Assembly (NCBI GenBank): GCA_903921365.1
Contig: CAIXPS010000392.1
Location: 1-45,060, forward strand
Length of the DNA: 45,060 nt
Source of the DNA: an uncultured bacterium
GTDB taxonomy: Bacteria > Chloroflexota > Anaerolineae > J036 > Brachytrichaceae
Direction of reading: 5' to 3'
The notes under the pieces were generated by a model. The model had not been told where the DNA came from. It saw only the letters and a program-made list of their open reading frames with translations, and made no database searches. Made by a program: the position numbers and the translations under genes. Position 1 is the first letter of the stretch. Each line of letters starts with the position of its first letter. This document shows, piece after piece, positions 1 through 45,060 of this stretch.

Positions 1-2
1 AG

Positions 3-1247
3 CCGCTGGAGGAGATTCGCACCGAGGCGTTCGTCGCCACGCTGCACCACGCGGCGCTGATGCTGGTCGATTACATCAACGTCGACGGCACGCTCAACCC
101 CGAGGTGTACGCGTTCCTCGGCGAACTCAACCGGCAGAGGGCCGCCTACGAGCCGTATCTGGGCGGTGAGTTGCAGGCCGATGTGGCGATCTACTTCGAC
201 AAGGAATCGATGTACAACCCGGACGAGAACGGCGTGCACGTGCTGAAGCTGACGGCGATTGACCGCTGCCCGCATCGCGAGGCCGTCGTCGGGATGGCGC
301 GCATCCTGCAACAGGCGCATATCCCGTTTGGCGTCGTGACGAACATCAACCTTGATCAACTCAGCAAGTACCGCGCCGTGGTGTTGCCGAACGTGCTTGA
401 ACTGACCTCGGCACAAGCCGATGTGCTACGCGAGTTTGTGCAAAACGGCGGCGCGTTGTACGCCAGCGGCGCCTCCTCGCTGCTGCGCGCTGAGAAACGC
501 TTCCTGCTCGAAGACGTGCTCGGCGTGCGCTATGCGGGCAAGCTCGGCACGCAGGTCACGTATTTGACGCCCGCTCTAACGGCGGCTCACGTAAAAGCCG
601 CCATCTGGCCGCAGGATCACCTGAGCTTTGCCGGGGCGATGATCCAGGCCGAGGCGTTGCCCGGTACGCCCGGTACGCGCGTAATGGCCCAGGTCACCCT
701 CCCGTTCGTCGCACCAGAGATCGGCACGACCATCGGCAGCCGCTTTGGCGCGATCCACAGCAACCCACCGGCGCTCACACCCACGCCGCATCCAGCGATC
801 GTGACGAACCGCTACGGCAAGGGTCGCGCCGTGTGGGTCGCTGCCCCGATTGAATCGACGAACGAGCAGGTGAATCACAAACTCGTCCTGCGGCTGTTGG
901 GCGATATCTGCCCCGCGCCGTACTGCCTGCAGGTCGACGCCCATCCTGCGGTGGAAGCCACGCTCTTCCGCCAGCCGGACAAATGCCGCGCCGTCATCAG
1001 CCTGCTCAACCTGCAACAGCAACTGCCGCAAGTGCCGGTGGGCGCCAAAGTGGCGCTGCCCTTGCGCTCAGGTGAACAGGTCACGCGGGTCGTGCGCCTG
1101 CCCAATCAAACCGACCTGCCGTATTCCATCGAGAACGGCGCCGTACACTTTGCGCTCGACCCGTTTGATACCTTTGCCATGGTCGGGGTCGAAATCCCAA
1201 ATCTCCAATCTCCAATCTCTCCGGAGGAATTCAATGAACGTGACTGA
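3..1247 (+). CDS. Beta-galactosidase-trimerisation-domain protein, 5' truncated
   Basis: This is the C-terminal part of a larger protein. The frame is open from base 3 with no start codon of its own, so the gene begins upstream of the window. The residues around VDYINVDGTLNPEVY, a middle segment resembling a class I glutamine-amidotransferase-like fold (VVLPNVLELTSAQADVLREF, then NGGALYASG) and a C-terminal beta-rich part resemble the trimerisation and tail regions of GH42-like glycosidases. A catalytic domain would lie outside the window, so the substrate is unknown. The last residues (PNLQSPIS, then PEEFNERD) are encoded by an AATCTCC repeat, so the natural C-terminus has probably been replaced. 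The gene overlaps the next one by 14 bases, which implies one operon. The family call is from motif memory and is moderately sure. Confidence 0.6.
   Translation, partial: PLEEIRTEAFVATLHHAALMLVDYINVDGTLNPEVYAFLGELNRQRAAYEPYLGGELQADVAIYFDKESMYNPDENGVHVLKLTAIDRCPHREAVVGMARILQQAHIPFGVVTNINLDQLSKYRAVVLPNVLELTSAQADVLREFVQNGGALYASGASSLLRAEKRFLLEDVLGVRYAGKLGTQVTYLTPALTAAHVKAAIWPQDHLSFAGAMIQAEALPGTPGTRVMAQVTLPFVAPEIGTTIGSRFGAIHSNPPALTPTPHPAIVTNRYGKGRAVWVAAPIESTNEQVNHKLVLRLLGDICPAPYCLQVDAHPAVEATLFRQPDKCRAVISLLNLQQQLPQVPVGAKVALPLRSGEQVTRVVRLPNQTDLPYSIENGAVHFALDPFDTFAMVGVEIPNLQSPISPEEFNERD
1189..1222 (+). repeat. AATCTCC heptanucleotide repeat copy at a gene end
   Basis: About three AATCTCC-like units lie in the last codons of the first gene, just before the GGAGG ribosome site of the next. 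The same motif recurs near 11412, 13209, 28348, 29513, 31399 and 32291. Confidence 0.8.
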
Positions 1248-2100
1248 AGTTCAGTGGGAGCGCCTGTTGCCGGCGGAGTTCCGCGCGGCGCAGAGTCAGT
1301 TTCCGGTGGTCTATCTCCCTCTTGGCACCGTGGAGTGGCACGGCGAGCACAACGCGCTTGGGCTGGATGCGTTGAAGGCGCATCAGTTGTGTGTGCTGGC
1401 GGCGCAACAGGGCGGCGGCATCGTGCACCCGCCGGTGTATGGCGGGATGGGCGGGCTGGACATGCCGGCCACCGTCGTCATGGAGGGCGAGTACGAGTGG
1501 GATAACCACCTGTTGCGCCCGTGGTTGGAGAAGCTGTGCAGCGAGTTCATGCGGCAGGGCTTCCGCGCCATCATCATGCTCACCGGCCACTACGGCCATA
1601 ATCAGCAAATCACCGTGCGCGAGGTCGGCGCGCGCATGACCGAGCGCCTGCAGATTCCGGTGCTTGGCACGCCGGAGTACTGGCTGGCGCAAGATGCCGG
1701 CTATCTGGGCGACCACGCCGGGATTGGTGAAACCTCGCTGTTGATGCACCTGCACCCCGACCTGGTGGCCATCGAGCGCATCCGCGCCGACCCAGACTAC
1801 GGCAAGACCGACGCCATCGAGAAAGGCTCGACGGCGGCGCTGGGGCAACGCTACACGGACGTTATCGTGTCACGGCTGGCGACTGTGTCCCGCGCGATGT
1901 TGACGTGGGACGAGGCGACGCGCGCGGCGTTTGTTCGCGCCGAACGCGCGCTGATCAGTGCGCAGGTGCGCGGCTGGCGGATGGATCAGCCGTGGGCCGC
2001 CTGGCGCAAGGCATTCGACGGCGAGCTGACGCATTACGGCAAATACCTCGCCGCCGGGCAGTTCGAACAGATCGAGCGCATGGCCGCTCAGTGTATCTGA
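1234..2100 (+). CDS. Creatininase-family amidohydrolase
   Basis: This 288-residue protein belongs to the creatininase/creatinine amidohydrolase family of metal-dependent hydrolases that open cyclic amides. The family includes creatininase, the formamide hydrolase ArfB and the mycofactocin peptidase MftE. The sequence shows the N-terminal metal-binding signature (LGTVEWHGEHNALGLDAL), the central GHYGHN motif and a later GIGETSLLMHLHPD segment carrying the conserved Glu. The start is the ATG at 1234, preceded by a clear GGAGG at 1223. An in-frame upstream start would run far into the previous gene and lacks a ribosome site. It overlaps the upstream glycosidase-like gene by 14 bases, so the two are probably co-translated. 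No mycofactocin precursor or radical SAM partner is nearby, so an MftE role is unlikely. The true substrate is unknown. Confidence 0.85.
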   Translation: MNVTEVQWERLLPAEFRAAQSQFPVVYLPLGTVEWHGEHNALGLDALKAHQLCVLAAQQGGGIVHPPVYGGMGGLDMPATVVMEGEYEWDNHLLRPWLEKLCSEFMRQGFRAIIMLTGHYGHNQQITVREVGARMTERLQIPVLGTPEYWLAQDAGYLGDHAGIGETSLLMHLHPDLVAIERIRADPDYGKTDAIEKGSTAALGQRYTDVIVSRLATVSRAMLTWDEATRAAFVRAERALISAQVRGWRMDQPWAAWRKAFDGELTHYGKYLAAGQFEQIERMAAQCI

Positions 2101-2867
2101 TCCAGAATCAACTTGATCGCCGCTAAGGCGGCCAGCACCAGCACCGTGGTGTTGAAGAGATTCTGCGGGATGCGCGGCAACAGCCACTTGCCGATGAAGG
2201 CGGCGAGCACGATCACGGGCAGCATGGCGAGGTCGAAGAGGATTGTGCTGGAGTTCACCATCGGTTTGCTGGGGAGCACGAAGCTGAGGAAGAGATAGAT
2301 CGGCAGCTTGGTCAGGTTGAAAATGAAGAAATACCACGCCGTCGTGCCCATGAACTGTTCCTTGGGCAAACCCATGCCGGTGAGGTAGATCGACATGATC
2401 GGGCCGGCGGCGTTCGACACAGTGGTGGAGAAGCCAGCCATCGTGCCGGTGGAGACCAGGCCGAGTTTCGAGGACGGCACGATCTTATCGCCAAACTTCA
2501 AGCGCGCCAGGTTCAACCCCAGCATAATCAAAACCATCACGCCGATGATGATGTTCAGCCAATCGATCGTGCCGCCCTGCACGCCGGTGTACCATAACAG
2601 CGCGGTGCCGATCGCAATCCCGCACAGCACCCACGGAATCAGCGCGCCGAGTTTGTCCCAGCGGGCATGGTGGCGATACCAGAGCACCGCGAAGATGTCG
2701 CCGAAGATCAGCAGCGGGAGCGTCGCGCCCGTGCCCAACCGGCCGCCAAACACGGCTGCCATGAACGGCACGACCAGGATACCGATGCCGGGTATGCCGG
2801 TCTTGGAAACTCCGACAATAATTGCTGCCAGGATGCCGATCATCCACTGTTCTGGGGAAAGATCCAT
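2088..2867 (-). CDS. TauE/SafE family membrane permease
   Basis: This 259-residue protein is almost entirely hydrophobic, with about eight predicted membrane segments. It has the TauE/SafE (formerly DUF81) features: an N-terminal GILAAIIVGVSKTGIPGIG repeat and a second-half repeat containing GTMAGFSTTVSNAAGPIMS. Family members export sulfite, sulfoacetate or other small organosulfur anions across the inner membrane. The substrate here cannot be read from sequence. The start ATG at 2867 follows AAGGAAG on the minus strand. The 3' end overlaps the end of the convergent creatininase gene by 13 bases, leaving no space for a terminator between them. Its upstream region carries the inverted-repeat element at 2901-3114. 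Confidence 0.88.
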   Translation of the reverse strand: MDLSPEQWMIGILAAIIVGVSKTGIPGIGILVVPFMAAVFGGRLGTGATLPLLIFGDIFAVLWYRHHARWDKLGALIPWVLCGIAIGTALLWYTGVQGGTIDWLNIIIGVMVLIMLGLNLARLKFGDKIVPSSKLGLVSTGTMAGFSTTVSNAAGPIMSIYLTGMGLPKEQFMGTTAWYFFIFNLTKLPIYLFLSFVLPSKPMVNSSTILFDLAMLPVIVLAAFIGKWLLPRIPQNLFNTTVLVLAALAAIKLILDQIH

Positions 2868-2900
2868 TACTGTTTGTACTTCCTTTTAATGCAAGCATAC

Positions 2901-3114
2901 GGGCAACCGCAAGGCGCGATGCGTGCCTCTACAACGCGCCTCGACATGGGGCAACCGCAAGGGATTGCCCCTACAACGCGCCTCGATATGGGTCAAATGC
3001 AGGGGATTGCGTCAATCGGATGTCATCATGCGTAGGGGTAAACCCTTGCGGTTACCCGACATCACGCGATTTCATGCGTAGGGGCAATCCCTTGCGGTTG
3101 CCCGTTATCACGCG
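2901..3114. repeat. Clustered inverted repeat element (GTAGGGGCAA...GGTTGCCC)
   Basis: Four or five copies of one unit lie between two same-strand genes. The best pair is a perfect 26-base inverted repeat: 2949-2974 reads GGGCAACCGCAAGGGATTGC then CCCTAC, and 3078-3103 is its exact reverse complement. Imperfect copies lie at 2901-2937 (direct) and 3030-3067 (inverted), with a decayed one around 2990-3010. Each copy is followed or preceded by a CACGCG- or ACGCG-like edge. No protein frame is convincing here. I recall similar units as dispersed intergenic repeats in Chloroflexota and other genomes. Transcribed, the whole stretch would fold into one large stem. Confidence 0.85.
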
Positions 3115-3160
3115 TTTTGATTATTTTACTGAGGGCTGAGTGTACACCGTTGTCGGAAAA

Positions 3161-4774
3161 TCATGCGGCGAGTAGCCGGTGGCGCAGGGATGGGATCCAC
3201 TCAGCATCCTTTGGGTAATCGTCGTAGCCCTTCAGGTCGGCAAGAACAGGATCGTCGGTCGAGATGCCCAGCGTCTGCAACAGCGCGAAGTCCTGCAGCG
3301 ATTCGGCAAATAGTTCCCAGCGCAGCGAGTCGATCGGGCCGTGCTGGCCTGGGTACACCATGAACGGGTCGCCATACGCCCAGCCTGGCCAGGCTGCGCC
3401 CGACTGCTCGGTGAAGGGGTCGATCAGTTGTTGCGTCTGCGACTTATACCAGTAGTTGTAGCCCCAGTGCAGGAAGCCCTGTGCCTTAAGCTTGTAGAAC
3501 AACCAGCCTGCCGCGCGGATCTTCGCGGGCGGCGTGTCGATCAGGCGATTCAGATAGCGCCCGCGCGGCCCGCAGCAAAAGTACACCCACGCCGGGATGC
3601 CGGCCTCGGCGTAGTCGCGCGCGGATGAAGTGACCGGGATCGGGATATCGGTCAATCCGAGCTTGCCAAAACTGACATCGCTGAGCGCATCGGCGACCTT
3701 CATCCACGGCGCCAACTCGGCCAGCAGCGCGCGCGCCGCGCGGTACTGTTCCAGGTGGTGTTCCTGGGGTTCGTCGGAAAGGTGAAAGAACGACTTGTCC
3801 ATCAGCCCCTCGGACTCGAGGAACTGCTTGAATTCGGGCAGGAACTGCGCCAGGAAGTCGCGATATTTATGAGAGGTGGCGGGGGTGTCAGCCGGCCATA
3901 ATAACGAGTCGGGGTTGGCGTTGTTGCGATAAATGCGGATAGCATTGCCCGCGCCCCACTGCGTAAACAGGTGCGTCCACTCAAAGTAACGCGCGCCGCA
4001 TCGCTGCGCCAGGCGCGTCCAACGCTGCACTTCGCTGAAGTTAAACCAATACTCGCCGGGGCCGGGGACGCTGATCTTGAGCAACTGCGTCGGTCGCTTT
4101 ACGCCGTCGGTTGGCGGCGTGAAGATCGGCGTGTACATGCAGTCGTTGCCGTGCTCGATCAGGTCGGCCATATATGCCTGCGCGATCGGCCAGAAGCGTT
4201 CCTCGAATGGCTCGACCTTGTGCCAGTCGCACAACGCGTCAGCGTAGAACCAGTGTGTGACCGGAAAACCCTGGCGCGGCTGTATCACGAGCGGGCGAAT
4301 GTCGATGGTCACTATGAGCCGCGCGATCGGCACGCCCTCGTGCGCCAGGCGCAGTTGCAGTTCCTGGATGCCAGGTGTTGCATCGGCAGGCACAACGATG
4401 GTGATCCAGAACGCGTGCGTTTCGAGCGGGCCAAGCGTTACTGACTGATCGGGTAAGAGTGGATCGGGGACGAGACCGGGGATATGGCCGATGCCGTCGA
4501 GTTCGTCGTGCGGCGTGGCCGTGTTGTGGTGCGCCACGCTGACGTAGCCCACGCGCCGCGCCATGATGCGCAGGTCGTCACACCCCGACATTGTCAGCTT
4601 GAGGTCGACGCGATCGACGCCAAGGTTGCGCGCGCAAACCTGGAACGAGACGCGCTCATTGCGCGCCGCGAGCAGGCCAAAGGAAGTTTGGGCGCCGGGC
4701 TCGGGCGCGGACGTGGAAAGATAAACGCGCTGCAGGGACGATTGCAGCCAGCATGTGATGCATTCTATGTCCAT
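3161..4774 (-). CDS. DUF4091 domain protein, glycoside-hydrolase-like
   Basis: This 537-residue protein matches the layout of DUF4091 proteins, often found with glycan-degrading genes. It has an N-terminal beta-rich domain (to about residue 170) and a barrel-like region containing WTHLFTQWGAGNAIRI and FHLSDEPQEHHLEQY. The C-terminal DUF4091 portion has AGWLFYKLKAQGFLHWGYNY and DSLRWELFAESLQDF. The SDEPQ acidic pair and the C-terminal SLRWE are the family's conserved positions; the catalytic role is inferred, not shown. The start is set at the ATG at 4774. The frame stays open upstream to 4918, but that extension lies inside the preceding gene's coding sequence. It begins 10 bases after the acyltransferase gene on the same strand, so co-transcription is likely. 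Confidence 0.8.
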   Translation of the reverse strand: MDIECITCWLQSSLQRVYLSTSAPEPGAQTSFGLLAARNERVSFQVCARNLGVDRVDLKLTMSGCDDLRIMARRVGYVSVAHHNTATPHDELDGIGHIPGLVPDPLLPDQSVTLGPLETHAFWITIVVPADATPGIQELQLRLAHEGVPIARLIVTIDIRPLVIQPRQGFPVTHWFYADALCDWHKVEPFEERFWPIAQAYMADLIEHGNDCMYTPIFTPPTDGVKRPTQLLKISVPGPGEYWFNFSEVQRWTRLAQRCGARYFEWTHLFTQWGAGNAIRIYRNNANPDSLLWPADTPATSHKYRDFLAQFLPEFKQFLESEGLMDKSFFHLSDEPQEHHLEQYRAARALLAELAPWMKVADALSDVSFGKLGLTDIPIPVTSSARDYAEAGIPAWVYFCCGPRGRYLNRLIDTPPAKIRAAGWLFYKLKAQGFLHWGYNYWYKSQTQQLIDPFTEQSGAAWPGWAYGDPFMVYPGQHGPIDSLRWELFAESLQDFALLQTLGISTDDPVLADLKGYDDYPKDAEWIPSLRHRLLAA

Positions 4775-4784
4775 GCTGCCTATC

Positions 4785-6119
4785 TTAGCCCATGGCCGCG
4801 CGCAAGTTCGTGACGATCTCAGCGCCGAGGTTGTTCGCGCGCTCGTCCGAGAGCACCGTCTCGGGATAGAAGAAACTGATGACGAGGTGGTTGCGCGCGT
4901 CGTTAACCACAATGCCAAAACTGTCGGCCATTCCCAACCCCCGGTTGCGCGCCAGCGTGTCGTATGGGGTGGAGGCGGTGGGCACCGTCAAGGCGCGCCC
5001 GACGTTGGCGATGATGATGGCACTCGACTCTGTGCCGAGCAGGTACCGCGCCAGCGGCAGCGGTAATGGCATCGATACCTGGGCGTGATCCGGATAACCC
5101 ACGGGCAGGATGGCCATCTTGACATGGCGAGCGGTGTCCCAGAAGTGCGCCGGCGCTCCGCTGTAGCCAGCGCTCGTGATGATATGGGCAAAACGGGCGA
5201 TCTCCATGCCGGGGTGATCGGTCAGGAGCAGTTGGATGCGCGGCGCGGACAGGCACTGGATCACCATTCCTGCGCCGACGCCGGGCGCGTATTGGCTGAC
5301 AACCTGGCTGACCGCCTGAAGCGCGGCCGCTGCGATCGCCGCATGCGGCGTGGTGTTCTGGCGCCGGCAGCGGTGCATGAACAGGTTGGTTTCCTCCCAC
5401 GACATCATGTAGTGCAGTGTCCGCCCCGTGCCATCCTGGCGCATCGACATGCCGTGGAACGGGGAGGTTGGCTTTGGCAGGGCGCGTCGCTGCTGGGTTC
5501 GTCGCGGCGTTTTCGCCGCTGGTCCCTGCCGGATGACGTTGGCAAGGAGCGCGACCACCAGCGCCGTCGTTTGCAGCAGGCTGTTCATCAGGCGCGCATT
5601 CCCAGACGGCAGACGGTCGAGCGCTCGGCGCTCGGGGAAGACCTGCAGGGCGGGCATGTGATTGCCTTTGATCAATTGCACTATCAGCCCGATCATGTCG
5701 CGCATGAGGTACAGAACGGTGGCAGTGTCGTTCAGGACGTGATGCAACGTCAAGATGATGTCGCTGTTCTCCTGCGACTTTAAGAGCACGACCGAGATGA
5801 GCGATCCACGCGCCCACGGCAGCGGGGTTTCCAGTTCCTTTTGCGCCTCGATCTGCCAATCGTCGTCACTCTGGCGCGTCACCAGTCGCAGCGGGATGGG
5901 CAGCGGGGCTTCGGCATCGGGGAGTATGCGTGTGCTGCCGCCATTGATATCCGTGCGGGTCTTCAGGAGCGGGTGCCGTTTCTGCAGCCAGTTCAATGCC
6001 ACTCGCAGCACGCGCTCGTCAACAGGGCCGGCGACATGCGCGATAGCGCATACATTCAGTGAGGCGGTGCGGGTGACAACCCGCACGATTCGTTCGGCGT
6101 CGCTTAATTTGCCATTCAT
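4785..6119 (-). CDS. Condensation-domain acyltransferase, PapA-like
   Basis: This 444-residue stand-alone protein carries the HHxxxD catalytic motif of the condensation/chloramphenicol acetyltransferase-like fold (HHVLND, residues 126-131) and a late MADSFGIVVNDARNHLVISF segment typical of PapA5/alcohol acetyltransferase relatives. Such enzymes join an acyl thioester to an alcohol or amine, as in wax-ester, phthiocerol ester or lipopeptide formation. No carrier protein, adenylation or polyketide domain lies nearby, so the donor and acceptor are unknown. The usual GxxDG variant after the second His is absent: the motif reads HHVLNDTAT, with Thr where Gly is common. The start ATG at 6119 has GGAG nine bases upstream on the minus strand. 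It is likely the first gene of an operon with the DUF4091 gene. Confidence 0.72.
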   Translation of the reverse strand: MNGKLSDAERIVRVVTRTASLNVCAIAHVAGPVDERVLRVALNWLQKRHPLLKTRTDINGGSTRILPDAEAPLPIPLRLVTRQSDDDWQIEAQKELETPLPWARGSLISVVLLKSQENSDIILTLHHVLNDTATVLYLMRDMIGLIVQLIKGNHMPALQVFPERRALDRLPSGNARLMNSLLQTTALVVALLANVIRQGPAAKTPRRTQQRRALPKPTSPFHGMSMRQDGTGRTLHYMMSWEETNLFMHRCRRQNTTPHAAIAAAALQAVSQVVSQYAPGVGAGMVIQCLSAPRIQLLLTDHPGMEIARFAHIITSAGYSGAPAHFWDTARHVKMAILPVGYPDHAQVSMPLPLPLARYLLGTESSAIIIANVGRALTVPTASTPYDTLARNRGLGMADSFGIVVNDARNHLVISFFYPETVLSDERANNLGAEIVTNLRAAMG

Positions 6120-6374
6120 CTATCCAAACTCCAGCTGCTCTTTCTGACACGAAGCGCTGCTTCGTGCGTGCTCACCTGGCATCCGTCTGCAAATGTGTGC
6201 TGAAGGCGCGCGCAATGTTGGCATCTATGAATCACCGGCGATCAACCCGACGGCTAATAGGGTGATCCTACTGGGCTGGCTAAATGCTACTCTACCCGCC
6301 TGTGAATGTCAAACGGCCAAATAGCCTGTGGTTCGCGATTGGCGACTGAGTACAATTGGGCCAGGTGGCGCAAC
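6120..6374. other. Intergenic region with a GAA-loop hairpin
   Basis: This is a divergent gap between the acyltransferase (minus) and the antitoxin (plus). It holds a perfect stem-loop at 6148-6166 (CACGAAGC, loop GCT, GCTTCGTG) and a -10-like TACAAT at 6351-6356. I see no convincing protein frame. Confidence 0.7.
6351..6356 (+). promoter_or_regulatory. Candidate -10 element for the antitoxin/PIN operon
   Basis: TACAAT matches a sigma-70 -10 box and would start transcription near 6363, about 12 bases before the antitoxin ATG. The matching -35 region is weak, so this is tentative. Confidence 0.35.
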
Positions 6375-6623
6375 ATGAGTTACACGCAAGTGCTCGAAGA
6401 GATTAAGAAATGGGACAACGATCAGAAATGGTTGTTGCTGGAAAAACTATTACACGAACTCCGTCAAGCAAGCGAGGGTCACTCAGAATCACCTTCAAGC
6501 GCGAAACGCCTGGAAATTGCCAACGCGCTATATGGGAGCATCCGGCCTACTGATCGGCCCATCCCCGACGACGAAGAAGTGCGCCGGATTCTCAACGAGG
6601 AACGATACGCGAAATACGGTTGA
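6375..6623 (+). CDS. Putative antitoxin partner of the PIN toxin
   Basis: This small acidic protein of 82 residues lies three bases before a PIN-domain gene. It has a short N-terminal helix-rich part (SYTQVLEEIKKWDNDQKWLL) and the C-terminal pattern GSIRPTDRPIPDDEEVRRIL ending in ERYAKYG. That tail is common in small proteins paired with PIN toxins in Chloroflexota and cyanobacteria, where it probably wraps the toxin. The ATG at 6375 is chosen because AGGTGG sits just upstream. A longer frame to 6306 lacks a ribosome site and looks non-coding. The DNA-binding fold is not obvious, so the class (VapB, Phd or other) is open. Confidence 0.7.
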   Translation: MSYTQVLEEIKKWDNDQKWLLLEKLLHELRQASEGHSESPSSAKRLEIANALYGSIRPTDRPIPDDEEVRRILNEERYAKYG

Positions 6624-6626
6624 CGC

Positions 6627-7055
6627 ATGAACGCACTCATTGACACGAATATCCTGCTTGATGACGTGCTTGCGCGCGACCCTTTTGCCGCGGATGCGCG
6701 TGAGATTGTAAATGCTTGTGCGAGACATGATTATCAGGGTTATATCTCAGCGATAACACCGCTGAATGCGTTCTATGTTGCGCGCCGACTCGTAGGCATT
6801 GCTCGCGCGCGCGCGATGGTTAAGCGACTGCTCGACCTCTTTGAGGTTTGCCCGCTAGATAAGATGTCATTGCAAGCTGCCTATGATTCAGGCCAACCAG
6901 ATATCGAAGATGCGGCTCAAGTCGCTGCTGCAATGGTTTCCAATATCGACGTGATTGTGACACGTGACTCACGTGGGTACGCGCATGCGCCTATGCTTGT
7001 GCTAAGCCCGAATGAGTTTCTCAATAGCCTGGGCACAACTCGTCGTATGCTTTGA
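6627..7055 (+). CDS. PIN-domain ribonuclease toxin (VapC-like)
   Basis: This 142-residue protein shows the PIN nuclease layout. It has an N-terminal Asp (NALIDTNILLDDV), a mid-protein acidic site (PDIEDAAQVAAAM) and a C-terminal VTRDSRGY. These acidic residues bind Mg2+ in VapC-type RNases, which cleave tRNA or rRNA and stop translation. It follows the antitoxin gene by three bases, the usual antitoxin-first order, so toxin and antitoxin are made together. The length is normal and the catalytic residues are intact, so it looks active. The 3' end faces the HEPN/MNT module across a hairpin at 7059-7088. Confidence 0.85.
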   Translation: MNALIDTNILLDDVLARDPFAADAREIVNACARHDYQGYISAITPLNAFYVARRLVGIARARAMVKRLLDLFEVCPLDKMSLQAAYDSGQPDIEDAAQVAAAMVSNIDVIVTRDSRGYAHAPMLVLSPNEFLNSLGTTRRML

Positions 7056-7058
7056 GAC

Positions 7059-7088
7059 AGCCGGCATGCAGAGCCACAACTGCCGGCT
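7059..7088. terminator. Hairpin between convergent toxin-antitoxin modules
   Basis: A perfect 8-base inverted repeat (AGCCGGCA at 7059-7066, TGCCGGCT at 7081-7088) lies between two convergent genes, four bases after the PIN stop codon. There is no strong T-run, so it may be a weak bidirectional terminator. Confidence 0.45.
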
Positions 7089-7102
7089 AAATTGTGTGCG
7101 GC

Positions 7103-7492
7103 CTATGGGTCTTTATGTTCTGAACGCGCTTCCAACGCGCTTCGCGCAGCGGCGTCATTGGGCGGATGCGGAATTGACTGCGCCTTTTCATAAAACATCC
7201 TGCCTACACGCTGGATATGCTCGATGACGTCTGGATCGCTGATATGGCTGAAAATGGACAGGTCTATCGTATAGGGTAAGAGCAGGTCATCCAGTTCATC
7301 GCTGATTCGATACCATTCGTTGAGCGTCAAATCCGCGCCGCCGCGCAGTGTCAAGTCAATATCCGAGCCGTTTTTGTAGTTTCCTTTGGCGCGTGAGCCA
7401 TACAGAATCGCCTGTTCCACCTGCGGGTAGCGGGCAAACACTGCGCAGATTTTTTGGATAGTTGTTTCTTTCAAACCAAAGCGCAGGGTCAT
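7103..7492 (-). CDS. MNT-type nucleotidyltransferase antitoxin
   Basis: This 129-residue protein is a minimal nucleotidyltransferase with the polymerase-beta-like active site GSRAKGNYKNGSDIDL (GS followed by DxD), residues about 33-48. In HEPN/MNT pairs the MNT protein adds AMP to the HEPN toxin to silence it. The gene lies directly downstream of the HEPN-like gene with a 4-base ATGA overlap, which gives translational coupling. A C-terminal tail of about 20 residues beyond the core (from HPPNDAAARSAL on) is more basic and alanine-rich. The catalytic residues are intact. Confidence 0.88.
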   Translation of the reverse strand: MTLRFGLKETTIQKICAVFARYPQVEQAILYGSRAKGNYKNGSDIDLTLRGGADLTLNEWYRISDELDDLLLPYTIDLSIFSHISDPDVIEHIQRVGRMFYEKAQSIPHPPNDAAARSALEARSEHKDP

Positions 7493-7911
7493 TCCTGTTC
7501 CTCTTTCATTTTTTGCAGTCGGGCGTGAATATCTGAAAATTCGGCAAAGTAGGAATGTATGATTGCAGACACAATCGCCGTCGCGGTTTCTTCATTGTAG
7601 GTATGCGAGGTCAAGTTGCGGCTTTCAATCATTTTCATCCAGGCTTCACCGTTTTCAAGCAAGCCTGTTTTGAAGGCTTCGCGCGTTGCATCTTTTGAAC
7701 CGTACATTTTTTTGACGCCGTGCTCCTCCAGGAAATCCTTCAGAGTGGTCCATGCCATTTCATGAGTATATTCAAAAGCCTGGATCAGCCCCTGTTCTTC
7801 GAGTTTTGAAAGTTCGCGTTGTTCAGACAGTTCGACGGCTTGCTTCAATTGGGTAAATGCCTTGCTAAAGTGATTGAAACGTTGCATCCAGCGGATGTCT
7901 TGGGTGGTCAT
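7489..7911 (-). CDS. HEPN-like nucleotidyltransferase substrate-binding protein (HI0074 family)
   Basis: This 140-residue helical protein matches the HI0074 family, the partner of minimal nucleotidyltransferases. It has the HEPN RNase motif Rx4H (RNLTSH) in the segment MIESRNLTSHTYNEE. HEPN proteins cleave RNA and act as the toxin half of HEPN/MNT systems. The start is the ATG at 7911, just after the homospermidine synthase stop at 7937. A longer open frame to 8016 would overlap that gene and has no ribosome site. The pair sits head-to-tail behind the synthase on the same strand, but the TA-like function is probably independent of polyamine metabolism. Confidence 0.85.
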   Translation of the reverse strand: MTTQDIRWMQRFNHFSKAFTQLKQAVELSEQRELSKLEEQGLIQAFEYTHEMAWTTLKDFLEEHGVKKMYGSKDATREAFKTGLLENGEAWMKMIESRNLTSHTYNEETATAIVSAIIHSYFAEFSDIHARLQKMKEEQE

Positions 7912-7936
7912 AGTGCATCTCCGTTTACAGTACTGA

Positions 7937-9391
7937 TTACCACGCCCTGAAAGAGTCGAACTGCCACATGTCTTCCGGCTGCGGCAGCGGGCGACCATAT
8001 CGGTCAAACAATTCATTGCGGTTCTTCAACGGGTTCCAGTCGGTCTGGACCGACAGGCACTGGCCAAGGTATGGGTTCGCGATTGCCAGCACCTCGTCAT
8101 AGGGCAAGTCGTCCGGCACACACACGCCCCAGCGCGGGTTGCGGATCATCCACGCGATCGCGCCGATTACCGACGCCGCTACCTGCAATGTGGTCGCGTT
8201 TTGATGCGGAGCCAGCTTGCGTGTTTCCTCAATGTCGAGTTGCGAACCGACCCACCAGCCATTCAGGTCGTGACCCAGCAACAGCACGCCGAGTTCGTCC
8301 TTGCCGCTGACGATCTCATCACGCATGATGCGCTCGTTATCCTGCAGGTCGTAGTTGCGCATCTTAAGCTCGTGCACTGAGGACATCGCGGCATCGGTGG
8401 GCAGATAGGCGTAGTGCACGGTGGGGCGATACATCGGGCTGCGGTGCGCTGCGTCCCACACGGTCAAGTGATCGCTGATGGTGAACGATTCGCCGTGTCG
8501 CACGACCATGCCGATGATCTCGCCAGACGGCACCCACGAACGCACGTAGGTGTTGATGCCCATCTGCGCCAGACAGATCTGGTTGCACGGGCCGTACGTG
8601 TGCGTGTGGGCGAACTGCGGCAGGCGCTGCTCATGCGTGCCCCAGCCCATCTCGGCGGGTGCGATGCCCTCTTCGTGGAAGCCGGCCACCGACCACGTGT
8701 TGACGAACTCGTTCACTTCCTTCGGGCGGCTGCCGATCTGCGTATCGCGCTCGGAAACGTGGATCACCTTCGTGCCGCTGAACATGGCAAGGCGCGCGTA
8801 ATCCTCATCATCGAGCGCGCTCTCCATCATCGCCTGACGGTCGCCGGCCAGGCCGCGGTCGATGATCGCCAGCGTGATATCACGCAGCGCGACCTTCGTC
8901 CAGTGACTCACCAGCCCTGGGTTCGCGCCATGTTCGACCACTGCCGTTGCGCCCGATTGTGACCAGCGCCGGATATGGTCGCGCAGCGCCAGGTGGCGCA
9001 CGTACAGCGTGCGATCTACGGGCCGGTCGTTGTCCGTAAAGTACGGGTTCCACAATTCGACGGATGTGTTGATGTACATCACGTTGTGGTCATGGCACCA
9101 TTGCAGAATGTCGATCGCGCCGATGTTCCAGGCCAGGTCAATGATCAAATCGCCTGGGCCGGCGTACAGGCCGAGCAGATAGGCCAGGTCGTCTGGGGTG
9201 ACGCGCTCCTGCGCGTAGTGCGCTCCGGCTGCGAGCGTCTCGCGGATCAGGTCGCGGCGATCCTCAAAGTCCATGATCGTCAGTTTTTTGTAATCCATGT
9301 CGATGTGGCGCAGCAACAACGGCTGCAGACATTGCGACACCGCGCCGCAACCAATCACCAGGATACGTCCGCTAAAAGGTATCTTTGTCAT
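7937..9391 (-). CDS. hss: Homospermidine synthase
   Basis: This 484-residue protein is a bacterial homospermidine synthase, an NAD-dependent enzyme that makes sym-homospermidine from two putrescines or from spermidine and putrescine. It has an N-terminal Rossmann site (RILVIGCGAVSQCLQP), the conserved EHGANPGLVSHW segment and the saccharopine-dehydrogenase-like C-terminal half. The length fits the family (about 470-480). The ATG at 9391 has a strong GGAGG upstream on the minus strand, so the longer frame to 9445 is rejected. Its leader carries TATGAAR heptanucleotide repeats forming an inverted repeat at 9418-9457. A polyamine-type ABC importer (potABCD) lies 30 kb away in this window, suggesting that polyamines matter to this organism. 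Confidence 0.93.
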   Translation of the reverse strand: MTKIPFSGRILVIGCGAVSQCLQPLLLRHIDMDYKKLTIMDFEDRRDLIRETLAAGAHYAQERVTPDDLAYLLGLYAGPGDLIIDLAWNIGAIDILQWCHDHNVMYINTSVELWNPYFTDNDRPVDRTLYVRHLALRDHIRRWSQSGATAVVEHGANPGLVSHWTKVALRDITLAIIDRGLAGDRQAMMESALDDEDYARLAMFSGTKVIHVSERDTQIGSRPKEVNEFVNTWSVAGFHEEGIAPAEMGWGTHEQRLPQFAHTHTYGPCNQICLAQMGINTYVRSWVPSGEIIGMVVRHGESFTISDHLTVWDAAHRSPMYRPTVHYAYLPTDAAMSSVHELKMRNYDLQDNERIMRDEIVSGKDELGVLLLGHDLNGWWVGSQLDIEETRKLAPHQNATTLQVAASVIGAIAWMIRNPRWGVCVPDDLPYDEVLAIANPYLGQCLSVQTDWNPLKNRNELFDRYGRPLPQPEDMWQFDSFRAW

Positions 9392-9417
9392 TCTGTATTC
9401 CTCCAGTCGAGGGTAAA

Positions 9418-9457
9418 TATGAAATATGAAGTATGAAAAGCCCATGCTTCATACTTC
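9418..9457. repeat. TATGAAR heptanucleotide repeat with inverted repeat
   Basis: Three tandem heptamers (TATGAAA 9418-9424, TATGAAG 9425-9431, TATGAAA 9432-9438) are followed by a mirrored arm. GAAGTATGAA at 9428-9437 pairs exactly with TTCATACTTC at 9448-9457. The element lies in the 5' leader of homospermidine synthase. Confidence 0.8.
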
Positions 9458-9522
9458 TGAATTCATAATTTCCGCAAAGCAGGTGCGCTTGATGCATCTG
9501 CACCCTGTACACTATACACAAC

Positions 9523-9720
9523 ATGGCAAAGCCTCCAACTCGCAGTGAGATACAACCGGGCATGACGGTGCAAATCGTCGAGAAACAGAACCAGGGAAGC
9601 GGCGCGCTGACCACAGGCGTCGTATCGCGCATTCTTACCAGTAGCGCCGCACACCCGCATGGCATCAAGGTCATGCTGACCAATGGCAAGGTGGGCCGGG
9701 TGCAGGCAATCGTAAAATGA
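9523..9720 (+). CDS. ywbE: YwbE family protein (DUF2196)
   Basis: This 65-residue protein matches the YwbE family closely: IQPGMTVQIVEKQNQGSGAL near the start and HPHGIKVMLTNGKVGRVQAI near the end. The family is a small beta-barrel of unknown cellular role, widespread in Firmicutes and Chloroflexota. The gene overlaps the downstream aminotransferase by four bases (ATGA), so translation is coupled. There is no clear Shine-Dalgarno. A TATACA box lies only four bases before the ATG, with TTGATG 18 bases further up, so initiation may be leaderless or nearly so. Confidence 0.85.
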   Translation: MAKPPTRSEIQPGMTVQIVEKQNQGSGALTTGVVSRILTSSAAHPHGIKVMLTNGKVGRVQAIVK

Positions 9721-10859
9721 GTGGATTCCTTGCAGATGCCGACCTGAGCGCCAACCGAATCGAGGTGGCGCGCCGCAAGGTTTTCGAGCGCGGCTATGTC
9801 GACCTCACCAGCAGCAACCCGACCCACCAGGGGTTGCTCTTCCCGCCGGATATCCTGCGCGACGCCGCAGACCCTTACTGGCCCGCGCGGCGCTATGACC
9901 CGGATCCGCGCGGGCTTCCGCCGGCGCGCGAGTCGATTGTCCAGTATTACGCGACGCGACCGCTACCGTTGCAGATCGGGCGCGACGACGTCTTCATCAC
10001 TGCCAGCACGAGCGAGGCCTACGGATTGCTGTTCGCGTTGCTCACTGAACCGGGCGATAACGTCCTCGCACCTGACGTGACATACCCGCTCTTCGAATAT
10101 CTGGCGAGTATTTACCACGTCGAACTGCGCCCCTGCCGGTTGGACGAATCGCGCGGCTGGGCGATCAACCCGACCAGCCTGTACGCGCAGACCGATGAGC
10201 GCACTCGCGCCGTCCTGATCATCTCGCCGCACAACCCTACGGGAATGATCGTGCAGTCGGCCCTCCCGGCGCTCAGCGACCTGGGGTTGCCGGTGATTTG
10301 CGACGAGGTGTTTGCGGAATTTACCTACCGCGCGCCGCACACGCCGCCGCTTGGCGCGCTCCATCCCAACCTGCCCGTGTTTCACCTGAACGGCATTTCG
10401 AAGATGTTCGCGCTTCCCGACCTCAAGCTTGGCTGGATTGCGCTGAACACACCCGCCGCCGAACGCTACGCTGAGCGGCTTGAGATGCTCAACGACACCT
10501 TCCTTGGCGCAAATACGTTGACGCAGACGATGCTGCCGGCGCTGTTCGCGCGCGGGGGCGGTTTTATGGACATGATGCGCGACCGCATCCGCGCCAGCCT
10601 CGATCTGTCGATCTTCATCCTGAGCGGTTGCAGCGGACTGCGCGTTCACCCTCCAGACGGCGGGTACTATCTGTTCCCCGAAGTGCTGTCGTGGCCGGGT
10701 GAGGAGGAAGACCTTGTGTTACGCCTGCTTGATGCCGGCGTGCTGGTTCACCCCGGCTTCTTCTATGGCTATAAGCGCGGTGTTCACCTCATGCTCTCGT
10801 GTCTGACGGAACCGGCCCGCTTGCATGCTGGGCTGGCGGTGCTGGCGAAGGAAGTGTAG
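9717..10859 (+). CDS. Pyridoxal-phosphate aminotransferase (class I/II)
   Basis: This 380-residue protein is a fold-type I aminotransferase. It shows ISPHNPTGMIV (substrate/cofactor loop), VICDEVFAEFTY (Asp for the pyridine nitrogen, Tyr for the phenol oxygen) and the PLP lysine at about residue 229 in NGISKMFALPDLKLGW. The N-terminal YVDLTSSNPTHQGL and RRYDPDPRGLPPARES match alanine/aspartate-type transaminases. The exact substrate cannot be read. It is translationally coupled to ywbE. The reading frame ends just before the purine repeat at 10861-10917, which separates it from the methyltransferase gene. Confidence 0.87.
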   Translation: MSGFLADADLSANRIEVARRKVFERGYVDLTSSNPTHQGLLFPPDILRDAADPYWPARRYDPDPRGLPPARESIVQYYATRPLPLQIGRDDVFITASTSEAYGLLFALLTEPGDNVLAPDVTYPLFEYLASIYHVELRPCRLDESRGWAINPTSLYAQTDERTRAVLIISPHNPTGMIVQSALPALSDLGLPVICDEVFAEFTYRAPHTPPLGALHPNLPVFHLNGISKMFALPDLKLGWIALNTPAAERYAERLEMLNDTFLGANTLTQTMLPALFARGGGFMDMMRDRIRASLDLSIFILSGCSGLRVHPPDGGYYLFPEVLSWPGEEEDLVLRLLDAGVLVHPGFFYGYKRGVHLMLSCLTEPARLHAGLAVLAKEV

Positions 10860-10860
10860 G

Positions 10861-10917
10861 GAGCGGGGGAGAGGGGAGCGGGGGAGAAGAGGAGAGGAGA
10901 GGAGAGGAGAGGAGGAG
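10861..10917 (+). repeat. Purine-only GGAGA/GGAGC short repeat
   Basis: Fifty-seven bases consist only of G, A and two C residues, with tandem GGAGA pentamers from 10891 to 10910 and GGGGAGCGGG-type units before them. The terminal GGAGGAG supplies the ribosome site of the next gene. A related purine block occurs inside uvrA at 32179-32290. Confidence 0.8.
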
Positions 10918-10918
10918 T

Positions 10919-11437
10919 ATGGCAAATGAAAAACAGTTCAAGCTGAAGACGGTATTCGTGGGCACGCGTGGCGTGAGGGAGTATCGCGAGTCGATTGCGG
11001 CCTGGGTGACCAGGGATGATGTGGTGCTTGAGATTGGCTGCGAGAAGGGCACGACGACGGCGATCATCGCGCGCCATTGCAAGGAGGTGCTCGGCACTGA
11101 TGTCAGCCTGGAGTGCGTCCAACGCGCCCGGCGCATCTACCCGCACATCGAATTCGCGGTACTGGATGCCTACGATGTGCTCAACGCGGTTGCCTTCAAA
11201 AAGGCGTTCACCAAAGTCTACATCGACGTGTCAGGATTGTCGGGATATCGGTCGCTCCTCGACCTGATCGCGCTGCTCAACATGTACGCGACGGTGCTGG
11301 AACCCAAGGCGATCATCGTGAAGAGCGGTGCGCTGAAGCACTTTGCAGAACACTGCAGAGCGTGGCATTCTGTGCCGGTCGCGCATACCCCCGCTGAGGG
11401 GGATGTTGACGCGCAATCTCCAGTCTCCAATCTCTAA
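10919..11437 (+). CDS. SAM-dependent methyltransferase-like protein
   Basis: This 172-residue protein has a Rossmann methyltransferase core: DDVVLEIGCEKGTTTAII (SAM-binding motif I), VLGTDVSLECVQRAR (acidic end of strand 2) and a KVYIDVSGLSGYRSLLDLI segment. The substrate is unknown. The ATG at 10919 is chosen because GGAGGAG lies just before it, although the frame is open upstream. The last residues (AQSPVSNL) come from the AATCTCC repeat, and the stop is the TAA created within the repeat variant TCTAATC. The original C-terminus may therefore be altered. It lies just upstream of murJ on the same strand. Confidence 0.75.
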   Translation: MANEKQFKLKTVFVGTRGVREYRESIAAWVTRDDVVLEIGCEKGTTTAIIARHCKEVLGTDVSLECVQRARRIYPHIEFAVLDAYDVLNAVAFKKAFTKVYIDVSGLSGYRSLLDLIALLNMYATVLEPKAIIVKSGALKHFAEHCRAWHSVPVAHTPAEGDVDAQSPVSNL

Positions 11438-11438
11438 T
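11412..11438 (+). repeat. AATCTCC repeat copy encoding a C-terminus
   Basis: The units CAATCTCC, AGTCTCC and AATCTCT follow in tandem and encode the final eight residues and the stop codon of the methyltransferase-like gene. Confidence 0.8.
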
Positions 11439-11462
11439 CACCATGAGTAAAATACCCTCACT

Positions 11463-13088
11463 ATGAAGGCGCGCCAGCTTGCCCGGATGGCTGTGATTGT
11501 CGGCATCGCCTATGTGCTGAGCAATCTGACCGGCCTGGGGCAGCGAATCATCGTCACATCACGGTTTGGCACAAGCGTTGAGTACGATGCTTTCAACGCT
11601 GCGTTCCGCATCCCCGACTTGTTGTTCAGCCTGCTGGCCGGGGGCGCGCTTGCGTCGGCATTCATCCCCACCTTCACGGCGCGCCTGAGCAAAAACCAGC
11701 AGCGTTCGGCGTGGCGGCTGGCGATGGCGGTCACCGCGATGGTCTTCGCGTTTATGTGCATCATCGCGGTGATTGCCGCCGTGCTCGCTCCGGTCATCGT
11801 CCGCACCGTCATCGCGCCGGGGTTTGACGATGCGCAGGTCGAGTTAACCGTCGGCTTGATGCGCCTGATGCTGATCTCGACGGTGATTTTCGCCGTCAGC
11901 GGCCTGCTGATGGGCGTGCTGCAATCGAATAACTCCTTTCTTGCGCCGGCGCTCGCGCCATCGATTTACAACCTTGGCATCGTGTTTGGCGCGACTGTGC
12001 TCAGCGGACAGGGTATCTATGGCGTCGCTACCGGCGTCGTCCTTGGCGCGGTTCTGCACTTGATCGTTCAGTTGCCTGCGCTCATCCGGTTGCTGCGTCA
12101 GCCCCATCCGGCGGAGGAGCAAACCAGCGCTGAGGAACAACCACAACTGCGCGCAGATATCCGCAACGTCCTGCGATTGATGGGGCCGCGTGTGCTTGGT
12201 CTCGGCGCCGTTCAAGTCAACCTGATCGTCACGGTCAGCCTCGCGTCTGGCATGGGTGCCGGCGCGGTGTCAGCGCTCAATATCGCTTTTGCCACGATGA
12301 TCCTCCCGCAGGCAGCCATCGCGCAGGCGATTGCGACGGTGCTGTTCCCCACGATCAGTGCGCACGCAGCGCGCGGCGAAGAGGCGCAGTTCGCGCGCGC
12401 ACTTACCCGCGCGATCAACGTCGTCATCGCGCTCAGCACTCCCGCCGCGATTGGGCTTATTCTGCTCGGCGCGCCGATTATCCGCATCTTGTTTGAACGC
12501 AACTCATTCACCGCGCAATCCACCAGCGCGGTGGCGTTTGCGCTCGCGTGGTACGGGGTGGGGCTGGTGGGGCATTCGGTGCTCGAGGTGGTCACGCGCG
12601 GCTTTTATGCCTTGCACGACACCGCCCGGCCGGTCATCCTCAGCGTCGCCAGCATGATCGCGAACGTGGCGCTCAGCCTTGTTCTGGCCGCCGTCTTTCG
12701 CGGCATGGACCTGCCGCCGTTCGGGGGACTGGCGCTGGCCAATTCGATAGCGACCGGGATCGAGACTGCAGTGCTGTATGCGCTGTTGGCGCAGCGCGTT
12801 CCGGGACTTGATCTCAAGCAAACGCTCGTTGCGGCGGTGAAGAGCTCGCTCGCATCCGCAGTCATGGCGATGGCGATTTGGGTGTGGCTGAACTTTCTGG
12901 GTAGTGGGATCGTAGCCGCACTGTTCGCCATTGCGGTCGGCATCGCGGTGTACTTCGGCGTGGCGTGGCTGCTGGGCAGTGATGAGACCGAATACGCGTT
13001 CGCGATCGTGCAGTCACGCCTGGCGCGGCGACGAGTGGTTGCCACGGTGTCGCCGCCCCCCGTCCCCGCGGATGAAGATCCGTCGTGA
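11463..13088 (+). CDS. murJ: Lipid II flippase MurJ
   Basis: This 541-residue MATE/MOP-family membrane protein matches MurJ (MviN), which moves lipid II across the cytoplasmic membrane for peptidoglycan synthesis. The N-terminal helix reads AYVLSNLTGLGQRIIVTSRF, with the typical FRIPDLLFSLLAGGALASAF after it, and about 14 hydrophobic segments follow. LFERNSFTAQST and GFYALHDTARPV are the conserved mid-protein stretches. Its presence implies a peptidoglycan wall, or at least retained wall genes. No Shine-Dalgarno is seen. A TAAAAT box ends nine bases before the ATG and a tiny reading frame (ATG at 11443, seven codons) ends on the start codon in an ATGA overlap. Confidence 0.92.
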   Translation: MKARQLARMAVIVGIAYVLSNLTGLGQRIIVTSRFGTSVEYDAFNAAFRIPDLLFSLLAGGALASAFIPTFTARLSKNQQRSAWRLAMAVTAMVFAFMCIIAVIAAVLAPVIVRTVIAPGFDDAQVELTVGLMRLMLISTVIFAVSGLLMGVLQSNNSFLAPALAPSIYNLGIVFGATVLSGQGIYGVATGVVLGAVLHLIVQLPALIRLLRQPHPAEEQTSAEEQPQLRADIRNVLRLMGPRVLGLGAVQVNLIVTVSLASGMGAGAVSALNIAFATMILPQAAIAQAIATVLFPTISAHAARGEEAQFARALTRAINVVIALSTPAAIGLILLGAPIIRILFERNSFTAQSTSAVAFALAWYGVGLVGHSVLEVVTRGFYALHDTARPVILSVASMIANVALSLVLAAVFRGMDLPPFGGLALANSIATGIETAVLYALLAQRVPGLDLKQTLVAAVKSSLASAVMAMAIWVWLNFLGSGIVAALFAIAVGIAVYFGVAWLLGSDETEYAFAIVQSRLARRRVVATVSPPPVPADEDPS

Positions 13089-13119
13089 TAAAAAGAAGCA
13101 GACTGCTTACGGAGGCAGA

Positions 13120-13204
13120 GGCTTTAGCTGGTTGATGTCATCATACGCGTAGTAACCAGGTGGCCTAAGGCGTATTTGCGTGAGTTCGTATCCCGGCTAA
13201 AGCC
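13120..13204. repeat. GGCTTTAGC inverted repeat element
   Basis: GGCTTTAGCTGG at 13120-13131 pairs with CCGGCTAAAGCC at 13193-13204 with one mismatch, enclosing about 60 bases. It lies between the convergent murJ and cystathionine gamma-synthase/lyase-type genes and could act as a bidirectional end structure. Confidence 0.65.
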
Positions 13205-13208
13205 ATCG

Positions 13209-13241
13209 ATCTCCGATCCCTAATCTCCAATCTCTATTCTC
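13209..13241. repeat. AATCTCC repeat copy, intergenic
   Basis: GATCTCCGATCCCTAATCTC continues as CAATCTCTATTCTC immediately before the stop codon of the minus-strand cystathionine gamma-synthase/lyase-type gene at 13245. It is adjacent to the GGCTTTAGC element, so two repeat families abut. Confidence 0.75.
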
Positions 13242-13244
13242 ATC

Positions 13245-14363
13245 TTACGCCAGCGCCTGGCGCAGGTCGTCGATCAGGTCATTGACGTTCTCGATGCCTA
13301 CTGACAGCCGGATGAGCGCCGGGTCAACGGCAAGGGGGGAGTTCGCCACGCTCATATGGGTCATGGCTGCCGGCACCTCGATCAGCGATTCCACACCGCC
13401 CAGCGACTCGGCAAGCGCAAAGATGCGCGTTGCCTCGGCGACGCGCCGCGCGGCGTCCGGCCCGCCTTTGACGATGAACGAGATCATGCCGCCGAAAGCG
13501 CACATTTGTTTTGCAGCCACCGCATGGTCGGGGTGCGAGCATAGCCCAGGATAGATCACGCGCTCGACTGCCGCGTGGCCTTCCAGGAACTGTGCGATGG
13601 TGAGCCCGTTGCTGCAATGCCGCTCCATCCGCACCGGCAGGGTTTTCAACCCGCGCAGAACCAGAAAACAATCCAATGGCGCAGGGACGGCGCCGACAGC
13701 GTTTTGCAGGAACTTCAGACGCGTGAAGTCGGCCTCATTGTTCACGATAATCGCGCCGCCGACCACATCGCTGTGCCCGTTCAAATATTTGGTGGTGCTG
13801 TGCACGACGATATCGGCGCCAAGCGCCAGCGGTTTCTGCAGGTAAGGGGTGGCAAACGTGTTGTCGACTACCAGCCGGGCGGCGCCCTTGAGAGATGAAA
13901 TCGCGGCAATGTCGGCGATCTTCAGCAGCGGGTTTGTCGGCGTCTCCACCCAGATCATGCGCGTGTTCGGCTGAATGCCATTGCGCACCGCATCCAGGTC
14001 ACTCATCTCGACAAATGAAAATGTGATGCCATAATCGGCGTACACTTTAGTGAAGATGCGGAAGGTGCCGCCGTACACGTCATTGCTGGCAAGTAGATGA
14101 TCCCCTGGTTTCAACAGGCGCAATACGGTGTCGGTGGCCGCCATGCCGGACGAAAACGCGAGTCCGTGCGCCCCGCCTTCCAGAGCGGCGATACAATCCT
14201 GCAACGCATTGCGCGTGGGATTGACGGTGCGGGCATAGTCGTAGGCCGCTTCGCCCATGCGCGTCTGGGCATATGTCGAGGTCTGGTAGATTGGCGTCAT
14301 GACGGCGCCGGTCGTCGGATCGGGCGGTTGCCCAGCATGGACAGCTAATGTTTCAAAGTTCAT
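13245..14363 (-). CDS. Cystathionine gamma-synthase/lyase-type PLP enzyme
   Basis: This 372-residue protein belongs to the Cys/Met metabolism PLP-dependent family (gamma-synthase, beta/gamma-lyase, O-acetylhomoserine sulfhydrylase). The PLP lysine is K192 in VVHSTTKYLNGHSD. YQTSTYAQ, YDYARTVNPTRNALQ and the SSGMAATDTVLRLLKPGDH phosphate-binding segment are typical. The C-terminal SLGGVESLIEVPAAMTHMS resembles gamma-synthase/lyase members rather than sulfhydrylases. The exact reaction (MetB or MetC/CTH) cannot be separated by eye. The start ATG at 14363 has AGGTG four bases upstream on the minus strand. Confidence 0.85.
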   Translation of the reverse strand: MNFETLAVHAGQPPDPTTGAVMTPIYQTSTYAQTRMGEAAYDYARTVNPTRNALQDCIAALEGGAHGLAFSSGMAATDTVLRLLKPGDHLLASNDVYGGTFRIFTKVYADYGITFSFVEMSDLDAVRNGIQPNTRMIWVETPTNPLLKIADIAAISSLKGAARLVVDNTFATPYLQKPLALGADIVVHSTTKYLNGHSDVVGGAIIVNNEADFTRLKFLQNAVGAVPAPLDCFLVLRGLKTLPVRMERHCSNGLTIAQFLEGHAAVERVIYPGLCSHPDHAVAAKQMCAFGGMISFIVKGGPDAARRVAEATRIFALAESLGGVESLIEVPAAMTHMSVANSPLAVDPALIRLSVGIENVNDLIDDLRQALA

Positions 14364-14453
14364 AATGCACCTGGTTGGTTAATTGTTACATTTTACGTCA
14401 CGATTTTCTCAACCGACTCTCAGTATGTGAATTAAAATGAAGGAAATGATTAA

Positions 14454-14459
14454 TATTAT
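14454..14459 (+). promoter_or_regulatory. Candidate -10 for the moa operon
   Basis: TATTAT lies eight bases before the ATG of the first gene, in an AT-rich stretch (14428-14459) unlike its surroundings. There is no ribosome site between, so the mRNA may be leaderless. Confidence 0.4.
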
Positions 14460-14467
14460 GGTGCGAT

Positions 14468-14839
14468 ATGTCTGAAGACCTGTATTTCGTCGATACCAAC
14501 GCGCGCCAACCCGCTGACTCCGTGAGAATTACGGATTATCGCGTCATGCCCTGGCCGGATGGCACACGTGTGACCGTGGAGATGGGACTGACGCCCTTCA
14601 GAGTATTCCCGGCGATGGACATCAGCATCCTGTCGACTGCCGGCGAGATATTGCGCACCATTTCGCTGGTTGGCGCGGTGGAGCGTCGCCCGTCGCCTAC
14701 CCTGCACGTGCCACAGATGGAGAGCGGGTCGAAGCTGGCGGTGCTGATCGAGATGCTGGATGGCGAGACCGTGACGCAGCAGGTCATAGTGCCGTTTGAA
14801 GTCGCGGGGCCGATCATTAAGCGTGAGGTGGAAGCGTGA
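14468..14839 (+). CDS. Conserved-looking hypothetical protein, first gene of moa operon
   Basis: This protein of 123 residues is not recognised. It has no signal peptide or membrane segment. Alternating hydrophobic stretches (RVTVEMGLTPFRVFPAMDIS, SKLAVLIEMLDGETVTQQVI) suggest an all-beta sandwich. It overlaps moaA by four bases (GTGA), so it is translationally coupled to molybdenum cofactor synthesis and may be a lineage-specific accessory. Codon use and composition match its neighbours, which supports a real gene. No known Moa or Mob protein matches. Confidence 0.7.
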   Translation: MSEDLYFVDTNARQPADSVRITDYRVMPWPDGTRVTVEMGLTPFRVFPAMDISILSTAGEILRTISLVGAVERRPSPTLHVPQMESGSKLAVLIEMLDGETVTQQVIVPFEVAGPIIKREVEA

Positions 14840-15864
14840 CTATTCTGACACAGGAAATTCCCACACAGGCCGTCGGGCGGCGCAAGGCGCTTGACGCCTA
14901 TGGCCGTCATATCCACTATCTACGCGTGTCGCTCACCGACAAGTGCAACCTGCGCTGCGTTTATTGCATGCCGGAGCAGATGGTCTTCCGGCCAAACGAG
15001 GAACTGCTGACCGATGACGAGTTTGTCATCGTCCTGCGCGCCGCTGACATGCTTGGCTTCGATAAGTACCGCCTGACTGGCGGGGAACCCACTGTGCGCC
15101 CGAACCTGGCCGGGATCGTGCGCGAGATTGCCCAGCTGCCCGGCACGCGCGAGATCACCATGACGACCAATGGGCTGAAGCTGGCAAAACTGGCGCAACC
15201 ATTGCGCGATGCCGGACTGCGCCGCGTCAACGTCAGCTTGGACTCGCTGGATGAAGCCAAGTTCCATCGCATGACCCGTTGGGGACACGTGAATGACGTG
15301 CTTGCGGGGATCGCGGCTGCCGAAGCTGCCGGGATGACGCCGATCAAAATCAACTGCGTCGTCATCCGCGGGTTTAACGAGAATGACCTGATCGAACTTG
15401 CTTGCTTGACCTACGAGCGCGACTGGCAGGTGCGTTTCCTCGAAGTGATGCCGTTTGCTGATGTTGCCGAGTTCCAGCAGGCGACGATGGTCACAACTGC
15501 CGAGATGATTGCGCATATCGAGGCAACCCTCGGCACACTTACTGAAGTGAATGACGGCAAACTGGATGGCGAGGCGCGCGTCTATCGGCTGGCTGGGGCG
15601 CGCGGCGAAATCGGGTTTATAAGCCCGGTGAGCGCGCCGTTTTGCGCCAATTGCAACCGTGTGCGCCTGACCGCCGATGGCACATTGCGACTGTGCCTGC
15701 TCAAGGATGGCGAGCTTGATTTGAAGACGCCGGTGCGACGCGGGGCCACGTCAGACGATCTGGCGGATCTGATGCAGCACGCTATCTGGCGCAAGCCGTG
15801 GGGACACGATCTGGCGAACGGGGTGATCCCGTTAAACCGGATCATGAGCGAGATTGGAGGTTGA
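14836..15864 (+). CDS. moaA: GTP 3',8-cyclase MoaA
   Basis: This 342-residue radical SAM enzyme converts GTP to 3',8-cyclo-GTP, the first step of molybdopterin synthesis. The SAM [4Fe-4S] motif is CxxxCxxC in TDKCNLRCVYCMPE, and the C-terminal cluster is held by the three Cys in FCANCNRVRLTADGTLRLCL. The protein ends in IGG, the conserved Gly-Gly tail that enters the active site. GTG at 14836 is the start, overlapping the upstream gene by four bases. The gene is followed by moaC and a moaD-moaE fusion, giving an almost complete pathway to molybdopterin in one operon. MoeB-type and Mo-insertion genes are not in the window. Confidence 0.96.
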   Translation: MTILTQEIPTQAVGRRKALDAYGRHIHYLRVSLTDKCNLRCVYCMPEQMVFRPNEELLTDDEFVIVLRAADMLGFDKYRLTGGEPTVRPNLAGIVREIAQLPGTREITMTTNGLKLAKLAQPLRDAGLRRVNVSLDSLDEAKFHRMTRWGHVNDVLAGIAAAEAAGMTPIKINCVVIRGFNENDLIELACLTYERDWQVRFLEVMPFADVAEFQQATMVTTAEMIAHIEATLGTLTEVNDGKLDGEARVYRLAGARGEIGFISPVSAPFCANCNRVRLTADGTLRLCLLKDGELDLKTPVRRGATSDDLADLMQHAIWRKPWGHDLANGVIPLNRIMSEIGG

Positions 15865-15870
15865 TGCGAC

Positions 15871-16344
15871 ATGGAGTTGACCCATCTGCAACCCAATGGT
15901 GAAGCGCACATGGTGGACGTGGGCGCCAAAGCTGACACGGCCCGTGTGGCCGAGGCGCAAGCCGTCGTGACTATGAGTGCCGCCGCATATGACGCTATCG
16001 CGCGCGGCAACCTGAAAAAAGGCGACGCACTCGGAACGGCGCGCATCGCGGGGATCATGGCTGCCAAGCGCGCAAGCGAACTGATTCCGTTGTGCCACCC
16101 GATCAGCCTCACGAAGGTTGAAGTGCACTGCGAAGCGACTGGCGGGCGCATAGAGATACGCGCGCGCGTAGAGTGCACTGGCAAGACCGGCGTGGAGATG
16201 GAAGCGCTCACGGCGGCGAGTGTCGCTGCGCTGACGATCTACGATATGGCCAAGGCGATTGATCGCGGCATGACGATCACCGACTTGCATTTGACCTATA
16301 AGAGCGGCGGGAAGAGCGGCGTCTATAGCAGTGACCAGTTATGA
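15871..16344 (+). CDS. moaC: Cyclic pyranopterin monophosphate synthase MoaC
   Basis: This 157-residue protein matches MoaC, which turns 3',8-cyclo-GTP into cyclic pyranopterin monophosphate. Conserved stretches are [20 protein letters not shown], the active-site [13 protein letters not shown] and [20 protein letters not shown] followed by AIDRGM. The ATG at 15871 has GGAGG twelve bases upstream, within the moaA stop region. It overlaps the moaD-moaE gene by four bases (ATGA). Length and motifs are normal. Confidence 0.96.
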
Positions 16345-17027
16345 AGATCAAGCTATTTGCAACACTCAAAGACCGCGCCGGAGTCCCTGAGATCACCGTC
16401 GCGACCCCCGAACAACTGACGGTGCAGGAGTTGCGCCGGACGGTCGCACTGCAATATCCTGACCTCGCGGCGCTGATGGCGCAGACGCTGGTCGCCGTCA
16501 ATCAGGAGTTTGCGTTTAACGCCGACATAGTCAAGGCGGGCGACGAAGTGGCGCTGTTTCCACCCGTGAGCGGCGGGCATGATTATCCGACCCTCCTGAA
16601 CATCACGCCGGATGAGCTGGACTTGAACGACCTGCAACGCGCCGTGACTACCGAACACGACGGCGCGGTCGTGATCTTCACCGGCACGGTGCGCAAGTTT
16701 TCCGGCGCAGAAGTAACCGACAAGCTCGAATATGAGGCTTACGCGGCAATGGCTGTGGCCAAGCTGCAGCAGATCGCGCGCGAGATGCGCGAACGCTTTG
16801 CCGACATCCACGGGATTGCGCTGGTGCAGCGGGTCGGCGAAATGGCGGTGTGCGAGCCGACGGTGGCGGTTGCTGTGACGGCAGGTCACCGGGGCGATGG
16901 GGCGTTCGAGGCGGCGCGCTACGGGATTGACCGGCTCAAGCAGATTGTGCCGGTGTGGAAGAAAGAGACCCGCCCGGATGGATCATCGTGGATCGAGGGC
17001 GACTACACACCCGTAAAGGGAGATTAG
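16341..17027 (+). CDS. MoaD-MoaE fusion (molybdopterin synthase)
   Basis: This is a single 228-residue frame with two domains. Residues 1-79 are a MoaD ubiquitin-like sulfur carrier ending in PPVSGG. From about residue 82 follows MoaE, with [35 protein letters not shown] and the catalytic-lysine region [15 protein letters not shown]. MoaE joins sulfur from the MoaD C-terminal thiocarboxylate to the pterin. Here the GG of MoaD (16572-16577) is internal and followed by HDYPTLL, so it must be cut, or another MoaD used, before thiocarboxylation. Fused MoaX proteins in mycobacteria are processed this way. It overlaps moaC by four bases and the convergent glycosyltransferase by four. Confidence 0.93.
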
Positions 17028-18196
17028 GGCAATAAGGATGTATACACCCGCGCAGTTTTGGTAGCTATGCCGTCCCAACTGAACAGGCGGCTCAGCGCCG
17101 CACTGCCTGCCTCCAGCCGTTGACGCAATGGGGCGTCGCGCAGCACCCGCGCGATGGTGTTTGCAAGCGCGGTCTCATCCTGCGGAGGCACGAGCAGGAG
17201 GTTTTCTCCGTCGCGCATCTCGGGCAGAGGCACGCGCGGCATCGTGGTGACAATGGCGCGCCCATGCGCAAGCGCAGCCATCAGTGTGCCACGGCGGAAC
17301 GATGCGCCGTCGATATAGGGCAGCGCCATGCAATCGCATGCGGTCAACGCCTCACTCACCTGATGGTCGTTCACGAATCCAGTCTGTAAAATGTGATCAC
17401 GCACGCCCAGTTGTTCGGCCAGCGCAAGCACCTCGTTGGCGTAGGCGATATTGGTGTGGTCGCTCTCGCCGGTCAGCCCACCGATCAACAACAGGTTGGC
17501 ATCAACACCCAGCGCTCGCAATGCGGCCAGACCACGCACCAGCACCGCGCCCCCTTTGCTGGCGTTCATAAACCCGAAGTACCCGACGACATAATCGCTG
17601 CGCGGGTAACTGTGCGCCTGCAGCCATGCGAGGCGATCAAAATCCGTGGAGAGTGCAGCCATGGAATGCGGCGGGGCGATGTTGCTGCCAATCGGGATCA
17701 TCGAGACGTTTGACAGGCTAGCCAACGCCAGCATGGCGCAGTCTTCCTCGTTTGTCACGATGACTGCTGCTGCGCTGTGCGCCAGTTCGAGTATCGACCG
17801 CCGGCGCAGCGGCCCGGCTTTTGGGAACAGATAAGGCGCCCTGAGGTCGTGGAACGTGACGACCACCGGCGCGCGCTTGCCGACAAAACGCGGCACGAGG
17901 TTGATTGCCCCGTGCATCTGGTATGCGGCGGTCTGATATTGCAGATTGATGATGTCGGGTTGGTGTTCGGCGATGAAGGCGTTCAGTTGCCCCAGCGTGT
18001 GCCAGCCCCAGCGCGGGCTGAGGCGATGGATGGTGATGCCGGCCGCCTCTTCGTGTTGTGGCAGTCCCGGCGACATCTTAGTCAGCACATGCAGTTCGTG
18101 CCCAAGCGCGGCCAGCGCGCGCGACAGTTCACGCGTGTAATCTCCCAGCCCGCCTTGCAGCGGGGGATACTCACCGGCAATCTGCACAATGCGCAT
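17024..18196 (-). CDS. Glycosyltransferase family 4
   Basis: This 390-residue protein is a GT-B glycosyltransferase of family 4. The N-terminal GEYPPLQGGLGDYTRELSRAL is the acceptor-side glycine loop, and a later GRAIVTTMPRVPLPEMRDGE with NLLLVPPQDETALA is the nucleotide-sugar site (Glu of the EX7E region). Mid-protein GYFGFMNASKGG begins the second Rossmann domain. Donor and acceptor are unknown. It follows tlyA by 13 bases on the same strand. Its stop codon overlaps the moaD-moaE stop by four bases tail-to-tail, with no terminator between. Confidence 0.88.
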   Translation of the reverse strand: MRIVQIAGEYPPLQGGLGDYTRELSRALAALGHELHVLTKMSPGLPQHEEAAGITIHRLSPRWGWHTLGQLNAFIAEHQPDIINLQYQTAAYQMHGAINLVPRFVGKRAPVVVTFHDLRAPYLFPKAGPLRRRSILELAHSAAAVIVTNEEDCAMLALASLSNVSMIPIGSNIAPPHSMAALSTDFDRLAWLQAHSYPRSDYVVGYFGFMNASKGGAVLVRGLAALRALGVDANLLLIGGLTGESDHTNIAYANEVLALAEQLGVRDHILQTGFVNDHQVSEALTACDCMALPYIDGASFRRGTLMAALAHGRAIVTTMPRVPLPEMRDGENLLLVPPQDETALANTIARVLRDAPLRQRLEAGSAALSRLFSWDGIATKTARVYTSLLP

Positions 18197-18209
18197 GCTT
18201 CTTCCTGCC

Positions 18210-18971
18210 TTACCTGTCTTGTTCCCGCGTCAACCAGACCAGAAATTCCTTGTTACCATCCATGCCCAGAATCGGCGATTCGATCAGCTCACGCGACGGC
18301 CAGCCCTGCTGTGCGCAGAATGTGAGGATGTGGTCGATCACTTCCTGGTGGACGGCGGGGTCGCGCACGATACCGCCCCTGCCTACTTTTTCTCGCCCGG
18401 CTTCGAACTGGGGTTTGATTAATGCGATGACGCCCGGCGCGCCCGTTTGCGCTGCCGATGCAGTGAGCCAGTCAAATACGCGCGGCAGGATCATCGTCAG
18501 CGAGATGAACGACACATCGATGACCGCGAACTGGACGGGGGCGGGGAGCGATTCAAGGTGGCGCACGTTGACCTTCTCCATGACCACGACGCGCGGATCG
18601 TTGCGCAGTTTCCAGTGCAACTGGCCGGTCCCGACATCGATGGCAAATACTTTTACCGCGCCGCGTTGCAGCAGGCAATCGGTGAACCCGCCGGTGCTGC
18701 TGCCCACGTCCACGCATACCAGTCCCGCTGGGTCGAGGTGGAATTGATCGAGCGCGCTCGCCAGTTTCAACCCGCCGCGCGAGACATATGGCGGCGGATT
18801 CTTGACCGCGATCCGGATATCGTCAACAAAGAGTTTCGCTGGCTGGTCGATCACCTGGTCATTGACGCGCACTTCGCCCGCGCGAATTAACCGCTGTGCC
18901 CAGTCGCGCGTCTCAGCGAGACCATGCTCCACCATGAGCACATCAAGACGGCGTTTGGCAGGGGACTTCAT
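18210..18971 (-). CDS. tlyA: TlyA family rRNA 2'-O-methyltransferase
   Basis: This 253-residue protein has an N-terminal S4 RNA-binding domain (RRLDVLMVEHGLAETRDWAQ, RAGEVRVNDQVIDQP) and a Rossmann methyltransferase domain (PPYVSRGGLKLASAL, then CVDVGSSTGGFTDCLLQRGA). TlyA methylates cytidines of 16S and 23S rRNA and in mycobacteria affects capreomycin sensitivity. Some relatives are called hemolysin A. The ATG at 18971 overlaps the phosphoesterase stop by four bases, so that start is preferred over a longer open frame to 19451 that would run antiparallel to no known domain. Confidence 0.92.
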   Translation of the reverse strand: MKSPAKRRLDVLMVEHGLAETRDWAQRLIRAGEVRVNDQVIDQPAKLFVDDIRIAVKNPPPYVSRGGLKLASALDQFHLDPAGLVCVDVGSSTGGFTDCLLQRGAVKVFAIDVGTGQLHWKLRNDPRVVVMEKVNVRHLESLPAPVQFAVIDVSFISLTMILPRVFDWLTASAAQTGAPGVIALIKPQFEAGREKVGRGGIVRDPAVHQEVIDHILTFCAQQGWPSRELIESPILGMDGNKEFLVWLTREQDR

Positions 18972-19711
18972 CGCCCATAATTCAGCCGTTCCACCAACCG
19001 GGGGGGGAAGTGAAACGACTTCATCTTTTTCTGCGTGAGCTTGATCGGATACTCGACGCGATGGGGCGTCCATGTCGCCGTAGCTGTGTCGAGGATTGCG
19101 TAAGCGGCGCGCGGGTCGCCATCGCGAGGCTGTCCGACGCTGCCGGGGTTGATGATGTACTTGGAGTCGCGCTTGAGCACGATCGGGACGTTGACGCTTG
19201 GTATCGAGACGTGCACGTTGCCCGTGCGCCCATCCTGCACAAACACCACCGGCACATGCGTATGGCCGACGAGACAGAACGTCGCGGTCATTCCCTCGAA
19301 GTTCTCCTCGGCAACGTTCACATCTGTGATGTATTCCCAGATCGGTTCGCGCGGGCTGGCGTGCACCAGCAAGTACTCCTCCTGCGGCTGCATGTCGGGG
19401 CGCGAGCGCAGGAAGCTCATGTTCTGCGAAGAGATGTTCTCCTGCGTCCACTCCACCACATAGGCCGCCTGCTCATGAAAGGTGCGCAGATCGAGCTTGC
19501 CGACGACTGCCCAGTCGTGATTACCCGCCAGGCAGACATGCGGCAGGGTGCGCAGCAGATCGATGCACTCGTTTGGCTCCGCCCCGTACCCGACGACGTC
19601 GCCCAGGCACCACACGATGTCGAAGGGCTGGGCGTGCTCTTTGGCGTCTGCCAGGACGGCCTCCAACGCCGCCAGGTTGGCGTGAATATCAGAAATAACT
19701 AGGCAATGCAT
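18968..19711 (-). CDS. Metallophosphoesterase, YfcE/DiaA-like
   Basis: This 247-residue protein is a calcineurin-like metallophosphoesterase with the metal ligands in order: ISDIHANLAALEAV (DxH), WCLGDVVGYGAEPNECIDLL (GDxxGYG), LAGNHDWAVVG (GNHD), the later VHASPREPIWEYI and VGHTHVPVVF. This subgroup often acts on nucleotides or phosphodiesters, and the substrate is not readable here. It overlaps tlyA by four bases. No ribosome site is evident. A TACAAT box lies nine bases before the ATG on the minus strand, so it may have its own near-leaderless promoter besides read-through from sufU. Confidence 0.88.
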   Translation of the reverse strand: MHCLVISDIHANLAALEAVLADAKEHAQPFDIVWCLGDVVGYGAEPNECIDLLRTLPHVCLAGNHDWAVVGKLDLRTFHEQAAYVVEWTQENISSQNMSFLRSRPDMQPQEEYLLVHASPREPIWEYITDVNVAEENFEGMTATFCLVGHTHVPVVFVQDGRTGNVHVSIPSVNVPIVLKRDSKYIINPGSVGQPRDGDPRAAYAILDTATATWTPHRVEYPIKLTQKKMKSFHFPPRLVERLNYGR

Positions 19712-19748
19712 GGAATGTTCATTGTAAGGCTAATGCTATGAACGATCA

Positions 19749-20141
19749 TCATTCGTGGTGATGATCGACTAGATACTGATACAGACCCGTCTTGAGCACC
19801 TTCAATCCCAGCATGGCGCATTTGACGCGCGCGGCCGTGAGCGGAGCGCCGACCATGTCGAGCATGTCCTGGCGTTCCAGCTTTTGCACGTCGGTGATCG
19901 GTTTGCCGGCGACTTCCTCCATCAACATGGAGGCTGAAGCCTGGCTGATGATGCATCCGTCGCCGCTGAACGCTATCTCGGCGATGGTCGCGCCGTCTTC
20001 GCTCAGTTTGATCTCCACGCGGATCTTGTCGCCGCACAGAGGATTGCTCTCCTCGTGCGTGATGTCGGCATGTTCCAGTTCGCCATGATGGCGCGGATTC
20101 TCGTAATGGTCGAGTAGATTTTCGCGATACAGGTCTTCCAT
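19749..20141 (-). CDS. sufU: Fe-S cluster assembly scaffold SufU
   Basis: This 130-residue protein matches SufU/IscU-type scaffolds, which receive sulfur from SufS. The three conserved Cys are in ESNPLCGD, SGDGCIISQAS and AARVKCAMLGL, and the Asp of CGD is present. Gly/Leu-rich loops match the SufU rather than the IscU form. The start is taken as ATG 20141; a TTG six bases upstream is in frame. No ribosome site is clear and the leader contains a CGGGCG-CTTC-CGCCCG hairpin at 20163-20178 just after the sufS stop. It is part of the operon lipoprotein-sufS-sufU. Confidence 0.94.
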   Translation of the reverse strand: MEDLYRENLLDHYENPRHHGELEHADITHEESNPLCGDKIRVEIKLSEDGATIAEIAFSGDGCIISQASASMLMEEVAGKPITDVQKLERQDMLDMVGAPLTAARVKCAMLGLKVLKTGLYQYLVDHHHE

Positions 20142-20182
20142 TGTCAATTTATCATTTTCACGCGGGCGCTTCCGCCCGGGCG

Positions 20183-21427
20183 CTATTTCTTCAGGGTATG
20201 CTTTGCCTTGTAAACGGCTTCGATCAGCGCATCAACCTCGCGCTGCTCGGTGTAAATGTAGAAACTAGCTCGCGCCGTCGCCTTCAAGCCAAGCCGAATG
20301 TGCAATGGTTGCGCGCAGTGATGCCCGGCCCGAATGGCCACCCCTTCGCGGTCGAGCAGCGTGCCCAGGTCGTGCGGGTGAATGTCCTTGATGGTAAAGG
20401 TCAGCGCGCCGCCGCGGATTTCGGGGTTGGTGGGCCCGATGATTGTTGCGCCCGGCACCTCGCTCATGCGGTCGATGGCGTAGGCGACGATTTCCTTCTC
20501 GTGCGCGCGCACGGCCTCCATGCCGATGGCTTGCAGGTAGTCAACTGCGGCGCCCAGCCCGATGGACTCGACGAACGCCGGCGTGCCCGCTTCGAACTTT
20601 ACTGGCACGTCCGCCCAGGTCACATCCTCAAACGTGACACTGCTGATCATGTCGCCGCCGGTCATGAACGGGGGCATCGCTTCGAGCAGTTCGCTCTTGC
20701 CATACAGGATACCGATGCCGGTGGGTCCGAGCATTTTGTGTCCCGACAACGCGTAAAAGTCGCAGTCGAGCGCCTTTACGTCGACGGGCATGTGCGGGGC
20801 TGCCTGGCAGCCGTCCACGATCACCTTCGCGCCGATGGCGTGCGCGCGTTCGATGATCGGCCGCGGGTCGGTAATCGTGCCAAGCACATTCGAGACGTGC
20901 GCGAACGTCACCAGTTTCACCTTCGGTGTGAGTAGTTCGTCCAGCTTCGACAGATCGAGCGTCCCTTCGAGAGTCATCGGGATGAATTTGAGCTTGACGC
21001 CCACTTCGCGCGCCAGCACCTGCCACGGGACGAAGTTGGCGTGGTGCTCAAACTCCGTCAGCAGCACCTCATCGCCGGCTTTCAGGAAATGGCGGCCATA
21101 GGAGTAGGCCACCAGGTTCAGCGCCTCAGTGGCATTGCGCACGAACACCACGTTCTCAGGTGATGGCGCGCCGATAAAGCGCGCAATCTTGCGGCGCGCC
21201 TCATCATATAGTTCGGTGGATTGTTCGCTGTTCCAGTACACGCCGCGGTGCACGTTGGCGTAGGTGGTGCGGTATACGCGCTCCATGGCGTCGAGCACCT
21301 GGATCGGCTTCTGAGACGAGGCCGCGCTGTCGAGAAAGACCAGCGGCATGCCATTAACTCTTTCATTGAGAATCGGGAAATCCCTGCGAATGCGGGCTAC
21401 ATCCAAACTTAACATCGTGCGTTCCAT
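20183..21427 (-). CDS. sufS: Cysteine desulfurase SufS
   Basis: This 414-residue protein is a group II cysteine desulfurase that supplies persulfide sulfur for Fe-S clusters. The PLP lysine is in FYALSGHKMLGPTGIG, and the active-site Cys is in IRAGHHCAQPLH with the short loop of SufS-type enzymes. NVHRGVYWNSEQSTELYDEA and FVRNATEALNLVAYSY fit the family. The TAA of the lipoprotein gene abuts its ATG at 21427; a second ATG at 21415 is possible. Only SufS and SufU are here. SufBCD must lie elsewhere if present. Confidence 0.96.
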   Translation of the reverse strand: MERTMLSLDVARIRRDFPILNERVNGMPLVFLDSAASSQKPIQVLDAMERVYRTTYANVHRGVYWNSEQSTELYDEARRKIARFIGAPSPENVVFVRNATEALNLVAYSYGRHFLKAGDEVLLTEFEHHANFVPWQVLAREVGVKLKFIPMTLEGTLDLSKLDELLTPKVKLVTFAHVSNVLGTITDPRPIIERAHAIGAKVIVDGCQAAPHMPVDVKALDCDFYALSGHKMLGPTGIGILYGKSELLEAMPPFMTGGDMISSVTFEDVTWADVPVKFEAGTPAFVESIGLGAAVDYLQAIGMEAVRAHEKEIVAYAIDRMSEVPGATIIGPTNPEIRGGALTFTIKDIHPHDLGTLLDREGVAIRAGHHCAQPLHIRLGLKATARASFYIYTEQREVDALIEAVYKAKHTLKK

Positions 21428-22120
21428 TTAGTTAATTACTTTTATCTGCAACTGTGCCGTTCCGGCGTTGCCGCAATCCACCAGCAATCGCATGATACCA
21501 GCAGGTTCACTTGCGTCAACACTCCATATCCACGCCGCGACACCATCCCGCCCCGTCACTTGCGTCGCTGCGCCAGGGATTGGTTCGAAGCGCGCGGCGT
21601 TTGCGGTCGAGCGATCAACCTTCAGTGTGCATACCGCCGCCGGTTTGGCCTTGATTGTCACTGCGCCGGCGCCGCCGGGCACGACCTGCGCCGATAGGGT
21701 GAGCACGCCGATTCCGCCGGAGACATAGAGCGCGGTGGGCGGGATATTGTTCAAATCTGGGCCAGCGCTGATGGGTGTGCGGTACGGGCGCGGTGTGCTG
21801 GTCGGCGGATAGGTCGGCGAAGCGGCAAGCGCGGTGATGGTTGCAAACACCGCTGCCGATGTAGCCTGCATGTTTGGCGTGGGTGATGGGCCGGGGGTCT
21901 GAGTCGGCTGCGTTGTTGGCGCAAGCTCTGTTGGCGCTGACTCGGTTTGCTCCAGCACAGGAGTACCCTCCGCGGTCTGCGTCGCGGGAGGCACTCCCAC
22001 GCCTGTGCCCGTGATCGTCGCGTCGGCGACTTGCAGCTGCACAGCCGAGCCGCATGAAACACACGTGATCGCGACTACCGCTACGGCGATTCGCGCGACC
22101 CATGACTGAATATGACCCAT
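21428..22120 (-). CDS. Predicted lipoprotein with Thr/Pro-rich linker
   Basis: No family is recognised. The protein starts with MGHIQSWVARIAVAVV and a lipobox-like AITCVSC (Cys at 20 and 23), so it is probably an exported lipoprotein. Residues 50-120 are rich in Thr, Pro and Gln, a flexible stalk like those of Chloroflexota surface proteins. The C-terminal 110 residues look like a beta-sandwich (VTIKAKPAAVCTLKVDRS, AAWIWSVDASEPAG, MRLLVDCGNAGTAQL), perhaps an Ig-like or carbohydrate-binding fold. The start ATG 22120 is one choice; ATG 22126 is the alternative. It sits upstream of sufS with no gap. Confidence 0.7.
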   Translation of the reverse strand: MGHIQSWVARIAVAVVAITCVSCGSAVQLQVADATITGTGVGVPPATQTAEGTPVLEQTESAPTELAPTTQPTQTPGPSPTPNMQATSAAVFATITALAASPTYPPTSTPRPYRTPISAGPDLNNIPPTALYVSGGIGVLTLSAQVVPGGAGAVTIKAKPAAVCTLKVDRSTANAARFEPIPGAATQVTGRDGVAAWIWSVDASEPAGIMRLLVDCGNAGTAQLQIKVIN

Positions 22121-22163
22121 GACCATCAGTTTAACGCATGTCGCAGGCGACTCCGCCATTAGA

Positions 22164-22199
22164 AACAAAAAAAGTAGGGGTGTGTTGATCACCCCTACT
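22164..22199 (-). terminator. Rho-independent terminator after rplY
   Basis: A perfect 10-base stem, AGTAGGGGTG at 22173-22182 and CACCCCTACT at 22190-22199, has a 7-base loop. Read on the minus strand it is followed by a run of seven T (22172 down). It ends rplY transcription before the lipoprotein gene. Confidence 0.85.
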
Positions 22200-22248
22200 T
22201 GCCATTCCTCTTTTGAAAGAGAAATGCCGTCTGCTACGACTTGCCAGG

Positions 22249-22902
22249 CTATTCGGCCTCGGCTTCCTCGTCTTCCTTCTTGCCCTTCTCAATGACTTCG
22301 ACTTCGGTGGCTTCTGCGACTACGGGTTCGTCTTCCTTCACTTCTATGAAGCGTGTGACGCGCACCACTTCTTCGTGAGCGTCGTCCATCACTTCGATCG
22401 TGGATGGAACGGGCAGATCGCTGACGCGAATCATCTTGTCGATCGCCAGACCGGACACATCGATCGTGATGCTCTCGATCAGGTCGCCGGGCAAGCAGCG
22501 GATGGCCAGGGTAGCCATCTCCTGCAACAACACGCCGGCGCCGCTCTTGACGTCGGCCGATTCGCCGACGCAGATGATGCGCACATCGGCGTTGATCTTC
22601 TCTGTCATCGACACTTCGTAAAAGTCGACGTGTTTGATGACGAGCTTGATCGGGTCGCGCTGGATTTCGCGCGACAGCACCATTTTCGGCGCGTCGACGC
22701 CTGCGACCCTGAGTGTGATCAGGCGGTTGCGGCCGGCCTTGCGGAGCACGGTCGTCAACTCACGCGCCTCCAACTGAATGCTTGTCGGGGTGATCTTGTG
22801 ACCATAAACGATGGCCGGCACCTGGCCGGAGCGCCGGAGCGCCTTGACGCCAACGCGGACAGCGGTCCGGATAGCGGCATTTAATACAATTTCGTCTGCC
22901 AT
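22249..22902 (-). CDS. rplY: 50S ribosomal protein L25, Ctc form
   Basis: This 217-residue protein matches the long (Ctc/TL5) form of L25, which binds 5S rRNA. The N-terminal domain has LRRSGQVPAIVYGHKITPTS and RLITLRVAGVD, followed by the second Ctc domain (HVDFYEVSMTEKINADVRI, RCLPGDLIESITIDVSGL). The last 30 residues are an acidic Lys/Glu tail, longer than the E. coli protein, which lacks the second domain. GAAAGGAAG precedes the ATG at 22902. A strong terminator at 22164-22199 ends the transcript. Confidence 0.94.
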   Translation of the reverse strand: MADEIVLNAAIRTAVRVGVKALRRSGQVPAIVYGHKITPTSIQLEARELTTVLRKAGRNRLITLRVAGVDAPKMVLSREIQRDPIKLVIKHVDFYEVSMTEKINADVRIICVGESADVKSGAGVLLQEMATLAIRCLPGDLIESITIDVSGLAIDKMIRVSDLPVPSTIEVMDDAHEEVVRVTRFIEVKEDEPVVAEATEVEVIEKGKKEDEEAEAE

Positions 22903-23043
22903 TTGTGTTGTCTTCCTTTCGACCGCCCATTGCTATGGGCGCATTGCCATAGGCCATTGCTGCTTGCAGCTACTTACGGTCGATATCGCGATGAGCCTGA
23001 TTACCCATCAACGGCTCGCAGGCATGCCTGTCAAAGCTTGCGG

Positions 23044-23049
23044 ATTATA
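23044..23049 (-). promoter_or_regulatory. Candidate -10 for rplY
   Basis: The minus strand reads TATAAT, about 140 bases upstream of the rplY ATG. No good -35 is found at 16-18 bases, so the call is tentative. Confidence 0.35.
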
Positions 23050-23136
23050 CCGCACCGTGATAAAGATGCGGGCGCTGTCCCGCGCATTGTGTAAAAGTTA
23101 CGCAAAGATGCCTCTCGCTGCGCGATCGGCATGACA

Positions 23137-23161
23137 GGATAGGATAGGAGAGGACAGGATA
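23137..23161 (+). repeat. GGATA pentanucleotide tract
   Basis: Five tandem units read GGATA, GGATA, GGAGA, GGACA, GGATA just after the darA stop on the other strand. It resembles the GGAGA tract at 10891. Confidence 0.75.
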
Positions 23162-23166
23162 CAGCC

Positions 23167-23490
23167 TTAGAAGTGCTCGAAGCGCTCGACGTTCAGCACA
23201 AAGACTGTGGCGCCGCCGATCTCGACATCAATGACCTGCGCATTGAGCGCGCCCGGCATCTCGCGCGGCACGCTGATATAAGAGGTGCGCCGCCGCCCGG
23301 TGCGTTGGAGCACCTGCAACACTTCGCTGATTTTCTCGTCCTCCACGCCCATCAACAGCGTGACGTTTTCGCGCCGCAGCCAGCCGCCTTCCGTGGCAAT
23401 CCGCGTAACGCGGTGTCCCGACTCAATCAACGCCTGCATGATCTTTGGAGCATCGTCCGCCTGGACAATAGCCATCACCATCTTCATCAT
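23167..23490 (-). CDS. darA: Cyclic-di-AMP receptor, DarA/YaaQ family (PII-like)
   Basis: This protein of 107 residues matches DarA/PstA (YaaQ, DUF970), PII-like trimers that bind cyclic-di-AMP. Conserved parts are ALIESGHRVTRIATEGGWLR, the ENVTLLMGVEDEKISEVLQV stretch, the RRRTSYISVP loop and a C-terminal VEIGGATVFVLNVERFE. The partner and output are unknown in general. AGGAGG lies three bases before ATG 23490 and six before ATG 23487, so the second Met may be the true start. The gene follows pheA by 62 bases. A diadenylate cyclase is not in this window. Confidence 0.92.
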   Translation of the reverse strand: MMKMVMAIVQADDAPKIMQALIESGHRVTRIATEGGWLRRENVTLLMGVEDEKISEVLQVLQRTGRRRTSYISVPREMPGALNAQVIDVEIGGATVFVLNVERFEHF

Positions 23491-23552
23491 TTACCTCCTG
23501 GTATGACCCGAATCCTTGACTTGGTAGTATCTGGAGAGCGCGCTTCTCTATT

Positions 23553-24401
23553 CTACGCGGTTTGTGTCCGATTGGCGGCTCGCGCGTAACTTCCCAGCAC
23601 GCGAAGTATGGTTGTCTGTTCGCTGAGGTGATCGATGGCGCGTTTGCACACCAAGTCGTTCGCATGCCCGCCAAAATCGAGGTAGAACAGATATTCCCAC
23701 GGCGAACCCTGCAGCGGGCGCGATTCGATCTTGGTCAGGTCGATATCGCGCAGGGCGAACACGGCCAGCGAGCGGAATAGCGAGCCGGGCGCGTTGGGCG
23801 TGGTAAACACGATGGACGTCTTGCAGGGCGTCCCCGCGGGAACCTCGGCCGGCTGGCGGCCTAGCACCACGAAGCGGGTATAGTTGGTGAGGTCGTCTTC
23901 CACGGCCTCGCGCAGGATTGGCAGCCCGTACAGGCTGGCCGCTCGTTTGCTGGCGATGGCGGCGGTATCCGCGCGCTTCTCTTCGGCCAGCATTTTGACG
24001 CTACCAGCAGTGTCGTACACCTGGACGCGTTCCACGCCAGGCAACAGGCGCGTGATGGATTGCTCGCACTGATCCAGCGCTTGCCAGTGCGAATACACCC
24101 GTTTGATATCACCGAGCTGCACGCCCGGCAACGTGATCAGATTGTGGTTGATGCGCAGGATCACTTCGCCGACGATGAATACCTTCGGGTTGCGCATCAA
24201 CAGATCGTAATTGCGATGGATGCTGCCGGCCAGTGAATTTTCCACTGGCGCAACCCCAAAGTCACTATCGCCCTCGGTCACGCATGCAAACACGGCTTCA
24301 AAGGTCTGGCGTGGATGAGGAATCGCCTGCACGCCGAAAAAGTCAATGGCCGCTTGTTCACTATAGGCGCCGGGTTCTCCCTGATAAGCAACGGTTGGCA
24401 T
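23553..24401 (-). CDS. pheA: Prephenate dehydratase
   Basis: This 282-residue stand-alone prephenate dehydratase makes phenylpyruvate for phenylalanine synthesis. The N-terminal VAYQGEPGAYSEQAAIDFFG, the NYTRFVVLGR motif with the catalytic Thr, and a C-terminal ACT regulatory domain (KTSIVFTTPNAPGSLFRSLA ... LTKIESRPLQGSPWEYLFYL) are all present. The ESRP motif of the ACT domain suggests phenylalanine feedback control. No chorismate mutase domain is fused. The ATG at 24401 lacks a ribosome site. A TATAAA box overlaps the upstream stop codon and ends six bases before the ATG. It is 12 bases behind the CPBP protease gene. Confidence 0.95.
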   Translation of the reverse strand: MPTVAYQGEPGAYSEQAAIDFFGVQAIPHPRQTFEAVFACVTEGDSDFGVAPVENSLAGSIHRNYDLLMRNPKVFIVGEVILRINHNLITLPGVQLGDIKRVYSHWQALDQCEQSITRLLPGVERVQVYDTAGSVKMLAEEKRADTAAIASKRAASLYGLPILREAVEDDLTNYTRFVVLGRQPAEVPAGTPCKTSIVFTTPNAPGSLFRSLAVFALRDIDLTKIESRPLQGSPWEYLFYLDFGGHANDLVCKRAIDHLSEQTTILRVLGSYARAANRTQTA

Positions 24402-24413
24402 GGTCTGTTTATA

Positions 24414-25415
24414 TCACGAACCGAGCAGCACGCTGATGAAGTTATACGAGAAATGCACCAGGATGCATACCGCAAGGGTTGTGCGCTGGCGCAGCACGCC
24501 AAGAATCAGCCCGATGACCAAAATCAGAAGCGTGGCGATCGAGATGAAGTACTGGGTGTGGAACGAAGCAAACAGCACAGCGGTTAACAGGATGCCCATG
24601 CGCTTTTGATAGGCGCCGCGAAAGAAAAGCTCCTCGCCGACCGCTGCGGTGATGCCGATGGCGAACGCGCCCGAAAACCCACTCACGTTGTTCATCAGGG
24701 CAGACATAATGCTGCCGACCTCTTTCTTGCCGGTGGGATCAACCATGCCCCATAAAAAGTCGGCGACGAATGCGAGCACGATCAACCCGACGGTGACGCC
24801 GGCGGCCAACGCTAGTTGCGGCAGGGTGGGCATCGTCAACCCTAGTCGTTCGACCACTTCGCCCCACGAACGACGCGTCAGCCATCCCACGCCCAGCAAC
24901 CCGGCCAGCGAGAGCACCAGCAGTGGAAAAACAAAGGCGTCCAGATAGATGCTGTCGCTGGCTTTCTGCACCTGGCTCAATCCCTCCGGCGTTAACAGGA
25001 GACGGTTCAAAATCATATTGAACAGGTTGAGACCGAAGGCGGTCGCCGTCATCGATAGCGCCGTGGCGTGCACCATTGAGTTCGGGTCGATGGGGATGAC
25101 GCGCGCGGCAAGGCGACGCGCTGCGGGCGCGAGGAGCACCATTGCAATCAACCCGGCAATCAGCAGCGCCAGCCCTGCTCCCGTCCAGTCCACTGCCCTG
25201 CTTGCAGTCGGAATAACGATGGGGGAGTTGGGTAGCTGAATCAGGATGCCTGCCGCAATGCTGCCGAACCCTAACAACATGACAATGCCGTTGAGCCCCA
25301 GGAGGTAAACATACTGGAGGATGCGCCAGTTGTGGCTGCGCTCGGCCCAGTTGGCTAGCAGAACGGCCAGCAGAAATGGCGACATGATCGCGAAGGTGGT
25401 TATGGCGTTGGACAT
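24414..25415 (-). CDS. CPBP family intramembrane metalloprotease
   Basis: This 333-residue protein has about eight to nine membrane segments. The CPBP (Abi/CAAX protease) motifs are GEELFFRGAYQKRMG (EExxxR), FASFHTQYF and VHFSYNFISV. Related proteins process prenylated or bacteriocin-type peptides, and the substrate here is unknown. The ATG at 25415 has no ribosome site but TATAAT ends seven bases upstream, the classical layout of a leaderless transcript. It diverges from the Ser/Thr kinase gene. Confidence 0.88.
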   Translation of the reverse strand: MSNAITTFAIMSPFLLAVLLANWAERSHNWRILQYVYLLGLNGIVMLLGFGSIAAGILIQLPNSPIVIPTASRAVDWTGAGLALLIAGLIAMVLLAPAARRLAARVIPIDPNSMVHATALSMTATAFGLNLFNMILNRLLLTPEGLSQVQKASDSIYLDAFVFPLLVLSLAGLLGVGWLTRRSWGEVVERLGLTMPTLPQLALAAGVTVGLIVLAFVADFLWGMVDPTGKKEVGSIMSALMNNVSGFSGAFAIGITAAVGEELFFRGAYQKRMGILLTAVLFASFHTQYFISIATLLILVIGLILGVLRQRTTLAVCILVHFSYNFISVLLGS

Positions 25416-25422
25416 TTCAAGG

Positions 25423-25428
25423 ATTATA
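25423..25428 (-). promoter_or_regulatory. Consensus -10 for the CPBP gene, leaderless layout
   Basis: A perfect TATAAT on the minus strand is separated from the ATG by only CCTTGAA, so transcription should start at or near the start codon. The -35 is weak. Confidence 0.6.
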
Positions 25429-25484
25429 ACTACGCAATTCCCACAGTGCAGAAATCCGTTTCTCGTTTAGAATTTACTTAGATA

Positions 25485-25503
25485 ACCCGCAGGCAGCGGG
25501 TGG
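25485..25503 (+). promoter_or_regulatory. Hairpin overlapping the kinase ribosome site
   Basis: ACCCGC (25485-25490) pairs with GCGGGT (25496-25501) across AGGCA. The 3' arm contains the only Shine-Dalgarno-like sequence, GGGTGG, ending seven bases before a TTG start, followed by five T. It could hide the ribosome site or act as an attenuator. Confidence 0.45.
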
Positions 25504-25510
25504 TTTTTCA

Positions 25511-27079
25511 TTGGTTCCGATGCTGACGATGTACCCGTACAAGGATCTTGTGGAGATTGGCCGTGGCGGCATGGCCACGGTGTATCGCGCCACATCGCCA
25601 AACGGAAATCTGGTGGCGCTGAAGGTTCTCGCGGTGCACCTCGCGACCGATCCCACGGCGCGCATGCGTTTTGAATTGGAAAGCAGCCTGCGTCTGGACC
25701 ACCCGAATATCGTGCATGTGATCGACTGGGGAGTCGACGACGCGACGCCGTTCATCGTAATGGACTACATCATCGGCGAGTCGCTCGACCGGCGACTGAC
25801 GCGCATGGGCAAGATGTCGCCGGAGCAGCTATTGCCCATCCTGCAGAATACGGCGAGTGCGCTGGATTTTGCCCATTCTAAAAAAGTGATCCACCGCGAC
25901 GTCAAACCGAGCAACATCCTGATCCGCACAAACGAGATGGCCCTGTTAGGTGACTTTGGCGTGGCCAAGAGCGCCGGAACTACGGCGTATACGGCCACGG
26001 CGGCGCGTGTGGGTTCGGTGTTCTATATGTCGCCCGAACAGGCAAACGGCGCGCCACAACTGACTGCTGCAAGCGATATCTATTCTCTCGGCGTCACTGC
26101 CTACTATGCCCTGGCTGGCCGGCATCCGTTTGAGGCCGACAACGAAATCGCCATCGCCCGCATGCACATGGACGTCAAGCCAAAGCACGTCAGCGAGGTT
26201 AACCCGGCGGTGCCGCGCGGGGTTGGCGATGTGGTGATGCGAGCGCTGGAGAAGGAGCCAGGGAAGCGCCCTAAGTCTGCCGGTGACTTTGCGCGCGCAT
26301 TTGAGGCGGCCATCAAGGGCGGCTTACCACCAAAAGCCGTTAACCCGTGGCTGCGGTCGGCGTTTATCGCCGCGGGATCGGTGATTGTGCTTGGGGTGGG
26401 CATTGTGGGTTTAGCCGTGGGCGCGACGTGGGTTCTGTCCGCCCAGTCCGCCATTTCAACTTCAACCATTACACCTGTGTGGAAAGTGATGTTGACGGCG
26501 AGTCCAGACAATTTCGCGGACGTCAGCGCTGACACGGTTCTTCCGAGTGTAACCGCGACTTCCAGCCCGACCACCAGCGCTAGCGCGACTGAAATACCGA
26601 CCGTAACGGGAAGCCCAACCGCTTCGGCGACGCCCAGTCCAACAAAGGCGCCCATAAGTTCCGTCCCAAAACCACCAGCCAAGCGAGTGCCTCCGAAACC
26701 GCCTCGCTCAACTCCTCCTGACGTTGACCCGGTCCCGACGAAGGTCAAAGGGACGACGCCGACTGCAACCAGGGTAACGTCTACGCCACAGCCATCCGTC
26801 ACTCCCGGCCCGACTGGCAGCGCAACGGCGTCCTCAACTGCGCCAGCCACTCCGGCTGTAAGCAAGACGCCCGTGCCTACCGTAGCGATCACCACGCCTG
26901 CCCCACCTCCTTCGGCGACGCCTATACCAACTCCATTGCCTGCGACAACCGTGCCAAGTAAGACAGCGACGCCAATCGTGACCCACATCGCAACCGCGCC
27001 TGCGATCGCAACTCATACACCGGTGGCTACCCAACCATTGACGCCGGTCCCCGTCCGCACGGCGACTCCGGCGCCGTAG
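25511..27079 (+). CDS. Membrane Ser/Thr protein kinase (PknB type)
   Basis: This 522-residue kinase is built as cytoplasmic domain, one membrane helix and exported tail. The kinase core has the glycine loop GRGGMATVY, Lys38 in VALKVL, HRDVKPSN (catalytic Asp130), DFGVAKS and SPEQ. A hydrophobic stretch (about residues 283-308, SAFIAAGSVIVLGVGIVGLA) crosses the membrane. The remaining 200 residues are Thr/Pro/Ser-rich with no folded domain, like a stalk or glycosylated tail; there is no PASTA repeat. TTG at 25511 is seven bases after GGGTGG; ATG 25520 or 25529 are alternatives that would remove only a few residues. A GAA-loop hairpin lies at the stop codon. Confidence 0.9.
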   Translation: MVPMLTMYPYKDLVEIGRGGMATVYRATSPNGNLVALKVLAVHLATDPTARMRFELESSLRLDHPNIVHVIDWGVDDATPFIVMDYIIGESLDRRLTRMGKMSPEQLLPILQNTASALDFAHSKKVIHRDVKPSNILIRTNEMALLGDFGVAKSAGTTAYTATAARVGSVFYMSPEQANGAPQLTAASDIYSLGVTAYYALAGRHPFEADNEIAIARMHMDVKPKHVSEVNPAVPRGVGDVVMRALEKEPGKRPKSAGDFARAFEAAIKGGLPPKAVNPWLRSAFIAAGSVIVLGVGIVGLAVGATWVLSAQSAISTSTITPVWKVMLTASPDNFADVSADTVLPSVTATSSPTTSASATEIPTVTGSPTASATPSPTKAPISSVPKPPAKRVPPKPPRSTPPDVDPVPTKVKGTTPTATRVTSTPQPSVTPGPTGSATASSTAPATPAVSKTPVPTVAITTPAPPPSATPIPTPLPATTVPSKTATPIVTHIATAPAIATHTPVATQPLTPVPVRTATPAP

Positions 27080-27198
27080 AAACGCGAAGTGTTTCGCTGT
27101 GCGTATGGCACAAATATGCCGGTAAGACCCTGGCCTGCTGCTACAATCACGTCACAGGAGTGTGCTGAAACATACCTTTCACTGAGGCAAAGACCGAG
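27080..27198. other. Gap between kinase and LacI regulator genes
   Basis: A small hairpin at 27079-27095 contains the ACGCGAAGTGT core (27082-27092), related to other GAA-loop stems in the window. A TACAAT at 27142-27147 may be the -10 of the regulator gene. Nothing else is seen. Confidence 0.55.
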
Positions 27199-28305
27199 AT
27201 GGCGCGATTTGTAAGCAAAACACCAGGACAGGAACTTTCTACGTTGGTGGACACAGCGACTGAGCAAATGCAACGTCGGGTAACCATCAACGACATTGCC
27301 AAACAGGCCGGCGTATCCAAAACAGCCGTATCGTTTGCGTTTAACATGCCTGGGAGGTTGTCAAGCGAAACCGCCCAGCGCATCCTCGATATCGCCCGTC
27401 AGTTGGGCTATGCGCCAAACCCGATTGCGCGCAGCCTGAACACGCGCCGCACCAATGCCATCGGCGTGATTGTGCCGCAGGATATTTCCGACGCCTTCAG
27501 CAACCCTTTTTTCGCGCAATTGGTGCGCGGCATTGGACATGTGTGCAATCTGGAAGGAATGTCGCTGATGGTGGTCCCGCCGATGCGCGGGTCGTTGCTC
27601 GAAGCCACCTATGCGGCGCTGATTGATGGCTGCATTGTGACGGGGCTGGAGACGGACGACGAAGTAGTGCGCGTGTTGCGCCAGCGCAACCTGCCGTTCG
27701 TGATGATCGATGCGGACGCGTCAGACCACGTGACGTGTGTCACCGTCAACGACTTTGAAGGCGCGCGCCAGTCGATGCAGCATCTGCTCAAGTTGGGGCA
27801 TCGCGATATCGCGATCGTGTCTTTTGAGTCGTTCAGCGGCAAGGTCGAACAATACACTGGCACACTGCGGCATCGCTTTGACGGCTATCGCTCGGCGCTC
27901 AAGGACGCAGGTCTGACAATTCAGAACCATGGGATTCACTGCCTTGAAACCAAGTGCAGCCTGGCCGGCGGGGTCGAGGTGTTCAATAGGCTGATGCAGC
28001 TTGTGCCGCGACCCACTGCTGTGCTCGCGCTTGGGGATGCTATTGCCTTTGGCGTCATCGAGGCGGCGCAAGCGCACGGCCTCAACGTCCCGGGACAGTT
28101 GTCAGTGGTGGGGTTTGACGACCTTGAATCCAGCCACATGATGCGCCCGGCGCTTACGACTGTGCGCCAGCCGATCAAAGAGAAGGGTCAGCGCGCGGCG
28201 GAACTGTTGATGGACTTGGTGCACGGGCGATTCGGGCTGCCGCGCCATATTATGCTGCCGGTGGAACTAATGGTGCGCAAGTCCACGCTGCGCCTGGGTG
28301 GCTGA
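27199..28305 (+). CDS. LacI family transcriptional regulator
   Basis: This 368-residue protein has an N-terminal LacI helix-turn-helix (VTINDIAKQAGVSKTAVSFA, then the hinge-proximal LGYAPNPIARSLNTRRTNAI) and a periplasmic-binding-protein-like sensor domain ending in RQPIKEKGQRAAELLMDL. LacI members repress sugar-use genes and are released by a sugar ligand. The likely targets are the adjacent glycerol-3-phosphate dehydrogenase-like and aldo/keto reductase genes or unlinked sugar genes, but no operator was identified. Before the helix-turn-helix there are about 26 extra residues from ATG 27199; ATG 27268 would remove most of them. Confidence 0.92.
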   Translation: MARFVSKTPGQELSTLVDTATEQMQRRVTINDIAKQAGVSKTAVSFAFNMPGRLSSETAQRILDIARQLGYAPNPIARSLNTRRTNAIGVIVPQDISDAFSNPFFAQLVRGIGHVCNLEGMSLMVVPPMRGSLLEATYAALIDGCIVTGLETDDEVVRVLRQRNLPFVMIDADASDHVTCVTVNDFEGARQSMQHLLKLGHRDIAIVSFESFSGKVEQYTGTLRHRFDGYRSALKDAGLTIQNHGIHCLETKCSLAGGVEVFNRLMQLVPRPTAVLALGDAIAFGVIEAAQAHGLNVPGQLSVVGFDDLESSHMMRPALTTVRQPIKEKGQRAAELLMDLVHGRFGLPRHIMLPVELMVRKSTLRLGG

Positions 28306-28332
28306 CCCGCTAAAGCGTCGGACTCCGTCAAC

Positions 28333-28375
28333 TTCTACACGAAGTGTCCAATCTCGTTCTACGAGAGATAGAACT
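28333..28375. repeat. AATCTC repeat with GAA-loop stem, between convergent genes
   Basis: TTCTACACGAAGTGTCCAAT followed by CTCG contains ACAC-GAA-GTGT (28337-28347) and an AATCTC unit, then a TTCTA...TAGAA palindrome (28357-28373) that includes the oxidoreductase stop codon (28359-28361). The organisation matches the uvrA insertion near 31389-31419. Confidence 0.65.
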
Positions 28376-29558
28376 CACGGTAATTGTGAAGCGGGACTTC
28401 GCGCGTGCGGCACTCGGCCTGCACCCCGGCTTTGGCGCACACCAGATCCACCACCTTCTCAGCCATCACGCGCGCGGTGACCGTCTTGCCGCCGGTGATC
28501 GTGATGAACCCCGGCACGCCTTCCTTTGCATGGTCGAAGCATTCGAAGGTGCGGCTGAGTTCGCGCCCATCGCCAAGTCTGGCCGAGCCGATCAGCGGTC
28601 GCGCCGCCGCCCATGCGGCGCGGTAGGGGATCGATTTCACGATCGGCATCATCTCCGCAGTCAGGTCGATCATGCGTTGCGCGTGGTCGGCGGGGATGTC
28701 GATCGCGTCGGCGTCCTTGACCACCCATGAGGATGTGCCTAGCAGGCTGGTCTGGCGCTGCGGCACCAGGATGTCGCCGTCGCCGGGCAAGTACATGCGA
28801 TGGATCACCATGCGGTTGATGCGCTGCGGGATGCTGACCATGACGCCCGCGGTAGGCACGACCGGCACATCGCATCCGGCTATCTGCGCCACGCGCCCGC
28901 TCCACGGGCCGGTCGCGTTGATGACGAAGTCGGCGTCGATCTGCTGCACCTTGCCTGTGCGCAGATGGCGCACAGTGACGCCTTGCGCGCCGTTGTGGCC
29001 ACGCTGGATATCTGTGACCTGGCAGTAGGTGTGCACCGTTGCGCCGTTGGCCTGCGCGGTCGCGAGGAAGCACAGACAGAAGCGGAACGGCTCGAACACG
29101 CCGTCGGGCACGCGCACGGCGGCCCGGATGGCGGGGCTGAGGTTTGGCTCCAACCGGCGCGCCTCACTGACGGACAACTCATGGGCGTCGATGCCCGCCT
29201 GCTCACAACCGGCCAGGAAGCGCGGCTTGAACGCCTCGTCGCGGTCGTCGACCGCTATCATCAAGCCGTCGTTCAGTTCCAGGCCGCCGGCCATGATGCG
29301 CCGCAGGATGAGGTTCTCCTCGATACACTCGCGCGCGGCAATGGGGTCGTTAACCACATAGCGCGCGCCGCTGTGCAATAAACAGTGGTTCCGTCCGGTG
29401 GTTCCGCCGGCGACTTCGCTGCGCTCGATTACGGTGACGCGAAAACCGCGCAACGCCAAGTCGTGCGCGACTGCCGCACCGGTCGACCCTGCGCCGATGA
29501 CGACGACGCGCAGGGATGAGAGGGATGAGATTGGAGATGGGAGATTAGAGATTGGCAT
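28359..29558 (-). CDS. FAD-dependent glycerol-3-phosphate dehydrogenase-like oxidoreductase
   Basis: This 399-residue flavoprotein has the Rossmann motif VVVIGAGSTGAAVAHDLALR, the second GG-motif GGTTGRNHCLLHSGARYV of glycerol-3-phosphate dehydrogenases and the family-like VINATGPWSGRVAQIAG and a C-terminal GFITITGGKTVTARVMAEKV. The family oxidises glycerol-3-phosphate at the membrane in E. coli GlpA/GlpD; related members act on hydroxyglutarate or other acids, so the substrate is likely but not certain. The first residues MPISNLPSPISS are translated AATCTC repeat (29513-29558). No native Met lies between them and the Rossmann strand, so the repeat supplies the start. It follows the aldo/keto reductase by 10 bases. 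Confidence 0.85.
   Translation of the reverse strand: MPISNLPSPISSLSSLRVVVIGAGSTGAAVAHDLALRGFRVTVIERSEVAGGTTGRNHCLLHSGARYVVNDPIAARECIEENLILRRIMAGGLELNDGLMIAVDDRDEAFKPRFLAGCEQAGIDAHELSVSEARRLEPNLSPAIRAAVRVPDGVFEPFRFCLCFLATAQANGATVHTYCQVTDIQRGHNGAQGVTVRHLRTGKVQQIDADFVINATGPWSGRVAQIAGCDVPVVPTAGVMVSIPQRINRMVIHRMYLPGDGDILVPQRQTSLLGTSSWVVKDADAIDIPADHAQRMIDLTAEMMPIVKSIPYRAAWAAARPLIGSARLGDGRELSRTFECFDHAKEGVPGFITITGGKTVTARVMAEKVVDLVCAKAGVQAECRTREVPLHNYREFYLS
29513..29558 (-). repeat. AATCTC repeat supplying a start codon
   Basis: The minus strand reads ATG, CCA ATC TCT AAT CTC CCA TCT CCA ATC and TCA-like units directly ahead of the Rossmann fold codons of the oxidoreductase gene. The repeat is coding and forms the N-terminus. 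Confidence 0.8.
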
Positions 29559-29568
29559 GCGATTGCGG

Positions 29569-30516
29569 CTACTTGCGCCAGCCGAGGGTGATCTGGCTGA
29601 GCAGGTCGGCTTCGTTGTCGGTCATGTCCCAGCCGATAGCCCCGGCATTGGCTGTGGCATGTTGCGCGTTCTTCGCGCCGGGGATGGGCAACACGCCCGG
29701 CTGGCGCGCCAGCCAGTTCAGCGCTACTTGCGCGGGCGTTCTGCCGTCGTGGGCGTCGCCGATCTGGCGCAACGTCTGGATCACAGGCTGGATGCGTTCC
29801 AGCGCAGCAGTGTTGTAATCGGGCATGAAACGGCGCGGCGCGGGCGGCGGGTTCGACGGGCTGTACTTGCCGCTCAGCATCCCCTGCGCCAGTGGGCTGT
29901 AGGCGATCAGCGTGACATCCAGTTCACGACAGGCCGCCCATACGCCGTCCACTTCGGGCGCGCGATGGAGCAGGCTGTATTTCACCTGGTTAGAAACAAG
30001 CGGCAGCCCGCGCTTCGCGAGTGCGGCGTGTGCGCGCCGCATCTCCTCGGCGCTGTAGTTGCTCACGCCAATGTAGCGCACTTTGCCGGCGGCGACAGCA
30101 TCCGCCAGGATGTCCATCAACATCTCGATCGGGATGACAGGGAACGGCCAGTGCACCTGGTAAAGATCGACCTGCGCCACGCCAAGCCGCTTCAGGCTCT
30201 CATCGAGCGCGTGCGTCACGGTGCGCCGGCCAATCCGCATGGGTAAAGGCGCGAATTTGGTCGCGATGACGATGGGTTTGTGGGTGGTTTTGGCGCAGGC
30301 GCCGAGCACCCGTTCCGAGCCGCCGAGCCCGTACATCTCGGCTGTGTCAAAGAAGGTGAGCCCGGCGTCGACCGATGCCTGGAACGCCGCTTCCGCATTT
30401 GCGCGGTTGTAATTGCGGCCGATTCCCCATATCAAGTCCTCGCCCCACTGCCATGCGCCGATGCCCATGGGTGGAACGCGTAAATCGCTTTTGCCAATCT
30501 GGATAGTGCTGTGCAT
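29569..30516 (-). CDS. Aldo/keto reductase
   Basis: This 315-residue protein has the NADPH-dependent aldo/keto reductase signatures. These are the catalytic Asp/Tyr region LTFFDTAEMYGLGGSERVLG, Lys in PIVIATKFAP, QVHWP with the His, GVSNYSAEEMRRA and a C-terminal PIPGAKNAQHATANAGAIG nucleotide-binding motif. The start is ATG 30516, followed by HSTIQIGKSDLRVPPMG. A longer open frame runs to 30978 through the C-rich repeat and the opposite-strand uvrA start, and is rejected. It probably forms an operon with the downstream oxidoreductase. Substrate unknown. Confidence 0.92.
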   Translation of the reverse strand: MHSTIQIGKSDLRVPPMGIGAWQWGEDLIWGIGRNYNRANAEAAFQASVDAGLTFFDTAEMYGLGGSERVLGACAKTTHKPIVIATKFAPLPMRIGRRTVTHALDESLKRLGVAQVDLYQVHWPFPVIPIEMLMDILADAVAAGKVRYIGVSNYSAEEMRRAHAALAKRGLPLVSNQVKYSLLHRAPEVDGVWAACRELDVTLIAYSPLAQGMLSGKYSPSNPPPAPRRFMPDYNTAALERIQPVIQTLRQIGDAHDGRTPAQVALNWLARQPGVLPIPGAKNAQHATANAGAIGWDMTDNEADLLSQITLGWRK

Positions 30517-30579
30517 ACCTCTAATTCTATAGCGCATTGCGGCGCGACGTTCGGGATGTGGCGATTGGGTGATGAGTTC

Positions 30580-30670
30580 ACCTAACCCCCCAACCCCCTT
30601 CCCTCCAAGGGAAAGGGGAGGCAGAGTTTCGAGGGAGGGCCGGGGAGTTGGAGTTGGAGGGGGTTGGAGT
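30580..30670. repeat. C-rich/G-rich dispersed repeat (CCTAACCCCC type)
   Basis: CCTAACCCCCCAACCCCCTT is followed by CCCTCCAAGGG, then AAAGGGGAGG and further G-rich units ending in GGAGGGGGTTGGAG. It forms a long imperfect stem. Units of this kind are dispersed in several bacterial phyla, including Chloroflexota. It fills the gap between the aldo/keto reductase and uvrA. Confidence 0.75.
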
Positions 30671-30696
30671 CTTCTTGCACGTGCTAAACTTGCGAC

Positions 30697-33600
30697 GTGG
30701 CACAAGAAAAAATCGTCGTGCGCGGCGCGCGCGTTCACAATCTGAAAAATATCAACGTCGAGATTCCTCGCGATAAACTCGTCGTCATCACCGGTCTGAG
30801 CGGCAGCGGCAAGTCGTCGCTGGCGTTTGACACTATTTTTGCGGAAGGCCAGCGGCGCTATGTCGAGAGTCTGTCGGCCTATGCGCGCCAGTTTCTGGGG
30901 CAGATGGAGAAGCCCGATGTCGATCACATCGAAGGGCTGTCGCCTGCTGTGTCGATCGACCAGAAGGGTTCCAGCCACAACCCGCGCTCAACGGTGGGCA
31001 CCGTCACCGAGATTTATGATTACCTGCGTCTGATGTTTGCCCGCATCGGCATCCAGTACAGCCCCGTGACCGGCCTGCCGCTGGTGTCGCAGTCGGCGGA
31101 GAGCATCGTCGATAGTATCGGCCGCTTGCCCGCCGGCACGCGCGTGCAGGTGCTGGCTCCGCTCATCCGCGATCGCAAGGGGCATCACTCAGGCATCTTC
31201 GACGATATCCGCAAGGAAGGCTTTGTGCGTGTTCGCGTCGATAGTCAGGTGCATGACGTGAGTGAAGAGATCGAACTCGACCGCTACAAGATCCACAACA
31301 TCGAGGCGGTGGTTGACCGGCTGGTTGTTCCGGAGCAGAACAGAGAGATTGGAGACTCGGGATTAGAGATTGCCGGAACCCAAGCTCCACGCGAAGCGTC
31401 TAATCCCCAATCTCCAATCACTAATCTCTCTTCTCCCAGTGAGTTGGCGCAGTTCCTTACCCGCCTGACCGATTCTGTCGAGACGGCGTTGAAACTGGGC
31501 GACGGGTTCTGCGTCGCGATGGTGCAGGAGCCGGCGCCCGAGGCCGCCTGGCGCGATGTGTTGTACAGCGAGAAACGCGTTGATCCAGCCACCGGGATCA
31601 GTTACGGCGACCTTGAGCCCAAGCTGTTCTCGTTCAACTCGCCCAATGGCGCATGCCCTGATTGTCAGGGGTTGGGCAGCAAGATGGAGATCGACCCGGC
31701 GCTGATCGTGCCCAACGTAGAACTCAGCCTCGATGAGAGCGCCATTGCCGCGCTCGAATGGTCGAGCGATGACAGCGGTTATTACAGCCAGATGCTGGCT
31801 GCGGTGTGCGCTCATTTCCATATTCCGATGAACAAGCCGTGGAGCAAGCTGACTGAGGCGCAACGCAACACCATTCTATCTGGCACCGATGGGCAGAAGG
31901 TGCGCGTGGATTACCACAATCGCATGGGCGACCAGCGCGCTTTCGATACCGCTTTTGAAGGCGTGATTCCGAACATGATGCGGCGCTACCGCGATAGTTC
32001 GTCGGAGTGGATTCGCGAGAAGATCGAAGAGTACATGACCTACCGCGTTTGTCCCACGTGTCAGGGCAAACGGCTCAAGCCCGAGGTGCTGGCTGTGCGC
32101 GTGGGCGACCTGAATATCGCCACGATCGCCGACCTGAGCATCGGCAAGGGGCTTTTGTGGGTGAAGGCGCTCGTGGGCGAAAGAGGGGGAGACGCGGAGC
32201 GGGAGCGGAGGAGAAGAGGTGAAGAGGAGAAGACGAGCGGAGGCGAAGGGGTGAGGGGGAGCAGAGGAGCGGGGGAGCAGAGGAGCGAAGAATCTCGAAT
32301 CTCGAATCTCCAATCTCCAATCTCCTCAGCTCAGCCGCTGTCTGAGCGGGACTATTTCATCGCGGGCGGTATTTTGAAGGAGATTCGCGCGCGTTTGCAG
32401 TTCATGGTCGATGTCGGGCTGGACTATCTCACGCTCAGTCGCGCGGCGATGACGCTGAGCGGCGGCGAAGCGCAGCGCATCCGGCTGGCGACGCAGATCG
32501 GTTCGCAATTGATGGGCGTGTTGTACGTGCTGGACGAACCGAGCATCGGCTTGCACTCGCGCGATCAGGCGCGCCTGATCGTCACGTTAAAGCACATGCG
32601 TGATCTAGGCAATACCGTGCTTGTGGTGGAACACGACGATGACACGATGCGCGCGGCTGACTGGATCATCGACATGGGCCCTGGGGCGGGCGTGAACGGC
32701 GGCAATGTCGTTGCCACTGGCACGATCAAGGACATCATGAAGCACAAGACATCGCTGACCGGCGCGTATCTCAGCGGACGGCTGCGCGTGGACGTCCCGG
32801 CCACACGACGCAACGGCAACGGGCGCTCCATCGTGGTGCGTAATGCGCGCGAGAACAATCTGAAGAATATCGACGTCTCGATCCCACTCGGCAAGTTCGT
32901 ATGCGTCACTGGCGTGAGCGGCAGCGGCAAGAGCTCGCTGATTGTTGAATGCCTGTATAAGAAAGCCGTCAACGTGATCAATGGGGCGATGGAACGCCCC
33001 GGCGCGATGGACGCCATCGAGGGGTTGGAGCACGTCGACAAGGTCATCAATATCGACCAGCAACCGATTGGGCGGACGCCACGCTCAAACCCTGCGACAT
33101 ACACCGGCCTGTGGACTCCCTTGCGCGACCTGTTTGCCAGCACCCCCGAGAGCAAACTGCGCGGTTACAAGAGCGGACGCTTCAGCTTCAACGTAAAGGG
33201 CGGGCGTTGCGAGGCCTGCGAAGGGCAGGGCGTGATCCAGATTCAGATGCAGTTCATGCCCGATATTTACGTGACCTGCGATGTGTGCAAGAGCTCGCGC
33301 TTCAACCGCGAGACGCTGCAGGTGCGCTACAAGGGTAAGAACATTGCCGAGGTGCTCGACATGAGCATCACCGAGGCGCAGGTGTTCTTCAAGGATTTAC
33401 CCGCGATTGCCCGCAAGCTCGACACGCTCACCGAGGTCGGATTAAGCTATGTCAAACTTGGCCAACCGGCGACGACCTTGAGCGGCGGCGAAGCGCAGCG
33501 CATCAAGCTGTCGCGCGAGTTGAGCAAGCGCGCCACTGGCCGCACGTTGTACGTGCTCGACGAGCCGTCGGTCGGTCTGCATGCCGACGACGTGCACAAG

Positions 33601-33870
33601 TTAATTCACGTGCTCGACCAGTTGGTCAACGACGGCAACACGGTGGTGGTGATCGAGCACAACCTCGACATCATCAAAGTGGCCGACTGGCTCATCGACA
33701 TGGGGCCGGAGGGCGGCGATGGCGGCGGTCTGATCGTTTCGCAGGGCACGCCCGAAACCATTGCGGCGACGCCTGGATCGCACACCGGCGAATACCTCAA
33801 GCCGGTGCTGGAGCGCGACGCGGCGTGGTCGCAACAGGAAACGAAAAAGCGACTGCGCAAGCGGGCATAG
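30697..33870 (+). CDS. uvrA: Excinuclease ABC subunit UvrA with two repeat-derived insertions
   Basis: UvrA is the DNA damage sensor ATPase of nucleotide excision repair. Both ABC halves are intact: Walker [10 protein letters not shown] (residue 33) and GVSGSGKSS (about 739), signatures [12 protein letters not shown] and [12 protein letters not shown], and Walker B LYVLDEPS twice. The C-terminal zinc finger ([18 protein letters not shown]) is present. At 1057 residues it is over 100 longer than E. coli UvrA (940). The excess is mainly two in-frame insertions: repeat-coded residues about 214-248 (31336-31440), and about 495-546 (32179-32333), a Glu/Arg/Gly tract then [12 protein letters not shown]. 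In zinc module 1 the usual CPxCG before the LEPxLFSFN motif reads VDPATG. GTG 30697 is the start, with TAAACT six bases upstream. Confidence 0.95.
31336..31440 (+). repeat. AATCTCC inverted element inside uvrA (insertion 1)
   Basis: This segment encodes residues [16 protein letters not shown] and onward to SSPSE, absent from normal UvrA. Arm 31347-31367 and arm 31399-31419 are 21-base imperfect inverted repeats (18 of 21 match) of the AATCTCC/AATCCCC unit, separated by 31 bases that include ACGCGAAGCGT (31389-31399). Confidence 0.85.
32179..32333 (+). repeat. Purine tract plus AATCTCC repeat inside uvrA (insertion 2)
   Basis: About 112 purine-rich bases (GGAGCGGG and GAAGAGG units with few C/T) are followed by AATCTCGAATCTCGAATCTC and CAATCTCCAATCTCC (32291-32324). 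The frame stays open and joins the normal UvrA linker at [11 protein letters not shown]. The layout copies the two repeat types found separately at 10861 and 11412. Confidence 0.85.
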
Positions 33871-34255
33871 CTCCTACGGCGATCGTTGTGTTCCGGCGGC
33901 CCATGCACTGCCGACATTGGGCGTGGCGCGCGTGAAGTGACGCCAACGTCGGGAAGTACAACTATATCAGGACACGGAGCGCGAATCCATCCCCAACTAT
34001 GTCAACGCCTACCGGGTTCCCGTGCCCGCAAGCTCGTTTTCGCGCCGATATCAGCGAGGCGCAGTCACATGGATATCTCTATTCACCGTATTGCGCCATT
34101 TGAAATACCTGCTCGTTTTGAACTTTCCCATCAGGGCTACAGACGAAGCTATAACACGGTTACTCTCGTCAAGTTTTGATGCGAGGGATGCGGCGCCGAT
34201 CCACTCTGGTAGAATCCGGCGACTATATTTATTGTTTGATGGAGATTAACTGATT
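33871..34255. other. Gene-poor region after uvrA
   Basis: No convincing gene is seen in this 385-base stretch. A frame from 33886 to 34179 has a codon pattern unlike its neighbours and no recognised motif. Fragments (for example IPNYVNAYRVP near 33987) may be remnants of a lost gene. Confidence 0.55.
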
Positions 34256-34412
34256 ATGCATTTGTTACACATTGTTTCAACACCATGCGGCTCACAAGAA
34301 AGCTATCCATGAGGCGCGCGAATTGGCCACAACCATCGAGTGGCGCTTGCAGCGCGAGGCGTCGAATACGGAAACCCCGTCCGGACTGAAACCCGCGCCC
34401 ATTTTCGAATAG
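34256..34412 (+). pseudogene. Internally deleted flavodoxin-fold NAD(P)H oxidoreductase remnant
   Basis: After GGAG (34241) and an ATG at 34256 the frame gives MHLLHIVSTPCGSQESYP and then stops at 34310. This N-terminus resembles azoreductase/NAD(P)H-quinone oxidoreductases (MxLLHIxSSPRG). A second frame from about 34281 to the TAG at 34410-34412 gives HKKAIHEARELATTIEWRL and a C-terminal tail ending PAPIFE. It looks like the two ends of one gene with about 150 codons lost and a frameshift. The family call rests on a short N-terminus and is tentative. Confidence 0.4.
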
Positions 34413-34442
34413 AGGCACACACCTCGGGATGATTCTGACTTG

Positions 34443-34476
34443 GTCAGGGCGAGATATTAACAGGTTTCGCCCTGAC
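34443..34476. terminator. Hairpin downstream of the ACT-domain gene
   Basis: GTCAGGGCGA (34443-34452) pairs perfectly with TCGCCCTGAC (34467-34476) over a 14-base loop. It lies 50 bases beyond the stop of the minus-strand ACT gene, but neither side has a clear T-run, so termination is uncertain. Confidence 0.4.
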
Positions 34477-34526
34477 TATAGGCTATGGCGAAAGCAATAT
34501 CTTTCCGTTGAATCCCGCACTTTCTT

Positions 34527-35054
34527 CTATGCGGGCGTGACGGTGACATCGACGTTCAGCCGATTCCCGACAGCGATCAGGGCTGTTTCCCAGGATTGGC
34601 CGGCGAGGCTGGGCGGCACAGCGACGACCCCCTTCATGTTAAACAGCGGTGAACCGCTGACCGGCGCCTGCGCCACGTGCATGTCCATGAACTCGATATT
34701 GATACCTTGCTCCCGCATGATGCGGGCGATCTCATGGACGATGCCCTCTTGATCTGCTCCGCGCACCGCGATCTGGTACGGCCGCCAGCCCGGGTGTGCG
34801 TGCGCATCCGTTTGCTTAGTCCGGGTGGTGGTCACTTTGTAACCCTGCGCGATCAGAGATTGCAAATCCGTCTCCAGTCCCGCCAGTTGTTCAGACGGTA
34901 AGGAAACAAGCATCAGAATCGCAAACTCGCTGGCGAGGTGAGCCATATGGCTGACCTCGACGTTACTGCCACGGTTTAATAGCAGCCTGGTTACTTCCTC
35001 AACGATTCCGATTCGATCAGCGCCTGTAAAGGTAAGGATGATATTTGTGTCCAT
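34527..35054 (-). CDS. Double ACT-domain regulator, GcvR-like
   Basis: This 175-residue protein contains two ACT domains. The first (DTNIILTFTGADRIGIVEEV, followed by SNVEVSHMAHLASEFAILML) and second (IAVRGADQEGIVHEIARIMR, then NIEFMDMHVAQAP) are typical of the GcvR family, small amino-acid-sensing proteins that control the glycine cleavage operon in E. coli. In Chloroflexota the target is unknown. The start is ATG 35054; ATG 35078 adds eight residues (MSYPGYRC) and neither has a strong ribosome site. It lies 60 bases after the sigA stop on the same strand. Confidence 0.82.
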   Translation of the reverse strand: MDTNIILTFTGADRIGIVEEVTRLLLNRGSNVEVSHMAHLASEFAILMLVSLPSEQLAGLETDLQSLIAQGYKVTTTRTKQTDAHAHPGWRPYQIAVRGADQEGIVHEIARIMREQGINIEFMDMHVAQAPVSGSPLFNMKGVVAVPPSLAGQSWETALIAVGNRLNVDVTVTPA

Positions 35055-35114
35055 ACATCGATATCCCGGGTAACTCATGTCGCGTGGACGTGTCTGTGAT
35101 TGTGCCTGCTATCC

Positions 35115-36356
35115 CTATTCACGCAGGAAATCGCGTAGCTTGCGCGTATGCACTGGATGGCGTAACCGGCTGAGCGCCTGTGCCTCGATCTGACGCACCC
35201 GTTCACGCGTGATCCCCAGCTTCTTGCCCACTTCTTCAAGCGTATAGGTTTCACCATCCAGCAGGCCGTAGCGAAACTGCAGGATGCGTAGTTCGCGCGG
35301 CGGAAGGCTGGACAGGATATCCGATAGTTGTTCACGCAGCATTTGTGAGAAAACAAGTTCTGCCGGCGGAGGGCTGCTGTCGTCCGGGATGAAATCACCG
35401 AATACGCTTTCATCTTCGTCGTTGTTCGGCGTTTCCAGGCTGATCGGCTGGCGCGCGGTCTGGATGATCTGCTCGGCTTTGTTAACCGTCACATCCAGGG
35501 CTTCCGCCAACTCTGCCACAGTCGGGTCATGCCCAAGTTCCTGTGTCAAGTGATGACTCGCGCGCAACATGCGATTGATCTGATCGCCCATATGAACCGG
35601 CACCCGGATGGTGCGCCCTTGATCAGCAATAGCGCGTGTGACGGCCTGGCGAATCCACCAAGTGGCATAGGTGCTGAATTTGTAACCCCGATTCCAGTCA
35701 AATTTCCGGGTCGCGCGCATCAGACCGACATTACCCTCCTGGATCAAATCCAGGAACGGCACGCCGCGCCCGATGTACTTTTTGGCGACGCTGATTACCA
35801 GACGGGAGTTGGCGTTGATGAGATGCTCGCGCGCGGCCAGCCCATCCTGGATCAGATGCTCGTTCCGCTCCAGCTCTTTAGGCGTGTGTTTTTCGAGCAA
35901 CTGATTCTCGCGCGCCCATTTGCCCCGGTCCATCCGTTGCGCCAGATCGACTTCCTGCATTGCAGTGAGCAAAGGAACGCGTCCGACTTCCTTCAGATAC
36001 AGGCCAACCGTATCGTCGGCCTCAACCGCCTCCATGAAGTTTTCGTTGGTATGGTCTGCGAATTCGTCGTCGTCGTCATCGTAGGCCATCTGATCTTCGG
36101 CCTCATCTTCACTCTCGATGACCTGAATCCCTGCATCGGTCAGGGCTACAAATACCTCATCCCTCTGCTCGATATTTTTCTCGGCATCTGGAAATGCGGC
36201 CAGGATGTCAGAATACGTGACATAGCCTTTGTCACGGCCGATATTCAGGAGATGTTCCTCACTGGATAACTCCTCAACCGTGATTTCTTCCAGAGCTGTT
36301 GATCCATGTGTGGCAGCCTGTGGTGTTATTACTACTTTCTTCTTAATACCCATCAC
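35115..36356 (-). CDS. sigA: RNA polymerase sigma factor SigA/RpoD
   Basis: This 413-residue group 1 sigma factor guides RNA polymerase to housekeeping promoters. It has a short region 1.1-like part, an acidic linker ([16 protein letters not shown]), region 1.2 ([20 protein letters not shown]), regions 2.1-2.4 ([40 protein letters not shown]), region 3 and region 4.2 with helix-turn-helix ([20 protein letters not shown]). [20 protein letters not shown] is region 3. Region 1.1 is brief and non-conserved. The start is MMGIKKK at 36356; the second Met is possible. Confidence 0.95.
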
Positions 36357-36552
36357 TACACCTGTGTACGCGCTAACACTAAGAGTACCACTAGAATCGC
36401 GTTATGTCTATGAGAGCAGACAATAACAGTGAGGTATATCATACTCCTGTCTACATGCGCGATGATGTCTGGAGTAACGGGACACATCCGTTGCGCCAGT
36501 AAGTGCATTGAGCAGGGTTTTAATGATCCTTCTTGTTGAAACGGCAGGAAAA
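36357..36552. other. Divergent promoter region between sigA and the enolase-superfamily gene
   Basis: This 196-base gap lies between divergent genes and must hold promoters for both, but I could not pick a reliable -35/-10 pair. An AGGAA ribosome site (36546-36550) serves the plus-strand gene. Confidence 0.5.
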
Positions 36553-37704
36553 ATGAAAATAGTTGATTTACAGGTCATTCGTTTTCGCGTTCGTCGGCAA
36601 TCCTTCCAGAATACCCGGCTTTTGCCAGAGATTGACGCTATCCAAAGCTTGACAAAAATCATCACCGATGAGGGCGCAGAGGGCTATTACCTTGGCGGTA
36701 GCGGTCATGGCGACATGGATGGTTTGTCCGTTGCACAGACAGCGGCGGTGGAAGGTCACTTCAAATCGCAGCTCATCGGGCAGGATCCCTTTGACCGGGA
36801 GAAGTTCTGGCAGTGGTTCTCGGTGGCTAATCAGGATGAAAACCTGATTAGCGTTATCGATATGGCGCTGTGGGATTTGCAGGCTCGCGCCTTCGGTGTG
36901 CCGATATATAAGATGCTGGGCGGTTGCCGAGACAAAGTCAAGGCGTATGCCAGCACCTACCCGAACATGGGCACGCCTGATGATTATGCAAACCATGCGC
37001 TCGCATGCAAACGCCAGGGCTATACGCATTACAAGATTCACCCGTATTATTTCTGGGATCCTGTAACCAAAGCGCCGGTCCCGGGCAGACCTTCTCATAT
37101 TGAGCAGGACATCGAAGCATGTCAAGCAGTTCGCGCGGCAGTGGGAAAGGATATGGTGCTCAGCTTTGATCCCTGGGGCACGTATCGCAACTACGAAGAG
37201 GCTTACCGTGTGGGCCGTGAACTTGAGAAGCTCAACTTTTACTGGTATGAACACCCCATGCTGGAGTATCGTGTCGCAACTTACGAGAAACTGACGCGTG
37301 AACTGGATATCCCTATCCTGTCGCCGGAGATCGCGGCGGGGGGCTTCTACACTCGCGCTGACTGGATACGGCGCGGCGCGTCAGACATGACTCGCATCGA
37401 TGTCTTGCGCGGCGGCATTACTGGTGTAAAGAAAATGACCGCTGTCGCCGAGGCGTATGGTGTGAAGTGTGAAATCCACATGTCCGGTTTTGGCAATCTG
37501 CAGATTCTGGGTTCGACCAGCGAGGATGTTTGCGAATATTACGAGCGCGGTTTGCTGGCCCCGGGTATCGATTACGAGACGCCGCCGCCCTATCTGGAGA
37601 CGATCGGTGATCCGATGGATGAGCAGGGCTACGTCCACCTGCCTCAAGCGCCCGGCATGGGATATCGGATTAAGTGGGATTACATCAACGAGCATCGTCT
37701 ATAG
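36553..37704 (+). CDS. Enolase-superfamily sugar-acid dehydratase (mandelate racemase/MLE type)
   Basis: This 383-residue protein has the enolase-superfamily capping domain and barrel. Metal ligands appear as SFDPWG (Asp), YWYEHPM (Glu) and LSPEIAAGG (Glu), with a KIHPYYFWD segment at the KxK/KxH position and a His in EIHMSGFGNLQ that fits an acid-sugar dehydratase base. VIDMALWDLQARAFGVPIYK is the typical N-terminal barrel helix. Such enzymes dehydrate galactonate, rhamnonate, altronate or related acids. The substrate is not readable. ATG 36553 follows AGGAA by two bases; earlier ATGs in frame are further from it. It faces the mannonate-dehydratase-like gene across 21 bases. Confidence 0.9.
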   Translation: MKIVDLQVIRFRVRRQSFQNTRLLPEIDAIQSLTKIITDEGAEGYYLGGSGHGDMDGLSVAQTAAVEGHFKSQLIGQDPFDREKFWQWFSVANQDENLISVIDMALWDLQARAFGVPIYKMLGGCRDKVKAYASTYPNMGTPDDYANHALACKRQGYTHYKIHPYYFWDPVTKAPVPGRPSHIEQDIEACQAVRAAVGKDMVLSFDPWGTYRNYEEAYRVGRELEKLNFYWYEHPMLEYRVATYEKLTRELDIPILSPEIAAGGFYTRADWIRRGASDMTRIDVLRGGITGVKKMTAVAEAYGVKCEIHMSGFGNLQILGSTSEDVCEYYERGLLAPGIDYETPPPYLETIGDPMDEQGYVHLPQAPGMGYRIKWDYINEHRL

Positions 37705-37725
37705 CAGACACTCCGTATATAAGCG

Positions 37726-38682
37726 CTATCCGCCCGCTTCCGCCCGCTGCATCAATGCGCGCATGTAGCCGATGGCGTAGGCGGTGGCAGCGCCTTTGTA
37801 GGCGGCGGGCATCTGCGGTGAGTGGTCGAGGATCATCGTGCCACTGTAGCCGGTGTCGCAGAACAGCTTCATGACACGGTACATATCCATGTAACCGTTG
37901 TCGAGATAGGTCTCGGTGAAAACCGGCAGTGGGCTGGTGACGTTGCGGAAATGGACGATATAGATGCGCCCTTCGGCAACGAACTCGCGCACTGCGGAGA
38001 ACAGGTCGCCAAAGGCGGCCGCGCCTTCCAGCCAGCAGCCCACGCAGAACTCCAAGCCCAGGTTGGGGCTGGCAGCGATTTCGAAGGCGCGCCGGTAATC
38101 AGCGTAACTGTGGATCAGGCACGGGATGCCGCCGAGTTTTCCGTCCACCGGCGGGTCGTTGGGGTGCAGCGCCAGGCGAACCCCGGCCGCTTCGGCCACC
38201 GGGATCACGCGCCGGCAGAAGTAGGTGAAGTTCTCCCACAACTCTTCCCGCTCGTACTCGCGCCCGTGCGTCAGCGGCTGGGCGTAAAGAGACGCCAGGT
38301 CCACATGCCGCGCTGCTGAGAAGCGATTTTGGCCTGGCGCCGAGCTCCAGACCTGGTCGGGTTCCCATGTGAAGGTGGTGGTGTGAATGCCTGCTCGCCC
38401 CAGGTCTTGAATGAAGGCGCAGAATTGTTCGATCATCTCGTCCCGGCCAGGCAACGCCAGGTGTATCTTGTCGGACTTTCCCAGACGGATGTTGCCAGCG
38501 TTATACAGGCGCAGCCCGGCGGCCTCAATGCGCTGGCGTAGCCCGGCAAGATAGTCGTAGGAGCACTGGTCCTCTGTGAGCCAGGTATACACACAATCCA
38601 TACCCAACTGGCGGGCGAAGAGCAACTCGTCCTCAGCAGGATCAGGGTCGACGAACATCGAGAGTTTGATTGAGCAAGGCAT
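37726..38682 (-). CDS. Mannonate dehydratase-like TIM-barrel enzyme
   Basis: This 318-residue TIM-barrel protein resembles UxuA (D-mannonate to 2-keto-3-deoxygluconate). It has the VRLALHPNDPPVDGKLGGIP loop (canonical HPDDPP), LEFCVGCWLEG, VHFRNVTSP and the late ETYLDNGYMDMYRVMKLF. The HPDDPP Asp is Asn here and the protein is shorter than classical UxuA (about 350-390), so it may belong to a related xylose isomerase-like subfamily with another sugar acid. It lies 74 bases after potD on the same strand and next to an enolase-superfamily dehydratase on the other strand. Confidence 0.75.
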   Translation of the reverse strand: MPCSIKLSMFVDPDPAEDELLFARQLGMDCVYTWLTEDQCSYDYLAGLRQRIEAAGLRLYNAGNIRLGKSDKIHLALPGRDEMIEQFCAFIQDLGRAGIHTTTFTWEPDQVWSSAPGQNRFSAARHVDLASLYAQPLTHGREYEREELWENFTYFCRRVIPVAEAAGVRLALHPNDPPVDGKLGGIPCLIHSYADYRRAFEIAASPNLGLEFCVGCWLEGAAAFGDLFSAVREFVAEGRIYIVHFRNVTSPLPVFTETYLDNGYMDMYRVMKLFCDTGYSGTMILDHSPQMPAAYKGAATAYAIGYMRALMQRAEAGG

Positions 38683-38756
38683 GATTTTTCCTTCCGTCCG
38701 ATTGTAGAACGTTTCAAGGAACGCGATCCTCTCCGTTACTTCCTGTGAGGCAAATC

Positions 38757-40031
38757 TTATTGCCCGATGCCCACCTCCGTCCAGGCGCGGTCAAACAGCG
38801 CTTGCACCTTGGCGTCGCCACGGGTCAGGAATTCGAGCTTTGCGCCCATCGCCGCGATGTCGGGATAGATGTACTTGTTGTTCAGCAGTTCTTTGTCGAT
38901 CAAGCCCTGCTTCAGGGCTTCGCCATTCGGCGTCGGGAAGGCGAGTTTGTTGGCGTTTATGGCTGCGATGTCGGGGCGCAGCAGGAAGTTGATGAACACC
39001 TCGGCGGTGTACTTGCTCTTGGCGCCCTTGGGAATCGCCAGGTTGTCCTGCCACACGGTGGTCACCCCGTCGGGGATGACGAACTTCAGACCGGGCTTCT
39101 CGCGCGTCGCCACAATCCCGTCGCCCGTATACAGCATTCCGACGACGACATCGCCCGATATCAGGTTGGAGCGGTTGTCCACACTGCTGTAGTAACCCTT
39201 CACGTTTGGCTTCTGACCGAGCAGCACCTTCTTGGCCTCGTCGATCTGTTTGGCGTCGGTCGCGTTGGCCGTATAGCCCTTGTAGCGTAACGCGGCGCCG
39301 AGGCTTTCGCGCTCATCGTCGATCATGCCGATTTTGCCCTTGATGTCGTCGGCGGGTTCGAAGATGTCCTTCCACGAGGTGATGTCGCGCTTCAGTTTGG
39401 CGCTGTCGTATGCGATCCCGGTCGTGCCCCAGAAGTAGGCCAGCGAGTACTCGCCGGTCGGGTCAAAGTACAGCTTGTAATGCTGTGGGTCGAGGTTCTT
39501 CACGTTTGGCACGTTGGCAAAATCGAACTTCTCAAGCATGCCGGCGGTGATCATTTTTTCGACCATGTAGTCGGAGGGGACGATGATGTCGTAGCCGGGA
39601 TTGCCGCCCGCCTGAAACTTGGCGAAAAGCGCCTCGTTGCTGTCGTAGTTATCGACACTCACCTTGACGCCGTATTCTTTCTGGAACATATCCAATATGT
39701 CCTGCGAAATATAGTCCGACCAGTTGTACATGGCGAGTTCGGGCACGAGCTTGGACTTATCGACCACGAGTGGGACAGCGGTTGCCGTCGCGACGGCGGT
39801 CGCTGTTGCAACTGCGGCCTTTGTTGGCGCGGGGGTATCCGTGGCTTTTGGTGCAGCCGTCGGCGTGGGCGCATCGGTGGGTTTCGCCGTCGCCATTGGC
39901 GGAGCGGTCGTCGTCGCTGCTGGAGCCACGGTCGGGGGAATCGTTGTGGGCGCGGCAGCGCCACCACAGGCAGTCAGGGCGATGGCAAGAGCGATTGCCA
40001 ATCCAGAAATACGCACTGCGAATTTGTTCAC
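38757..40031 (-). CDS. potD: Polyamine ABC transporter substrate-binding lipoprotein (PotD/PotF)
   Basis: This 424-residue periplasm-side binding protein has a signal peptide with lipobox LTACGG (Cys22). A long Ala/Thr/Pro linker (about residues 25-90) precedes a PotD-like domain starting at LAMYNWSDYISQDILDMF with NPGYDIIVPSDYMVEKMI and a late KYTAEVFINFLLRPDIAAI. The linker is longer than usual, like other Chloroflexota lipoproteins. The start is GTG 40031 with AGGAGA upstream, giving a proper signal peptide; an in-frame TTG at 40052 is the less likely alternative. It completes the potABCD cluster. Spermidine/putrescine specificity is inferred from family and operon. Confidence 0.9.
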   Translation of the reverse strand: MNKFAVRISGLAIALAIALTACGGAAAPTTIPPTVAPAATTTAPPMATAKPTDAPTPTAAPKATDTPAPTKAAVATATAVATATAVPLVVDKSKLVPELAMYNWSDYISQDILDMFQKEYGVKVSVDNYDSNEALFAKFQAGGNPGYDIIVPSDYMVEKMITAGMLEKFDFANVPNVKNLDPQHYKLYFDPTGEYSLAYFWGTTGIAYDSAKLKRDITSWKDIFEPADDIKGKIGMIDDERESLGAALRYKGYTANATDAKQIDEAKKVLLGQKPNVKGYYSSVDNRSNLISGDVVVGMLYTGDGIVATREKPGLKFVIPDGVTTVWQDNLAIPKGAKSKYTAEVFINFLLRPDIAAINANKLAFPTPNGEALKQGLIDKELLNNKYIYPDIAAMGAKLEFLTRGDAKVQALFDRAWTEVGIGQ

Positions 40032-40083
40032 TTCAGAAATTTCTCCTCTCAAAAAAAGACGACTGACAGGAATATGAACGCGG

Positions 40084-40929
40084 TCAGTTCCGCCGGCGCT
40101 GCAACAGCAGCGACAGCGCGATGACGCTGACCGAGAACAACAGTAGAACCGCCGAGATGGCGTTGATCTCTGGTGTGACGCCCTGCTTCAACTGCGACCA
40201 GATGTAGATCGGAAGCGTGTTCCAGCCTTTGCCGGTGACGAAGAACGAGATGATGAAATCGTCGATGGACAGCGTAAACGCCAGCAGGGCGCCGCTGACA
40301 ATCCCCGGCATGAGCAGCGGGAGCGTGATCAGCCAGAACGTTTTGGCTTCGTCGGCGCCGAGGTCCTGCGCAGCTTCCTCGATCGAACGGTCGAAGTCGG
40401 CCAGGCGGGCGCGCACCGTGAGATAGACAAACGGCATGGAGAAGGCGATGTGCGACACCACCAGTGTGAGTAGACCGCGCTCGATGCCGCCGGCTGCGAA
40501 GAACAGCAGCAGCGATACGCCCGACACGATCTCCGGGATGATCACCGGCATGTACAGCAGTCCATCCCAGACCGCTTTGGCGCGAAAGTGCTCGCGCTCC
40601 ATCGCCAGCGCCGTGAGCGTGCCGATGACCACGGAACCGGCTGTGGATACGATCCCGATAATCAGACTGCGCCCTGCGGCGGTCAACAGGGCTTCATTGC
40701 CCAACAGGCGCTGGTACCACGACAGCGTAAAGCCCTGCCACACCGCCCCGGTGCGCGCGCTGTTAAACGAGAAGAGAATCAACACGATGATCGGCACGTA
40801 CAGGAACGCAAACGTAAACAGCGTGACGGCGATCAACGACAGTTGACCGAGCCTGAGGTTGGGGCGTTCCGGGGCGGGCGGCGCATACTCTGCGCGGTCG
40901 CCCATGACGACGATGGTTGAGTTCGTCAT
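40084..40929 (-). CDS. potC: Polyamine ABC transporter permease PotC
   Basis: This 281-residue inner-membrane permease has about six helices and the EAA-type cytoplasmic loop (SIEEAAQDLGADEAKTFWLI, then TLPLLMPGIVSGAL), which contacts the ATPase. The PotC family signs are LYVPIIVLILFSFNSARTG near the N-terminus and LSIDDFIISFFVTG later. The gene starts two bases after the potB stop codon, so the two are coupled. Confidence 0.92.
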   Translation of the reverse strand: MTNSTIVVMGDRAEYAPPAPERPNLRLGQLSLIAVTLFTFAFLYVPIIVLILFSFNSARTGAVWQGFTLSWYQRLLGNEALLTAAGRSLIIGIVSTAGSVVIGTLTALAMEREHFRAKAVWDGLLYMPVIIPEIVSGVSLLLFFAAGGIERGLLTLVVSHIAFSMPFVYLTVRARLADFDRSIEEAAQDLGADEAKTFWLITLPLLMPGIVSGALLAFTLSIDDFIISFFVTGKGWNTLPIYIWSQLKQGVTPEINAISAVLLLFSVSVIALSLLLQRRRN

Positions 40930-40931
40930 TG

Positions 40932-41795
40932 TTAAAGAGCCATGCGCTCCCCACGCCCGACGCGGAAATAGACCAGCGCCGCAATGGTCACCACGACCAT
41001 TAGCAACAGCGAGATGGCGGAACCAAACGGCCAGTTGCTGGCGACGCCAAACTGCGACGCGATGACGCGCCCGATCATGTTGATCTTTCCGCCGCCCATT
41101 AGTTCGACCGTGATATACGAACCAACCGACGGCACAAACACAAGGATGGAGCCGGCCAGCACGCCGGGCATGGTCATCGGCAGCATCACGCGCAGGAAGG
41201 CGCGCCGCATATCCGCGCCCAGATCCTGCGCGGCTTCAAACATCGCCCAGTCGAACTTCTCAAGCGACGCATACAACGGCAGGATCATGAACGGCAACTC
41301 GCCATACACCAGCCCGATCAGCACCGCGACCGGCGTCGACAACATGCTGATGGGTTCCTGGATCACTCCCAGCCCCTGCAGCAGCGTGTTGATCGGCCCG
41401 TTGGCGCGCATCAGAAACTGCAAGGCATAAGTGCGCACCAGGAAGTTGGTCCAGAACGGGATCATCACCAGAAAGATCAGGATGTTGCGCCAGCGCTTGG
41501 GAGAACGCGCGATATATAGCGCCACAGGAAAGCTGATCAGCAGCGTGACCACCGTCGTCAGCAGCGATATCCAGAGCGAGAAAAGGAACAGGTTGAGATA
41601 GAGGCTGTCAAAGGCTTGCTGATAGTTGTCGAGTGAAAATGGCGGGACCGGGCTGCCCAGTTCGTCGCGCGCCATGAAGCTGATGACGAAGATCACCAGC
41701 AGCGGCAGCGCAAAAAACACGACCAGCCAGAACGCGCCTGGGAACATTAACCCGAATATCTGCAGGCGTTTGCGTTCTCGAATGGCATTCATCAT
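40932..41795 (-). CDS. potB: Polyamine ABC transporter permease PotB
   Basis: This 287-residue permease has an N-terminal helix (LMFPGAFWLVVFFALPLLVI), PotB-like SLDNYQQAFDSLYLN and a cytoplasmic EAA loop (FEAAQDLGADMRRAFLRVML, then PMTMPGVLAGS). It forms the membrane channel with PotC. Its ATG at 41795 lies 23 bases after the potA stop. Confidence 0.92.
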   Translation of the reverse strand: MMNAIRERKRLQIFGLMFPGAFWLVVFFALPLLVIFVISFMARDELGSPVPPFSLDNYQQAFDSLYLNLFLFSLWISLLTTVVTLLISFPVALYIARSPKRWRNILIFLVMIPFWTNFLVRTYALQFLMRANGPINTLLQGLGVIQEPISMLSTPVAVLIGLVYGELPFMILPLYASLEKFDWAMFEAAQDLGADMRRAFLRVMLPMTMPGVLAGSILVFVPSVGSYITVELMGGGKINMIGRVIASQFGVASNWPFGSAISLLLMVVVTIAALVYFRVGRGERMAL

Positions 41796-41818
41796 GGTTT
41801 ATTCACATCCGGCAGGCA

Positions 41819-42970
41819 TCAACCAGCCAACACGAGCGCATTCTCAGGCTTGAAGGTCAGCCACGCGTTTTCACCCGGTTTGAAGAAGTAATCGTCGGGG
41901 TTGAGCGTGCTCGAACTGTTTTGTTCCCACACGTCAATTCGTTGCGCGCCCAGATTGATGATCACGCGCGTATCCGAGCCGACGTAGGCGATGGAGAAGA
42001 CAGTCACCTGATAGGTATTCGCGGCAGTGCTGGAAGCGTTTTCCAGCAACTGCATCTTCTCTGGCCGCACCGACAGCGTGGCGTGTGCGCCGGCGCGCAC
42101 GCCCTCGCTGACGCGCCCGACAAACGTCTGGCCGGACGGCAACTCCAGCGTGGCGAAATCGCCGCGCACTTCGATCACCTTGCCGTCGAGGAAGTTTGTC
42201 TCGCCGATGAAGTCGGCGACGAAGCGGCAGTTGGGGCGCTCGTATATTTCGAGCGGCGAGCCAATCTGCAACGCTTTGCCGCGCGACATGATCGCGATGC
42301 GGTCGCTCATCGTCAACGCCTCTTCCTGGTCGTGCGTCACATAGATGAACGTGATGCCGACCTGGTGTTGTAGCGTTTTAAGCTCGATCTGCATCTCCTT
42401 GCGGAGCTTCAGGTCGAGTGCGCCGAGCGGCTCATCGAGCAGCAACACCTTGGGGCGGTTGACCAGGGCGCGCGCTAATGCCACGCGTTGCTGTTGCCCG
42501 CCGGACATCTGCTTGGGGTAGCGCCCGGCCAGTTGCGGCAGGCGCACGAGTTCGAGCGCCTCCTGTGTGCGCCGTTTGGTCTCGTCCTTGTTGATGCCCT
42601 TCATCTGCAAGCCGAACGCCACGTTCTGCTCGACTGTCATATGCGGGAAGAGCGCGTACGACTGGAATACCGTATTCACGTCGCGACGAAACGGGGGCGT
42701 CGCACCCATCAGCTTGTTGTCGATGGCGATCACACCACTGGTGGGTCGCTCGAAGCCTGCGATCATGCGCAGGGAAGTGGTTTTGCCACAGCCCGAAGGG
42801 CCAAGCAGGGAAAAGAACTCATTGTGGCGAATGAACATCGTCACATGATCAACTGCCGCCACTTCACCATATAGTTTGACAACGTCGCGTAATTCGACCG
42901 CGAAGTCGTTAGCCAATGCAGAGTCCTCCACATCAGGTTTAGCATGCAGCGGCGTGGAAGCGCCGTCCAT
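41819..42970 (-). CDS. potA: Polyamine ABC transporter ATPase PotA
   Basis: This 383-residue ATP-binding subunit has Walker A LLGPSGCGKTTSLRM, Q-loop VFQSYALFPHMTVEQNVAFG, signature MSGGQQQRVALARAL, Walker B KVLLLDEPLGALD and the H-loop YVTHDQEEAL. A C-terminal TOBE-type regulatory domain ends with the YFFKPGENAWLTF segment. It powers PotB/PotC. The start is ATG 42970, giving the PotA length usual for the family; an open frame continues to 43144 through the intergenic region. A GCACGG-GTTG-CCGTGC hairpin (42975-42990) sits five bases upstream of this ATG. Confidence 0.92.
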   Translation of the reverse strand: MDGASTPLHAKPDVEDSALANDFAVELRDVVKLYGEVAAVDHVTMFIRHNEFFSLLGPSGCGKTTSLRMIAGFERPTSGVIAIDNKLMGATPPFRRDVNTVFQSYALFPHMTVEQNVAFGLQMKGINKDETKRRTQEALELVRLPQLAGRYPKQMSGGQQQRVALARALVNRPKVLLLDEPLGALDLKLRKEMQIELKTLQHQVGITFIYVTHDQEEALTMSDRIAIMSRGKALQIGSPLEIYERPNCRFVADFIGETNFLDGKVIEVRGDFATLELPSGQTFVGRVSEGVRAGAHATLSVRPEKMQLLENASSTAANTYQVTVFSIAYVGSDTRVIINLGAQRIDVWEQNSSSTLNPDDYFFKPGENAWLTFKPENALVLAG

Positions 42971-42974
42971 GCCT

Positions 42975-42990
42975 GCACGGGTTGCCGTGC
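42975..42990. promoter_or_regulatory. Stem-loop just before the potA start
   Basis: A perfect 6-base stem with tetraloop GTTG (read on the plus strand) ends four bases before the potA start codon, where a ribosome site would be. It may modulate translation initiation of the transporter operon. Confidence 0.45.
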
Positions 42991-43091
42991 CAACTTCGCA
43001 GCCCCGCAAATCACACTTAAAGCACCGTAAAGGCCTTATCGAGGTCAACGGCGGCTTCAGCCCGGAATCTATGGGGACAGCGTTGGGCAGA

Positions 43092-43097
43092 TTATAG
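43092..43097 (-). promoter_or_regulatory. Candidate -10 for the pot operon
   Basis: A TATAAT hexamer on the minus strand lies about 120 bases upstream of the potA start, in the gap between sulP and potA. No -35 stands out at the right spacing. Confidence 0.4.
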
Positions 43098-43118
43098 CCG
43101 TAATAGCCCGTTTGTGGG

Positions 43119-44780
43119 TTAAATTGGCTTAACAATCTGAGCACTTAAACGCTGATTGGCTTCGAGGATGGCCTGGTCGGCGCTCCAGAAGAAGTTGCTT
43201 TCGCCAATTTCCTCGCTCAACCGCGAGCGGTCGAGGATGCGCCTGACGGCGGGTTGAATGCCGCAAAGCATCAACTCGCCTCGGCAACTGGTCATCTTGT
43301 CGTGCAGTTCCTCGATCAGTTCCAGACCGCTGACATCTATCAGCGATACGCCGCGCATCGACAGGATCAACACACGCTCGCAATCAACATCGGCAAATGC
43401 TTTGCGGAACGCCGATGTGGCGCCGAAGAACATCGGGCCGCTGATGTAAGCCACGCTGATCGAGGGATGGACGTCGTCGATCTCGTGCCCGCGCATCTGC
43501 ATCGTCTTCAAATCGACATCCTTGCGCGTGACCTCGATATCGCTGGCGTTGTACACAAAGAACAACGCGCTCATGCCGACGCCGATGATAATCGCCTGAG
43601 TCAGGTCGAGCGACGCTGTGGCGATCATGGTGATTGCGAAGGTGATCAACACGCTGCGGAAGCGATGGCGGATCATCCAGCGAATCTCTTCCCACTCGTT
43701 CATGCGGATGGCGGTGACCATAAGCACGCCGGCAAGCGCGGCCAGCGGGACGCGCCCGATGACTGGCGCGAGCAACAACGCGACGGCGAGCAGCGCAACC
43801 GAATGGATGATGCTGGTCAGGCGCGTCACGCCACCGCTGGCGATGCCTACGCTGGAGCGCGCAATCGCCGCAGTGGCCGGCACGCCGCCGAAGAACGGGA
43901 TGATGATGTTGCCGATACCCTGTGCGATTAACTCCTGATCGCCGTCCATCTTGCGGTTGGTGATCTTGGCGCAGACTGCCCCGCATAGAAGCGACTCGAT
44001 CGCGCCAAGCGCCGCAACGCTGGCGGCAGGGATGATCAACTGCGACGCCATGCCGAGCATGTCGGGGCTGAGCGCCAGCCGTTTATCCAGCAGCAGAGAA
44101 CTCGGCACTGCGCCGATCGAGGGCGTGTTAAAGCCGAAGGCCAGCGAGACGACGGTTGCGAGCACGATGCCGATGAGCGATCCGGGGACGCGCTTGCTGA
44201 TTGACTTGGGCAGGCCGAACATCGTCGCAATGACGATGCCGGCGGTCACGATAGTCTGCCAGTTTGGCACAAAGCCGCCGCGCGCATACCCGATCAATTT
44301 CAGCGTAGCGCTGTCGGCGCCGGCGGTTTTGACGCCGAGGAAGTTGTCGATCTGCCCGACGAAAATGATGATGGCGATGCCGCTGGTGAAGCCGGTGATG
44401 ACCGGGCGCGGTATCAACAGGACGGTGCGGCCAAGCTTGAAGATGCCGACCAGCAGGATCATGATGCCAGCGAGCAGTCCGGTGATCCACATCCCGGTCA
44501 GGCCATGGTCGCGCGCGATCACGAGCAATACCGCCGACATTGCGCCGGTCGGACCGCTTATCAGATAGGGGCCGCCGGAAAGCGCGCCGATGACGAATCC
44601 TGCGATGATAGCCGTCACAAGGCCGGCGGCTGGGTCTGCGCCCGAGGCGATGCCGAAGGCGAGCGCGAGCGGCAGAGCCACCGCCGCGACGGTCAGGCCG
44701 GCGAGCAGGTCTTTTTGGAACGCAGAGGGGTTATAGTTGCGGAATTCGTCGCGCAAGAGTTTGATCAGGGCAATATTCAT
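43119..44780 (-). CDS. SulP family anion transporter with STAS domain
   Basis: This 553-residue protein has a SulP membrane domain of about 10-12 helices and a C-terminal STAS domain (about residues 440-540, VLILSMRGVSLIDVSGLELI and following). GLTVAAVALPLALAFGIASG and ISGPTGAMSAVLLVIARDHG are conserved in the family. Members move sulfate, bicarbonate or other anions with H+ or Na+. The ion is not readable. The start is ATG 44780. The minus-strand gene is followed by the pot operon 150 bases on. Confidence 0.92.
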   Translation of the reverse strand: MNIALIKLLRDEFRNYNPSAFQKDLLAGLTVAAVALPLALAFGIASGADPAAGLVTAIIAGFVIGALSGGPYLISGPTGAMSAVLLVIARDHGLTGMWITGLLAGIMILLVGIFKLGRTVLLIPRPVITGFTSGIAIIIFVGQIDNFLGVKTAGADSATLKLIGYARGGFVPNWQTIVTAGIVIATMFGLPKSISKRVPGSLIGIVLATVVSLAFGFNTPSIGAVPSSLLLDKRLALSPDMLGMASQLIIPAASVAALGAIESLLCGAVCAKITNRKMDGDQELIAQGIGNIIIPFFGGVPATAAIARSSVGIASGGVTRLTSIIHSVALLAVALLLAPVIGRVPLAALAGVLMVTAIRMNEWEEIRWMIRHRFRSVLITFAITMIATASLDLTQAIIIGVGMSALFFVYNASDIEVTRKDVDLKTMQMRGHEIDDVHPSISVAYISGPMFFGATSAFRKAFADVDCERVLILSMRGVSLIDVSGLELIEELHDKMTSCRGELMLCGIQPAVRRILDRSRLSEEIGESNFFWSADQAILEANQRLSAQIVKPI

Positions 44781-44861
44781 GACTTATCGATTTTGCAGTG
44801 GACATTACGTATTAGCATCACGTTGGCTTAAGACGGCTTATTCTACACGCGGGAGTGGATC

Positions 44862-45060
44862 GTGCAATTAGCAATCTCATCGCGCTCGTTTCAAAACGCA
44901 TTGGCGCGGCGACGGATGGCGTTGGAGGACGTTCCGGCAGCGGCGCAGGAACGGGGATACAGGGCCATCGAGATCGACGACATGCATCTGCATGCGCAGT
45001 CGATCGTGTTGCAAAGCGCTGGCGCGCTGTTCATGCGGCGCTATTTCGGAAAGGGCATCC
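44862..45060 (+). CDS. Sugar phosphate isomerase/epimerase-like, 3' truncated
   Basis: The window ends inside this gene. The first 66 residues (QLAISSRSFQNALARRRMAL, then AAAQERGYRAIEIDDMHLHA) fit the first strands and helices of a xylose isomerase-like TIM barrel. The start is GTG 44862, preceded by GGGAG at 44851-44855 with six bases between. It is divergent from sulP. Too little is present to name an activity. Confidence 0.65.
   Translation, partial: MQLAISSRSFQNALARRRMALEDVPAAAQERGYRAIEIDDMHLHAQSIVLQSAGALFMRRYFGKGI

Follow-up and report, generated by a model that had tools for sequence, protein, structure and literature searches.

The N-terminus of a putative GlpA-like dehydrogenase in an uncultured Chloroflexota bacterium is encoded by a degenerate array of the heptanucleotide AATCTCC. 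The array probably represents one solitary member of a genome-dispersed repeat family that lies over a same-strand gene junction and is carried by the enzyme as a tolerated, disordered N-terminal tail. The gene was analysed in the window, that is, the whole 45,060-nt stretch of contig CAIXPS010000392.1, together with its genome (G000) and related genomes. The features are listed in Table 1.

Table 1 Coordinates of the features in the window
Feature	Position	Strand	Remarks
Heptad array coding the C-terminal tail (EIPNLQSPIS...) of one ORF	1193..1219	+	Immediately precedes GGAGG and the next gene's ATG
GlpA-like FAD-dependent glycerol-3-phosphate dehydrogenase / DAO-family oxidoreductase (putative), 399 aa	28359..29558	-	Profile matches, AlphaFold2 model
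Degenerate AATCTCC heptad array with CTCATCCCT-duplicated tail	29513..29555	-	Encodes PISNLPSPISSLSS
ATG start codon, in the array flank, outside the repeat unit	29556..29558	-	Only ATG/GTG/TTG in frame before codon 34
10-nt gap CCGCAATCGC from the aldo/keto reductase stop to the dehydrogenase ATG	29559..29568	-	Without Shine-Dalgarno-like site
Aldo/keto reductase (PF00248), upstream partner of the dehydrogenase	29569..30516	-	Adjacency kept in G001, G002, G003 and G004
Inverted pair of AATCTCC heptad arrays, in frame in a uvrA linker	31345..31428	.	
AATCTCC heptad array, in frame in uvrA	32291..32325	+	

A heptad array at the 5' end of the dehydrogenase gene

The reverse complement of positions 29513-29558 is ATGCCAATCTCTAATCTCCCATCTCCAATCTCATCCCTCTCATCCC, which is read as the codons ATG CCA ATC TCT AAT CTC CCA TCT CCA ATC TCA TCC CTC TCA TCC C. 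Residues 2 to about 15 of the dehydrogenase (PISNLPSPISSLSS) are thus array-encoded, directly after the start ATG, in agreement with a preliminary description of this DNA in which the first residues were taken for a translated repeat. The clean heptads occupy 29527-29555 (7-nt unit, 4.1 copies, 81% matches) and are followed by the CTCATCCCT duplication, which reaches into codon 16. The wraparound score against an endless (AATCTCC)n was 48, a value equalled by none of 20,000 reversed-genome windows (maximum 40). The AATCTCC array at the dehydrogenase start is therefore far beyond chance. No partner arm for a junction hairpin was found in the adjacent genes, so the array at 29513-29555 is solitary, and a hairpin at the reductase-dehydrogenase junction was ruled out.

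Because the AATCTCC unit is 7 nt long and all six of its frames lack stop codons, its arrays give the same peptide whatever the frame, NLQSPIS or, in the opposite direction, GDWRLEI. For the same reason, an array beside a start codon keeps the frame open and adds an NLQSPIS-like peptide.

The encoded protein matches PF01266 (DAO FAD-dependent oxidoreductase) over residues 17-362 with 183.2 bits against a gathering cut-off of 27.9. Judged from profile scores, its closest family is GlpA, though it lies under the cut-off of TIGR03377 (424.4 bits against 552.8, covering profile positions 2-377 of 530). The AlphaFold2 model of the dehydrogenase has a mean pLDDT of 89.8. In this model the first strand starts at residue 17 and residues 1-10 have a mean pLDDT of 47, suggesting that the repeat-coded segment is a flexible, predicted disordered tail extending up to the Rossmann strand.

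The start codon and translation initiation

The preliminary description had proposed that the repeat supplies the start codon. This proposal was rejected, since the ATG flanks the array and no ATG is present at the corresponding edge of other AATCTCC arrays. The same description noted no other Met or alternative start before the Rossmann strand. No ATG, GTG or TTG occurs in frame upstream of the ATG in the open stretch, and the next one downstream is codon 34, beyond the FAD-binding motif. The predicted N-terminus is MPISNLPSPISS... from the ATG and MRVVVIGAG... from a CTG at codon 16.

The reported lack of a ribosome site was reproduced, as no Shine-Dalgarno-like site was found in positions -20 to -3 of the ATG (anti-Shine-Dalgarno pairing, -0.3 kcal/mol), and the distance of ten bases to the aldo/keto reductase was correctly given. 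A missing Shine-Dalgarno-like site is not rare in G000: about 23% of 159 long ORFs from the sampled genome score no better, a rough figure because their starts were set to the first ATG. Initiation would most likely take place at the ATG, either by ribosomes that arrive from the reductase, which ends 10 nt upstream, or directly and independently of a Shine-Dalgarno site.

Comparison of the N-terminus and the gene junction among relatives

The N-terminus was compared with 34 orthologues, with tail lengths taken from the 33 that have an assignable ATG. The tail before the first strand comprises 15 residues in G000, the longest compared, against 7-12 within the genus and 2-9 outside it. Just before the first strand, 23 of the 34 orthologues have a His, where the G000 dehydrogenase has an Arg. 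The longest tail and the lost His show, at the level of sequence comparison, that the array overwrote the local N-terminal sequence of the dehydrogenase, including the usual residue-His dipeptide. The array fills the stretch from the flanking ATG to the first Rossmann strand, where it has lengthened a variable, non-conserved tail to its present size. The earlier proposal that a repeat supplies the start codon and the N-terminus is thus supported for the N-terminal residues and not for the start codon. No orthologue outside the genus was found among the 34 to have a G000-like N-terminus, the case by which the repeat origin of these residues was to have been refuted.

The junction was examined in four congeneric genomes, those of the sister species (G001) and of G002, G003 and G004, and the aldo/keto reductase precedes the dehydrogenase in all four. 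G003 and G004 lack the repeat; in both, the stop codon of the reductase and the start codon of the dehydrogenase share an ATGA overlap, a Shine-Dalgarno-like site (-6.0 kcal/mol) lies within the last reductase codons, and the dehydrogenase N-termini are MSRGAADIHVVV and MSAASQDFHVMV, respectively. The dehydrogenase of G001, 89-90% identical to that of G000, follows a 30-nt gap without a Shine-Dalgarno-like site and has a 12-residue tail; its start is MATTNSHPTISSFHVIV, in which an array is not recognisable. In G002, the two genes are about 440 nt apart with a small ORF between them, a Shine-Dalgarno-like site is present (-7.1 kcal/mol), and the dehydrogenase start MPVGNPQSAIGSFHVVV is encoded by GGCAATC-like heptads. 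GGCAATC was considered as a second dispersed family in G002 and rejected, with only 2 matches.

Beyond composition, the alignment of the N-terminal DNA was not significant between G000 and G001 (P = 0.09) and marginal between G000 and G002 (P = 0.05). The N-terminal peptide of G001 matches the heptad peptide no better than chance (P = 0.66), and for G002 the match has P = 0.03. The genus tree is weakly resolved, with 57% at one node. Given the junctions in G001, G003 and G004, the array cannot be credited with the gap, with the absence of a ribosome site or with the gene pairing.

The AATCTCC family in the genome and in other genes

AATCTCC constitutes a dispersed heptanucleotide simple-sequence repeat family that is present genome-wide and above chance. 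With up to 2 mismatches allowed, AATCTCCAATCTCCAATCTC is matched 318 times in the 6.88 Mb of G000, and the same pattern written backwards 5 times. The counts range about 70-fold among the four congeners, from 9 (G001) to 666 (G003), and 38 of the 60 related genomes searched have zero matches. High repeat counts are also seen in genus g7 of the same family. Arrays were located in 341 kb of G000, composed of the window and stretches picked around arrays, in which 68 arrays were detected against 8 in the reversed sequence. No description of an AATCTCC family in Chloroflexota was found in the literature searched.

Many of the arrays are inverted pairs, GGAGATT...AATCTCC, about a short core, and their sequences suggest that the cores between the arms recur. 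A GGCTAAAGCC-like palindrome precedes the arrays at L068, L071, L076, L079 and window position 13209, and CGCGAAGCG precedes others, such as those at window position 31402 and L102. Elsewhere in the window, at positions 2924-3118, a pair of short tandem duplications of 42 nt and 46 nt occurs with a perfect inverted repeat of 26 nt, GGGCAACCGCAAGGGATTGCCCCTAC; this is probably a further family of palindromic repeats.

Open frames and codon scores place about 19 of the 68 arrays inside coding sequence, in 13 genes, and further arrays sit just before gene starts. The array-bearing genes, not all of which were checked by alignment, include the uvrA of the window and the gene for dihydrolipoamide acyltransferase, together with in-frame loci in the conserved genes queG (L102), aroC (L074), dnaE (L081), a second uvrA (L076) and the asparaginase gene (L104), dnaE and the second uvrA being named by eye. 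At window positions 32202-32325, also in uvrA, a GGAGCAGA-type 8-nt purine array stands with a heptad array, in frame in linkers. The array-bearing linkers of uvrA vary among the congeners and are missing from G009. At the site of the G000 heptads in asparaginase, RDWSEIANLESLIS is still encoded in the sister G001, whose repeat count is low. In alignments of UvrA, QueG and asparaginase, congeners also have the heptad-peptide linkers of G000, in intact or decayed form. The in-frame heptad insertions in these proteins thus appear to be old and tolerated, which makes a tolerated tail the natural reading for the dehydrogenase as well; this tail is probably tolerated rather than functional.

Alternative explanations

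It had been suggested that the native start gave way to the repeat, which would also have coupled the dehydrogenase translationally to the aldo/keto reductase. The 10-nt gap, the lack of a Shine-Dalgarno-like site and a repeat-coded N-terminus that resembles none of the orthologues are in line with this explanation, which is nonetheless unlikely, given that the ATG is not part of the repeat unit. Moreover, coupling-type geometry is tighter in the repeat-free G003 and G004, and the sister G001 already has a gap and no Shine-Dalgarno-like site without a clear array. On the junction geometry of G003 and G004, the repeat was rejected as the creator of coupling. The ATG has a competitor in the CTG at codon 16, initiation at which would leave the array as an untranslated spacer between the two genes. 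Such a start would make the protein similar in length to its orthologues, and several G000 arrays elsewhere lie directly upstream of starts, but CTG initiation is rare, no Shine-Dalgarno-like site precedes the CTG and an open ATG lies upstream, making this start very unlikely.

Contingency genes classically carry a non-triplet repeat in the 5' coding end. Slippage of the 7-nt array after the ATG might therefore be imagined to frameshift the dehydrogenase on and off, the unit not being a multiple of three and the array lying within the 5' coding end. The array, however, has only about four units with 81% matching, as read from one MAG contig, and the gene encodes a metabolic enzyme; phase variation seems very unlikely. 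The reading of a solitary array from the dispersed family, translated as a tolerated tail, is preferred.

Relation to known repeat systems

The AATCTCC family resembles the GGGAATC heptamers of Xanthomonas and the GGGGA(T/C)T arrays of Nostoc, which are short, genome-dispersed and variable between close relatives (PMC4692102), in its 7-nt G-rich unit, its short dispersed arrays and its variation among close relatives. Xanthomonas arrays mostly have 4 units and frequently form convergent inverted pairs (PMC4692102); such pairs occur in the AATCTCC family, in uvrA and at many loci, but not at the dehydrogenase site. Unlike the Xanthomonas and Nostoc units, whose GGG or GGGG runs can form G-quadruplexes, GGAGATT has GG runs only. 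The intragenic share also differs, with roughly 19 of 68 sampled arrays in open coding frames here against 7-11% in Xanthomonas (PMC4692102).

Heptads near a start without a Shine-Dalgarno-like site are shared with the TAACTGA heptanucleotide repeats of Beggiatoaceae, which are found near start codons that often have no recognisable ribosome site (PMC4679880). TAACTGA contains forward stop codons and lies mostly upstream of starts, whereas AATCTCC has no closed frame and is translated in the dehydrogenase. The palindromic elements of Rickettsia are described, in the account of Ogata et al. 2000 given in PMC10969869, as about 150 bp long and inserted in frame in unrelated genes. The AATCTCC arrays are similar to them as small dispersed, often inverted-repeat DNA that adds a common peptide in frame, but they are heptad arrays of variable length, and the dehydrogenase copy is a single arm at the N-terminus, a solitary array rather than a palindromic element. 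The dehydrogenase case combines traits of the Xanthomonas/Nostoc, Beggiatoaceae and Rickettsia repeats.

Significance

For the dehydrogenase itself, the array has little consequence, being a tolerated tail on a metabolic enzyme. The case illustrates how repeat DNA with a non-triplet unit and no stop codons can come to encode a protein's N-terminus with the predicted fold unharmed, and it calls for caution with gene callers, as start-adjacent repeat DNA may be read as protein.

On a wider scale, the chances seem about even that a Thermoflexales-like Chloroflexota genus carries a family of six-frame-open heptad-array elements by which NLQSPIS or GDWRLEI has repeatedly been written in frame into UvrA, DnaE, QueG, AroC and asparaginase, with some insertions older than the species split and retained since. 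The dehydrogenase N-terminus would be one such site, with a different heptad, GGCAATC, at the same place in G002. Owing to its in-frame copies in housekeeping genes at sites common to several species, the wider AATCTCC family would be a bacterial test case for new protein segments arising from repeat DNA, comparable in this to the Rickettsia palindromic elements.
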